64,000 bases of DNA from Tribonema minus (Eukaryota > Sar > Xanthophyceae > Tribonematales > Tribonemataceae). Position 1 is the first letter of the stretch. Each line of letters starts with the position of its first letter. A program made the translations under genes and the position numbers. Location of the stretch: NCBI GenBank assembly GCA_017506865.1, contig JAFCMP010000081.1, positions 62,001 through 126,000 of the forward strand, written 5' to 3'. Shown in pieces: positions 1 to 64,000 of the stretch. The notes beneath the pieces are model-generated. The model made no database searches. It was not told the origin of the DNA and was given only the letters and a program-made list of their open reading frames with translations.

Positions 1-1
1 C

Positions 2-640
2 GAGTGCACGGTTCACGCCGCACGACTCATCGTGCGAGCCAAGCTTCAAGTGGTGTTATATGAGAATGTGCCCGGAGTGCTAGTGTCACGCGCGTTTGCA
101 CGCGCAGCACGCATTCTAAAGGCAGCTGGCTATATGCTGTACATTGCCAAGCTTAAGGCTTCTGAGTTTGAAGTACCTTGCAAGAGGCAGAGAGTGTACA
201 TTCTCATAGTGCCAGCTGGGGTGGCCTCAAGAAAGGCACTCCAGCGGTTCGGTGCATTTATAAATGACAAGCGTTCACACAGCAGACAGACATCTGTTCG
301 TTCTCGTTTGCGCTGCCCCGAACGCACGTTCTTTTTGCAACCGCGCAGTGCTCAGCATCCTGGTGTGTTGAATGCTGATGGTCTGTTGCCCAGTCCAGTG
401 CGCAGATTGCCTGGAAAACCTGCTGCAAGCTATGTTGCGCATGTTAAGGATGCTGGCCCGGTGTCATCAGCTCGCGTATTATCGCTTGCTGAGATGGCAG
501 TACTCATGACGTATCATCATGATCTACCGAGTCGTGCGTCACAGAGTGATGTACAGAGATACATTGCAGACTTGTTCATCCCAGAGATGGCGTTTCATTT
601 GTTCGTGGCCATAGAAGCCTCAGGCTTGTGTACTTTGCCC
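2..640 (+). other. C5 cytosine DNA methyltransferase-like domain inside the retroelement ORF1
   Basis: Seen: a Y-E-N-V-P-G block (nt 59-76) fits methyltransferase motif VI (ENV). About 35 residues later, P-C-K-R-Q-R-V-Y-I fits motif VIII (PQxRxR, with Cys for Gln). A later R-V-L-S-L-A-E-M block and Y-I-A-D-L-F-I-P-E-M-A fit motifs IX and X (RxLTxxE and QIGxxVPxxxA). Spacing and order match the C-terminal half of the family. Motif IV, which carries the catalytic Pro-Cys, would lie before base 1, so activity cannot be judged. Motif X lacks the usual Gly-Asn, so the domain may be divergent or inactive. Known: retrotransposon-encoded cytosine methyltransferases have been described in dinoflagellates and in the alga Klebsormidium. 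Inferred: this element captured a host or viral methyltransferase. Confidence 0.72.
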
Positions 641-2644
641 GAACAACAGATGCGTTTGCCGCGCAAATCAGAGTTGATGTTGCGGCATTCAGTAGACTGC
701 CCACCACCATCTTGGTTGGCAGAGAGTAGTGGTTCAATGGTGCGTACCGCAGCGACGGCGCACTCAATGTCCACTTCCAGTGCGCATTGCTCAGTGGCAA
801 TGTTGCAGGGCATTAATGCTACACCGCATAATGCAGAGTACCCCACGGTACCAGTAGTCCCAATGCATAGCGCATGGGAGGAGTCAGAAGTAGACTTAGC
901 CGTGACTCAACCTGGCATGGCTGACATCATGGAAGTTGATGACTCAGGTTCTGACTCTGAATACGACTCAAAGTCATGTATGAGCGTGTGCAGTAGTCCA
1001 GAGGACATGAACATTGACGCAGAAGTCAGTGCTCAACCAGTTGCGGCCGTAGCGGCGCGCAAAAAGCTTGGCGGTGGTACAGACCCACGCCTTGCTCCAG
1101 GTGAGCTCAGAGCAGCGCTCAGGCGCGCTGGTTTGGACTCGCAGTCACTAGGCATATTAGACCATATGCGCAATGTCCAGAAAGACATCACAACTACTAC
1201 ACAAGAAAGTGTAGCAGAAACTGTAAAGCGTCTCGCAGATGAGATTGCGATACAGAGAGAGCAGGTTCAATTACCTCCAGTAGACCTTGCAGTAGGGTCA
1301 ACCGAACCTAGTTCAGTGGCACACTCTCAGTTAGAGGGGCCAGTGGAGTACATACGGCCAGTCGCTGGCGTTGTACCCCCAGGGCAAATGTTTGTCTCAG
1401 CGTCACTGCGTGTTCAGAGTAACTCGCAAACGCCGAAAGAGTTATATGTGCGTGCAATGGTGGATTGCGGTGCTACCGTAACCATCATGGGCAAGCGCAT
1501 AGCAGACAAACTGCCAGGCAGCTACATATGCTCACCTCAAAAAGGTGACTACACTCAGATCCTTTTGGCAGATGGCAAGACGTCGCTGCAGATCAGTGGT
1601 GTAGTTAATGCATGGCTGAGATTCAAAAATAAAATGTTTTTACACAAGTTCTATGTGGTGAACACACCCATGGATGTGTTACTTGGTACAGACTTCTTTG
1701 CCCCACACGGCTCAGTAATCTCGTATCATGGTGGTAGCCCAGCCTTTTTTCCAGGGGGACTAAAAGGCGTAGCTATACGCCCAGTGCATGAGAAAGCGCG
1801 CACAGACAATGCGAGCACACATGCAGCTAGTTTAGCCAGTTGCAAAGGCAATGGCAGTGCTGAGACTGCAGAAGCGCCAGTAGCGCCCAAGCAGTGCTCA
1901 GTGAGAATGGCATACAATACTGTGCTGGCACCATCGTCAGAAACGATCGTGGAGCTTACGCTATTTCCTAAACCGAAGCGCGTACAGCCCTATGAGGCTT
2001 TGCTCATACCAGACCAAACAGTTACCACGGAAATAATGAGATGCAAAGGTGTTAAAGCTAACATTACTGCGCTCACCGTAAATGCCAGTGGCACAGTATA
2101 CGCAACATTGAGCAATACTTCAATGTATCCAGTATACGTACGCCGCAACACCTATTGGGGTAAAGTAACCCCATTAAAAGCAGATGACCTGTTAGAAGTG
2201 CAAGAAGCAACTCAACAGGCACTGCAGACCAAACTGCTAGAAATAGCAGTCAGAAAGCATTCAGAAAATGCTCAGTTGGTGGCAGAAATAGCTGCGGCCA
2301 TTGGTAAAACTACCATAGAGGTTGCACAAGAAGTGCAAAGATTAACAGAGCTAAGTCAAAAGCACAATGCTCAGTCAGAACACTGCACAGATGCAGAGTT
2401 ACAAGAAATCCTTGAAAAAGATGGTAAACTAGCACCTCATTTACAAGGAAGGGGGAGAGATGGGGTACCCTTAAAACAAAAAGCATTAGACATGCTCAAA
2501 AAGCACAGAAATGTCTTTGCAAAAGATCCCAAAAATCCCAGAGTCACACTCAACACTTTAAGATTGATGTTGACACTCAGACGGCAGAGCCGGTGGCCGA
2601 CAAAGCGCGGCACTGGGCATTTAAAGAAGCCGAGTACATCATGA
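2..2644 (+). CDS. Retroelement ORF1 (partial): C5-methyltransferase-derived domain, spacer, aspartic protease
   Basis: The frame is open from base 2 and runs to a stop at 2642-2644; the true start lies upstream. Numbering residues from the GTG at 32, residues 1-195 resemble the C-terminal half of a C5 cytosine methyltransferase (ENV at 11-13, a PxxRxR-type motif at 49-54, a motif IX/X-like block at 148-190). Residues 200-450 are low-complexity and Ser/Glu/Asp-rich, with no CCHC zinc knuckle. Residues about 455-560 form a retropepsin-like protease: the active-site triad reads D478-C-G-A-T, where most families have DSGA or DTGA, and the second conserved block is LLGTDFF (550-556). The end (HRNVFAKD near residue 830) corresponds to the segment just before RT in gypsy polyproteins. 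The RT continues in the -1 register, so a -1 shift or separate initiation is needed. Confidence 0.85.
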   Translation, partial: ECTVHAARLIVRAKLQVVLYENVPGVLVSRAFARAARILKAAGYMLYIAKLKASEFEVPCKRQRVYILIVPAGVASRKALQRFGAFINDKRSHSRQTSVRSRLRCPERTFFLQPRSAQHPGVLNADGLLPSPVRRLPGKPAASYVAHVKDAGPVSSARVLSLAEMAVLMTYHHDLPSRASQSDVQRYIADLFIPEMAFHLFVAIEASGLCTLPEQQMRLPRKSELMLRHSVDCPPPSWLAESSGSMVRTAATAHSMSTSSAHCSVAMLQGINATPHNAEYPTVPVVPMHSAWEESEVDLAVTQPGMADIMEVDDSGSDSEYDSKSCMSVCSSPEDMNIDAEVSAQPVAAVAARKKLGGGTDPRLAPGELRAALRRAGLDSQSLGILDHMRNVQKDITTTTQESVAETVKRLADEIAIQREQVQLPPVDLAVGSTEPSSVAHSQLEGPVEYIRPVAGVVPPGQMFVSASLRVQSNSQTPKELYVRAMVDCGATVTIMGKRIADKLPGSYICSPQKGDYTQILLADGKTSLQISGVVNAWLRFKNKMFLHKFYVVNTPMDVLLGTDFFAPHGSVISYHGGSPAFFPGGLKGVAIRPVHEKARTDNASTHAASLASCKGNGSAETAEAPVAPKQCSVRMAYNTVLAPSSETIVELTLFPKPKRVQPYEALLIPDQTVTTEIMRCKGVKANITALTVNASGTVYATLSNTSMYPVYVRRNTYWGKVTPLKADDLLEVQEATQQALQTKLLEIAVRKHSENAQLVAEIAAAIGKTTIEVAQEVQRLTELSQKHNAQSEHCTDAELQEILEKDGKLAPHLQGRGRDGVPLKQKALDMLKKHRNVFAKDPKNPRVTLNTLRLMLTLRRQSRWPTKRGTGHLKKPSTS

Positions 2645-5600
2645 AACAGATTCAGATGATGGCAAAGCGCCAACAAATTGAACCCTCAGACAGTGCTTGG
2701 GCAAGCAACCCAGTGCTAGTTGTTCAAGGCGATAAGATTCGCTTCTGCATTGACTTCAGAAAGTTAAATGCAGTTACGAAGAGAGACAGTCATGGCTTAG
2801 GCAACATGGATGACATGATGCGAGCTGTGCAAGGTGCGAGGATTCTGTCCTCATTAGATCTGGCAGCGGGATATCACCAAATTCCGTTGGCAGAAGGAGC
2901 CAAAGCTAAGACAGCATTCAGGGCCCCAGACGGCTCGCTGTGGCACTACAAGGTATCACCTTTTGGCTTAGTGAATTTGCCAGCGCAATTCACCAGACTG
3001 ATGCACAACGTGTTAGGAGATGCTTTGGGCTCTCACGCGTTAGTGTACATCGACGACGTGCTGGTATACGGTACGGACGTTGAAGACCACATTGATCAGC
3101 TAGACGATGTGTTAGGCCGCATAGGTGCGGCAGGCATGAGCGTGTCTCGTCCCAAGTGTCAGCTTTTTCAAGCTGAAGTCAAGTTTCTAGGCCATATAGT
3201 TGGCGCAGCAGGAACCAGACCCGACCCTGACAAGGTCAAGGCCATGTTTGACATGAGTCCACCCATAAAGAATGGGCGGGCCGACAAACAGTTAGTGCAA
3301 GTGGGTATGGGAGTATTTAACTATTACAGGAGGTATGTACCCAATTTCGGGGCAATATCAGAGCCTATAGTAGCCCTAACCAAGAACAAGTCAGACCTAG
3401 TCTGGGGGCCCGCGCAGCAGCGCGCCTTCGACAGGCTGAAGAGGGTCATGTGCGATAGTCGCATAGTCATGCACCCAGATTTCAGTTTGCCATTTGTATT
3501 GTACACCGACGCCTCTAAAACGGCAACAGCAGGTGTGCTTACGCAATTCAGACCCGTAACAGAGGTCGAGAAGGCAACTGCAGGGCAGCCATACGCCAGT
3601 ACTGGCAGGCGCCGTATAGCTGAAGGTGAAGAAGTCAGAGAAGTGGTCGTTGGCTACTTCAGCAAACTGAACTCAGAACCTGATGCTAAGTTAGGAGCAA
3701 CAGCAGTTGAGTGTCTAGCAGTAGTGCTGGCACTTAACCACTTCAGGCCCTACATTTGGGGTAATCCTGTTACAGTGGTCACAGACGCTGCAGCGCTCAG
3801 ATGGCTTTTGACGTTGCAAGACTACAATGGCAAGCTACTTAGATGGGCTATGCGCATACAAGAGTATGACGTTACCATTCAGCACAGACCTGGCAGAAGA
3901 AATGCCAATGCTGATGCCCCATCCAGACTGCCTCAGCAGGCAGAGTTAGACGCTGAACGCTCTACAGAGCCAGCAGATGAACAGTGGCCAGATGCAGTCC
4001 CCAGCATGGATGCACCACCTTCGGGCGTGCGCTTTGCTGATGACGCCACTAGAACGCACAAAGTAGCCGACGTGAACAGCTGCCGTGGTTACACAGCGGA
4101 TGCACGTTACGGTCCCGCGTTCAAGTTCAACGAGGCCGTCGCCGTGTCAGGCGCGGTGGCCGCTAGACTAGCCGCCCTGTCAGCTGTGGAGTTAACACAG
4201 TTATTAGACAGACGGTTAGATGACTCCACAGTGGAGGAGGCTGAGTTTGATGAGATTGAGATCAACACAGCATATGCCGAGCCAGTGCAAAAGTACTCTG
4301 ACTCGTGGGAGCAATCCCAGGCGCAGCGACTCTTAAGACAGATCGCATGCGACAGGCGGCGCAGCATAGGTTCAAAGAGAGCCAAATGCAGCGTCACTAC
4401 AGCTCAGTCAGCTGAGAATACGAGCGCACTTGAAGAAGGTGAACTTTTAGAAGTTGACGCTCCAGCTGAGACTGAAGAAGCAGACGAACCACCGGGTGAC
4501 GATGGTGAGGCTGTCTTAGGCAAACGTAAAAAAACGTTGCCCAGACCAGAAGTAATACAATTGTTGAAGCAAGTTGCCGAAGGGGGCTCACAAGCCACAC
4601 CGGTGATGCTCAGCAAAGTCGCTTTTCTTGAAATTCAGAAAGCGGATGGCTTCTGTCAGGCGGTGAGCAAGATGCTTACCGTGGGAGATATTCCCGAGGG
4701 CGCAGAGCTAGTTGCTCACGTCTTAGCGCAACAAGAGCAGTATACCATTGAAGAAGATGGTCTCTTGGTGCACAGTGCAACAAGCCACCCCAAGAGAGGT
4801 ATGGTGTTGTTGCAGTGGGTAGTGCCAGTTGCACTCAGAACCCTAGTCATGCGCTTAGGGCATGATGATGCTAGTGCTATGCATTGTGGCATAGGTGCTA
4901 CGCACACACGTATTTTCGAGAGATATTACTGGCCTGGTATGGGCGCAGACATACGAACGTACGTGCAGAGTTGTATGACGTGCCTAGAACGCAAGCGCGC
5001 CAGCTCCACTCAATATAAGCAGTGGTTGGCTGAGCCAGTGCGCATGTGGCAACGTCTCAACATTGATACCATAGAGCCTGGTATCCAGTCCGCAGCAGGG
5101 CATAAATATGTTCTGACTATTGTGGAGACGAGGTCCGGTTTTGTATGGCTAGCCGCTATGCATGGCCAGGGTACTAAAGATGTAACCCCGCACCTCATGA
5201 CAGTGTTCCTAGAGGTTGGAGCGTTAGTGGAGGAACTATGCTCAGACAAGGGCAAAGTCTTCCTTGGCAATGTGGTCAGTGACCTTTGCAGAGCGTTTAA
5301 AGTTAAACGCATAGAGACCAGTGCATACCACCCACAGACCAATGGTGTGGCAGAACATGCAAATGGTCGTGCTAAGAAGGCACTAGCATCTTGGGTCAGC
5401 GCTCAGCAGACAAACTGGCACAAAGGCTTAGAGCTCGTACAGTTTGTGTTGAGGACAACTCCCCGAGATGAGACAGGATTGACACCCTTTTTCTGTGTGT
5501 ACGGTCGCGAAGCTTCTCTGCCACATGATGCATTTATGCACGAAGATGGCAGTAGAAAGCTAGACCTACACGAGGAAATTGAGCGCAAGTTAGACATGCT

Positions 5601-6819
5601 TGAGCTCGCAGACAAGGTTGTGTCAAAGGCGCTGCAGTTGCGCGCCCAGAAGATCACTAAGCGCAACGAAGCAGTTAAGCGTGCAGTGAAGTTCGCGGTC
5701 GGTGACTATGTCATGATCAGACTACCTAAGCAGAGAGACAGATCAGCTGCTCTAGACGCTAGGTATGTGGGGCCTTGGCAGATCGAGGCTCGCACAGGCG
5801 AATCAGGTCTCTCCTTCATATGCAGAATGATGGGCAGACGAGTCAGACACACCACAGCTCATGTAGAGAACATGAAACCATTTCACATGAGGCCTAATGC
5901 CATGTTGGAACCTGGTGTGCATGCCACGCTTAGCCCACATCAAGTGGAAGAGCTAGCAGATGGCGAGAAACTGTACAGAGTTCTAGACCGCCAAGTGAGC
6001 CCTAATGGTTCATGGCAGTACAAGTGGCAGTCCAAAGATGGCAAGTCGCATGCATGGGTGTCGGAAGACGACATGCTGCAAGAAGTCATGCCATGGACAT
6101 TGGATGCTTTTCACGCGCTCTATGAGCTGCGTAACGAAGGAAAGCTACCCGCATATGCCATCAGACCCACACCCAAAGAAGATGCAAGTATGCGCCGAGA
6201 GAGCGCACTGCAGCTTTATCCCATCGGCACAGCGCTGGCGAGGGAACACAGGGTTAAATTGGGAGGCCCACTTACTTACGTATGGGGGGCAGTAAAGAAC
6301 TTTGTATCACCATACTGGAGGATCAGATATGAAGATGGCGAGTGGGAACAGATGACCCGTACGCAGGTCAAGTCTGCCATACAGTTGGCAGAGGCAGTGC
6401 GTGACAAGGCCCGGAGACTGCAAGCGCGAAGTGCGCCGGACATTGCCAAGAGTGCAGGTCCCAGCTCCCAGGCTACGCAAAGTCTGCCACAATCCCCAAG
6501 TCTTTCTGAGGCAAGCCCAATTCAAGATTCTGCTCAGCCGCAGATCATATTGGTGAGACTACCCAGATTGCCATCTGATTTCGGATCAAGCTTTGAGGGT
6601 GAGGTGATCTGGTATCACTTCCCAACAGGCTGGAGCCGCGGCACCTTAGGCGAGTTTTACCCCGCAAGGTCGCAGTTCACGTTCGACGTGCTGTTTGACG
6701 GTGAGAAGGCCGTCAGGCGTATGCGTTTACGTCCGAGTGACTACCGCACGCCTAAAGACAGTGCGCATTCCTCATGGAACGTGCTCGCCGCTCGCCCTGT
6801 ACCCTTAGAGGAGAGATAG
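2593..6819 (+). CDS. pol: Retroelement pol: RT, RNase H, integrase, chromodomain-like and barrel-like tails
   Basis: The first start-type codon is at 2593, but the frame is open from 2428 and the conserved pre-RT segment (HFKID at 2554-2568) is already in this register. It therefore overlaps ORF1 by up to 217 nt in the -1 frame. Residues count from 2593. RT spans about 20-290 with catalytic YIDD at 152-155 and FGLVNLP before it. RNase H has D306, E373, D398 and D441. The integrase HHCC finger ends at C794/C797; its core residues are D825, D885 and E921, with exactly 35 residues between the last two. A GPY/F-like YVGPW motif is at 1058-1062 and a chromodomain-like segment at about 1118-1162. 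Two further beta-rich segments (about 1225-1275 and 1330-1395) look like small Tudor- or chromo-type barrels. All catalytic residues are present and there is no internal stop, so the enzyme set could be active. Confidence 0.95.
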   Translation: MADKARHWAFKEAEYIMKQIQMMAKRQQIEPSDSAWASNPVLVVQGDKIRFCIDFRKLNAVTKRDSHGLGNMDDMMRAVQGARILSSLDLAAGYHQIPLAEGAKAKTAFRAPDGSLWHYKVSPFGLVNLPAQFTRLMHNVLGDALGSHALVYIDDVLVYGTDVEDHIDQLDDVLGRIGAAGMSVSRPKCQLFQAEVKFLGHIVGAAGTRPDPDKVKAMFDMSPPIKNGRADKQLVQVGMGVFNYYRRYVPNFGAISEPIVALTKNKSDLVWGPAQQRAFDRLKRVMCDSRIVMHPDFSLPFVLYTDASKTATAGVLTQFRPVTEVEKATAGQPYASTGRRRIAEGEEVREVVVGYFSKLNSEPDAKLGATAVECLAVVLALNHFRPYIWGNPVTVVTDAAALRWLLTLQDYNGKLLRWAMRIQEYDVTIQHRPGRRNANADAPSRLPQQAELDAERSTEPADEQWPDAVPSMDAPPSGVRFADDATRTHKVADVNSCRGYTADARYGPAFKFNEAVAVSGAVAARLAALSAVELTQLLDRRLDDSTVEEAEFDEIEINTAYAEPVQKYSDSWEQSQAQRLLRQIACDRRRSIGSKRAKCSVTTAQSAENTSALEEGELLEVDAPAETEEADEPPGDDGEAVLGKRKKTLPRPEVIQLLKQVAEGGSQATPVMLSKVAFLEIQKADGFCQAVSKMLTVGDIPEGAELVAHVLAQQEQYTIEEDGLLVHSATSHPKRGMVLLQWVVPVALRTLVMRLGHDDASAMHCGIGATHTRIFERYYWPGMGADIRTYVQSCMTCLERKRASSTQYKQWLAEPVRMWQRLNIDTIEPGIQSAAGHKYVLTIVETRSGFVWLAAMHGQGTKDVTPHLMTVFLEVGALVEELCSDKGKVFLGNVVSDLCRAFKVKRIETSAYHPQTNGVAEHANGRAKKALASWVSAQQTNWHKGLELVQFVLRTTPRDETGLTPFFCVYGREASLPHDAFMHEDGSRKLDLHEEIERKLDMLELADKVVSKALQLRAQKITKRNEAVKRAVKFAVGDYVMIRLPKQRDRSAALDARYVGPWQIEARTGESGLSFICRMMGRRVRHTTAHVENMKPFHMRPNAMLEPGVHATLSPHQVEELADGEKLYRVLDRQVSPNGSWQYKWQSKDGKSHAWVSEDDMLQEVMPWTLDAFHALYELRNEGKLPAYAIRPTPKEDASMRRESALQLYPIGTALAREHRVKLGGPLTYVWGAVKNFVSPYWRIRYEDGEWEQMTRTQVKSAIQLAEAVRDKARRLQARSAPDIAKSAGPSSQATQSLPQSPSLSEASPIQDSAQPQIILVRLPRLPSDFGSSFEGEVIWYHFPTGWSRGTLGEFYPARSQFTFDVLFDGEKAVRRMRLRPSDYRTPKDSAHSSWNVLAARPVPLEER

Positions 6820-7056
6820 TTGTGGGGACTCCAGTTGAGTCACACCTGGGGCCGAGAACTCCCTTTTCCTGCAGAGAGGATTCACCTGAATAGCAGGTTT
6901 GCCTCCCAGGTTTTTAATGGGGTTTTCAACCAGTTTTAATTGGCCTCCTGCTCAGTAGTGCACCAAGTGCGAGCAAGCTACAACTATCAGAAAAGTGCAA
7001 GTCGACGGTCAGCTACCCGCGTCACATTCAACTCCGCATCGAGGGCGATGCTCAAC

Positions 7057-7068
7057 AAGGAAGGGGGA
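7057..7068 (+). other. Polypurine tract (plus-strand primer site) of the gypsy element
   Basis: A 12-base all-purine run (AAGGAAGGGGGA) lies 238 bp after the pol stop and is followed within two bases by TGATACGG. This is the expected arrangement of PPT and LTR start. The stretch 6820-7056 between pol and the PPT holds no open frame I can support. Confidence 0.65.
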
Positions 7069-7070
7069 TC

Positions 7071-7400
7071 TGATACGGCTTGGGGGTATATTAGCATAAG
7101 CAGTTACACCTCATAGCCCTTACAGGTCATCCTTCGACCTCTATGGTCACCCTAGACCTTTGCATGTGAGTAGATGTCTGTTCTAGAGGTCAGACTAGAC
7201 CTGGTTCAGTAACATTGGTCACATGCCAAAGGGCACATCAGTTTGCTGTGCACAACATCAGTCTAAGAGTTACGAGGTGTTGTGGAGCCTGTGCAAGACA
7301 GCAGCTGTAGCAGACTCCTTGAAGCCCCAAGCCTTCCTACGTGACGCGTGCAACAATAAGACCTATCGGTAAGCGCTCCCATTTCATTCCATTCCACTTC
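7071..7400 (+). repeat. Candidate 3' LTR (start supported, end not placed)
   Basis: The sequence after the PPT starts with TG, as LTRs do. It contains an AATAAG-like polyadenylation context near 7350. The matching CA end and target-site duplication cannot be identified because the 5' LTR is outside the window, so the right boundary is a placeholder. Confidence 0.4.
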
Positions 7401-7537
7401 AGCATGTTCTCTGAGCTGTCTGCCTGTGATTGCTCTTCCAGCTTGCATGTTTGCATTTATGACAGCATCACATGGTAGCCTGTTTCAACATCATGGCGTG
7501 CGACTTGCCACTGCCCGTCTAATCGTACGCAAAGAGG

Positions 7538-7599
7538 CACACGTTGCACTACTAGTAGCCGCGTCATGCACACATTGCACTACTAGTAGCCGCGTCATG
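7538..7599 (+). repeat. Two tandem copies of a 31-bp unit
   Basis: The unit beginning CACACGTTGCACTACTAGTA recurs after exactly 31 bases with one difference visible (CACACG versus CACACA). It lies just beyond the retroelement, in a spacer (7400-8150) that otherwise holds telomere-like motifs and no convincing gene. Confidence 0.8.
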
Positions 7600-7675
7600 C
7601 TATAGTAGCAGTATCGGCACGCCGAGGCCTGCGAAGCGGCGACACGACGCGGCATTGTACAGGAATACAGTGGGG

Positions 7676-7750
7676 TGAATTAGGGCTAGGGTGTAGGCTA
7701 GGGTGAATCTAACCCTCTCTTAGGGCTAGGGTTAGGGTCAAGTGAAGCTA
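7676..7750 (+). repeat. Degenerate telomere-like tract (TTAGGG family)
   Basis: Several GGCTAGGG, TTAGGG and GGTTAGGG words and two CTAACCCT words lie within 75 bp. They sit shortly after the retroelement and far from any chromosome end visible here. Confidence 0.7.
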
Positions 7751-8153
7751 ACCCTGGCCCTGCATACATTGCAGGCAGGGCAAAGCATGCTGCACTGTGG
7801 CGACCACAACCGCAGAATGCAATAGGGTGAGGCGAACACCTTGTCCTGCATAAGTTAATGGTCTGAGTAGCAGCCATGTCGGGATGGCTGACTGAGGACA
7901 GACCAACGATAGCGAAATCAGTTGAAGACACCTGTGCCTGCGCAGCGTGCGGGCAGAAGCAAGCTGCACAACAGCCACGAAAGGAAGCATTAATGAACGC
8001 AGGCAAATTATGGCTTGCGAGACGAACGGGAATGTAGGAACGTTTCCAAACAGCAAGGCAACGCTCAGTGCTGTCACAATGCCCCGAACAGACACTCGCG
8101 GTTCTTGCATGCGTTTCAGTATACCAGTCAGCCGCCGTCATGCACGTGCTCAC

Positions 8154-8459
8154 CGTAAAACACGTACGTGCGCAGCTCTGCCGTCACGGTTGCGGCCGCC
8201 GCCGCCGCCGCCGCCGCCGTCACGGCGTGCGGCGCAGACGATGGCCTCACAATGGTCACCTGAGTGCCGCGCTCGAGCTGTGCAATCGACGGCTCAGCCT
8301 CCACGGCAGCAGCGTCTGAGCGGGCCGCCGCAGCGGCTGCGCCTGCTGGTGGATGCATGCGCACGGTGACCACGATGAACATGGACTTGCCGCCTGTATC
8401 AACGCCGGCAGTGCGGGGGCTGTTGAACCGCCAGAAGCGCATGAGCTGCTCCCAGCAAC
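8154..8459 (-). CDS. Probable internal exon, unidentified Ala-rich protein
   Basis: On the minus strand a pyrimidine-rich tract ending CTTCCAG is followed by an open segment that ends at a good donor (TTTACG then GTGAGC). Both boundaries fall in phase 1. The encoded segment begins CWEQLMRFWRFNSP and then has TGGKSMFIVVTV, an Ala-rich spacer and QLERGTQVTIV. I do not recognise the domain. It could belong with the other minus-strand islands at 9.2 and 10.1-10.5 kb. The acceptor abuts an 18-G run on the plus strand (about 8478-8496). Confidence 0.4.
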
Positions 8460-9234
8460 CTGGAAGAAGGGGACAGGGGGGGGGGGGGGGGGGGGTCGCA
8501 GAGCGACAGAGACGTCTCAGTAGTGAAGCAAGTTGATTTTTAAAATGAAAAACAAACCTGCTTCTGCAGTGGCTCTCGCAGCGATGCATACATTTGCAAC
8601 AGCCACACTACAGACACAGGCGTGTTTGTGTGTGTGTGGGGGGGGGGGGATCACAATTAGGGTTGGGGTGCGTGAGCTACTGCGGGTTTCCTGGCAGCTC
8701 TGCACTGCTTTGCAGCTCTCACACCAAGCGTACCCACACACGCAGGTGACGTGCCCCATACCCACCAGTAGATGAATTGCCGGCCAGGTTGAGCATCACT
8801 GCTCACAGAACACCCCGCAGTCACGGCCTGAGCACGATTGCATGCGCGTACAGACGCCGCGCGCCGCGGCCAGTGCCCCAATGCTGATTGCAGACTACTG
8901 CAGGGTTTATCTGTACGCTGACTGCAACAAAAAGCCTCTCCCTGGCCCCGCAGTGCTCGACAACGTCGCAACGATCCGTCTCCGATGACTCGCACAGTGC
9001 CAGTGGCATACCGCCCGCATGGCGGTTGCACTGCGCTGCCGGCCTCCGCCAACACAATCTCACCCGCTGCAATCGCCATGGAGAACTGCACTGGCTAATC
9101 TCCGTTGAAATGCAGTGAACTCTTACCGCCGCGACGCCTGTCACGTGCAGCAAGAAGAGTGCCATTATAGCGCAAGCCCTGCTCAGATGCAAGCCTCTCT
9201 GCAGCAGTTTGCTATCGTCCTCACCTCGCGCCCC

Positions 9235-9560
9235 GCCGACAGGTCCGCTTCCGCTGCCGCCGCCGCCACCGCGCTGCCGCTGACACCAACATCCAGGCCG
9301 CCGCCGCCCTCCGCTAAGTCCATAATCGACACCGAGTTGTGTTGCGCGCCGTACAACCCGCCGCGGCTGCCGCCACCTCCGCCGCCACCACCGCAGCCGT
9401 CGCTGCTGCCGCCGCTGCTGCCATCTGCCGCCGCCGGCGCTGCCTGCGACGTGGGTCCTAGCGACCACAACACGGACGCCGCCGCCGCCGAAGGACTTGA
9501 AAGCGTGCGCGAGTTGACCCGGCCTCGGGAGAGCGCTCGCTGCCGCCGCTGCCGCCGCCG
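9235..9560 (-). CDS. Probable exon, Gly/Ala/Ser-rich low-complexity protein
   Basis: The minus strand is open across this GC-rich island and ends at a donor (GCGCGAG then GTGAGG). The encoded text contains YGAQHNSVSIMDLAEGG between Gly and Ala runs, which looks like real coding sequence rather than frame noise. The 5' boundary lies in a (CCG)n tract and is unsure. No domain is recognised. The spacer 8460-9234 holds no supported feature apart from a GT-rich and G-rich microsatellite near 8620-8650. Confidence 0.35.
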
Positions 9561-10066
9561 CCGCCGTCGCCGCCCCACAGCCGCCGCTGCGCGAGAGGAA
9601 CGGCGGAGTGCTGGCAGGTCAGGGCGGTAGTTGATGCACTGATCATAGAGTCACGTCAGCTCAAGTCTCTGAGGTCGCTTGCTTCAAGCGAATCATTGAA
9701 CGTGCTTGACGGCCTGCGAAGCTCTGTTTGATGAAGTCACGTACGCATGGCAGGCACGCACGCGCAGGCGGCATCACAGTGACAGAACCCGCAAACCCGC
9801 AAGCAATCCCTCCATGCGCTGCCAGTCCTGGCATCATTGCACATAAAACAGTGCAAGGCGGCGTACCACGCAGCAGAGCTCTGTGGCGTCTCTCCTGCCA
9901 GACTGCAGGGTAACCTTCTATAAACTATATGTTAGAGGTGAGGCGTGATGTGCAAATATGTTCCATATTGCAACTACGTTAAGCAGTAGCAAAAGGTTAG
10001 TATTTTCTTGAAGTGGATTCGTCCACAAGGTATACTTCTGAACTCCTTCAGAACTGCAAGGCTCAC

Positions 10067-10504
10067 CAGCGATGGCGTACAAGCACGGCGATGCTGGCGC
10101 CCCTGCGTGGCCCGCGCTCTGCCGCTCGAGTATTTGAAGCATGACCCCTTGCGTGGCAACGCCGGCACGCTTGGCGGAATCAGCGGCGCGCCCGAAAACT
10201 TGCACGGCGGCGGCAGCCCGCTCGCGCCGCGCCGCGCAGCGCCACTGCCACTGCCGCTGCCTCTGCTGCCGTCGCCGTCACCGCCGCCGCCGCCGCCGGC
10301 ACTGCTGCCGCTGCCGCTGCTGCCACTGCTGCTGGACATGGTGCTTGCCAGGCCGATCCGCGCCGCGACAGCGGCGGTGCCGCCAGAGTCATCGTCTCTG
10401 CCGCCAGTGCTGTTGAAGTAACTGCCGCCGTCCGCGTCACTGATGTCGACTGACAGCTGCGTGGAGGCGCGGGCGTAATGCGGAGCGTCCTCCGCCGTTT
10501 CCAC
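10067..10504 (-). CDS. Probable exon, acidic then Ser/Gly-rich protein
   Basis: The minus-strand frame encodes ETAEDAPHYARAST and LSVDISDADGGSYFN, then a Ser/Gly-rich linker, then CKFSGAPLIPPSVPA, and ends at a donor (CATCGCTG then GTGAGC). The acidic, non-repetitive start argues for true coding sequence. The upstream limit is uncertain, because the frame continues into an Arg/Pro-rich tract. It lies downstream (on its strand) of the deubiquitinase-like exons and could be part of the same transcription unit, but nothing proves it. Confidence 0.35.
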
Positions 10505-10801
10505 CGCCCCCGCCGCCGCTGCTCAGCTGCTGTGCTTTTGCCCGCTGCCATTGCTGCGGCAGTGGCGGCAGTGCTCCATGTATGCCATGCCTCGCCAAGC
10601 TTGCCGGCTCTGGCGCGCCCGTGCTGCCGCCGCGGGGCGCACAGTATGCACAGGGCTGCTGCGCAGCAGGGCGCGACGGGAATGTAAATGCAGTGAGCCA
10701 CCGACTGCGATGCCATGTTCTGGTGATCATGCAACGACCGCAGCGCAGTGAGGATAACAAGGCACCGACTATGCCGCCACACAAAGTATGCGACGCGTTT
10801 T

Positions 10802-10818
10802 GTTAGGGTTAGGCTTAG
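10802..10818 (+). repeat. Short telomere-like tract
   Basis: GTTAGGGTTAGGCTTAGG, followed within 40 bp by further GTTAGG words. The surrounding 10.8-11.6 kb is a spacer with no supported gene. Confidence 0.75.
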
Positions 10819-11777
10819 GATGAGTGTCAGGGATACGTTAGGTTAAGTTTGTGTATACTGTTGACATGTAACCTGACAACAGTCGATGCAACCTCAAGGC
10901 CGGCCCGGTACTCTATTTATTTGCATTTTTCAACAGTGTGCCATGAGATTCGAGAGCAATCACAATGATGGGCATGGGGGTGGGGCGCAGCGGGAAGCAA
11001 GTTGAAGTTCAGTAACTGCCAGCTGTAGCTGCAAGTTGAATTTGAAGTGACTGATGCTCATTTCAACTGCTTGTTCAGCAATCCTCCGCTTTGCATCAGC
11101 CTGCGGTAGCGCACACACAAATATATGAAATGGAAAAAGCTCAGCACGTATCCGCTTTGACAGGCAGCTGGATATGCCGTTGCTGGCGTGTGTTGAGCAT
11201 GAACAGTACTGTTGACAGTAGCTGTCGCACGAGCAGGCAGTACAAATCGCTAAGCTTCTTTCGAGGGGCATTGAGCAGCAGACACAGTTGTTGCGTTGGA
11301 AACACGCAGGGCATCAAAGACATGCAGCGCGTCAAAGGACTTGTCGACAAGTTTCTTCTCCTTTCAAGGCTGGAAGGCCAGAAGTCAGTGTTTCCATTCT
11401 AACATAGCTCTAAATCAGCTACTCATGTATATACATGTATACATTTCTCAACTCAAGGGAAGAGTGTTGTTGACATGCAACCATCAAGCACACTAGAGTG
11501 TTTTATCGATGATTTGACAAGACAATGCGTACACTCTGAGCGGCAGTCCAGTGAACACTCTATAGTAACCTGCACAAGCACCAAGCACCCCCGAAGAGCA
11601 GCATTGCTCGACACCTACAAACTACGTTGATTGCAGGGTAACATGCACGCGCCCCCCCCCCCACACACACACACACGCGCGCGCGTGCACAAGCACGCAC
11701 GCTCAACACACACACCTACTACATGAACCACATAGCACTGCAACATCCTATTTTCCCCCGCCAAACTCACCCTCTCA

Positions 11778-12343
11778 CGCTCCATGCGCTGCTCCACATC
11801 GGTCAGCACCGCCCTGAGCGCTGCCACCTCCGCTGCCGCCTCCGCCGCGGCCCCCGCAGCCTCCGCCTCCCAGCTCTGTCCGCAGCTCATCCATCTCAGC
11901 GCTCAACACCGCACGCAGCTCCTCCACCTCCGCCGCCGCCTGCGCCGGCACCTGCGTCACCACCGCCGCCGCCTACGCGCGCAACTGCATCGTTTCGCCG
12001 TCGGCGGTCGAGCGTGGCGGCGCACTCCGCGCGCAGCGCCGCGGCGTCCGCCTCACACTCAACTTGAAGTGCGGCGTCCGCCGTGGTGCGCGCCGTCACG
12101 ATGTCCGCCTCACACTTCAACTTGAACTCATCGAGCGCCGCCGCCACCGCCGCGGCCTCTGTCGCCCGCGCCGCCGCCGCCTCCCGCATTGCTGCATTGC
12201 CGCCGCTGCCTGCGCGGCGCCGAGCACCGAGCGCGCGCAGCGTGCTGCTCGACGTCCAGCGTCGTCCTGGCGCGCAGCGCGTCGAGGTCCGCGACGGCAT
12301 GCGCGCGCAGCTGTTTCGTCTCTGCTGCTGCAAGTGCGTGCAC
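11778..12343 (-). pseudogene. Ala-rich coiled-coil island with frame breaks
   Basis: Read on the minus strand, three adjacent segments carry heptad-like Ala/Leu/Glu helices: ALAAAETKQLRAHAVADLDA (12343-12200), then AALDEFKLKCEADI and AALRAECAATLD (12180-12000), then VEELRAVLSAEMDELRTEL and EVAALRAVLTDVEQRMERE (11960-11780). They lie in different registers with no splice signals between them, so indels interrupt what looks like one coiled coil. It may be a decaying gene, a set of unrecognised micro-introns, or assembly indels in very GC-rich DNA. Confidence 0.4.
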
Positions 12344-14334
12344 CTGCTCCGCCGCCGCCCAGCACCTGCGCGCTCGGCGGCAGCAGCCATTGTTACAATC
12401 GTCATCAGGTCACATGTGTGTTCCACTGAGCTATGTCGGGTGTTTGTTGCGTGAAGTACAGCAGCCCAGACTGCACGCGCGTTTGCATAGCGGCGCAGCC
12501 GCAGGCTGCGCGTCTACTCAAAGTATTTGCTCAGGTCTGTTTGGTGTCGGATGCGTGATGTGAAGCGGCAGTAACCTGCACATACGTGTACGCGTGTACG
12601 CGATGAGAGCATGCCTTTGAAGCAGACGCCGCCTGCAGCAGTTAGCGTTGCTGCCGCGGTTGCACCCACGTGCCCGCGCCGCCGCGGCACGGCGCAGTTT
12701 GCCGCTCGTCACTTGTCCACAAAAACAAGTGCAATTTGTGCGTTGATGCATGACCACAAGGGCATGATGGGCGCAAGATCTGAAGCAGTTGAGCTTCCAG
12801 ACCTTTGCTGGCAGCTTGTGCCTCAAGACTGGAACAATGATTCAGGGAATGATTTGGCATGCCTGGCACAGCAGTATGTATGGCACTTGAGCTTCTGAAC
12901 ATTGTGCAGTCTTCCCTGTCTCATTTAAAAAATGGTGCTGCTGCGGCCCTTGAGGTCCTTGTTGAGCCTACTCAGATCGACCACCAACGCCTACACCTCC
13001 CACCTGCGGAGTTCGTGGCGCCATGATCTACATTAGCTCCATGCACACGTTGTTGAAGTATTGAGAGGTCAGAAGCATTTGTTTGAAAGAAGAGGGCGCC
13101 TCAGCCTCACGCCGCATTAGACTGCCATGTAGGTAGGTGGTGAAAGAGGCAACATGTGCTGCAAAAGAAACACAATTCATGCTTGACCCAAGACGTTGCT
13201 AACGGCGTCGTTCAGCACTCTGCGACTGGTGATTTGAAGTGCAAATTCTATCCCGACTTTCATTTGGCATGAATTATCATGCATCGGAACCATCCTGCAC
13301 ATCAACAGCTCTGGAGCGTCACAGCTTACGGTTACACACGTCTGGCCTCATTCATTCTGGCCATACCCTGATGACCCCCCTGTCCGTGCATGACGTCAAT
13401 CCTAGCACCGCTTGCCGCAGCCGCATCACCTCTTTTATCAGGCCAGCGCCCTCACTACAGCAAGCAGAACGACTGCGCCGCCGCAGCTTCCACGGCTCGC
13501 ACTCCAGCCTTTGCAGCAACGATCTACATCAGCTATACATACAGCTGCTTACAACCATGAACACAATCACTGGCACTCCCCACTTTGCAACTGACCACAC
13601 TTGCCATGCACGCTCACCGCTCCCAAGCCAGTGTTAGTATTGGTGACCAGAGTGGCGGCGGTGTGCTTGCGGAACCAGTGCCACTGGGCCTGCCCCCTGC
13701 CTCCCGTGCGCTGCGCCGCTTGCGCCTCCCCCTCCTGGATCGTGAACTAGCGGCTGGTGATGGCGCGCGCGTGCCCATCATCGCCAAGGTCTAGCTGCAG
13801 AGTCACCTGCACTGGCGGGGGGGGGGGCATCCGAAGTTAAGCGTTGGCACAGGATAGAGTGAAGTCGTTTGACATTGCATGTCTGACGATTTAGGTCAGG
13901 GGGGTATTGCAAATAGTTCAATGCCTCTCTGCACTGTTAAAGTTGCACTGGCGGCGTTGCGCTCGAGCAAAAGCGCGCACGGTAGTGTAGGGCGCGCGCA
14001 GCGTCTCCTGAGTCAGTGAACACAAGCCGCGGTCTCTCGAACAACGTACTCGCACTGCAACTCATTCGCTCACCCCGCGAGCCTCCAATATAGAGTCACC
14101 ATCTGGATGGGTTGAGCGGAACAACACTTATAATGTACCCAGCTCAGTCCACCGCATACATACTTGGGTACGTGCGCAGCCTCACCAGTGTACACCCTGC
14201 TACTCACCACACGCTACTCACTATACAAGGCCGCCTCTTAGTTCGTTCATCCGCTCAATTGAGAGTAGCATTTAATCAAACCTGGGTCAGATCAGACTAC
14301 CCAATTCAGTTTACAGCACGCATACCTACCCCAT

Positions 14335-14480
14335 GAACATGCCTTGCACAATGCCGCACCGCTTGGCGTAGTCCTCCCCCTGCAGCATCGCCACGCTGCT
14401 GCGCGCGGAACAGCTGAAACGTGTAGTTCCAGTCCCAACTGGCTCCTGGCTGCGCCGCACAACGTGGATTGCCTGCAGTG
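14335..14480 (-). pseudogene. Exon-like fragment with an internal frame change
   Basis: After a CAG acceptor the minus strand reads SWDWNYTFQLFRAQQ in one register. It then reads VAMLQGEDYAKRCGIVQ in another, followed by a GT-containing stretch. Both halves look like genuine protein but are out of register by one base. No family is recognised. Confidence 0.3.
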
Positions 14481-15571
14481 CGGCGCGAGCACGCAGCGCG
14501 AGGCTCAAGCGGTTGGTGCAGCAGCGCTCCGCAGAGTGGCACAGGCGGTCATCGATCATCAGGCAATGGCCCCTGAGCACAGCAGTGATGTCGCGTGGGC
14601 TGCGCTCGGGGCGCGCTTTCCGGTGCAGCGACTGCATGCGGTGAGCGTGCGATGCGGTGGAGTAACCCAGTGCAGCAGAGCTCCGCAGAGTGTCACAGGC
14701 ATCCGTGAACGCTGCTCAACAGTGTCATGCCGCCTAACAATGTACCTTTGTATATCGCCTGCAGTGCCTCAGTGCTCAGCCACTACGTGGGATTGCTGTT
14801 CGTCGTACACGCTGCCATGGGCACTAAGTTGCAACTGCCATCACAAGCAGATGCCTATCTATGCTACGCCAAGATGGTTGCGGAGGCTGCCCCATGAAGG
14901 CCATGACTTCATGGCAGCTCAGAGACGCAACGTGCATGTGCACGCACCTGCTGCTCCTCGCCGCATAGGACCAGCACGGAGCTGTTCACACTGTCGCCAT
15001 GGTCCATGGCGGGCAGCCCTCTTCCATGCTGAATGCTGACCAGCAGAAAGCGCGCCGCTCCTGTGAACGCGAACACGCCAATATGACCAACAGTGTGCAG
15101 GGAGCTATGTGTGCATGAGTGTGCACGTGCACGTGCCAAGGCCAGCAGTTTCCATGGGTATCAACTGCGCGGGGGAGAGCGGCGGGGGGATATGAAGGAA
15201 GAAAAGGGGGGAATGGCGGCACGCCATGCAGGAGATGCAGCAACCGCTGGCATAGGTTGTGACAGAGAGGATGAGACGGCCAAGGTATGCAGGGACTTGC
15301 CCATGCCTGTGTGGATGAAGGTTAGATGCCTACCTACCCTTGATCAGGTCAGGGCCTGGGCCTTCAGGACGCTTTATGTATAGCCGGGACAGCGGTATAA
15401 GACACTCCATCTTCTTTGAAGTACCGTGATCTGACAGAGTTTGAACCATGATTGAGGAGTTCATGAAGTCGATCAAGCATGGGGTGGTATGGGTGAGGTA
15501 TGGAGTGACTCTCTCGTGCTGTAAAAAGAACTGCTCGCTGGAGACTATGAGGACAGGATAACTTAAGGGGA

Positions 15572-15593
15572 GGGTTAGGGTTAGGTTAGGGTT
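15572..15593 (+). repeat. Interstitial telomere-like array, about 3.5 units
   Basis: GGGTTAGGGTTAGGTTAGGG, one of the cleanest internal TTAGGG runs in the window. It is flanked by spacer DNA without a supported gene. Confidence 0.85.
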
Positions 15594-15699
15594 ACACCAC
15601 AGGTCACACACCTCCAGATCTTGAAGGGCGATTGCGCGGCCTCCCATGTTCAACTTTAGCTGAAAGCAGTAGTTCGGCTGAAGCAGCAGCTACAAAGTT

Positions 15700-17100
15700 G
15701 AGGTTGCATGTGGGTCATGTCCGCTCTTAATCACGGTCATTCTACTTTTTAACTCAAGTGCCTCTCTCAGCGTATCGCGCACCTCCAGAACTAATAACGT
15801 GGACCCCGGGCGTGCGAGCGGCGCCCAATTCGACGGTGCGCCCAGGCTGTCGCAGCGCTTGCCAGCATGCATACGCCACAGGGCGGGGGCCTCCTTGCCG
15901 GCCTCCCTTAGGCTTTCTCGCTGCGCCGCAGCGCCTGCGCGCCCGCATTGATCGGTGCGGCGCTGCTGCCGTCAATGCTGCTGCTGCTGCTGCGAGAGAC
16001 ACGGTGGAGCGTGTGTGAGCCGATCAAATTCACCGGGTCAAGTGCGCGACATGGCATTCAATGACAAAATGCAGTATACTGCCGCGCATAGTCATTGCAA
16101 AGGCGCCCCTCCTAAAAGGCCCCTTGACTTCTCGGGGCGCCTTGACTCATTGCGCCGCAGCGTCTTGGGGCAACAACGCAACCATCACCGATGCTGCTGC
16201 CGTGCAGAGTGATGAGGACGCGCGGCGCGGCGGCGCGAGGGCCGCATCAGTGCGCCACACGGTACGCCATGCAAACATACAGTAAAAGCATATCTATTAA
16301 TGGTCGTGGCCACCTTCCGCAGGCCCCTCAATCTCGTTGCAGGACTGCAGCACCTGCGCCGCTGCATCGAGTGCGCAGCGCCGCTGCCATCGCGCCGCAG
16401 CTGCTGCTGCTGCCGCACGCGGATGAGTGCGGCGGTGCGCGTGCAAGCCGGCGCGAGGGGCGTGTTCGTAGACCGGGTGCGCGACATCGCAGCATGTGAG
16501 CAGCTGCAATCACTCCAGTGTACTGACTCGCAGAGGCTCAGGTACAACGCGGCCCAAAGCAGCATTGCTCCCCGACACTCCATATTAGACCGGCGAGCGC
16601 TGCTTCGAGGCTGTGAGCAGCGTGCGGGCAGTACGCAACAAGCGCAGAAAGAAGGGTATACATCATTGACCATGTGCACCCTCCGCTCCCCCCCTGCCCA
16701 AGCTGGAGTGTCAGCTGATATTTAACATGCTCACCTGTGAGCGGCACCAGATGCGCAGTGCGACAGCGCCGCGGCGCCGCTGGCAGCGAAAGCTATGGCG
16801 GCAGTGGCGCCGGCGCCGCCTTCAAAAAAGGAGTTGTTGCGCCCGCCCGCAACAACGCGCTGCGTGGCACGCGGCAACGGCTCCGCGGCTTCAAGCGCTG
16901 TCTCGCGCAGCGTGCTGGTGGCCGCTCTGTTGCGCAGCACGGTCTCTTCCGCTACCTGTGCGGAGGCGGTGGCGGCAACAGCGTGGCAGTGACGTCACTG
17001 CTGCAGATGGGGCCTCGATTGAGAGACAGCGTCATCGGGCCGAGAGCCGGCGGCTGCCCTGTTATAGTAGCGGTAGGTTTTGCTGAGGATTAGAGCTAGG
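15700..17100. other. GC-rich region with unassigned exon-like islands
   Basis: Islands near 15.75-16.0, 16.3-16.5 and 16.75-17.0 kb are open in several frames on both strands and encode Ala/Arg-rich text. On the minus strand, VRDTLREALELKSRM (15.75 kb) and ALDAAAQVLQSCNEIEGPAE (16.35 kb) look more like protein than the alternatives. No motif or secure splice pair identifies a gene or fixes the strand. Confidence 0.3.
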
Positions 17101-18169
17101 GGGTGGGATCAGGCAGCGCGTTGGTCGCAGCCCTATCACACATTACGGTCTGCTCCGTCATCCCCGCAGTGGCGGCACAGGCCGCCGCACAGCTCAGTGC
17201 TGGGCGAAAGATAAAACTTCGGGGCTGCAGTGAGCAGGGCTACCTCTTTAAACAAAGGCACATGATAACCCAAAAGTTGTGCTGGTGTTCCTGCAGCTGA
17301 CGCACATTGAGGTTTCCACCACCGCGTCAACGGGCAAGATGATGGAGTGCCGGGGCACTGGCGTAGTGCGCGCGGGCGTGCCTAACCCTGTCTCAATCCC
17401 AGGCAATGGCGACATGTGCTTGCCGACGGGGTGCTGCAGAAGATGCTTAAAATCGCCAGCAGCTCAGCGCATGCCTGCAACAGCAACTGCTGCAGCAGAA
17501 GCGGAGCGCTTCAGGTCGCAGCGAGCAGCGTCGACGGCTGAAGCGCTGCGGGTTTCGTCCTTAGGTTGCAGGGCGCTTGGGGTTACGGCCAGGTCGCAAG
17601 CATTTGAGTCGAGCCGATGGGAGGTGCCAGACTGCAGTGTGTGCGCCATTGCCTTGTTGTGCAGACTTCAGGGTGGTTGCAGCGCTGCGGCAACGATATG
17701 CCGCTACAGCCATGAGGGCGCAGCCTCAGGCGGGCTCAGCAAGTGCTGACAGAAAGAGGGCGTTGCGCCGGGCTCCGCTAGCCACAGGTTCTCCTCACAG
17801 CAGTGAGTGCGGCGGCTCGCCAAGGCCAGCATCCACACCACACAGGGCGGCGCGCACTGCGCCATGCTGGTACAGAATAGTCTTTTGCTGCTGCGATGAC
17901 ATATCTCGCCTACATCCGGCGTGCGGGGCCTGCTGCTGGTGCTGGTACTGGTGCTGCTGAGCACTGACACTACGATAACGCGCGTAACGGGGTCGCTCGC
18001 CTGCGCGCTCATGATCTGCCACAAGGACTTGCACTCGCATGGAGCACAACAGAGCCGAGTGGCAAGCTATTAATGTGTACCTTAACATGGAGTACAACAG
18101 AGCCGTGTGGCAAGCTACTCATGTGCGCCTGCAGGCAGGCGGTCCTGAGCGCGGCTACAGGGCACGCAC

Positions 18170-19352
18170 CTTCGCACCGACCCCCAGTTCTGCATCCAGG
18201 GCGTACAGCTTCTGCTGCTGTTGTTGCTGCTGCTGTGCCTCCGCCGTCAGTTCGCCGCCGCCGCTGCCATTGCCATTTTGGGCTGCTAGGCACTGCCACG
18301 GTGCCGCGCAGCTACGACGGGCGCTTCGGCGCGACGCTTCAGGGAACGGGGTTGAGGCCGCGCAGCGCGACGAGCGGCCGCCGCCGCTGTTGCCGCCGCC
18401 GCCGCCGCCGCTCGTAGAAAAGCATGCGCACGCTGTTGGTGCGGAGGCGCGGGGGGGCGTCGTCGACGGGGGTGGCGCCTGCGCGCACAGGGGTGCATGA
18501 GGCACCGGGACGGACATGTGCGTGACTGGGCGAGCGCTGTGCTGTTGGGCGTGTGCGCTGCCGCAGGAATGGCAGTGCCGGGGATGACAAATTTGCCTCC
18601 GGGGGGAGGAGGGGAGCTGGTAGCGCAACGGATTCGCTGGACTGTACTGGTGCCCTGTGTTGTGCTCGTTTGCTGCCACAGCAGCGGCGTTGCAAACAAT
18701 ACGCTAACCCTAACTCTAAGCTCTAACCCTGGGATGCGACAGCATGAGCGCATCAGTAAACTCAAGTAGGACCCCATATTGTGGTTGTGCGCTGCCGCGG
18801 CGGTGGCATGGGCTGATTATAGCGCACTTGCCTGGGGGTGAGGGGGCGCGGAGGTGCTGCACAGCGAGCATTGCCGTGTGCATGCTGTGCACATGTTACG
18901 CCAAGCGCCAGTGGCGGCCATGAAAAAACACTCTAGGTGCGGCGTGTTGGGATTTGTAGGTTGAAACTTCCCGATGCACACCTGCACAAATCAGGCGTCT
19001 CCGCATCTGAGAACTTGCAAAAGGCATGGCAACTTGCAGGGCGATGCACGACTGGTACAAGCGGATTCACGAGTGAACTGCATTGTACCTCGATGTATAG
19101 CAAAGCATAAATTTGAAGATATCAAAACACTGATGTTTCCGCACCTGGAATGGCCCGCTGAAGCACTCCTTGAGCGCCTCGTTGAACAGCGTGGCCGTGC
19201 GGTCGTTGCAATGACGCAAGCCACAACCCATTCGCGACGCGGTTGAAGCTGTAGTACTGGCCACTGTTGGCGGTGCCCACGTGCGCGACGACACCCTTGC
19301 TGTAATTAACGCAGATACAGACGGGGAACATGCCTTGAACGACGTGAAGTTT
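18170..19352 (-). pseudogene. USP-type ubiquitin C-terminal hydrolase, C-terminal catalytic part, broken
   Basis: Known family: USP deubiquitinases end with a His box (GVVxHxGxxxxGHYYSF), then a W-x-x-FNDxxV segment, a CFGG segment and a NAYMLFYxR segment. Seen on the minus strand: exon 19352-19145 reads KGVVAHVGTANSGQYYSF, then in the next register CNDRTATLFNEALKECFSG up to a donor (TTCCAG then GTGCGG). After an intron, exon 18478-18170 reads TNSVRMLFYERR, a poly-Gln stretch and KLYALDAELGVGAK up to a donor. The catalytic His of GHYY is Gln (codon CAG). The register changes between the His box and the FND-like segment, and again after the LFYER segment, without visible splice sites. The Cys box (GNTCYMN-type) was not found upstream. 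Most likely a degenerate deubiquitinase gene; a live pseudo-enzyme with indel errors in the assembly is the alternative. Confidence 0.6.
18704..18738 (-). repeat. Telomere-like tract (CCCTAA family)
   Basis: CTAACCCTAACTCTAAGCTC followed by TAACCC. It lies in the spacer or intron just upstream, on the minus strand, of the LFYER exon of the deubiquitinase-like gene. Related short motifs follow near 19.60 and 19.91 kb. Confidence 0.7.
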
Positions 19353-21078
19353 CTGCATAGAGTCTGTATGCAGCACTGGTCAGCACCGATCAGCAAGACT
19401 AGGCACACAGCTGCTGCAGATGCTTACTACCTGGCAGGCTAGCAAATATGGCAGTCCTGCAAGGCAATATGCAATCGAAGAAATAGCGAAAGCGCTGAAA
19501 CAGACCGCAAATGATGTATGAAGTATAACTGCTTGCAAATATGAAGGACGGAGTCCCTAGCCATTAGGCTACCCTAACTGGTGCTGAATCCAACCTTTGA
19601 ACAAACCCTAACCCATATTATCAATGTGCGCCACGTCATTGTGGACGTGCAACTGTAGTGCAGAGACAAGCAGCGTGATCGCTGGAGGTTTGTAGCGAGA
19701 TAAGCAGTTGGATTGCGTTCTTCTTGACCACTTGGCCTCAACATGTTCCAAACAGCACCTCACAACGAAGCATAGAAAAACAGCTTCAATTGCCTTCAAG
19801 GCATCCATAGCATGTGCATGAAGCTGCGCAAGCTGCTCAGTGCGCGCACCAGGTGCACGTCACCAGTTGAAGTGCCATTTCAAGGTCATACTGCACGTTA
19901 ACAAACTTTAACCCTAGCCCTAGTGCTAACCTTGACTTACGGCAGCCACGACAGAAGCATGAGCGTGCGCACGCGACGTCGACTGCAGCACGTCGCCGAA
20001 CCTGATTGTGGTCCGCGGGTGCAGGTGGTGGTGGAACGATCCGTGCGTCGCGAGGCGTGGGCGGCCCCCACCGCTGCCCCCCTCCCCCTCTCCTCCCCCC
20101 AGACCAGCAGCGCGGCCATGGACACACGCGACGACAGCCGCCGCGACACGCTGCAGCGGCACTGCTGGCGCTGCCAGTGGAGCTGAGCGTTACCGCTGCT
20201 GCTGATGGCAACGGCGGCGGCACGGCGGCGGCAGCGCTCAAATCCTCTGCGGCGTTAATGGCCGTGCTGGCACGACTGCGCGCGGTCATGTGCGCCTCGC
20301 ATATCTAGCGAGGAGGAGGGGGGGGGAGAGGGGAGGAGGGCCGGAGACATGAATCAGGACTGCGGCTATGTTGCAGCGACAGTACTTGCACAGAGAGTCT
20401 GCTGCTGCTACTGCTGCTGCTGCGGCAGCTGCTTTGGCCGCGGGGGCAATGCTACTGTGGCCAGTGGGCGCTGAGGGTCAACAACAGAGCATGCGGCACG
20501 CGTGAGGCCATAAGCGGTTCTGCAGGGCACACTTGCATACATACCTACTAGGGTTTCAGTTAGGACGAACGACAATGGCATGAGGCACGTGAGCGCGCAG
20601 CGACCGGGTGTTGAGACTTTGCACGACGCCTGACACAATCTACCCCGGCTAGGGTAAAAGTTGGAGTTAGGGTGTAGGTTTTGCGAAAGAAACCACGCAC
20701 ACCAACATGATGTGCAGCTCATCCGCAGTGCAAGCGTTGGGAGCCTCGTCACATGTCTTGCATCCCTTAGGGTTAGGATTGCTCGTTGAGTACTTCGCAA
20801 AGTACTTACTGAATCCACTGCATGGTAGACACGAAGAAGCTGGCACAAGCACCTAAGCTCTGGGGTGCCAAGGGCGTCGGCGCCGACCGGCAGCGCCAAG
20901 ATATTGCTTACAGGGCAGCAGAGCTGCCGTACTGGCTGCGGTGGCGGTGGCCACGGGGGCGGTTAGGGGGCAGCAGCGGCGGTGGGAGCCACGGGCGTGG
21001 AAACAAAGGGCGCAGCGGGCGCGGCAAAGGACTTGGCGCCGTGGCGATGTTGAAGCTCGGCGAGGGCGGCGTACGCGA

Positions 21079-21330
21079 GGTGCACGGCGGCAGTGCTGCA
21101 GCGGCGCCGCCGCTCGGCAAGGGCCGCCGCGCCATACGCACGGTGCGCAATAGCAGCGGCGCAGCAGCGCCGCCACTCAGCGAGGGCAGCAGCGGATGCA
21201 TGGCGCGTGAAAGCAGTGCTGCGGCGACGCCCCCCCTTGGCGAGGGCAGCGGCGTACGCGTGGGGCACGGCCGCAGCGTCGCGGCGGCGCCGCAGCTCAG
21301 TGCGGGCAGCGGCGGCACACACACTGCACG
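21079..21330 (+). repeat. Coding-like minisatellite, about four copies of a 60-66 bp unit
   Basis: In the plus frame that starts near 20822, the text repeats as SAAAAPPLGKGRRAIRTVR, GAAAPPLSEGSSGCMARESS, AAATPPLGEGSGVRVGHGRS and AAAPQLSAGSGG. A related unit recurs at about 22.28-22.33 kb (AAAAPQLSEHAK). The minus strand is equally open and shows an Ala/Arg helix-like repeat, so the coding strand is undecided. Confidence 0.6.
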
Positions 21331-21799
21331 CACGATCAGCTGATTTCGGTGCTGCGGCACAGCTGGCGGCGTCGTATCGTGATGCTGGCCATAATGGAGA
21401 ACGTTGCTCCGTGCCGCAGCAGCTCTGTCTTTTGCGACTATTGCGACCTGCGCCTCGACCCCGGCTACGACATCGGAGTCCACGCGCTGCGCGCGGATCG
21501 GTTCGGAGTGCCACTACGCGCAGCCGCATGTGGGTGGTGACGCTGCAGCGGCAAAAACACAGCAGCACGCGGCTGCTGCTCATAGGACAATACTACGCCT
21601 TGTGCGCAGCAGCATCGTGCCAGCAACGTACGCAAGGAGTTGCGCTGCGAGCAGCCAGGGTGGTCCTGATACACGCTGCCAACTGAGAATCCTGGCAAAC
21701 CATCAGTGCTTTCCACAAATAAACCGGCGCCAAAGTTCGTCAGGTGCATCAGCCAGCATCCGCCGCCGCCCTATGGGCAGCGGCCTCACGATGTAAGCA

Positions 21800-22026
21800 G
21801 TGCGCAAGATGCGCTGGTACCAAGCTTCAACTTGAATCAAATGCTGCAGGTGCAATATCTGCTGCCCATGCACCTGTTGCCAGACAACACGTGCAAGCTG
21901 CAGGGAGTTGTGGGCTTCAGCGTCATGCTGCCAGTCATGACGCGCACGCTATGCCAGGGCTTCAAGTTGGCGTACGTGGGCGCATTTGATCCAGAGGATT
22001 TAGTTACTTCGTGCGCGGATGTTTAG
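21800..22026 (+). CDS. Possible terminal exon, unidentified
   Basis: The plus frame reads SFNLNQMLQVQYLLPMHLLP, then LQGVVGFSVMLPVMTRTL and GFKLAYVGAFDPEDL, and stops at 22024-22026. The hydrophobic patterning and lack of low complexity make it stand out from its neighbours. The minus strand also has one open register here, so the call is weak. No domain is recognised. Confidence 0.25.
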
Positions 22027-23090
22027 AATTCGGTCTCCGCGCCGGTTGCGCAAAAGGCGTTTACATTGCTTCAGTGACCCCTACTCCCGCCACACAGCAG
22101 CAGCATCAGGAGGGGGGGGGGACCAGCAGCTGAGCAATAGCAACCACACGCAGCTGGGAATTGGCGGCAGCACTCGCGCAGAGCGCGGCGGCAAACGCCG
22201 CGGCGCCGCTGCGGCTGCTCGACGGCAGGGATGCACGCGCGGTACGCAATTGCAGTGCCATGGCGGCGGCAATTGCGCGGCGTGCTGCGACAGCGCCGCG
22301 GCGGCGCCGCAGCTCAGCGAACACGCAAAAAACAGCGCACGGCGGCAGGGCCGCGGCAACGCCGCAGCTCGGCTGCAGCAGCGACGATGCGGTGGGCAGT
22401 CTGCAAGCGCAATACTGCATGTTGTTCACAGTTATGTCGCCGTAGCTGCTGCGGATGTAGCAGGGGATAGACGAGCTTGCGAGTTTCTGGGCCGCATCAT
22501 TTGGTCCCTGCTCGGCACCACTGATGCGCGCGATGAAAATACTGTCAGCTGCACGCACAAGAGGAACTTGCCAAGTTCAACTTCAACAGTGACGGCGTGC
22601 TTACGCGTTCCGACACAGCAGAGACCAACGCAGTTAATGGCAGGCGGCGGCCAACGCTTGGTGTTGCCACAGGAGTTAAAGTCCACAACTTGCGCAACGC
22701 GCACGACGACGTTTCAACATGACCTTGGAAGAGAATTATCAAACACTCTCTTTAGAGTGCCCCTTCTTCCAAAGTTACCTTGAAAATTGGGACTCTCTTT
22801 TCGCTGGCGAGTGACAAGCTTGAGTTCAGCGACATCATCCATGGCATCTGCAGGGGCAAAGAGTAGAGTCAGTGCTAGAGTGAAGGTCTCTAAGTTGCAC
22901 TTGAGTGCATGGGGGATATGGCCACTACTAGTATGCCATACAGACTGAGTGTGTGGGGAGCCAGAGAGCAAGGGTATATAACTTAATCAGTAGGCTATAG
23001 GTCAAGTGGGAAGCACACTATTGATTGACAATTGCCACCACATCCATGTTCAGTCACTGCAACGTGATGAGCAGTACATAGAGAAATATG

Positions 23091-23243
23091 GCGCATTCCT
23101 GGTGTCCTAATAGACAGTAGACAGTAGGAGGGTTCAAAACTTTCTTAGTTTGCTCTTGGAAGCACAACTTGGCGCATTCTTGGTATCATAGTAGACAGTA
23201 GGAGCGTTCAAAACTTTCTCAGTTTGCTCTTGGAAGCACGACT
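23091..23243 (+). repeat. Tandem duplication of a 73-80 bp unit
   Basis: GCGCATTCCTGGTGTC through GGAAGCACAACTT (23091-23170) is repeated as CGCATTCTTGGTATC through GGAAGCACGACTT (23172-23243). Both copies share TAGACAGTAGGAG and GTTCAAAACTTTCT. A shorter echo of GCTCGTGGAAGCACAGCTT follows near 23290-23310. The region 22.75-24.6 kb is less GC-rich than its flanks and holds no supported gene. Confidence 0.8.
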
Positions 23244-23541
23244 TACTCTTGGCTTCTTCGGTTGCTCTTAAGAACAAATTGCACGTAGTGCTCGTGGAAG
23301 CACAGCTTGCTCTTCATGTGCACCTAACCTAGGTGCCCTTGATGCAACGCAGCTCTACAGGTACCAAGATGCCGTGTATTGACGATACCTGGGCCCACAT
23401 TTTAATAGTCGCTTTGCAAGTCGTGGCAGGGTCAGAATCTGTCAAAGTTTGTGGAAGCTTATGCTCACAGGACGTATTGGAATTTTATCCGCAACCACCT
23501 TTTAGGCATGTGCAAGTGTGAGTGACACTTCTTTTTTGCCC

Positions 23542-24045
23542 ACACATGCCACCTCCAGGACCAGTGCCCTCCTTCCTCTGCTGCTGTGCATTTGCAACGG
23601 TGTGCCTGTTGCATGCCCACAACCCAGTTTTCAACATTACAACAACCATTGATGTGAAGTTTATACATTGTGTGTGAGCAAAGCCCAATGCTCACTTTAC
23701 ATTTTTTAATTGAATTGCCATGAGGCTCAGCATCGTATGTTCCTGGGACAATGCAGCGCCGTTTTGAGCACCATTTCGCAACCACATTCTGGGCATTCTC
23801 AGTGTGAACAGATCTCTATCTAGATCTTGTGGACACACATGCCGCTGCATGGAGTACTGCAGTGTCCCCTGCCTCCTCAGCTGTGCATTGACAATGGTGT
23901 TTATGTCTGCATGGCCAGCCTTCTACCAATACAACGACCATTCATGTGTGATATTCCCCAGCATGTGAGCAACCCACTGCTCTTATTGATGACATGAAGG
24001 CCATGAGGCTAAGCGGTGCTGGAGCCTGCAATGTACTTTGATTAC
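23542..24045 (+). repeat. Diverged direct duplication, about 290-bp period
   Basis: The segment starting near 23542 (CACACATGCCACC, then TGTGCATTTGCAACGGTGT, later CATGAGGCTCAGCATCG) is echoed from near 23834 (CACACATGCCGC, TGTGCATTGACAATGGTGT, CATGAGGCTAAGCGGTG). Marker order and spacing are kept. No open frame is shared. Confidence 0.6.
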
Positions 24046-24829
24046 CACTCTACCTGCGCGCTTCCCTAACCCCCTTCTCCCTCCCCCCCACCCCAGGAAT
24101 ACGTTGTTCAGCCATCATGTTTTCTTGGGGCAGCATATATAGCGAGCACAGTCATGTGATCTTCAAGTGACAGTTTAGCAAATTCAAAACTATTTTCAAT
24201 GCAGTGCCTAACAGCATGACCAACGTGACGCTGTTCTTCAAGCATTGCCGTCAAACAGGGCTTGCTGAACTGCCACATGTGCTTGGAGAGCTGCGTACAA
24301 GCCATGGAGCTGAAGCTGAAGGACTGAGCTGAAGTATTGAGCATCCAATGAGTCACAACGACAGTTTACAGCAGGACTTGGCAGTTACAACTTTGTTTGT
24401 TCGCACAATGATTATTCACAGACAAGAGTAGCAGACCCGATAATACACAATAGTACAAAGCAGTAAGCTGTGTGGGGGTGTCTTGATTGCACTGCCTCCC
24501 TCATTTGTTGGATTAGTGTGCCCTGGTAGAGGGTCAACATCGTGCAGGGCTTGTGCGGCTTGCGGCTGCGCCTCGCGTGCCTGACATGGTCGGGCGAGCA
24601 AGCGGTGACGCAGTTGCGTACAGCGTGACTCAATGATACTCTGGGGTACTCAGCTAGCTCAACTCTGCACGGCAGAGCGCTTTGGCTGCCAGACATGTGC
24701 TAGGCCTGCAGCCGTCCGTGCAATAGTCAAACGCTGGCCCATGCTGCTGATGCTGGGGGTCTGCGCGACAGAACATGCTTTGTATGCATGCACTGCACCT
24801 TGCTTGAAACATCAGTAGACCCTTGACGC

Positions 24830-25179
24830 ACCTCCAGCTGACAGTGTGCCCACATGACGCTGGCAGCAAGCGAATCCTTGGCAGCGGCCAACCTGCTCCG
24901 CAGCTCAGCAGTGTCAGCGCTGCGCCACGCCGCCAGCGTCGCACGCGCATGCGCCTGTGCTCGGTCCTCCCCACAGCAGCAGCCGCCGCCTGTACGGCCG
25001 CCGACGTGAGCGCCCGCCATGCGTGCTGGCAGCGCTGCAGATGGCAGCGGCCGAGCACTGCCACACAGACCTGTGCCTCCACGCCAAGCAGGTCGTTGTG
25101 CACCGCGGCGGCGGCAGCGGCTGGCGTGGCGCCAGGTGTGCAGGGCCGCACGGAGCGCTGCACGGTGCGCTGCGGCCAT
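24830..25179 (-). pseudogene. Coiled-coil exon-like island with register changes
   Basis: On the minus strand the helical text runs AAAHRAALRAALHTWRHAS (register A), then HNDLLGVEAQVCVAVLGR and QHAWRALTSAAVQAAAAAV (register B), then AQAHARATLAAWRSADTAEL and RSRLAAAKDSLAASVMWAHC (register A again). A pair of compensating shifts within 350 bp suggests decay or assembly indels. Composition matches the islands at 11.8-12.3 and 27.0 kb, so these may be exons of one large coiled-coil gene. Confidence 0.35.
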
Positions 25180-26639
25180 AGTGCGTGCGAGGCACGTCCC
25201 GGTGATGCTGCTCCCAGCTGCTGTTGTTGTTGGCTGTGTGCTTGAGCGTCAGCAGTGCGACGTTGCTGCAGACGGCATGAGGGCCAGGCACGCGCAATTA
25301 TAAGGACATTGTGACTCTGCTCTGCGACGCAGCCAGCGCAGCGCAGCTCAGTGCAAGCATCACGGCCGACACCCATAAACGGTCTCAGCAGGTGATGTTT
25401 ATGTTCACACATGGCAGGTGGCCGCGGAACGCGGCAGAATGCCAGAGCGGCAGTGCAACCGCAATGTGCAATTCAAGGACGCAGTATGATGAGCTCGCTT
25501 CTGGCCCGGGGCTGGACCTGAGAAGCGCGCCATCGTACACGGTGTGGCAACAGACGTGACATAACGGCATCCGCAAGGACACCTGCTGTTCGGCGTTGAG
25601 TATTGCTCGCCAGCAGGTTTTGCAACGCAGGTCAAGCGTCGACGTATGAAACATGAGAGGACACAGGCGCTGGCCGGCCAGGCGGACCAAGACAGAAGAG
25701 AAGGTCGCAGCTGCCAGAATCCGCTGTAGGCGGCCAGGAGAGACAGTGGGCCACCCCAGCTGCCATTAAGACACTTTGGTGGACTGGCTCGTAGCACTAC
25801 GGTAACTACATCAGCATCAGGTTTGTCTGACAGTCAACTGCAGCTCAGCGGCGCAGTCAGTGCGCTTTTGAAGTGGCAGCGAAATGTCACAAGTGCAGTG
25901 TCTGCTGCTGCTGCTGCTAGACCTCGTCTACATTGATGTTGTAGGAAACTTGCACGCTTGCGAAAATTGAAGCCCTTCAACCTACGACTTGGGCCATCAG
26001 TGAGCAAGGCCGCAACGCACACACAAGCCAATGAGGGGTGTCGTGTGTTGAAATTCTGACACAAACATCGGGTTGCACTCACAGCGCCCTCCTCCAGCGC
26101 GCTTGCACGAAAAGCACGCTGGCATATGAGCTGTGTGCCACAAACCAACACACCCTGAACTTCAGCTTCAGCTGCCAGTGACAGCTGCCATTGAATGATC
26201 ATCAACAGTCGCACTTCAGGCCCCCTCACCTGAGGCTCAGTAGACCGCTCCTTCAGATAAGCCTCCATGCTCAGCGCACTGTCGAGACCAATGAGCAGCT
26301 ACGTAGCGGCGCGTCATCCATTGAAGTTCGGGCTCGGCTCCTCCGTGCGCATCTCCACCTCTGCAAGCTGCCGCGCCAGGTCCTCTGGGCCTCCCAAGAG
26401 CTCAGTCAGCTGTAGGCAGACATAACAAATTGATGACATCATGAGGATGAATGAATTGAAACATGGTGAAGCAAGCACTGGCTGCTGGATTTCAACAACT
26501 TTGTCAAACACAGAATTCTGTCCTGGGAATGGCTGCAAAAGCAACATCGCTGCTGCACACAACACCAAGTGCTATGTGGCCACACTGATGCGTTTCCAGA
26601 CAAGACGAAGCACTAAAGCAACCGTTTAACAATACTTGG

Positions 26640-26924
26640 TTGGTTTTCGTAAAATCAAAAGCTCAGCACTAGCAGTGTGCTCTCCCATCTTCGCAGCGGG
26701 CCGGCCGAGCATCACCAAACGCAAAGCTGCAGCCTGCACAACCACAGTACATATGCTTCCGCTGGCGCCATCTGATGCAACGCCTCGTACAGCGTGCATG
26801 CCTCCATAAAATACTGCCGCTTCTGTTGAGCAGTGCTCCTGCATCTGTCGACATGTCTGCAGGCGCAATCCAAGTTCGGCGTCGAGCTACTGGCTTCCAC
26901 TCCGAGCCAGGTCAACTGCTGCAC
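26640..26924 (-). pseudogene. Helical, TPR-like exon fragment
   Basis: The minus strand reads STAQQKRQYFMEACTLYEAL, HQMAPAEAYVLWLCRLQL, then in another register LRLVMLGRPAAKMGEHTASAE. The pattern Y-x-x-A-x-x-L-Y-x-x-A and the following Gly-containing helix resemble a TPR-type hairpin, but one repeat is too little for assignment. A register change is again present. Confidence 0.3.
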
Positions 26925-26949
26925 ACACCAGACTTGCCGTCAGGCAACG

Positions 26950-27306
26950 CACCTAGCAAAGCAGCTCGTGCAACGCCGCGCGCACCTCCGCACGGCTCCA
27001 CGCGTAAAGTGCAGGCAACTGCGCCGCGCGCTGCATCCGCAGCTCGCTTGCCGCCACTTCCGCCGCACAAAGCGCAACTCCGCGCACGCCTCTGCCTGCG
27101 CCTCCCTGACTGCCGCCGCGACGGTGGCGGCGGCGGCGGAAGCGGTGCGTGCCCCCTGTGCATCTGTGCATGCCACCGCTAGCTCGTCACGCACAAGAAG
27201 GGCAAAGGTGCCGCGGCCCTCGAGCTGGCTGCGCAGCACCTGTGACGGCGCACCTGTGCAGGTCGGCTTGAACGGCGGTGGACTCCTCGACAGCGCGAGT
27301 CTGCAA
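26950..27306 (-). pseudogene. Ala-rich coiled-coil exon-like island
   Basis: After a CAG acceptor near 27306 the minus strand reads TRAVEESTAVQADLH up to a possible donor. A second piece reads VLRSQLEGRGTFALLVRDEL and AAVREAQAEACAELRF, and then in a shifted register CAAEVAASELRMQRAAQLPA and AEVRAALHELLC. No signature beyond coiled-coil character. The 27.3-29.3 kb spacer after it has a minus-strand open stretch near 28.46-28.68 kb (LEELNATPFSQTSCHPSD) that I cannot identify. Confidence 0.35.
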
Positions 27307-29338
27307 GGCACAGAGCATGAGAGCAGTGCTCAGAGCGTGTGCAGACAGCCTGCAAGAATGCGTGGATGAATAAATACAAGCGTGAAGCTTCAAATGAGCG
27401 GGCAAGCGAATCAGTTGGTGACCGGCAGCTGAAGTTATCTGACTGAATTCATGCACAGTTTTAATGCATCTGTGCAGCGGGGGGCGCCGCCTGCAGCACT
27501 CTTCCCTCTGCCACCGTGGCGACGATGGTCACGTCTCTGGAGCGCAGCATTTCTGCCACCTCGAACTCGTCAATGACGGTTTGCATGTAGCTGACAGGGG
27601 GGGCGCAAAGAGCAGGGATGCCATTTTCGGGACCTATTGACCACAGCGCTGCTTGATGGCGGCGGCAGCGGCGGCAATGCGCAGCTGCAGGCGTGGCTCA
27701 TGTGCATAGCTCAAAATCGCAGATCTTGAGGGTGCGTCTGGAACTCATGCCGAGATGGATGATTGGACGATTGTAGGGGACCAGATTGCACAAGTTGGTG
27801 AAGGCGCTTGCAAGTCACACCTGCTATTGAAAATTGCAGCCAATTACTCTGCTGCAACGATAGCATCCTGCAGACATGTATGTCGCTGTATGATCTGGGT
27901 AAATCTATGTGCATCACAACATCAGTGATACCAGTACCATCGGAGCACTAAGCACATGCATTTTTCACGGCATGGCTATGCACTTCAATTTCGCCTCCGT
28001 CCAGTCAAGGTGCTACGGACTTGAGTGTATGGTTTCTTGCACCAACTCGCTAAACATTAGATGCTCTCAGACAATGCTGGCAACAGAACGGTGGCAGTAT
28101 TCAAGCACTTTGCTTGCGTTGCGTTGCAAGTGCAGACCATGCTCCAAGGTTGAACATACCTTTTTGATCAACGTCGCCAACTGCCTCAATTCAATCGCCA
28201 CCTCCATTCAGCCTACGAGTGACACCGAACGCCCAGCCACTTCAGCTCCTCAGGTAGCTTGCACACCCCTTGTAGGCTTTCAGCTGAATGAAGTCCTGCG
28301 AGTCCACACTCATCGTTCGTAGCCGCTGACGCCATTGCCTCGGCGCAGCTCGGCGCCTTACACGAACCGTGTGCGGTGCCACGTGCACTCACACTTTACC
28401 TAGTAGCAGTGAACATTTGTGGCGTGTCCCGCCGAATTTCTTCCCAAGAGTTGAGGTTCAGCTTTTGAAAGTGGCAGTTGGCGCGCATTCGCGAATTCGC
28501 GTTCTCGAGAGGACATAGCGCAGGGCTTGTCGACGAGCCTGGAGAGAGACGAAGCAAACACCGAGGAGCCTGGCGACTTGCACGATGTCGCTGGGATGGC
28601 AGCTGGTCTGGCTGAAAGGGGTGGCGTTCAGCTCTTCTAAGCCTGACCTCTGGTGGCCGGCACTGCTGTATGCATCGCCCAACGAGGCTTGCCTTTACCA
28701 CGTGGTGAGTTAATGATGCTGTAGCAATGACTTCTTGATGGCTGGCCATTGCCTCCGCATGTGCGCTTGCGCCGCTGCACGTGCATTCTTTCGACCAACT
28801 GCAAAGCGCGCATGTTGACTTTCTCTGCCACCATGTGTCAAGGGCATGCTGTTTGGGCTGTGAACAGAGTCGGCCCGTATGTGCAATTGCGTGCTGGCCT
28901 GCCTTTAATGCTTGCCACCTGTATCATCACTTCCGACAGCTTCAGCGGCATGCGAGGCAGTGGACGTGACTGTCATCAACTGGCAGTCTGCAGCACCAGT
29001 GCAGATTTTGCTGTCAAACAGCTGACGATCTTTGCAGATAACCATCAGTTTGAAGCGCTGCATGCAAAGTGCATTACTTCCACTACACCGATGCTCTCCT
29101 CATCAGCTGCAGGAGCTTCACACTGTCGACAGCCTGCAACCTGTGAGCAGCGCGCCCGTGCCATCTCTGTTCCTCTGCAGACAGTTGACCTCATTGACCA
29201 CAACAAAGCACTGTGCTCTCCACTGTCTGCGGCGACTTGTTCGACAACAGAAATGGCGCGAGCAACGTCGCACCTTCAACTGAACAATGCCTTCCCTTCC
29301 CCCCCCTTCCCCACCCTACCCCATTCGTGCAGAAGATC

Positions 29339-29578
29339 ATGATGCGGCATGCGAAGCGCATCGCGCCGGACGCGCCCGTTGTCCTGCCGCTGCACGACTA
29401 TGACCTCGTCACATCGCTCAGCAGCGCCACGCACGTGCGCGAATACGCAACGTCCTTTGCGGAGCTCAACTGCAAGCAGCAGATGGACCACGACAAGCAC
29501 AAAGCGTTCGCTGCGGCGATTGTGCTGGCGACGGAGGTCCAGAGAGCCGCAGCGACCCTGGCGGCAACAGCTCCTCTT

Positions 29579-29621
<43 letters not shown>

Positions 29622-32600
29622 TCGCGCCTGTGGGGGACCCTGGGGCGGCGGGCGGCGCGGGGGGCAGCAGCGGGGAGACGGCAGCGGCAGATGCGGCGGC
29701 GGCAGTGGCATCTGGCGACGTCCGTCCGCACGCAGTAGTCGCGGGCGGCGAGAGCATGTGGCGTCGCAAGGACGGCAGCATCGCTGTGCCAGCGGCGGCA
29801 GCGGCAGCGCAGTTCAAGGCGCGTGCGGCACCGGCGCCACGCGAGGTGACGCCGACGCCGAGCAGTCCAAGTGCTGCCGCTGCTGCTGCTGCTGCTGCTG
29901 CTGGTGGTGATGCTGGCGATGACGAGTGCAGCATCCAGTCAGTCTCGGAGGAGGAGGCCAGCAGCAGCATCCACGGCTCGGCGCGCGCTGCCAGCAGGAA
30001 CCGCGGCAGCGATGGCGACGGCGGGCGCCGCCGTCACGACCGCAGCAACAGCAGCGAACGCGGCGGTGGCAGCAGCGACGATGACGGCAGCGGCGGCAGC
30101 AGCAGCGGCGACGGCAGAGGCAGCGACTGCCAGGAGGGGCAGTGGACGGGCGCCTTCGAGTGGCGGAAGTTCGATATTTTCGCCTGCGGGCTGCAGCAGA
30201 TCCAGTTCCTGCTCCACCGCGCGGGGTTCAGCTGGGCAGCGGACAAGCCGTTCATCCGCCCGGGGGTGCGGGATGCCAAGTCGCGCTACGCGCGCGCTGG
30301 GTACAGGCTCGATGAGGATTACTTCCTTGGCGAGGACGCGCTCATGGCGTGGCTGCGCGAGGGCGACAGGTGGCAGTCCGGCACGTGGCGCGAGGAGGTG
30401 ACGCTCCTCAACGGTCATGACGACCAAGCGCTGAGCACTGTTGCGAGCGCCGCGCCGCCGGTGCCGCGGAGCCTGGCAGCGGCGGCGGCGGTAGCGGCGG
30501 CGGCGGCAGCGGAGGCGGCGGAGGCGCGCAACGCCGACGAGGCGGACGTACAGGTTAGAAACGGAATGTTCAGGGGCCTGCATTTTGTGTTCTGTGTTTT
30601 GGCACCACGAGCATTCCATTCCTGTTTCGTTTTCCATGTTGAACGGAACACAGAAAGCCGAAATCGTGTTCGTTCCGTTTTGGTGGTGTTTTGAGCCTTT
30701 GCAGCCGTGCCATTGGCCACCACAACATGCAAAGTGCTGCAGGAGTAGTGTCAATCACTATGGTGCTGCAAGAGCTCATTGGTCGGCAGAGAAACATCAT
30801 GATGTTGCATCGAGATGGCATGTTATGATATTGAGGCTCTTTGCACAAACACCGTGACACATGATGTGTGGAGCAGCATCCCTAACATTGCAGTGCAAAG
30901 TACACATGTCAGAAAGGCCAGAATAACATGCACTTGACGGAAAAGTTTTTTAGCCCACGCTATTGTGGGCTATAGCCCACAATAGGCCCATTTTTTGCAG
31001 GAATACATAGTATGTTCTTAAGCCATATCTTGCTTTTAAAAGGTCCGTTGCTGGCTGCCTGTCAGCCAGCGCTGGCTTGCCTGCACCAAGAGCTGTCATT
31101 TGCACATGTTTTCACAGTTGTTGAGGGTCATGGTTACAGGTGAGCACTGCCACCTTAGGTGGCAGCACGGCTAAACCTATCCCTAGTTGCGACAGCAGGG
31201 TTAGGGCTTGCAGTTAGGGTTAGCTTAGGGTTAGGGAATGGTTTGCATGAACTATAGCTCAGACATCATGTGAGCATCAGTGCGATCCCCGGAGTACATG
31301 TCAGCATGTCTATGCGCCCTCCTGGCTGATGTGGTGCACTAAATCAACTCGAGGGGGCGCAAAACCGATACTTCGAAGTACATAAAATACGCAAAAGGAC
31401 CTTTAATAGGCACACGGGCAGCACACAATGAAATCCATAATAAAGCTAAAAATACATAACATCGCAGGGTCTATGTAGCTTAAACGGTTCAACACACACG
31501 GTTTTCCCTGAAATTATTCTGTTTCTTTTTTTCAATACTGCTGAAGTATATACATTTCGGTTCCAGAATGTGATAATGTGAACATGTCATGTGAGTATGC
31601 TAGTGGACCTTCAGAGGTGTCCGTGTCCTACGTCAACGCGGAAATTTGATCCGTTTTTTTCGTTTCGGTTCTGTTCCCTTTCAAATCTCCAGGCGGATGG
31701 CTGGGTGGGGAAGTACGCACCGCCGCCCGAGGAGAAAGCGCCGTCGGCGCACAAGCCGCGCCGCAGCGCCGCCAAGCGGAAGGCGGCGGCAGGCGCTGGC
31801 AGTGGTGGCACGGCGGCAGCGGCAGCGGCGATCGGGAAGAAGCGGAAGTACAGGCGGGCCACGAGCCCTGCGGCGGGGGCAGCGGCGCTGGCTGCGGTGC
31901 GCAAGCGCGAGACCCCTGCGCAGAGCGCTGATGCTGGCAGCAGCGCTGACAGCGACGCAGCGTTGCCGGCGGCCGCGGCAGCAGCGGGCCCGCCGGAGCG
32001 CTTTGCGGCGCTGTGGCAAGACCTCAAGCCGCACGGCTGGTTCACCAAGTATGCCTCCGCCAGCAAGCTCGGCAACAGCATATATTACTGCCGCCCGGGG
32101 CTGCCAAACTGGCAGCAGAAGGGGGTGATGTTCCCCGACGAACACCACACGCTCAACATCCACTACTTCGACTCTAAGGAGCAGGTCCTGGTGTTCGCGC
32201 GCGAGAACTGGGACAGCGGCGCGTGGCAGCACCCCGTGGGCACAGTGCTCGGCGACTGTGCTGTGGAGGCGCCGGTGCCAGCCAAACGCGGCAAGCGTCA
32301 GAACCTCGGCGTTCGCCACCTCAGCACCGTGTTCGCAGACCCCACACTGCCGAACCGCCCCCGGACTGCTGCCAGTGACGCCAAGGCGGCGAAGGCGACG
32401 GCTGGTGCCAAGCAGAAGCGCGCCGCAGCCGCCGCTGGCGCAGGCGCACAAGCGAGCGCCGCTGACGCACCAGCGCCTCGCCGCCGCAGCCCGTGCGAGC
32501 TGCAGCTGCTGCCGGCGGTGCCGCCTACTGCGGCGGCGGCCGCGCGTGACCGCAGCGGCAAGCGCCCAGCCACTGCCGCCGCGCCGGCGGCGGCAGCGGC

Positions 32601-34980
32601 AGCAGCGGCGGAGCCACGCGCCATCGAGGGCTTCCCGAGCAGTGGCGATGCTGAGCGCGGCGCTGCGGTCGGCGGCGCCTCCAGCAGCAGCAGCGCAGCG
32701 GCGTCATCGGCTGCAGTGGCGCGCTCACCTCCCGCTGCCGCTGCCGCCTCGCGGTCCGTGACGTCCGCGCAGCAGCTGGGGGCGGGGGCATTGCCCCCCA
32801 GCGGCGGCGAAGCGCATGACGCAGCGGCGGGGCCGGTGAGCGCTGCTGCGCCATCCGACGCGCAGGTGGACGGCGCAAACCGCGATGACCTCGATACGGC
32901 AGGCGATGCCATGGACGTGGACCCCGGCTACGGCAGCGGCGGCGGCGGCGATGACGCAGTGCGCAGCAGCAGCAGCGATGCCTCTGACGGCGCCGCGAAG
33001 ATGGCGGACGTTGTGGACGCGGTGGCATCGGACGGCGCAAGCGTGATGGAGCCTGAGGCGGAGGCTCACCCTCACGACGACATTGCGCGTGTCATGGCGC
33101 AGGCCGGCATCACCACGGCCGACCATGCCACCGACGCCGCCGTCCTGACCGCGCTGACGGAGTGCGGGTGGCGGTGGATCAGGAGCAGCCACGCCCGCCT
33201 CTTCTGCGCACCCGGCGTCGCCGCTGCCGCAAGGACGCTGGGCGTCAATGCCTTTCTGCAGAAGCGTGATGTGGTGGCGTGCGCGCGCGCGCTGCTGCGC
33301 GGCGAGGCGCCGCCGCCGCTGCCGCAGGCGCAGGAGCTGGAGAAGGAGCTCAGGCGGCGCAGCAGCAGCGGTGACGGCGGCAGCGCGGAGCCAGGCGTGC
33401 CGCAGGATGCGCAGCAGGTGCGGAAGCGTGCCGCGCCGCAGAGCGCGGTCAAGGGCAGCGGCAAGAGGCCCGCGCTGAAGCCGACGCTATTGGGGCGCGA
33501 TGAGAATGCGCCGCCAGACATCAAGCAGCATGCAGCGGCGGCGACTGTGGCGGTGGCGCCGGTGGCGGCGGCAGCAGCGGCATTGCCGCCGCCTGAGGAC
33601 GCCAGCCCCGCGGCAGTGCTGCGACGGCTGAGCGCTGCTGTGGTGGCGCTCAACTACTACAACTGCCCCGAGGCGGTCCCGCAGCGCGCGCAGCATCTGG
33701 CGGTCCTGACGCGCTACGTGACGGACGCCCTTGCTGCGCGCTGCGGCACCGCCGTCTACGTATGCGGCGCACCGGGGACAGGCAAGACGTGCACGCTGCA
33801 GCGGCTGGAGCATGAGGTGCGCACGTGGCTCGCCGGAGGCAGCGGCAGCAGCGCCGCTGCCAGCGCCGCAGCAGCAGCAGCGCGGCCCACGTTCATCAAC
33901 GTGGACGCCGTATTCCAGACGTCGCCGATGCAGGTGTTCCAGCGCGTACTGGATAAGATCCCAAAGACAGTGCAGCACAGCCTCCGAGGAAAGCGCAGTG
34001 GCGGCGGCGATGCGCGTGCGCAGCTGGAGGCCATGCTTGCGCCCCCGGACGATGGCGGCGCCAGCAGCAGCAGCGCCGGTGGCACGACGAAGACGATGCT
34101 GGTGCTGACGATCGACGAGGTCAACTACCTGCGAGGCCGCGGCGATCCTGTGCTGCAGGCGCTGTTTGGCTGGGCATGCGCGCCCAACTCTCGCCTCATT
34201 CTCATCGGCGTCGCCAACGGCATCAACTTCACCAAGAAAGCGGACCTCGGCGTTCCTAGCGACGCTGTGAAGACCCTGGTGTTCCCCACATACACGGCTG
34301 CGCAGCTCAAGGAGATAGTGGCGGTGCGCGCCGGCAGCGTGTTCCAGCCGCGCGCCGCTGCGGTATGCGTCAAAAGGGTGGCGGCGCGCAGCGGCGATGC
34401 GCGCGAAATGCTGCAGCTGGCGCAGAGCGCTGCCCTTGCTGTCCGAAAAAGAGTTCAGGCAGCTCTCGCCAGCGGCCGCAGCCTTGATGACGACGGTGGC
34501 AGCAGCAGCGGTGTCGGCACCCAAGTCAGCAGCAACGTTGCCGCGACGGTGGGCATGGTCACCACTCGTGACATTTCGGCAGCAGACGCCGCCTTCAATG
34601 GGGCTAGCAACCGCAGCACAATCGGGGAGCTCCCACCCGCGCATAAGCTCCTGCTCTGCGTCATTGCGGTACTGCGTGCTGAGTGCTGCGGCAAGCCGCC
34701 CGAGGTGATGGCGATCAAGGAGCGCTTTGCCTACGCCATGGATGACGCCGGCTTCGGCACGTACCAGCAGTACTTTAACTCCGCGCTCCAGACTCTCGTC
34801 GACTATGGTCACGTGGATGTAAAGGGCGGGGGTACCAACCGCTTCCACTGGCATCAGAAACCCCGCCTCGTCAAGTTGAATGTCAGCGTCGACGACCTCC
34901 GTGCGGTGCTCACGGCGGGCGTCTACAAAAAGGTGCTGCGGCATGCAGGCGGCGGCGGCGGCGGCGGCGCGTGGCGCTGA
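29339..34980 (+). CDS. Orc1/Cdc6-family AAA+ ATPase (replication licensing), two exons
   Basis: Exon 1 is 29339-30553 and exon 2 is 31693-34980; the junction is phase 0 with a GT donor and a pyrimidine-rich TCTCCAG acceptor, giving about 1500 residues. The AAA+ core is in exon 2: Walker A GAPGTGKT (33766-33789), Walker B TIDEV (about 34106-34120), sensor 1 near GVANGIN, sensor 2 GDAREML (about 34393) and a C-terminal winged helix (CVIAVL through NRFHWHQK). Orc1 and Cdc6 proteins load the MCM helicase at origins in the nucleus; the Walker A and flanking text resemble Cdc6 slightly more, and no BAH domain is seen. The N-terminal 1000 residues hold a 14-Gln run, Ala/Ser/Gly linkers and at least two, probably three or four, Trp-rich modules (see findings). 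The start is uncertain: a TTCGTGCAG acceptor just before the ATG pair means an upstream exon may exist. Confidence 0.88.
29578..29621 (+). repeat. CAG microsatellite (poly-Gln)
   Basis: An uninterrupted run of about 14 CAG codons inside exon 1 of the Orc1/Cdc6-like gene, encoding poly-Gln. A shorter GCT-rich run (poly-Ala) lies near 29875-29900. Confidence 0.95.
30960..30985. repeat. Perfect 26-bp palindrome
   Basis: CTATTGTGGGCT, then AT, then AGCCCACAATAG: the two halves are exact reverse complements. Further TAGCCCAC (30951) and GGCCCA (30986) words extend it imperfectly. It lies within an intron. Confidence 0.95.
31199..31236 (+). repeat. Telomere-like tract inside an intron
   Basis: GGTTAGGG, CAGTTAGGGTTAG and CTTAGGGTTAGGG within 40 bp. 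Confidence 0.85.
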
Positions 34981-36320
34981 CTGGGTCTCGGCCATATCAC
35001 CGCGAGCGTGCGGACGGCAGCGGCGCTGAGCGGGCTATGCGGCAGCGGCGGCGGCGGCGGCGGCTGCGGCGGCTGCTGCTGCTGCTGCCGCTAATGCCAG
35101 TGTTACTGCTGCTGGTGCAGCGTTGCTGCAAACTTTCAAATGCAGCCTGCATGCCGTGGGCAATAGCAATACGCACATGAGGGAGAGAAACTGGAGCGCC
35201 GGTGTTAAGCGTGCTTGCTGCTGCTGCGCAAAATGTATGATGACATGCTTTGGAACAACCGCATTGGGTGCATGTCATCAGCTGCTGCTTGCTTTGATCA
35301 CAGGCTGCATGTGCTCTGGTTTTTCGTACGGCTGAACAGAGCTGCTGCCCAAGGTTTGCACCTGGTATCACACTTGTAGGCATGAACTGTAGGCAGCAGC
35401 TGCTGCCTCCTACCGGTCCTGTACCTAGCCATGTGTATGGCATCAACCTCATAGATTCATGTTTACTGAAAAAGGCCAGTGTGCAGAAATCAGACATCAT
35501 CCACTGCAACAACGAACGCTCCTGCTGGGGGTACTGGTTCCTGTGACCTTCAGTCTGTTGTAGTTCCACTAAAATTGTGTATTGACATGCCATTCTCTGA
35601 CGCAATGACACTATCAATAGGTTGTTCGTCTCCTGCCACGAATCGCCACGCAGCCCCTTGTTGACTGCAATCGTCGTTGCGCTACACTGACGCAGAACAC
35701 AGCGTCTGCACTCGCCACCGCTGAGCACCGCTGACTATCCCTGCCGTGACTGCGCACTTCTCCGGTGCGGACTCTGGAGCTCGAAGCGTTGTCACTGTGG
35801 ACGCGCTGCTGCAGCCGGCTGCGGCGCCGCTGCTGGTGCTGCGCGAGCTGTTCCTGCATCGCAACTGCAACTGCATCGCGCGCGTTGTCGTGCACTCTCA
35901 TGCTTGCAGCTGCGGCTCTTCAGGGTTTGCATCGCTCGGCTCCAGGGGCTGAACTGTAAACCCTCAACCCCAAGCCAAGTGCCGAGCTAGCACAGCGCCC
36001 CGCCCCCCCCCATCCTCCCAGCGGCGCGAGCTCCTGGTGCTGCCCCCCCTGCCCCTTGCCCTAACCTTAACCGAACCCTACCGCTGAGCATGCACAGCGC
36101 TCACAAGCCCACCCACCCCACCCCCTCCAACACGCAGAGGGCCCACATGAGCTCCTGGCGCTGTCCCCCCTCCACCTCCTCTCTGAGCTCGGTATTGACG
36201 ACGTCCACTTCGGCAAGTGCCCGGCAGCGGCGCACCCCGAGTGACGCACCTGTGCACTGTGCGCGCTGCCTGCACTGGCGCGGCTGAACGGCGCGCCCGT
36301 GGCTAAGGGGCGGCCGCGGC
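34981..36320. other. Spacer after the Orc1/Cdc6-like gene
   Basis: No secure gene. A CGG/GCT-repeat stretch follows the stop codon to about 35100. A plus-strand open piece near 35.76-35.92 kb (VDALLQPAAAPLLVLRELFL) may be an exon, but I cannot identify it. A C-rich stretch and degenerate CCCTAA words lie at 36.0-36.09 kb. Confidence 0.4.
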
Positions 36321-36330
36321 GGCGTGTGGC

Positions 36331-36820
36331 GCGTACTTCAAGAGGGCGCTGGAGTTTCAGGACCAGATGAAACTTCAAGTAGTTAAAGGTATACTCACAG
36401 GCCGCGACTCGTGCCTCCAGCAGGTTTCAGGAATGCAGGATTTGGCTGTGTGCCCTGCCGGCGGCTGGATTTCGGGCTCAGGTGTAAGTTCAAGTAGGTG
36501 CATATAGGTGAGCTTCAAGTACTTTTCAACATGGGGGCTTGCGCTGGGCGCACCTCGAGTCAGCCCTGCAGTTCCAGTCTCAGGCGAACCGCAAGCAACG
36601 TCTGGGTGGCACACCTGGTGCCAAAGGAGAGTCTGCGGCAGCGCGCGGCGCGCAGCTCAAGCAGGCCCTGGAGTTTCAGGATCGGGTGACACCCCAAATG
36701 GTAGAAGTTCAGTTGCACGTGCCCTGCAGTTTTGCCATCAAGTGAGCAGCAGGTGCCTGCACGTGGGGCAGCCGTGGCGCGTACTTTAAGAGAGCCCTGC
36801 GGGTTCAAGACCAGGAAGCT
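36331..36820 (+). repeat. Four copies of a short helical coding repeat
   Basis: The plus strand shows the same motif four times: AYFKRALEFQDQM (36331), AHLESALQFQSQA (36548), AQLKQALEFQDRV (about 36650) and AYFKRALRVQDQE (about 36779). Copies two and three share one frame; the others are separated by GT-containing, intron-like spacers. The consensus A-x-x-K-x-A-L-x-x-Q looks like an amphipathic helix. I do not recognise the protein. A minus-strand frame is also open across part of it. Confidence 0.5.
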
Positions 36821-37020
36821 TTCAGTGACTGAAGCTGGGGTTCGCGAAGCGCGCACCACATGAGCTAGGGCTCAGCAGTTGCAAGATTGGCTGCAGGAAA
36901 GTGGCCTTCTTTAACTTGAACGTGCATGTGATTGCGCGGGACGGCACGGTAGCACGGCAGATGTACTGCATACGCTGCTACAGCAAAATCGCGCGTACGG
37001 CTCGACGGCGGCTGCAGCTC

Positions 37021-37065
37021 TTAGGGTTAGCGGCTACCCTATGCTAGCTCTAACCCTGACCAAAC
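37021..37065. repeat. Telomere-like words on both strands
   Basis: CTTAGGGTTAGCGGCTACCC followed by CTCTAACCCTGACC: TTAGGG and CCCTAA motifs face each other within 45 bp. Confidence 0.6.
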
Positions 37066-37199
37066 TGGTCTCACGGCGGCTGCGTTGCATGTGCTGCAGC
37101 AGCAGAATTGCCGTCGTCTGCAGCCGACACAAGAGAGGAGAGCATCGCAAGCATACATACAAACATACATGCATACATACCCCGTCATAGAGGACCCTG

Positions 37200-38280
37200 C
37201 AGTTGCAACATCCAGTGAACCCGTCACCCAGTGCCACTTACCGCGCCTGCAGCAGCAGTGGCAGCCACACGACAGCTTCGGGCAGCGGTGGGGGTGGTGG
37301 CGGCAGCTACATCGGATGTTAACACGCGCAGCTGTCGCCGGAATTTCACGCACCGCACGCAATTGTAGCAGCGCCGCCACTGATCGGTGGGGCCGCACTG
37401 GTGCTGCTGCTTGCGGCTCGCACGCACACTGCGCAGCGCAGTGCACGCTTCTTGGCTGCGTGCGATGCCGGCAGTGCCGGTATGAGATTGGCAGCGCTCA
37501 GCAAGGTGGCGGCAGCAGCGGCAGCAGCAGCAGCGGCAGCAGCAGCCAAGGACATCGTCACTGTGACCGCTTGCATCAGATGCTGCGATGTGGGCACCGG
37601 TATGCATCCACGGCATTGGTGCAGTGGCCGTGGTTGTGGGGCGTATTGTGCTGAGCACTGACCCCAGCCTGCTGCCCGCCACAGCAGAGGTGTCAGTGAC
37701 GTCAACGGCACGCTATCGCAGTACATGAGATAAATAAATACATGAGTGGATTGCACACCTTCGATTTCCCGTCATGACATTTGCCTGTCCAACCTGCACT
37801 GCCTTTGTATCGTTTATGGAGACTTCGTGTTCACACTATTAAGCAAGTTGTTGCATGGACTCGTGTTTAGCCTGTTGTCACTGGACAGAAGTCGACACAA
37901 GACTATACATACATGCAGGTGCCGCGTAGCGCACACAAGGCGTACACTTGGTACTACATAAAGCCTGCTTCGCGCAAAGTACATCATGGCATATACAGGA
38001 TACAGTGTGCCCAAAAAACGATTAAAGCGCCCAGGTCTGCCCACGTGCAGACTCATGGCACACCAAGCAAAGGTAAATGGCAACCCAAATCAGTGCATGC
38101 AGCGGGCGCAATTTCAGCAACCCCCAACACACACATGCTCAGAGAGTAAATAGCTCCGCGCATAGCTATTCTTTAAACAGGAATTGAAACTGGAGAGGTG
38201 TGGCACATACAGCGTCAACTCAACAGGCCCGCAAGCATGCATGTCAAACTGCGTACTACACAAATTATGCACCAGTTCCC
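37200..38280. other. Unassigned GC-rich island and spacer
   Basis: At 37.25-37.65 kb the DNA is open on both strands and Ala/Cys-rich; no motif decides between them. A GCAGCAGCGG microsatellite lies near 37510-37550. From 37.7 to 38.28 kb I see no gene. Confidence 0.3.
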
Positions 38281-38282
38281 TC

Positions 38283-40557
38283 CTGGTGTGGGAGGGGAAG
38301 TGATATATGCGCACGGGAAAATTTCAGGCAGAGTGTGGTGTAGATATACACCAATGGTGGGCTGCGGATGCGCCTGGCCAGCTAGATGTCTGTGGGCATA
38401 ATCTGGGGGTGCCCAATCATGTAGTCACGGATGCGACAGCGCTCAGGTGGTTACTCACACTACTGTACAGGACCGCAACGGCAAGTTGCTGCATTGGTCG
38501 ATGCGAGCCATGGAGTGTGACGTCACCGTGCAGCACAGATCTGGCAAGCACAACAGCCACCCGGACAGGCTTTCAGAACTGTCAACACAAGCAGAGCTTG
38601 ACGTGCCGAAGCAGTACTGGCATGCAGACGAGGAATGGTCAGATTCAGTGCCATGGTGCAACTTGCTGACGATCAGCATGTGGCTGCAAATTGCGAGTGC
38701 AGCGGTGCTCAGCGAGGCCAGACTGCATGTGCAGCAGCGTTCAGCAAGGCGCGGTGAGAGTGGGCACATTCAACGGCCACATTGCACGGCTATGTCATAG
38801 CGGCGTCAAGCAGGTTTCCGCACCGCTTCAACGACGGCAGCCGTAATGGCGGGGAGGGGTGGCAGGGCGCTGATTCAGCACGAGTAATGCGCACTTCAAA
38901 AAGCTCAAAAAATACGATGACGTGACGGCCCCGGACTTTTTGGGGGGCAACATCACATTGTTTGCATTGCCAGAGTCGTTTACCTGGCATGCTGATGCTC
39001 AGGTACAGCTGGCGCAGGACGGAGGCGCGTTGGCGCACGATGAGGCAGAGCGTGTTGGCAGAGGTCTACATAGCGCATTCACGCGCAGCCAAGGCAGCAC
39101 AGGCGCACAAGTGCAGTAAGCACAGGTGCAGTGAGCGCTGACACAACATGGCGGCGGCCAGGAAACGTATGCTAACCCATGCGGAGAGCGCTAACGCAGC
39201 AGGCGGCGCAGCTGCAAAACGCAAACGCGTGAGCTCATTGAGCACTGACTCAACAGCTGGCGCAGCAGAATCCGGTGTGCGCATGTCTGAGCCAGAGGCA
39301 TGCACTGCGATGCCTGATGGGTGTGCGGCGGGGCTGTCAGGCGACAGGCGAGATAGCAGGCGCGAGATGACAGCTCCTAGGCCAGATACGGACGCAGCGC
39401 ACCTCGTGGAGGCTGCGGCGGGCAGTGATGCCGCATGTACGCCAGCGATGCTCAGCAGGGAGGTGTTCTTGGAGATGCAAAAGTGATGCATTCTGCCAGG
39501 CAGTCACGAGGGCACTGGATTTGAGTGAGCTGCCCCGTGACAAGGAGTTCACTATGCAGTGAATGATGTGTAAGGAGCTATACACCACTGTGGGGGATGG
39601 CCTACTTCTATATTGCACGGTCAGCAAGCTTAAGCGCGCGGCAAGATGCTGCTACAGAACGTGACACCATCAGTGCTCAGTCCATTGGTGCTCACACTTG
39701 GTCATGATGACTCGAGCGCGGCGCACGGCGGTGTGTTTGCAATGTTGATGAGGATTGCTGAACGTTTCTACTGTCCAGGTCTGAGCGCTGAGGACAGGCA
39801 GCACGTCATCAGCTGCGTGGCGTGCCAGAAGCGCAAGTCTTCAACTTCAAGTTAGTAACATGCAGCGTTGCGCCCACACACGTCTACCAGCTCACACACG
39901 GGGACTTCCTTCAAGCATCCATCACGTTGTTGGTCGGCCACATTTACATATTGGTCGTACTCGACGGCGCGTGCAGCGGGTACGATGGCCATACGCCACA
40001 AAGAACACGGAGGCAACACGGAGGTGCCGGACACACTATACAGGCTGGTCCTAGTGTTGGCAGCAATCCAGAGCAGCTGGTGTTACAACAAGGCAAGGAG
40101 TTTGTGACAGCAGTCATTGCCAACGTGTGTCGACTTTTCATGGCCAAGAAGATAGAGACATCTGCGTACCATCCGCAAGCAACCGACGTAGCAGAGCGGC
40201 GACGATCACCTGAGCGAATGGGTAAGCGACGTTGTCATGCCAGAGATCGCAAGGCCTTTGACATAAGACGCATTGCATGCTCTGTATGAGCTGCGCCCAG
40301 AGAATGAGCAATTTGCATTTCCTCGGCGCCCGGAGGCTAGGGCATCTGCTCAGTTGGAGCGTGATGCAGTGCCAGCAATGTTGCAACGCGGCACAAAGGT
40401 AGTGTGGAAGCACTGCGGAACAAGCCGCATGATGACCCGCCCTTATATATCTGGTGACATTACGATGCCATGGTACGTACTTCACAACATGCGATCACAT
40501 ATGAATTGGCAAGTTGGCATTCATCAGATTAGGTGCACCGCTGGCTCAGGCAGCTGA
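38283..40557 (+). pseudogene. Decayed gypsy pol, relative of the element at 1-7.4 kb, internally deleted
   Basis: Pieces in changing frames match the intact pol in order. RNase H: VVTDATALRWLLTL (38.43 kb) and KLLHWSMRAMECDVTVQHRS (38.47 kb). Linker: TPAMLSREVFLEMQK (39.44 kb). Integrase finger: LGHDDSSAAHGG to ISCVACQKRK (39.69-39.83 kb). Integrase core end: KKIETSAYHPQ (40.15 kb), then VAE. It then jumps directly to the segment after the chromodomain (LSEWVS, ALHALYELRPEN, 40.21-40.31 kb), so about 190 residues around the GPY/F and chromodomain region are missing. Stops and frameshifts are frequent. RT and everything upstream are absent. It is clearly related to, but diverged from, the intact element. 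Confidence 0.85.
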
Positions 40558-40570
40558 GCACCAAGAGTGA

Positions 40571-41058
40571 CTTACCGTATTATTCTATAATAAAGCCCGT
40601 GGGGCGAGTTTTGTATGAGTTTCCGAGCCCTCACAAATGACGCCCCACCCTTGCTTTTCGCTCACAAAAAAATGTGCCCCCCCCCCCCCCCCCTCCTTCT
40701 TACATGCATTCGCAGCTTGTATCCTCTGCGTACGTGTACTCTGCACACTCAGCGACTCACGCTACATCACCACATTGTGTGTGCGCATGCATATGCACTG
40801 TCAGCAACGCGCAGAGCACACAGAAAGACAGCCACCAACGTAGCCAAACTCACAAAAAGGCTCTCGAAAGTTGAACCGGTTTCAGGAGCGGCGTAGAAGC
40901 ATGCTGGCACCTCATGATGGTGATAGATGAGCTAAAATGGCTCAAACATAAATGCACCCCACCCTTTTTTTCTCCATATATTAATGGCGCCCCACCCACC
41001 CCCCTTTTTTCGCTCTCAACTCGCCCCATGGGCTTGATTATTAGATAATACGGCACTT
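40571..41058. mobile_element. MITE-like element with about 40-bp terminal inverted repeats
   Basis: The left end (40571-40610: CTTACCGTATTATTC, then AAGCCCGTGGGGCGAGTT) is the inverted, about 85% identical counterpart of the right end (41018-41058: AACTCGCCCCATGGGCTT, then AGATAATACGG and CACTTA). The interior has no coding capacity and contains a poly-C run (about 40677-40692) and repeated GCGCCCCACCC words. At roughly 490 bp with no transposase it fits a non-autonomous DNA transposon. Target-site duplications are not obvious. It begins 13 bp after the last recognisable base of the decayed gypsy copy. Confidence 0.72.
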
Positions 41059-41269
41059 AACTAGGCCCTGACCCTAACCGCCTGTACCATTCTCGGGCCC
41101 CTCACTGCTTCTCATCGCGCCGTCACCGCCCGCATAACTGTCAAAAATGCCAGCGCCCTCACCTCTTCACCCGCACTGTAACCGTGACAAACATGAACAC
41201 TTCTGCCGGCTCACTCCACCTCGGTTAACCCATTCACAACATCCGTCCGATCTCGTGCTTGTGCGCAGG

Positions 41270-42160
41270 GCACTGACCAGGGTTCTCATGAACCTGGGTG
41301 AGCAGGGGGGCAGGATGAGCATCGTGGCGGCCGTCGTGCCGCGCAAGGCCAACGTCGCGCACTCTGCCTTCTCTATGCTGTACAAGACCTGCTCCGTGGG
41401 TGGCGGCACGGCAACCACCCTCCCCCCCCACGCCTAGAAGCGCTGCTGCTACCAGCAGTACGGCATGACCCCTGCCCACTCTGTCATGCACGTCGGCCTG
41501 GGCTTCAAGCGGACTTGGATCAAGTCCAACGCCGCCCGTCAGCACCACGCCGAATCCATCATGGAGGTGTTCCAGGAGGTAGAGATGGCCTTAGACTCCC
41601 GCGGCGTGCACGCCAACATTGTCCTCGGTAAGCTCCACGGCGCGCACGCCACCGCCATGACTACCTTTCTGGACTCCCCCATCATGCGGTCCCTCTTCCT
41701 AGACGGCTTCCTGCCCGTGTTTGTGTTCACAAACATGGTCTATCAGACCGAGAATAGCGCATTTAAGTCCAACATTCAGAGGTGGACTCCCCTCAGCATC
41801 AACACCTCCAACCGCCCCGCCCACCGCACATGAATTTTCTGCATCGGCCTCGAATGCTTCATCCGCGGTGCCGGCCATGACTTCTTCATCGCCTTCCACC
41901 ACGGCGCCGTGATGGCCGTCAGCCCTGCTCGCGCCGCCCCCGGCAGCGCCCCTCCAGGCACTGTTGTCACGCAGGAGGAGGCGATCGCTGACATCGCCGA
42001 GTCCGCGAGCGCCCACGCCGCGGGCGCGCGCGCCGCGCGTGAAGCAGCCAGCGCTGAGATAGCCGCTGCGCTCGCGTCCTCGCAGCGCCGCCTGGCGCTC
42101 GCCGCCACGCCGTACAGCGGCGGCGGCGGCGCCGCCCACCACAACGCCGCCGCCTACTAC
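41270..42160 (+). pseudogene. Unrecognised multicopy gene, copy 1
   Basis: After an acceptor-like GTGCGCAG the frame reads LTRVLMNLGEQGGRM, later SMLYKTCSVGGGTATTLPPHA, a TAG stop (41436-41438), then in the same register CYQQYGMTPAHSVMHVGLGF, VFQEVEMALDSRGVHAN, FLDSPIMRSLFLDGFLPVFV, FTNMVYQTENSAFKSN and RWTPLSINTSNRPAHR. A TGA follows where copy 2 has Glu, then FCIGLECFIRG, an Ala-rich helix (AASAEIAAALASSQRRLALA) and a Gly/Tyr-rich end. I do not recognise the family; there is no low complexity before the Ala-rich tail, so it is a genuine folded protein family. Two in-frame stops suggest a pseudogene unless recoded. Confidence 0.55.
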
Positions 42161-42216
42161 GGCGGCTTCAGCGGCGGCAGCGGCCGCGGCGGCTCCGGCG
42201 GCACCGCTGCGCGCGG

Positions 42217-43075
42217 TGGGCGCGGCGAGCGCAAGGCGGCGCTGCGAGGACGCCAGCGCAGCGGCTATCTCTGCGCTGGCAGCCTCGCGCGCGGCGCGCG
42301 CGCCCGCGGCGTGGGCGCTCGCGGACTCTGCGATGTCAGCAGTTGCCTCTTCCTGCGTGACCACGGTGCCGGGTGGGGCGCTGCCGGGGGCGGCGCGAGC
42401 GGGGTCGACGGCCATTACGGCGCCGCGGCGGAATGCAGTGGAGACGTCATCGTGGGGCCCGCGGATGAAGCACTCGAGCCCGATGCAGAATATTTCAGTG
42501 CGGTGAGCGGGGCGGTTGGAGGTGTTTATGTCAAGCGGCGTCCACCTCTGGGCGTTCGACTCGAATGCCGACTCCTCGGTCTGGTAGACCATGTTTGTGA
42601 ACACAAAGACGGGCAGGAAGCCGTTCAGAAACAGGGAGCGCATGGCGGGGGAGTCCAGGAACGTGGTCGTGGCAGCGGCGTGCGCCGTAAAGCTTAATGA
42701 GCGCCACGTTGGCGTGCACGTCGTGGATGTCGAGGCCCATTTCCAGCTCGTGGAAAACCTCCATTGACTCGGCGTGGCGCTGGCGGGCGGCGTTGGACCT
42801 GTATCAAGTCCGCTTGCAGGCGAGGCCGAACATGCATGACGGAATGTGCGGCGGTCATGCCGTACTGCTGGTAGCATGTGCGTTTTCAGGCATTGGGGGG
42901 GAGGGTGGTGGCCGTTGTGACGTCCACGGAGCAGGTCGTGTAGAGCATGGACAGGGACGAGTGCGTGCTGTGGGCCTTGCGCGGGACGCGACAGCGGCTG
43001 CAATGTTCATGCAGCCCCCTTGGTCACCCAGGTTCCTGAGCACCATGGCCAGCGCCTTGGCAGCAGGTAAACTTG
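42217..43075 (-). pseudogene. Unrecognised multicopy gene, copy 2, inverted
   Basis: This is the mirror copy of 41270-42107, reading on the minus strand: LAMVLRNLGDQGGCM, SLSMLYTTCSVDVTTATTLP, a TGA stop at the position of the TAG in copy 1, CYQQYGMTAAHSVMH, FHELEMGLDIHDVHANVALI, FLDSPAMRSLFLNGFLPVFV, FTNMVYQTEESAFESNAQ, RWTPLDINTSNRPAHRTEIF, CIGLECFIRG and the same Ala-rich helix. The lower half is open without stops from about 42700 to 42220, better preserved than copy 1. There are single-base register shifts in the upper half. Confidence 0.55.
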
Positions 43076-43170
43076 CTTTGATCCACTTGTGCTTGTTGGC
43101 GACACCGGCGTGCATGACTCAGTATGCGGTGATCATGCCGTACTGCTAATTGCACACGTACTGCCAAGCG
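43076..43170 (-). pseudogene. Third partial copy of the same family
   Basis: On the minus strand AGCAGTACGGCATGATCACC, then GTCATGCACGCCGGTGT and AAGTGGATCAAAGC, parallel the QQYGMTxAHSVMH to WIKS segment of the two larger copies. It sits directly 5' of copy 2 on the same strand, so the locus holds a partial tandem copy as well as the inverted pair. Confidence 0.5.
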
Positions 43171-44960
43171 TTGGGCGTCACAATGGTTGCCCACAGGGCA
43201 ACGGTCGTGCAGCGTGGAGGGGTTGATGGGCAGTCAGTATTGGGTTTGTGGGGGGCAACCGCGTAGATCATGGTCGTGCGCGCTAAGCACGCCAGGCCCA
43301 TACGTCTCGCCCTTCCTGGAGCTCATGAACCAGCTCACCGGTTGCACACTTGTGAGGGACGAACAAGTGGATGCGAGTCTGGAAGGGGTCTCAGTGTGGA
43401 ATTGTGTACGAGTACTCGTACTGTACAAGTAATCAAGACCCCGGGTACTGATGTACTTTTTATCAATTCTCGCACAGGGCGCGAAAGCCCAGATGAATGG
43501 CATCTACCTTGGCGCTTGCTGTACGAAATCTACACTACGTGTGACAGTCTGAAATGTCTCAATGACTCATATACTCTACAGTGTGAGTAAGGCCCGGGAT
43601 ACTGTTGTACGACTACTTGACCTGTACAAGTACAGTTTCAGAAATCATGTACTTCCAGCATTACTGCCAGACCTTGGATTCCATGGCTTATAGGCTCCAA
43701 GTGCCTCTACTGGGCCGAGAAGTGCATCTGTGCATGTATAGATCAGGTTGCTGCACACATCACCTTGCCAGCGCGAATGCTCCCTGATGGCAAAAGGTTT
43801 GGCCGCCGTTTTACATTTCATGGTAGAAGGGTATAGCACGAGCTGAGCTTGGCAAGCGCGCACACTGGCCGTATGCTAACAGCAGCGCTCAGCACGCGGC
43901 TCTGTTCAACAGTGTTGCGGCGACACGAGAGCAGGCGGCGCACTCATGCGTGACACGGTGACCGCGCGGCACAGCAACAACACCCGCACATCAGCCACTT
44001 GCGCGCCGCTGTGCATGGTGTCATCTACACTGAGTGCACAAAATGTATACATGTATGCATGTGCAGCGCCGCCGCTAAAACCACCTGCGTCGCGTTTGGC
44101 TGCCAGCGCGGAGATCGCCACAGCCCTGGGCTCCTGCAATCTGCTTAGCAGCCATGGCGTTTATGCTTCGTGTACTTGACCATGTGAGCACACAATGTGG
44201 CCAGGCCATACGAAGGCTGAGACTGCCATAAAAGAACACTTATTAGAAGAACACCTAGGCGTCACATCGTTGGGATTGATGCCAGGCACACTCTCAATTC
44301 TGGCCCGGTCGGCCTCATCGAACACATGACAGTAGTTGCTTATAGAAATACTCTGGGTGCTCAATGAGCTCACTCTTCCTGCACGAGGGCCCCGGGGTGA
44401 AGGCATGGCACAGGGGCAACGCTGCAGTACCAGAGTCTGCGTCTGCGCTTTATTGTTTGAGGCGAGAAGAGGGCACTGTATATTTCAGAGGCCGTTAGCG
44501 CATGTGCCTCTGCAAATATGCCTGTGAACGTGAAGGCCTGCATGCAGCGTGGAAGTTCAAGTTGAAGATGCATGTTCTACACAGGAAACTATCGTTGAGA
44601 TCATGTCAGATTCCTATTGAGCCACTGGCAGAGCAGACTGTGCCCGTCTGCTTTGATTTTTGAGTTGTAATAAGCAGGGCCTTTGACTGCATGCATTTGT
44701 GACATGTCATCCGATCACCATGTTGGCCACGAGGAGCATCCAGTACCATATCCAGTACCATATGCGCTGCAAACCGCACACGTAAGCATACCTATCTGCC
44801 AACTTCGGACCATGCATGTGTGATCGAGCTTGTCACTGAGATCACTAGCACCGAATCATGCCGATTGAAATTTGTTTCAAGAGAATTCGTTATCTCACTT
44901 GCGGTATGCAAGTGCGACACCAAGGCATGATGGAGAACAAGCGCCTCAGCGTTGAGGCCT
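43171..44960. other. Spacer without a supported gene
   Basis: Short open frames only. A plus-strand piece near 44.08-44.16 kb (RLAASAEIATALGSCN) resembles the Ala-rich helix of the duplicated family and may be another remnant. Confidence 0.3.
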
Positions 44961-44974
44961 AAAAGTAATTATTC

Positions 44975-45262
44975 TTGGCGACAGTGCTTCAGCAAAATGC
45001 CACTACCGTGACCGCGCCTGGTCTCGGTCATTGGGCCACACTCGTACAGCCACTGCTAGACGACATGCAGTCTGCGCCACCAATGTCACCAGGCAGTATT
45101 CGCAACACCAGCGACGACAGCGGCAGCAGTGGCGGCAGCAGCCTGATGCACTGCATACGGGGGGGGGGGGGTGATATACATTTGGCAGTGCTCAGACTTG
45201 GCTGTTCAAGAAGAGCGCGCGATTCGCGGGCGCCACAAGCGCTGATCTGCAGCCGCTGTTGA
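44975..45262 (+). CDS. Weak open frame, possible exon
   Basis: It reads GLGHWATLVQPLLDDMQSAP and MSPGSIRNTSDDSGSSGG, then a poly-G-encoded Gly run (about 45160). The Ser/Asp-rich text is more protein-like than its surroundings. There is no domain and no clear splice sites. Confidence 0.2.
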   Translation: MATVLQQNATTVTAPGLGHWATLVQPLLDDMQSAPPMSPGSIRNTSDDSGSSGGSSLMHCIRGGGGDIHLAVLRLGCSRRARDSRAPQALICSRC

Positions 45263-45556
45263 AGTGGCGGAAAATTGGGCAACCTCAGTGTAGCACATCG
45301 TGTGCCTGCTATGTTGGAACGCGGTCGGGTGACAGGCATGCACTAGCAGTCGATGAGGATCGCTAAGACATCTTCACCAACTCTCAGCAGCACCATAGCC
45401 GCTGAAGCAGTCGTTGCTGCTGCATGAGCTCCAATACGAGGAATGCTGGTCACCCTCAGAGCTTATGTGCTCAAAACCTTTCAAAATAGATGTCGAAAAC
45501 ATTATCAAAAATGTTACTTCTATCTGCTGATATATTTGTAACTTCAACGTTTGGCA

Positions 45557-45660
45557 GGTTTGGTTTATTAGACGAGAACCTAAATTTTGGTACTTCAAAG
45601 TTTTCAATTTTGTGGCGCGCTTGGTTTGTTAGATGAGAACCTGCATTTTGGTACGTCAAC
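45557..45660 (+). repeat. Tandem duplication of about 64-bp period
   Basis: GGTTTGGTTTATTAGACGAG to ATTTTGGTACTTCAA (45557-45597) is repeated as GCTTGGTTTGTTAGATGAG to ATTTTGGTACGTCAA (about 45619-45659). It lies in an AT-richer spacer (45.3-46.8 kb) with no supported gene. Confidence 0.75.
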
Positions 45661-46875
45661 TCTGTTGACAATTTGTTGTACATTACTGCGCAGAAGCTTG
45701 TCATCTGCATGGCTTGTCAATATGACGCAACCTCCAGCATTTGAACAACTCTGCCAATATAAAAATTGCTGCACGTGCTTTCGTCTGGACGACTTGGTAA
45801 ACACATGCACTGATATCTGGATCGCAAGTCATCGACACGGCTGTCAACAACATGACTGCGCCGCAGCAACCGTCGTCTGATGCGTGAAGTATAACATGCC
45901 CGCAGATGTTGTGATACAGACATTTGTATGCATGCATCATAATTCAATTTTTATTGTATGTGCTGACCATCAAAACACACCCAGAAATATTGCACCAGCA
46001 TATGATAACTTTATGAACCATGATGCCAATTTCAGCTTACCATTGGAGCACGCCACTGGCGGTAGTGGGCGTCGTTGTGATTGCTGGCCATGCCAGCCGC
46101 CGTACTAGTAGTGTGCTTGCTCACGCTCCATGAGCTCCCTGGTCAGATGCGTGATCCAGGCAAACACAGGCGACGGGTGATCAATGAGCTCTCCATTTCA
46201 TGCTTCCATAGCAGTGAATAGGCATGCACATCATTTGCTTCAGCAACATGCCATTGAGCGCAAGCAAGCAAACACACAGTACAAAATCTACTGCAATGGC
46301 CACATAATCCACTATCGAGTACACTTCAAGTGGGGGCGGCCACAGAGTAGAGTGACAGCCTGAGGGCACACTGCGGACGTTGATCAGGGCATGATTGGGT
46401 CTGCAATCGCTGTTGTCACATGTATGCAGATGCGGGACGCAGCAGCGAGCATTGCGGTGCAAATGTGCGCTGCCGGCTGTCCAGCATCCAGTTCTCACCG
46501 TTGCGCTCAACATCTACCACTAGGATGACCATTGCCAAAACGATCGATTCTCAGTATGCTTGTGCCGATTTGTTGCCTGCACCTCCAGCAATTTCATTTA
46601 ACCCGCTGCAAGTGGCAGTCACCGTTATTGACCCGTGAACTGGATGATTGACATTAATCTGCAAGAGTTTATTGAGGCGTACCTGCATACACATATGCAT
46701 ATGCATGGTTGCCCAGGTTACAGAATCCCGTTCATTGGTTGGAAAACAGGATTCTGTTCGTTTGGATAACAGTCTGTCAACAAATTCAAGCACATAGTCA
46801 GTGGACACAATCACAGGCATGCGCACGGTGATGATGAACTGGTTGCTTTAAACAGCTCCCCATTGACCGAGTGCA

Positions 46876-47424
46876 CTAGTTCACTCCGCGGCCGCCAACA
46901 GTAGGATCAGGGCTTAGAATGTAGGCTTGGGGTTGAAGGTCAGAGTGAGGGTTTGCGCACCCACCTCGGCCCTCAGTGCTCTGAGCAATTCCTGGTAGTG
47001 GCGTGCGGGCGCGTCCTTGTTGCCCCAGCTCCAGCACGACAGTGGAGTTGAGCGCTGCGAGCGCCATGCCCCCCTGTTCCAGGAACAACAGACGGGGGGG
47101 GGCTGAACGTTCAGTTGTGGTGCCTTGAAACCGCCGCGCGCAAGCTCTTGCGGTAGATCGCATCACCGATGGCAGATCTCGGGTAACATGGCAGTGATCG
47201 ACTTCGGTCAAGTAGTCACAATGGTATACAGAAGGACACAACGCACTTGTGTCGCCAAGCTGTAGTCGCAGATTGTCAGCATATCTGCTATCGCACCCAC
47301 GCAGCAAGGGTTTGTGCTGGCGAATCTGTGCATGTAGCATGCGCTCGCAAGTTGGTTTGATAATGTCAGTCAGCCCATACAGCATATTGCGCTCGTGATT
47401 TTGTGGCACCAGCGGAGAAGCCAC
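46876..47424 (-). CDS. Uncharacterised 182-residue open frame
   Basis: The minus-strand frame encodes ERNMLYGLTDIIKPTCERML, LLRGCDSRYADNLRLQLGD and YLTEVDHCHVTRDLPSVM, without low complexity in its first 100 residues. The last third is Pro/Gly-rich and overlaps telomere-like words, so it is probably not coding. It could be a single exon or a mobile-element remnant. No homologous family comes to mind. Confidence 0.25.
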   Translation of the reverse strand: MASPLVPQNHERNMLYGLTDIIKPTCERMLHAQIRQHKPLLRGCDSRYADNLRLQLGDTSALCPSVYHCDYLTEVDHCHVTRDLPSVMRSTARACARRFQGTTTERSAPPRLLFLEQGGMALAALNSTVVLELGQQGRARTPLPGIAQSTEGRGGCANPHSDLQPQAYILSPDPTVGGRGVN

Positions 47425-47717
47425 GGTGGAGCTTGCAATTTGTGTCAGTGCTCATCACTGATCGACGTCTTGTGCGAGAGCTTCACCATCGCGCACGAGT
47501 GCAATGCCCTCACCCTGCCCTAGTCCGGCTTCTCACGTACAGGCCAAATGCATGGCTGCAGGGGCAAAAACGGCGATTTACTTGGCAGGTGACCACGGCG
47601 CAGGCAACCTCCAAACTCTCCGTCCCCCAGCAACCAGGCCAATGGCTCCATCCCTCGGCGACCAGGCCATAACCAGGCCAAAAGCCAACAGAAGCTGATC
47701 ATGAAGGTGGTCTCTCT

Positions 47718-47765
47718 CAACCCTAACACAAACCAAGGGGGGTGTTAACCCTAACCCTAACTCTA
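47718..47765. repeat. Telomere-like tract (CCCTAA family)
   Basis: CAACCCTAACACAAACC, then GTTAACCCTAACCCTAACTC. One of the longest CCCTAA runs in the window. Confidence 0.85.
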
Positions 47766-47964
47766 CCTACATACCCCCACCACTCTCAGCACTGAGTGCT
47801 GACTCCGTGGCGCCTTCGCGAAGCGGCAACAGTTGAACATTGGTTACGGTACTCACATTAAGAATGTTGCTATCACAAGTGCAAAGCAATCACATACTTC
47901 TAGGTGACGCACAACACACCCTTCCGCACTGAGCAACCACAGTCGTCGCCACACATACATACGT

Positions 47965-48120
47965 ACCTTGCATGCCGCACTGGACCTCCGCAGTCTCCTT
48001 CACAAAGCCCTGCTCACAGCAGCGCGCCATCAGTCCGAGCCAGCGGCAGCGCCGCCGCCGTTGATGCCGTCGCCGCGCGCCGCCAGCAAATCGCAGCGGC
48101 GCATCAGCGCGTGCCATCAT
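47965..48120 (-). pseudogene. Exon-like fragment ending at a donor
   Basis: The minus strand reads LMRRCDLLAARGDGINGGGA in one register, then MARCCEQGFVKETAEVQCGM in another, up to a donor (GGCATGCAAG then GTACGT). It is unidentified and again shows a register change. From 48.13 to 49.56 kb nothing convincing is seen; a minus-strand frame at 49.11-49.45 kb is open but unassigned. Confidence 0.25.
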
Positions 48121-49624
48121 GAGACCATCAGCAGCCGTTGAAAAAGCAGATGCTGGTGTGATGTGCGCTGCCGCGCGCTGCTAGCGGCTGGCACTTTGCG
48201 CCCGCTGCCACACGGGCTGGTTTAGAGGGTGAATCATGATGCAATAGGCAAGGCTAAATTAGACAGCGGCAAGTGCGTGGTGACGTAGTGACGCTGGCAA
48301 CAGTAAACACCTCCATTGGCGGCGAGGTACTTGTTGCAGAGACCCAGACTTTCAGTCAGTTACCCAACGGTACGTTTTCATTCGTAAACACACGTTCGTG
48401 CTCGAAACCTTAAACTATAGTATACGCCCACAAAACTTACATGAAGGAGCAACAATACCCAATATGATCGCAATCACCATAGCCAGCGGATCTGCACTGA
48501 TCCATGTAAGAGTTGTCCTCCACTTGCGTGGTTTGTATTCTGCACCATGCGCTCAGATGGTCGCCTCTCACACGTGTTGCAAAAATCCAACGTTGCACTC
48601 CTGACAAATGGAACAGCACCTGCTATGTGAGGTGCTTGACCCCTGATCGTTTGATTATGGTCGACAGCAGGCTACACGTACGCCATAATCAGGTTTGCAT
48701 AGCTAGAAAATTAACACGTGCCACTGAAACGCATGTTTTGCTCTGATCAGCCACACGTACTGTCAAATTCTTCGGCAATTCACACACACGCCAGAGCCAT
48801 ATGGACACAACTTGTCACACAAGGGAGGCGGGGGATCAGACGAGCCCTGACTAGCACTCTTTCTACATGCTGGTCAGAGCAGGAAAGAGCAATTGCACTC
48901 CAAAGTGTAAAGAGCAGAGCCGTTCCTCTTTCGTAGCTACAGGACGACAGCCACGCAAATATGTCGGAACCCGACATAATATGTAGGGGACCTGCAGCTG
49001 AAAGCAGCGGTCGGGTTTTGTATAATGACATGTGGACCCTGCCCTGCTGCTAGCTTGAAAGTGGGAAACGCACTGACCTGCGGGCCTTTCTCCTCTGCGC
49101 TCCAACGCCTATGTATCCGCGCACCACGAACTCAACTCGTCAGCCGACCGATAGTAGGACTGCTCAGGATGCAAGGCATATTCGGCATCCACACCTGAAC
49201 GCAATGGCCGGTGACGCGCGACCGTCTCAAATAAGTCGCCGCTGCTGTTTTGCGTGCAGTAGAGATCCGCAAACAATACATGTGCGGCCATACTCGTCAC
49301 CGTATCGCAGGTGTTGAAGTGCAGGAGAAGATACCGAGGTTTTCGAAACACCCCAGTGCTTGCTGGCCACGCGACACACTCAAGACCCGTGATGTGCTTG
49401 CTGGCGATGTAGCAAGCAAACAAATGTGATGCTAGCGACAATCTCACGCTGGCTTAATTTATTCTTTTGTGAAGTTGAACTTTTTCGGCACGCTCTTTTT
49501 TGCGACCACGTTGTGCACCTCTAAACATGTACGACAGCAACCCCCGCTGCTCACATCAATGGCAGTGATGTGCAGCCGCTGTTGCCCTCCTGGGGTGTAA
49601 GTGCATCTGCGTCGCCAAAGCATT

Positions 49625-50260
49625 GTCCAACCCGCATGTGCAGTCGCTGCGGGTCTTGCACCGGCAGATTGCAACTACTGAGACACATCTCTCATCGCAA
49701 AGTACAGGCGAGTACCGCAAGCTACGCTCTGCCCTGCATGAACGGAGACATAACGACGAACATGAATCTATTGAAAGCAGGTGCTGGCCAAGCTCCTGAC
49801 AGTTTGTGACTTGGCTGCTGTGACCGGTTCATCGCCGCTGCTGAGTTTGTAGGAGCAGTACCGTAACGCTCACTACCAGGTCACAGGATCTGTGTGTGCT
49901 GAGAGCAACATCACATTTCAGCTTGCACCAATGAATCCTCCCCTCATATGCCGCAAATACAGCCCTCAGCTGATCCCCCCACACGAGTATTCAGCACTCT
50001 CTCCTTCCGGCTCGCTGCTTGGAAACCGACAGCAACGGCGAGCGCCGCAATGAGGCCGCTGCGCAGTGTCAGGCAGAGAAGCGGGCGAGGCCGCTAGGGC
50101 TGCCGTAGCAGTGCTGCAAGAGCTGTGCTGGGGCGGGCAGGAGCAAGAAGCTCACGTGCAAGAACTGCGCTCTCACCTGCTCGTCCTCACCGCCCGCCGC
50201 AGACGCTTGGCACCATTGCTGCTTACCCCAGCTCAGAAGAGAGGCAGCTTCAATTGACGA
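49625..50260 (+). pseudogene. Coiled-coil exon pair
   Basis: A plus-strand frame without an ATG reads HVQSLRVLHRQIATTETHL, GEYRKLRSALHERRHNDEHE and SIESR up to a donor (GAAAGCAG then GTGCTG, about 49790). A later exon after an ACCGACAG acceptor (about 50030) reads ERRNEAAAQCQAEKRAR, then in a shifted register AVAVLQELCWGGQEQEAHVQ and ELRSHLLVL. Both are amphipathic helices with Leu/Glu/Arg heptads. Protein identity is unknown. Confidence 0.35.
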
Positions 50261-50714
50261 GGCAGCATCGACGAAATTGGCTGGTTTGACACCACAAAGT
50301 TTGCGTCTTACGAGGAACAGGCGGCGCAACGACAACGTACACAACACTGGCAGTGTCGGCGCTGTATAGGATAGGATATAGGATACTAGTAGGACACTGC
50401 CAATTGAATGAAGCAGGTCATGCTGCAAGAGTTTGCAGACTACCATGGCAGGAAGTCCTAGCACGCAAACCTGACGCAAGCGAAGGATTTGATGAGGACA
50501 ACACTTGGACTTTTATTTATTGCGCTTCGCAGGGGCGCGAAAGCCCTCTCTTTGGATGTGCACTCAATGCAACACTCCTTTCTCCAAAGAGAGACTCAAA
50601 CGCAAGCAAGCTGAGTGCCCCCCTTCACACTACCACCACATCCCCTCGACCAAACCTTACCAAGGGTTGCCCAGCTGTGAGGCGCACTTGTCACGTCGTG
50701 AGAAAGATTGTATG

Positions 50715-51090
50715 CAGGCCTGGGTCACCTTGGACAGTGCCCAGAACTGAGGACCATTGTGACATGTCTCAATTGCGCCCCTAGGCAAAGTGTTCACTGG
50801 GCACCAGGCACTAGTGCTAAGGGCATCGATGCTGATGCAACGGGAAGTCCAACCCAGCCCCGACAAAACCCACCCAAATCCTGATTGGTCCCCACTATCA
50901 TGCTGCACCAAAGTGCCAAGCTACTGCCTCTCCACAAACAGACCCACTTTAGGGCCTACCGCGTCTCTACCAAAATGGTCCCACCGTGAACATCTTTGTG
51001 CAGGCCTGGGCTACTGGTAGCAGCGCCCAGAACTGAGGACAATTAAGGGTTATGGATCACTTAGTGCCAGGCACTGGTGCTGTAAAGGAT
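50715..51090 (+). repeat. Direct repeat, 286-bp period
   Basis: CAGGCCTGGG, GCCCAGAACTGAGGAC and CAGGCACTAGTGCT (50715-50820) recur as CAGGCCTGGG, GCCCAGAACTGAGGAC and CAGGCACTGGTGCT (51001-51085). It is non-coding and lies just upstream of the secreted-protein gene. Confidence 0.7.
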
Positions 51091-51335
51091 GATGCTGTCA
51101 CTAAAGCAAGCATATCAACTGAAACCCTCCCTGCTATTTGCTACACTACACTGCCCCCCCCAGTATCCCCGGCCTGCTGTACCTCGCAAGGATTCAGAAA
51201 CCATGCAAGGGATCCTGACCTGATTGAAGATCCAGGGGTCACTTCAACACGTAATGGCGAGTCATGAAAAAAAATCGTGGTCGTGATGGCTCTTCCAGGC
51301 CAAATGGATGGCACTTGCAGACCCTTGCCTACGCC

Positions 51336-54300
51336 ATGGTGCAGCGCTGTTGTCGCTGGCTCTCGTGTGGCCTGCTGGCCGTGCTGGCGCTGCGGTGCCT
51401 CGATGGCGCCCACGCCCGCCTTGGCCAAAGCTGGGCGCAGGATGCAGATGAACGCGCGCTCTATAGGTGAGTACCACCACGTTGAACTTTTCACGATCCT
51501 CGCAATACAGGCAGCTGCTGGGTATGCCCAGTTGTTCCGTACTTCGTAAGGGTCTGCTGGCTACAGATGCTGTTCTTGTCTGCTGCTGCATCGATGGCGC
51601 ATGCTTAGCGCAATCGCTTCTTGCAAATGCTTAGCCTCAAGCAAGCCCCCGCCTGTTGTGGAGCACCTGCCTGCTGCGGAGCTGTATGCTCTCTTGATAT
51701 ACATCAGGACTACTATGCAGATACACAGTAAAAGCGCGTTTTGTGACCCAGATGTACGATGAATTTTTACTGTCTTTCCAGGACAGTCCATGACTTCTCA
51801 TGCTTCTCCCTCTGCCCTGCACTGCGTCAGAATGTTCTTCTACGTATGTCACAACAAGCAGCACCGTGGTGGTGCTCAGCTGGAGGCTGTTTCACCTGCT
51901 CGCTGTCCTGCAGGGTCCAATCAGCATATCAGATGGCAATTCTCTCCTCTGGATGCAGATGCTTGCGCTGCTCATCGCAGGGGACCTAAGTACTTGCTGC
52001 GCAAAACGTCATGTCATGCCAAGATGCACGGTGCCTAGCGTCCTGTTTTGAATTCCACTGCACTCACAGCACGCCTCCTCTCATTTTTCCGATATGCAGG
52101 CCCAAACGACCCCTTCTTGATTAAATTTTCTAGAGCCCTGTGTGGATTTTTTGCGTGCTTTGACATGCACATGACGTTCTGACTGCTGCTCGCTGGGGCT
52201 GTCTATCTGTTGCAGCCGCGATAGCGTGGCCGACGACGCGGAGATGCATGCCTACATATCCGGCATGCACCGCATGCTGCGCGCGTTTGACGACAGCCTC
52301 GATACGAGGAGCAAGAAAGGCAAGGGGAAGGGATGCAAGAAGCTCTGCAGGTACGGCAAGTGCTCATACAAGTGCAACAAGAAAGGTGGCGGCTACGGTG
52401 GCGGCATGAGAGGTGGTGGCATGACCGGTGGCGGTGGGTACAAGAAGCCAAAGAAGGGAGGGGGGTACAAGTCGCCAAAGAAGTACCCGGGCGGTGTATA
52501 CAAGCAGCCAAAGAAGGGAGGGAGGAAGCCGAAGAGGTACCCCGGCGGTGGGTACTACAATCAGCCTAAGAAGGGAGGGGGCCACGGTGGCAAGACGGGC
52601 GGTGGCCACGGCGGTGAGAACTTCAACTTGTGTGCCTTCATGCATGCTTGCCATGTGCTCATCCAATGCAATCATGTGCAAGAAGTGCATCGGTGTGCGC
52701 TTGGCGCGTCTGTGCTGCTGCCACTAACGCTTGACAACACATCAGCAACATACATTTGAGATGAATGTCATGGTACTTAGGATTGTAGGATGATATGCGT
52801 CGCTGCTGTTGGTTGACGCCTCGTGCATGTGAGGTACCACAATGTACTTGCGCTATATAGCATGAGTGCTGCAAAGTGCTCGGAGTACTTTTAATCGGCG
52901 AATCCAGAAACTGACTCGTTGCAATTTTGCAAGTTCGTTGGACAATCATCGCTCCTGAACTCACTCAATACATGGATTGCTTCAGAGATGGCTCCTGGCC
53001 ATAAAGAATCCTTTTCACGGGTGCTACGCTCAGACAGCTTCACTTGCAGCGCACGACTGCACCGCTTATCAATAATCTGCCTGTATTGCCATCATGTCAC
53101 AACCATGCTTGATCACAAATTCTATGAGCTGCATCACGTGCGGTGGCTCCGTGAGCATGCATGTATAGCGGCATGCGCGCTAGAGTGTGCTACACTAGTA
53201 TCAGAGCTGGCGGTGCCAGCATTAGCATTGAAGTGCACCTTAAGAGGCTATTGCACAACCGGTGCGTCGGCGGCTGCACCGCTATTGCGTTCATCACTGC
53301 TGATGCGCGTACACTACTGCTGCTGCTGCTGCATGTACGCAGGCGGCACCCCCACCACCCCTACTACGCCCACGACGCCCACCACGCCTACTACGCCTAC
53401 CACGCCCACTACTCCTACTACGCCTACTACTCCTACTACCCCCACGACCACCACGACAACTATGACCACGCCTACCACCACCACCATGACCACGCCTACA
53501 ACCACCACCGGCACTACGACTGGAACCACCGGCACTACGACTGGCACCACCACCGGCACAACGACCGGAACCACCACCGGCTCAACGACCGGAACCACCA
53601 CCGGCACAACGACCGGAACCACCACGGGCACCACAGGTGAGCACACGCTTTAAGCCAACGGGCCATTGACTTCAATGAGTGTACCACGAAGTATGTGTTA
53701 AATGTAGCAGGCGTGGCTGGCATCAGTCTTGTCGCACCAGCATGCCACTTGCGTGCTGAGCATGCGATGGCGGCGCGCGCTTGAGTCTGCTGACATCGCT
53801 GCATGCTGAACATCTAACTTCACATCTGCTGACAATGCTGCCTGGTTCACTTCCCAATGCAGGTACGACCGGGACCGGTACCACAGGCACCACGGGGACC
53901 ACGACCGGCACAACAACTGGTAAGTTTGTAACGCCCCACCCCCACGCAGTGGTGTTCACAGCAGCAGGTCATCTTGCGGGGGCGCTGATGCTCAGCAAAT
54001 TCAGTGAGAACTCATCGCTTCTTCAAGTTCAACTATCATTTGAAGTCACAGAGTGGCTGAGCTGTCGTCGTCAGCTGGCTGAGCTGGGAGGGCAGTATGC
54101 TTTGTGGCGAGCTGTACATGCTATTGGCGTGCAGCTTTGCTGTGCAGGTGGCGACTATCAACAAGCAGTTTGTACACAAGTTTGCTCTAGACCTGGCGAC
54201 TACAGTTACAGATAGATGGGTCTCACAGTAATCTAAAATAGCTTTGTTACTGTAAGCCTTTGTAGCATGCTCTGCACACTGCAGTGACGCAAACAGACCA

Positions 54301-56452
54301 CAATGTCGCAGAATGTGCCCGAAAGGGCGCGTGCACGCGTATGCATGCGAAGAAAATAGTAGTAGTACGTTATGACTCATTTGCCACTCCATTCAACACG
54401 TGCACAGACAGACAAGCAGTGCCAGTGGTGGTAGTGACATGACGTTTGTTGGCATCTGTGCAACGTCTTGAACGGCTGAGAAGTCATGCATGGCATGAGT
54501 GTTGCATCATTGTCAACAAGACAGGGCCGCGGACAGGGTGAGGCCACAGAGCTGCACTACTTCAAACTTGAATTTGATGTTGAAGTTTGTGTCAGCAGGC
54601 GTCGCAAGCCGCACTGAGGTTACCTTGGTACTCGTGATTCAATGCGTCTCTTTACACCATGCAGTCACAGAGCTTGTTACAGCCGCTACTTTGTGCACAA
54701 TTGGAGTCTGCGATCTGCTTTTGCGATCTGCACCCCCTGCGGTGTCTGCACTGTGCACAAACCTCAAATCTGACATGTGCAGCAGGCACTTCAATCTGCT
54801 GACAATACTGCTTGGTTCGCTTCCCAATGAGCAGGTACAACCGGTACTGGTACTACGGGTACCACAGGCACCACGGGGACCACAACCGGCACAACTGGTG
54901 AGTTTGAAGCGCAGCTGGCGCTGCGCCCCACCCGTACACGCAGTGGTGTCTGCAGCTGCAGTCATGCGCGTTCCACCATGCGCTGGTGCAACCAGCATAT
55001 ACTTCTGTACTCTAGTTTGCTTACTTACTGGAGTGCAGTTGTGCACTCAAGGACTGGAGTTTAGGCAAGCAATAAGCACAAATGTACCCTCTTCACCGTG
55101 CAGGCAGGTCTGAAAGCGAGTCATATGGATGACCATAGTATACTCAGATGTAAACACGGCTGCCATTGAGGTTCCCACTTGAGTGCTGGAGACAAAAGGC
55201 GCCAAGCTCCAGTAGATCGCTGTACTTCAGCAACCACTGTGCAATACCATGTGTACCTCAACTGACTCACTCACCTCGTTTGTATATATTAACAGGTACC
55301 ACGACTGGCACTGGCACGACAACTGGCACTGGCACCACGGGGACCACAACAGGCACAACTGGTAAGTTTGTAGTGCAGCTGGTGCTGCTGCGCCTCACCC
55401 TCACGCAGTGTTGTCTGCAGCAGCAGGTCATTGTGCAGGGGCACTGACGCTCAGCAATTCAGTGACAAATCAACGCTTCTTCAAGTCCAACTATCTTTTA
55501 ACGTCACAAAGTGCTGTGGCTGGGCTGTCGCCGCCAGTTGCATTAGAAAGGCGGCATGCTTCATGGCGTGCTGGACACGCTTTTTGCGCGCAGCTTTGTT
55601 GACATGCGGTACGCGCTGCAAACAAGTACCTTGAAAAACAGTTCCTTTCCAACTGGTTCTGATGCAGCCGAGCTTGCAGTGGTGACACTGGTGCCTGGTG
55701 AATGTACATGTGTTCAGTGCCCGTCGTGCAGCAGCCAAACAAAGAAGGACAAGATAGTGACAAAGCCTGCGATGCCGTTTCTGGCATTGGGCTCATCTTG
55801 CCCTCACCCCCCGCCCCCCCATGTTTTGGGTGCATGCCGTTAAATTGAAGGAACTCAGTAAGGGTTCATGTGGGCTCATGCATTCTGATGCCCGCACTGT
55901 TGGCAATCTACAGCCAGCAGGCAAACTGTATTGAAGCATGAAGACTTTGACGCATTCCAATGCGTCTACTTGTAGCTTCAGCATTGTGCGCTGCAGGTGC
56001 CTGGAAGCCGTCCTTCGCCTACTGCAACGCTGCATGCAAGCCTAGGTGAGGTACCAAGCCCAGTGAATCGCTGTACTTCATCAACTACTGCAGAACACTT
56101 CTTAAAGTTCTTGTACTTTTCACTAGTTGTACCTCAATTGACTCGCTCATCTCGATTGTCAACACAGGTACCGGTACCACGACTGGCACTGGCACGACCG
56201 GCACTGGCACGACTGGCACTGGCACGACCGGCACTGGCACGACTGGCACTGGTACTGGAACCACTTCGGATTCTGGAGGTACGTGACTTGAACATAGCAC
56301 TTCAAGTAATGTGGCACGCACACCACATTGGCTGTTATTCATCTTATAATGAATGATAAATGCTCTGGGCTTGCCATATTCAAAGTCACCGTGGTAGTTG
56401 CCTCTTACCATTCCAGGCAGGTACATGTGTGAAAGACGGACAATGGAGATGA
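51336..56452 (+). CDS. Secreted Gly/Lys/Tyr-rich and Thr-rich mucin-like protein, eight exons
   Basis: Exons: 51336-51466, 52216-52613, 53343-53636, 53863-53919, 54835-54897, 55296-55361, 56168-56278 and 56421-56452. All have GT donors and AG acceptors, and together they give 1152 nt (383 residues plus TGA). Exon 1 encodes a signal peptide (MVQRCCRWLSCGLLAVLALR, then CLDGAHA, a plausible cleavage site). Exon 2 gives a short acidic start, two CxxxC pairs with many Lys, then a basic Gly/Lys/Tyr/Pro repeat (GGGYKKPKKGGG-like). Exon 3 encodes PTT repeats grading into TTG repeats. Exons 4-7 are 57, 63, 66 and 111 bp, each starting and ending in phase 1 and coding only Thr and Gly until the last. 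Such Thr-rich tracts are typical O-glycosylation substrates. A cell-wall, mucilage or adhesion role is inferred. The last exon is the least certain: an acceptor 4 bp earlier would give a longer tail. Confidence 0.75.
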
Positions 56453-57549
56453 CGACATTGACGATGCAGCCATTGCACCTTGGCAGTCGCCCTGCAACTG
56501 GCGCTCATTGCCGATGGTCTGCATGGTGCTACGCACAGTCATAATTCGGAGTCACTTTCGCACGGGTGGGATAGCTCCTGTTTGATTGCAGGACCCCGAT
56601 AAGCTGGTCAATAAGAATGCAAGTAGTCTTGCTCAGCAAGATTGTGCTTCGATGCATCTAGAGAGCTTGCAAACAAAAAACACGGCAGCACTTGCAAGTA
56701 AGAACCACTGTGAAACAGGGAAGGCGCAATCGCACGTGCACGCTCTGACTTACTTCATTTCGGCCCCAGCCACATGTGCTCAGCATTCAAACCCGCTCCT
56801 CTGTGCCAATCGATCGCCCTTGCAGCACTGACAGGTCCCTTTTCCTTCATGCCCTTATCTCGCTGCAGGCTAACCCTCAGCGGCATGTCATGCGACCACG
56901 GCGGCCGACTGCAGCAGAGGTATTGATTGCATAGCCATGCATGTTTTGGCTGCATGCATGATGTGGTTGCTCGCTGCACACTTTTCATGCGTCTGGTGCC
57001 AGTTGAAGTTCATGACTGCACCCTAGGCTCGGCTTTCATCTCCAGCAGTGTCGTCCTTGATGTGTCTTGCTTAGCTATGTCATGAAAATTGTGCTACTGT
57101 ACTTGAACTGGTTTGTTGCGCCAAGTGGGGTAGGCCTGGGGTACAGCAGCACCGTGCCGGAAGGCGCGCTCCCTCAGTGTTCTGTTTGTCGTCACGTGAT
57201 GTTCAAGATGAGCAGACGATGCAGCCTACCTGCATGTGATGAGGAAATTGGTTGTTGTTGTTGAAGCTTTCGCTATGTGTCACTGCAAGAGGCTAGGCAG
57301 CGTACACTTGCCAACAGTAGATATCGCACTTTGACGCATGTACGAGGCAAAGCCTACTAGTAATTGTGAGCAGAGCTCACGACTCCTGGGATTACTTGAA
57401 CCACTGCCTTAACAAGAAACGACTTGAGCAGTTGCTTCAACTGAGGCAGCGCTCATGCGTGGAGCTGAAGAGCTGAAGTGTGAAGTGCATGTCTGCTACA
57501 TCACTGCTTTGCATGCACGGAGTGCTTCATCATTCTACGCTAGGCAAGC

Positions 57550-57579
57550 ATGTTGACGTTTCTCTTGCTTTCTCTGCAA

Positions 57580-57613
<34 letters not shown>

Positions 57614-57780
57614 AGCTTTTGTTAGTGCAACCGGCGCGGGCGCATGCAATGTCGAGCGCTATTCAGCGCGGAGCGTTGACAAAGCGTGGTGCACCTGCAG
57701 TCACAAATACGGCGTGCCCATCACCGACGCCGTTGGAGCTTCCAGTGTATACATTGTTTATGTGCGTACAGTATGTGTGT
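57550..57780 (+). CDS. Possible secreted protein, first exon with poly-Leu signal peptide
   Basis: From the ATG at 57550 the frame reads MLTFLLLSLQ, a CTG-encoded Leu run and LLLVQPARAHA, a textbook hydrophobic signal with an Ala-x-Ala end. ALTKRGAPAVTNTA and CPSPTPLELP follow. A CTG microsatellite alone would mimic a signal peptide in this frame, and in another frame it encodes poly-Ala, so this is tentative. Cys-rich open stretches at 58.05-58.2 and 58.43-58.63 kb could be later exons. Confidence 0.3.
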
Positions 57781-57815
57781 ACAGGAACTCGCCCAACGCC
57801 GTCATTTGAGGCGCG

Positions 57816-57833
57816 GGGGGGGGGGGGGGGGGG
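57816..57833 (+). repeat. Poly-G run
   Basis: About 18 consecutive G. Similar G or C runs occur near 8478, 40677, 45160 and 59278. Confidence 0.95.
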
Positions 57834-59277
57834 CTCCTATAGTATACAGGATGCGTTTGAGCTGTGTTGCATTTTTGACATGGCTAGGCACAAGTCTGCC
57901 AGGAACGCTGGACGTGTGATGCAGCGCTTGGCAAACTGCCTACTGCATGTGTGTACGCACGCACTGTGCTGAACGCTGTGGTGGCGGAAGCGCAGCTCTG
58001 TCTTAAATGTGAGAAACAAAAGCCTGCATAGATGCATCAGGTACAGAACAGGGTGTAGATGCATGCAGAGTGCCGCATGCGCTGCACACTTGCGGAGACC
58101 AGCCCTCGGAGGTGATGCGCAGTGACCATACGTGGCACTGTGAGTATGTGTATGTTGTGCGCATGCAGTCAGGTGCACACTTCGAGTATTGTGCACAAGC
58201 TGCAGCACGCTGTACGCAAGCTTTGTGTGGCACTTCCGCTTCACGTGAATACATAGCTACCCTCTGTGGGGCGGGCCACACCAGTGATGTGGGGGATCAA
58301 ATGTGGCACGCCACACGCTGAGCACTGGGTGCCTGCTGGCAAGCAGATCAGACGTGCACAGAGCACTAATGGTGGCCTCAAATACACAGCGCAGAGAATC
58401 TGCACAATTGCATCTGTCAACATTTGGTGATGGTCTGGCTCCTGCTTGTGCTGGTGACACTGGTGCCGCATGCCTTGTCAAGTCTTGCAGCACATGTGGC
58501 TTTACCCTATTTGGAGGTTCTGCGTCTCTTGTGTCAACACAGACCTGCACTGAGCAATGCTTTCAACTTTGCCGCAAGTCAGGGACACACTATAGTAGCT
58601 GCAGCATCCCGCAAAGCCTGATTGCGTGCAGTTGATGATAGACACGAATGCATGCAGCGAGTCTAATCCAAGTAGCCGTGGCATGATCCATACTTCTACT
58701 TCAATTAGACTTGCATCTTGGGGTCCAAATACCTCCTGGCATATGCAGAGCAATGCTGGCAAAATGGCCCAACGCAGCTCGCATACAACAGTGTTGCTCG
58801 CAAGCTGCACCTTGCACGTGGAATTGAGCACTCAACTGCACACGAGTGCATGCAGACAGCTTCGTTTTTGAGATTTTCAATGAACTCATCACGGGCGGTG
58901 CACACAATACTGTTGAGCGATGCTGCAGAATTGAGCTGTGCGCACGCAGCAGCGCGAGCAGAACACGTGCAGCGAGGTGCAACAAGACAACAAACACTTG
59001 CAGAAGCACGAACACGGTGGTGGTGACGGGTAAACTATTTAGATGTGTGCCGACTCTGGGGTGCCGGTTTTGCCCCTCCATCGAAGGGGCAGCGGAGCGC
59101 GAGGAAACCACAAAAACGATCGAGCGGTTCTGTACACATTCTTCAAGTGTAAGCAAACGCGGCGCTGGCGACACACAAAAAATGCTACCACTTCACACCT
59201 TTTGACAGTCGGCTACGCACAGTTGCCACCCAGGCGCAAACTTGCCAGTGACGGTAAAGACGACTGCAGAGGACGCG

Positions 59278-59299
59278 CCCCCCCCCCCCCCCCCCCCCC
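59278..59299 (+). repeat. Poly-C run
   Basis: About 20 C, with a further C-rich stretch to 59318. It lies about 270 bp downstream of the transporter stop. Confidence 0.9.
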
Positions 59300-59566
59300 T
59301 CCCCCACTCCCCCCTATGCCCCCGAATAGCGTGCAGTGAATCAAGATGGCGCTCGACCTAGACGCACATTCAACGCACGGCCCGAGGCCTGCCTGCCCGC
59401 AGCGTTCAGCCGCGGTTCTCTGCGCGAGCGCCGTTGTGCCTTCTGCGCCGCCGCCTTCCGCAGCATCAGCGCGGGGCCGCTCCGTCGCCAGCCTCCAGGT
59501 GAGGCACCGCAGCCGCGCTCAGCCAGAGAGAACAATGCAGCTGAGCACTGACACAGCGGCGGCTGG

Positions 59567-62500
59567 CTATGCCTTGAGCGCCGCGCCGTACCCCGCCTGG
59601 AACGCCTTCTTCAGGCCCTTGGACTCGCCGCCGCCAACGCCGCCGGGGTGTTGCGACACGGCGGCGGCGGCGCTGCTGCGGTCGACGCGCGCGCCGATGT
59701 CGTCCTGGATCTCCTCAATGGTCTTGTCGCGCGTCTCGATGAGGCCCCACGCGACGCCCGCAAACGTCACGGCGAGCACGCCCGTGAAGGGCAGCCACGA
59801 GTACGCGCCGAGCGCCGTCGCGAGCATCGGGTAGAACATGCCCACCATGAAGTTGGAGATCCAGTTGAGGACCGTCGCCACCGCGCCTGAGGGGTCACAG
59901 GTTAGGGTTGGAGTTTGGGTCAGCGTTGGAGGGGGGTAGAGGGAGGTAATGGCGTGATGATACTTGTGTCATGTTGCCAGACGGCTCTAATGATGGAGGT
60001 CTCAGAAACAAGTCAAACTGTGAGACTGTGCAACGCAGTTTGATATGAAAAACGAATCAAAAGATCGTTGAGCTCTAGGTGACAAGGGATGGTTAGCCGC
60101 GAGTGCCTTCCACCAATAACCGTGGTCGCCGCTGCTGCAGTACTTGAAATAGATCAACTGACTTTTGCCGTGCTGCGGCAGCGCGACCAGCAAAAACATA
60201 ATATGCTGCAGGCATCTAAGAGCACTGCTACTTGCCAGCGTAACAGTAGAGTTGAGGTTTTATGCCATACAATGCACAATCCGACAGAGCGCCGCCGCCA
60301 GCGTAGCGCACGCGGCAACGCCACTCACTTGCAGAGCTGCGGAGCTTGGCCTGGAACAGCAGCCCCGTGAGCAGCCACGCGACGGGCCCGAGGCCAATCT
60401 CGAAGAACGACACGAACGCCATGATGGCGACGACCGACACGGCATTCCACGCGGCGGGCGCGGCGGCGCCGAAGACGAGCGCGAGCGTGACGACGACGCT
60501 GCTGACGAGCATGCCGCCGACGCTCCACAGCAGCAGCGACTTGTGGCCAAACGCGTCCATGAGGTAGATGGCGGCGACGGTCGCGAGGACGTTGACGGCG
60601 CCGACGAGGATCGTGCCCATGCGCGGGTCCTCGAGGCCTATCGCGTCGAAGAACGACGTCGAGTAGTAGAAGACGGCGTTGATGCCGCTGAGCTGCTGCG
60701 CGAGGTGGAGGCCGCAGCCGACCAGCAGCCCGTAGAGGACGCGCGGGTTGTCGAGGTTGGAGAGGACGCCGCCCGCGCGCGAGGGCGCCTCGAAGCGCGA
60801 CGCGTCGATGATGGCGTTGATCTCGTCGTCCACGTCGTCCACCGCGCGCAGTTGCTGCGCGCGCGGTGGGCGCACAATGAGGGGGGGTTGAGGATGTCAT
60901 GAAGCCGCCATGGAGTTGCACACGACGTGGTGGTGGGGGTGGGGGGGGCAACTCTGACAGCATTCGTTTTGATAGTAATTGATTCAGCTTGATCACAACA
61001 ACAAAGTGTTACATATGGACGCGTCTACGATGGCGTTGAGCGAGTTGCCAATGTCATTCACAGCATGGGACTGCATTTGCTGCTGGAGCATATGCTATGC
61101 ATTTATGATTATGACAGCCATGATGACAATGGCCTTGATGCATACATGGCCATATGCAACTGCTGTGAGGACAAAGCAAGACACGGCGCATGGCGTGACT
61201 GCGGGCACGATCTCTTTACCCAGGACCATGAATGTAGACAGCTACTGCAGTATAAGCTTTTGCAATATACTTCTGCTTACTTTTTCAGCATGCCAATGAT
61301 GTGTCAGCTGCCTGAGTCGGCAGCGCAGTGTGCATAGAGACTTGCAAGGACCAGCGGCGCTTCAGCACGTGCAAGTGCGATGGCAGACATACCGTTGTGA
61401 AGGTTAAGTTATAACATCACAACCTCATGCAGATGGCAAAGGTCTGGGCACCCAGGTCACCCACTGCCACCTCAACCCTAACTCTCACCCTCAATGACAG
61501 CATTGGCTAACGTGTGGCTAAGACTGGCAGGGGGCCGTCAAGGGACCAGAAACTGCTATTCAATGCTGACATACGCGTGCATTGAGCACATCACTTATGC
61601 AACATGCTCAAATCATCTGCTTTACACCTCACAGCCTCGCCAGTACTGCCTGCAGAGACTTCACTGACTTACTACGTTGATTAGCACTCCTCGACATTCA
61701 CGAATGCAATAACTTCACAGGTGCACATCATCAAATGGTGGAGGCACCGACCGTGAGCGCTGCCGCAGCCTCTGCACGCTGCCCGCGCATGAGCAGCAGC
61801 CTGGGCGACTCCAGCAGCCACGGCGACAGCGCCAGCTGTATGATGGCGGGGACGCACGTGAACGCAAACAGGTACCGCCAACCGTCCTCAGTCGCCAGGG
61901 ATAGGGACATGACGTTGGCCACCAAGCTGCGGCCATGCGGTGAGGGGCGGTGATGAGTGACTTGTGAGTGACTTGTGATTCCAGTGCGCTGGTGAGCGCT
62001 CGTGCATGGAAGTGGTAGAATGAGCCCTTGGGGTTCGCATACGCAGTTGACGAGCACGACATTGAAGCTTACAAAAGTGAAGTTGAAGGGCCTGCTTTTA
62101 GCTGCAGTGCACAGCAAAAGAAACCGCTGCTGCCAAGCATGAGCGACCTGAGCCGGCTCAACATTCAGCGGACGGGGGCACGCAGCATATTACCGCTGAT
62201 GCACTTCACGCTGACAGCGGGGTTCGCACACTTGGCGCAGGCGCTCGTGCAATGGCTGCCGCAGCAGTCACTTGGCACGGCTGCATTTGTTAGGTGCACG
62301 GTTCCATCATTACAAAGGCATGTATGTGTATGTGACTACGCGCATACATGCCTTGTGTGTACTTGCACTCACATGCAAAAGTGCCAGGTTCACTGGCTCA
62401 GCGCGCGCAGCATCGTCAAAGTCAACATAAGCACCTATGTATGTACGTTACGTGTCTACATACCGTACGTGTGCAACATACATACCGCAAGTATGCATAA

Positions 62501-62990
62501 ATACTCACATGCCGAAGACGAGGTGGAACTGGCTGAGCGCGCCCAGTATGCCGCGCAGCATGGGCGGCGCGATCTCGCCCACGTAGATGGGCACAAACAC
62601 CGTGCTTGCGCCCGCGGCGGTGCCCACGAGCAGGCGCGCAAAGATGAGCCATGCGACGCTCGGCGCAAAGAACATGATCACGCCCGACGCCAAGAACACG
62701 TAGCTCGCGAGCATCAGCGCTCCACGGCGCCCCAGGGCATTGCTCAGGTGGCCGCCCGCGAAGGCGCCCATGAGGCCCCCGACGCAGAAGATGGACACTA
62801 CGACGCTCCACTCCAGCGGCGTGTGGCCGGGGAAGACGACGGCCTCGCAGCCGTTGATGACGCCCGAGTTGAAGCCAAACTGCAGCGTGGACTGCATGGC
62901 GAGCAGCGAGGCGACCGCGAGGCTCGGCGTGAGCTTGCCCGTGGCGATCTCGTGCTCCAGCTCCTCGGGCTCCACCTCCTCAATGAGCAC
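59567..62990 (-). CDS. MFS sugar (GLUT/SP-type) transporter, four exons recovered
   Basis: Minus-strand exons: A 62990-62509, B 61926-61752, C 60854-60329, D 59886-59567 with the stop at 59569-59567. Phases 2, 0 and 1 join perfectly to 1503 nt (500 residues). The protein is a 12-helix major facilitator of the plasma or an organelle membrane. Signatures seen: FGFNSGVINGCE in helix 1, NALGRRG after helix 2, FVPIYVGEIAP in helix 4, LLESPRLLL before the central loop, QQLSGINAVFYYSTS in helix 7, MDAFGHKSLLL after helix 8, GLGPVAWLLTG in helix 10 and GLIETRDKTIEEIQ after helix 12. These are classic sugar-porter motifs, with Thr-Arg-Asp where the PETKG-type box has Thr-Lys-Gly. Exon A starts in phase 0 after a CAG acceptor, so a short 5' exon with the true ATG probably lies upstream. 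The B donor (ACG then GTCGGT) is weak but gives the expected LTQLRAVDDVDDE join. Substrate is not predictable. Confidence 0.9.
59900..59935 (+). repeat. Telomere-like words in transporter intron
   Basis: GGTTAGGGTTGGAGTTTGGG, located 14 bp upstream (on the gene's strand) of the exon D acceptor. Confidence 0.55.
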
Positions 62991-64000
62991 CTGCGCATAG
63001 CAGGAGTGTTTCAAAGAATGTGTGATGCAATGAGTACCTGCAATCGGCAGTTGTTGCCATGAGCGCCTGCACAGAGCAGGTGTTTGAAGGAATGAGTGCA
63101 CCACGTGTGCGCTGAGTACCTGCAGTCAGCAGTTGTATTGAGGAACGTGTGACGCGTGTGCATGATGTGTGTGTGTGTGTCACACTTCCTGAGGGTGTTG
63201 GAGGGCAGGTGAGGTGAGCACCCGCAGCAGCGCTCAGCACATCATCCATCACAGCAATATGTTGAACAACACGTGCACAAAATGTTGAAGTTTCTCTCAA
63301 GCTCAACTACCTGCGCTCTTGCGCACACAATGAGGTTCACTGAAATCCACCGCCTCAAGCACGCCTGCGCGCCGCTTTCACCAGCAACCTGTCCCCTTAA
63401 GCATGCCTGAACTGCCTGTGTGCCGCTTTCACCAGAAGTTGTCCCCTCGAGCATGCCTGCGCGCCGCTTAGTCCTGAACCTGCTTTTGTCCCCAACCCCG
63501 ACTGCGCACCGCCTAACCCTAACCGTTACTTCTAACCCTAACCCTAGATATGCAGCCATGCGCCTGGACATGCGCATTTTCATCGCCACTGCTTGTCGCT
63601 GTCGAAAGTGCTTCAAGCCCTCCCGTCCTCACACTCAGCAGCTATACTACACGTCTACAGCTCAAAACGTAAGCGACCACCATGCGTAATCAAGCGACAT
63701 GAGTGCACTTGAAAATGATTCAGAATTGGTTCAGGAGGTGCCATGCCGTTGCTGGCTGTTCAGCACACATGAGCTCGCGGGTGCACACTTTGGATGCCAA
63801 AGCTAAGCAGCACTAGTGGCTGTGCCACAAGAACGCAGTCCTTGCAAACGTGTGCTGCCAGCGAGGCGTGCAAAGCGATGCTACGGTCGCAATTAGCTTG
63901 CGCACCACCAGAGCATCATGCACGAGAGCAGTGTAAACACATTGATACCAGTGAATGGCACGCAGCCAATGTGTGCGCTGTTGCGAGTTTTGCAGTGACG
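62991..64000. other. Upstream region of the transporter
   Basis: No secure first exon is visible. There is a GT-rich microsatellite near 63167-63182, a doubled segment near 63000-63120 (GTGTTTCAAAGAATGTGTG versus GTGTTTGAAGGAATGAGTG, both followed by a TACCTGCA(A/G)TC-like word), and telomere-like CCCTAA words at 63512-63546. The last 450 bp hold nothing I can name. Confidence 0.4.
63512..63546. repeat. Telomere-like tract (CCCTAA family)
   Basis: CCTAACCCTAACCGTTAC, then CTAACCCTAACCCTAGA. Confidence 0.85.

Follow-up and report, generated by a model that had tools for sequence, protein, structure and literature searches.

Retroelements that carry a DNA methyltransferase (MTase) are already known as a kind. 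According to the available text of PMC5890265, DNMTs under purifying selection are carried by Symbiodinium retroelements of the DIRS and LINE types and by a Klebsormidium nitens Gypsy element, and the SymbioDIRS enzymes methylate CpG in yeast, the other enzymes tested there being inactive. A 2025 paper, in its accessible part, terms the streptophyte and dinoflagellate cases Copia and DIRS, at odds with that description (PMC12344493). DAM- and DCM-encoding Ty3/Gypsy and DIRS elements have been recorded in stramenopiles, red and green algae and charophytes, with both enzyme types pooled (PMC6338049, accessible sections). Finally, Ectocarpus harbors Gypsy elements with a chromodomain or a Tudor domain, and a homologue of the Tudor type is present in Tribonema minus (PMC12477816, available excerpts).

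Here we analysed a window of 64,000 nucleotides (C81:62001-126000, the whole stretch of DNA under study), which a retrotransposon of ~11.8 kb enters from the left. The element resembles KnitGypsy-Dnmt3 in that a Gypsy-type polyprotein holds a C5-MTase with its key residues kept and under purifying selection. However, the accessible account of KnitGypsy-Dnmt3 describes a DNMT3-class MTase in the Pol ORF and DIRS-like repeats (PMC5890265), whereas the window element has ordinary direct long terminal repeats (LTRs), carries the MTase before the protease and belongs to another host group. With SymbioDIRS-Dnmt3 and SymbioLINE-Dnmt it shares the character of a many-copy, MTase-bearing retroelement in an alga, yet those are DIRS and LINE elements in the available text of the same paper, and the present one is Ty3/Gypsy with an integrase and direct LTRs. 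Like the elements of Ectocarpus it is Ty3/Gypsy; its own chromatin-reader signals are weak, and the Tudor match lies under its cut-off; the available portion of PMC12477816 makes no mention of a cytosine MTase in a Gypsy element. The accessible sections of PMC6338049 give no architecture like MTase before protease. Among the matches listed from the open-licence PMC literature we found neither this architecture nor this host group described, which says little by itself. The differences from the known systems thus lie in the position of the MTase, its multiplicity, the host group and the apparently non-DNMT3 type of the enzyme.

Architecture of the window element

The sequence-only reading of the window had proposed a Gypsy retrotransposon carrying a C5-MTase-like domain, and the profile matches bear this out, PF00145 being followed by protease, reverse transcriptase (RT), RNase H and integrase (Table 1). 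The complete polyprotein order is gag region, MTase, protease, RT, RNase H, integrase and a tail of ~330 residues; the gag region is placed by position, no gag family being found there by Pfam. The frame that starts at base 2 stays open to window position 2644. Its first 455 codons match PF00145 above the cut-off of 22 bits (E=8.3e-08, 32.5 bits), and its first 213 codons match NCBIfam dcm (5.1e-08, 32.9 bits, under the model cut-off of 100.65). This single frame holds ENVPG (motif VI, window 62-76), VPCKRQRVYIL (motif VIII, 173-205), a IX-like motif (470-514), an X-like motif (563-598) and the protease active site DCGA (1463-1492), in a motif numbering (I, IV, VI, VIII, IX and X) that we take to be that of the MTase family. 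All four MTase motifs had been assigned to the protease frame from the letters alone. Motifs VI and VIII are covered by the Pfam alignment, which spans positions 5-159 of the 324-position PF00145 profile, corresponding to motifs I-VIII, whereas IX and X lie outside the aligned part and are recognised from the family alignment only.

The catalytic PC motif, predicted to lie beyond the left edge, is found directly left of it on the same contig. There the frame continues (L009) and supplies motif I (ASICCGAPGGA) and motif IV (SPPCTDFS, with the catalytic PPC), with no unrelated domain in their place, and the window domain joined to this flank matches PF00145 with E=1.5e-16 (61.2 bits, cut-off 22). 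The MTase domain starts at C81:61711, 290 bp left of the window edge, and was analysed as 310 codons. In comparisons with PDB sequences, on which the Ty3 affinity of the RT rests, the best matches are the Ty3 RT (4ol8, 1.7e-60) and the Ty3 polyprotein (5.6e-60), the next other match following at 3.4e-31. We regard it as close to certain that the element is a Ty3/Gypsy retrotransposon with a C5-MTase fused into its polyprotein.

Table 1 Features of the window element, in window positions unless a contig is named
Feature	Position	Strand	Evidence or remark
5' LTR	C81:57717-58134, left of the window		partner of the 3' LTR
C5-MTase domain, C-terminal part	2..640	+	Pfam match plus motif positions
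Aspartyl protease	1448..1699	+	gag-asp_proteas, E=4.4e-05, just under the Pfam cut-off
Frame change between protease and RT	2593..2644	+	breaks the polyprotein of the window copy
Reverse transcriptase	2731..3201	+	RVT_1, E=4.4e-26
RNase H	3478..3867	+	RT_RNaseH, E=1.9e-22
Integrase zinc-binding domain	4822..4998	+	E=1.4e-17
Integrase core	5050..5334	+	rve, E=3.5e-05, below its Pfam cut-off
Weak chromodomain-like stretch	5968..6081 (approximate limits)	+	4-copy profile against PDB, best E 0.0046
Weak Tudor-like stretch	6277..6372	+	PF21743, window E 0.0038, 17.4 bits against a cut-off of 27.2
3' LTR	7071..7487 (to 7488 by BLAST)	+	TG...CA ends put the end at 7487
Target-site duplication ACAT	7488..7491	.	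also directly before the 5' LTR

The window element is young and has moved recently. Its LTR pair shows 1 mismatch in 418 aligned bp by BLAST, and two sibling pairs are identical over 413 bp. A 4-bp target duplication was found by script in three of seven elements, including that of the window, and inspection by eye added two more, with LTR ends TG...TAA and the duplications TTAC and CGAG; none was seen in the remaining two, in one of which the repeat ends had been misplaced. The polyprotein of the window copy is frame-broken. Copies of subfamily B have a single open frame of up to 3376 aa, and the three near-full matches of subfamily A, to which the window copy belongs and among which an intact copy was not found, have open frames 1869, 2096 and 1274 aa long, the second of these matches containing one TAG.

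Behind the integrase, a conserved tail (window 5830-6816) with weak chromodomain-like and Tudor-like signals is shared by A, B and two C copies. The tail profile has eight PDB matches at E <=5, seven to entries of chromodomain proteins and one to an unnamed protein, and PF21743 matches all four tails at E <=1 (best 4.7e-05). AlphaFold modelling of the window copy's tail by itself gave an unusable prediction (mean pLDDT 44). It is possible, judging from these profile signals, that the element combines an MTase as writer with a chromatin reader.

Methyltransferase-bearing families in the genome

Counting copies had been suggested as a check on the domain, and the 158-Mb genome (554 contigs) proved to hold many in several families. 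The 455-residue window piece has at least 95 matches, a lower bound from 93 scored of 340 candidates; at least 66 of them span the MTase part, 63 of these 66 without a stop. Types A and B (>=73% identity) account for 36 matches that cover residue <=5 to >=440; three of these are type A, and 33 are stop-free. Type C contributes 30 matches of 46-48% identity that reach residue >=256 and so take in the MTase part, none with a stop. Seventeen of the 95 matches lie in frames of >=3000 aa without a stop in the match, and 29 are partial or decayed. PF00145 itself has at least 123 matches in the genome (123 scored of 378 candidates), again from several families. We refer to A, B, C and W2 jointly as W; the further families D, E, F, G and H were viewed as single representatives.

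The MTases of 12 aligned, deeply diverged family sequences all match PF00145, and all 12 have the catalytic Cys, ENV, both Arg residues of motif VIII and the motif I glycines. There are also departures. In subfamilies A and B, motif I contains one extra residue and motif X is without its usual Asn; one B copy has Arg for the first Gly of motif I; PPC is replaced by TSSC in family D2 and by GSNC in family G.

Further MTase frames are solo or come from divergent families. Three solo frames of 367-390 aa (L045, L046 and L047; C223 twice, C181) score higher against PF00145 than any other match in the genome (113-129 bits) and could be host enzymes or old viral genes, and an MTase frame on C523 looks DNMT2-like by eye. 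Divergent MTases of families H, F and G (L032, L033 and L044) lie in open frames of ~550-1200 aa. For the solo frames and for families F, G and H, the sequence viewed spans ~1.2-1.8 kb around each MTase.

Lineages, enzyme positions and relatives

The position of the MTase differs between families. It precedes the protease in A and B by Pfam, and in C (two loci) and D a protease, recognised by similarity to that of the window (E 5e-17 to 1e-25), also lies between MTase and RT; W2 is broken, with only a protease fragment visible. In family E at C66, by contrast, a protease (PF13975, 0.00035, under cut-off) stands before the MTase, and none was found between MTase and RT. At C84, the second E locus, the short upstream frame has no Pfam protease, and a protease-like stretch there is degenerate by eye. 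The metagenome protein P0008 has the protease-then-MTase order by eye. RTs are 54-94% identical within W plus D and 82% within E, as opposed to 31-36% between these groups (one W sequence being partial), and Ty3 RT is the best PDB match for both W and E RTs. Because of this low RT identity between groups and the differing MTase position, we distinguish two deep Ty3/Gypsy lineages in one genome that carry the MTase at different places in the polyprotein.

A maximum-likelihood tree of 26 MTases (159 columns, eukaryotic DNMT reference classes left out) groups W, D and G (support 97) and, separately, E, H and the metagenome proteins P0002 and P0008 (99), and it divides 14 element-type MTases from 12 bacterial, solo and DNMT2-like ones (89). 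Four constrained trees, each forcing one element group onto non-element sequences, are retained by the AU test (p 0.13-0.29), and bp-RELL and c-ELW exclude one of the four. Since the AU set keeps such alternatives, one capture with exchange and several captures are indistinguishable in the tree. An independent MTase capture is nevertheless likely.

The 12-sequence MTase profile matches 53 PDB sequences at E <=0.01, including DNMT2, HaeIII, HhaI and DNMT1 types, and no DNMT3-named chain is among the 53. The three best are DNMT2 chains, with HaeIII, HhaI and DNMT1 closely behind; the window domain alone has a prophage-type MTase as its best match (1.3e-04). From these PDB matches, which include no positive control, and with no DNMT3 in the tree, the enzyme is apparently not DNMT3-like. 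The metagenome protein P0002, related to family E and distinct from the window domain, gave an AlphaFold model with a confident core only (mean pLDDT 56); the 50 listed fold matches of this model are all C5 MTases, none DNMT3-named.

A profile search for relatives returned 36 proteins. Three JGI metagenome proteins (P0001, P0004 and P0007) share 54-62% identity with the window domain over 44-76% of its length, and in P0004 the similarity continues into the linker behind the MTase; the W type is therefore present outside this assembly. P0002, P0003, P0005, P0006 and P0008 resemble family E (53-77% identity to P0002), as does P0010 by eye. Long-protein homology searches with the MTase regions of two polyproteins gave nothing at E <=0.001 among the best 7999-8000 word-sharing candidates, and scans of viral contigs with one W, one E and one solo MTase (L045) gave no relative.

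Selection and substitution patterns

The MTase is under purifying selection, weaker than that on RT, integrase and protease. Our own Nei-Gojobori script, applied mainly to A versus B, gave a dN/dS of 0.137 for the MTase (310 codons; bootstrap 0.082-0.208), compared with 0.048 for RT-RNase H, 0.041 for the integrase and 0.035 for the protease; the linker (0.190) and the gag region (0.275) stand higher. MTase values were 0.194 between the two C types, 0.220 in E and 0.227 in D, with dS >1 throughout, and the RT of family E gave 0.137. Comparisons of A/B with C and those with W2 were left out (dS 1.7 to infinity; W2 RT not located by the script).

C/T differences were counted among three A and five B copies, with L012, a sixth B copy covering a shorter stretch, excluded. 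Per C, they amount to 0.064 (A) and 0.077 (B) at CpG versus 0.012-0.015 (A) and 0.017-0.028 (B) at other CpN, which makes them 2.7-5 times commoner at CpG. Per C plus T, the figures are 0.022 (A) and 0.031 (B) versus 0.006-0.009 and 0.010-0.020, and the CpG excess shrinks to 1.6-3.7 times, in a count of MTase-bearing copies only that includes no MTase-free control. Such an excess fits CpG methylation of the copies, which may be the work of the host or of the element.

Two parts of the window element have CpG observed/expected ratios of 0.71 and 0.81, and the remainder of the window has 0.93 and 0.84; 2-kb host blocks range from 0.60 to 1.10, and parts of family E from 0.91 to 1.24. Element values overlap those of the host blocks, and CpG depletion was rejected as proof of self-methylation. 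Two LTRs, one A and one B (window 7071-7487 and L017:390-802), are lower, at 0.33 and 0.47.

Possible roles of the methyltransferase

Taken as a whole, the best explanation of the locus, which we think somewhat more probable than its competitors combined, is a young Ty3/Gypsy element that carries an MTase between gag region and protease and methylates itself. It builds on features observed directly in the copies, namely that MTase and polyprotein are fused, that catalytic and SAM-site motifs are conserved, that the copies are many and have moved recently, and that the MTase is under purifying selection. On the mechanism itself, in which a Gag-Pol-carried MTase would mark new copies, we are evenly divided. 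The MTase would be produced within Gag-Pol and packaged with it, and the element's protease would release it. The enzyme could then methylate cytosines, probably mainly at CpG, of the new cDNA or of the freshly integrated copy, and the marked copy would enter the chromosome resembling quiet host DNA, from which it might benefit.

Other uses of the enzyme are conceivable. It may act on RNA, either the genomic RNA of the element or the primer tRNA in the particle, much as DNMT2 does on tRNA. The rank of the DNMT2 chains in the profile search points this way, and RNA methylation was raised for the LINE case in the accessible part of PMC5890265; however, HaeIII, HhaI and DNMT1 follow closely with the same profile and the window domain alone is nearest to a prophage-type MTase, so that we hold an RNA target to be unlikely. 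A loss or fading of catalysis, with the domain kept as a nucleic-acid-binding or structural module, would account for the extra residue in motif I, the missing Asn of motif X in A and B, the Arg in motif I of one B copy, the altered motif IV of two families and a dN/dS above that of RT. It is nonetheless improbable, given that the catalytic Cys, ENV and the motif VIII Arg residues are invariant in all 12 deeply diverged sequences.

We give still less credence to an accessory defence role, in which the MTase would methylate invading viral or competing transposon DNA and thereby harm rivals or protect the host. Such a role has been put forward for retrotransposon-encoded methylases (PMC6338049, accessible sections), and the many MTase-bearing families of this genome would suit it, but Pfam shows no companion nuclease or other defence part in the polyproteins, and the joining of the MTase to Gag-Pol suggests a function within the cycle of the element itself. 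An artefact, whether a chimeric assembly or contaminating bacterial DNA next to a retrotransposon, had nothing in its favor and has a negligible probability, as the same join of MTase and element recurs in dozens of copies on different contigs and partial metagenome relatives exist at 54-62% identity, one of them sharing the linker that follows the MTase. Chance, chimera and contamination were accordingly rejected on multiplicity.

A bolder reading, which we consider doubtful, covers both lineages. Two lineages would have taken up non-DNMT3 MTases independently and at different positions, and one of them would pair the writer with chromodomain- and Tudor-like readers behind the integrase, the marks being written and read to place and shelter copies.

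Cytosine methylation is usually a weapon of the host against transposons. What stands out most here is the presence, in a single genome, of several MTase-bearing Gypsy families that belong to two deep lineages and place the enzyme at two positions. Apparently repeated uptake of MTases by transposons, combined with identical or near-identical LTRs, offers a natural system in which to ask what a transposon gains from methylating DNA, and MTase-bearing families of different age are found side by side in one genome.

Host and other window features

The genome contains two broken RuBisCO remnants, presumably of form ID by their motifs, and 92 exon-level matches to antenna proteins; the nearest relatives of one of these are fucoxanthin chlorophyll a/c proteins (2.9e-30). 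The host is an alga with a red-lineage plastid, probably a stramenopile or a haptophyte, Tribonema or some other ochrophyte being no more than a guess.

Elsewhere in the window, a short frame at 39822-40289 looks by eye like a decayed integrase fragment and has no Pfam match. A frame of 1129 aa (31591-34980) shows a weak AAA ATPase match (6.4e-06) and is ORC1/CDC6-like by eye only. Two sugar transporter exons (PF00083, 2.3e-41 and 6.5e-26) lie on the minus strand at 60231-60875 and 62508-63104.
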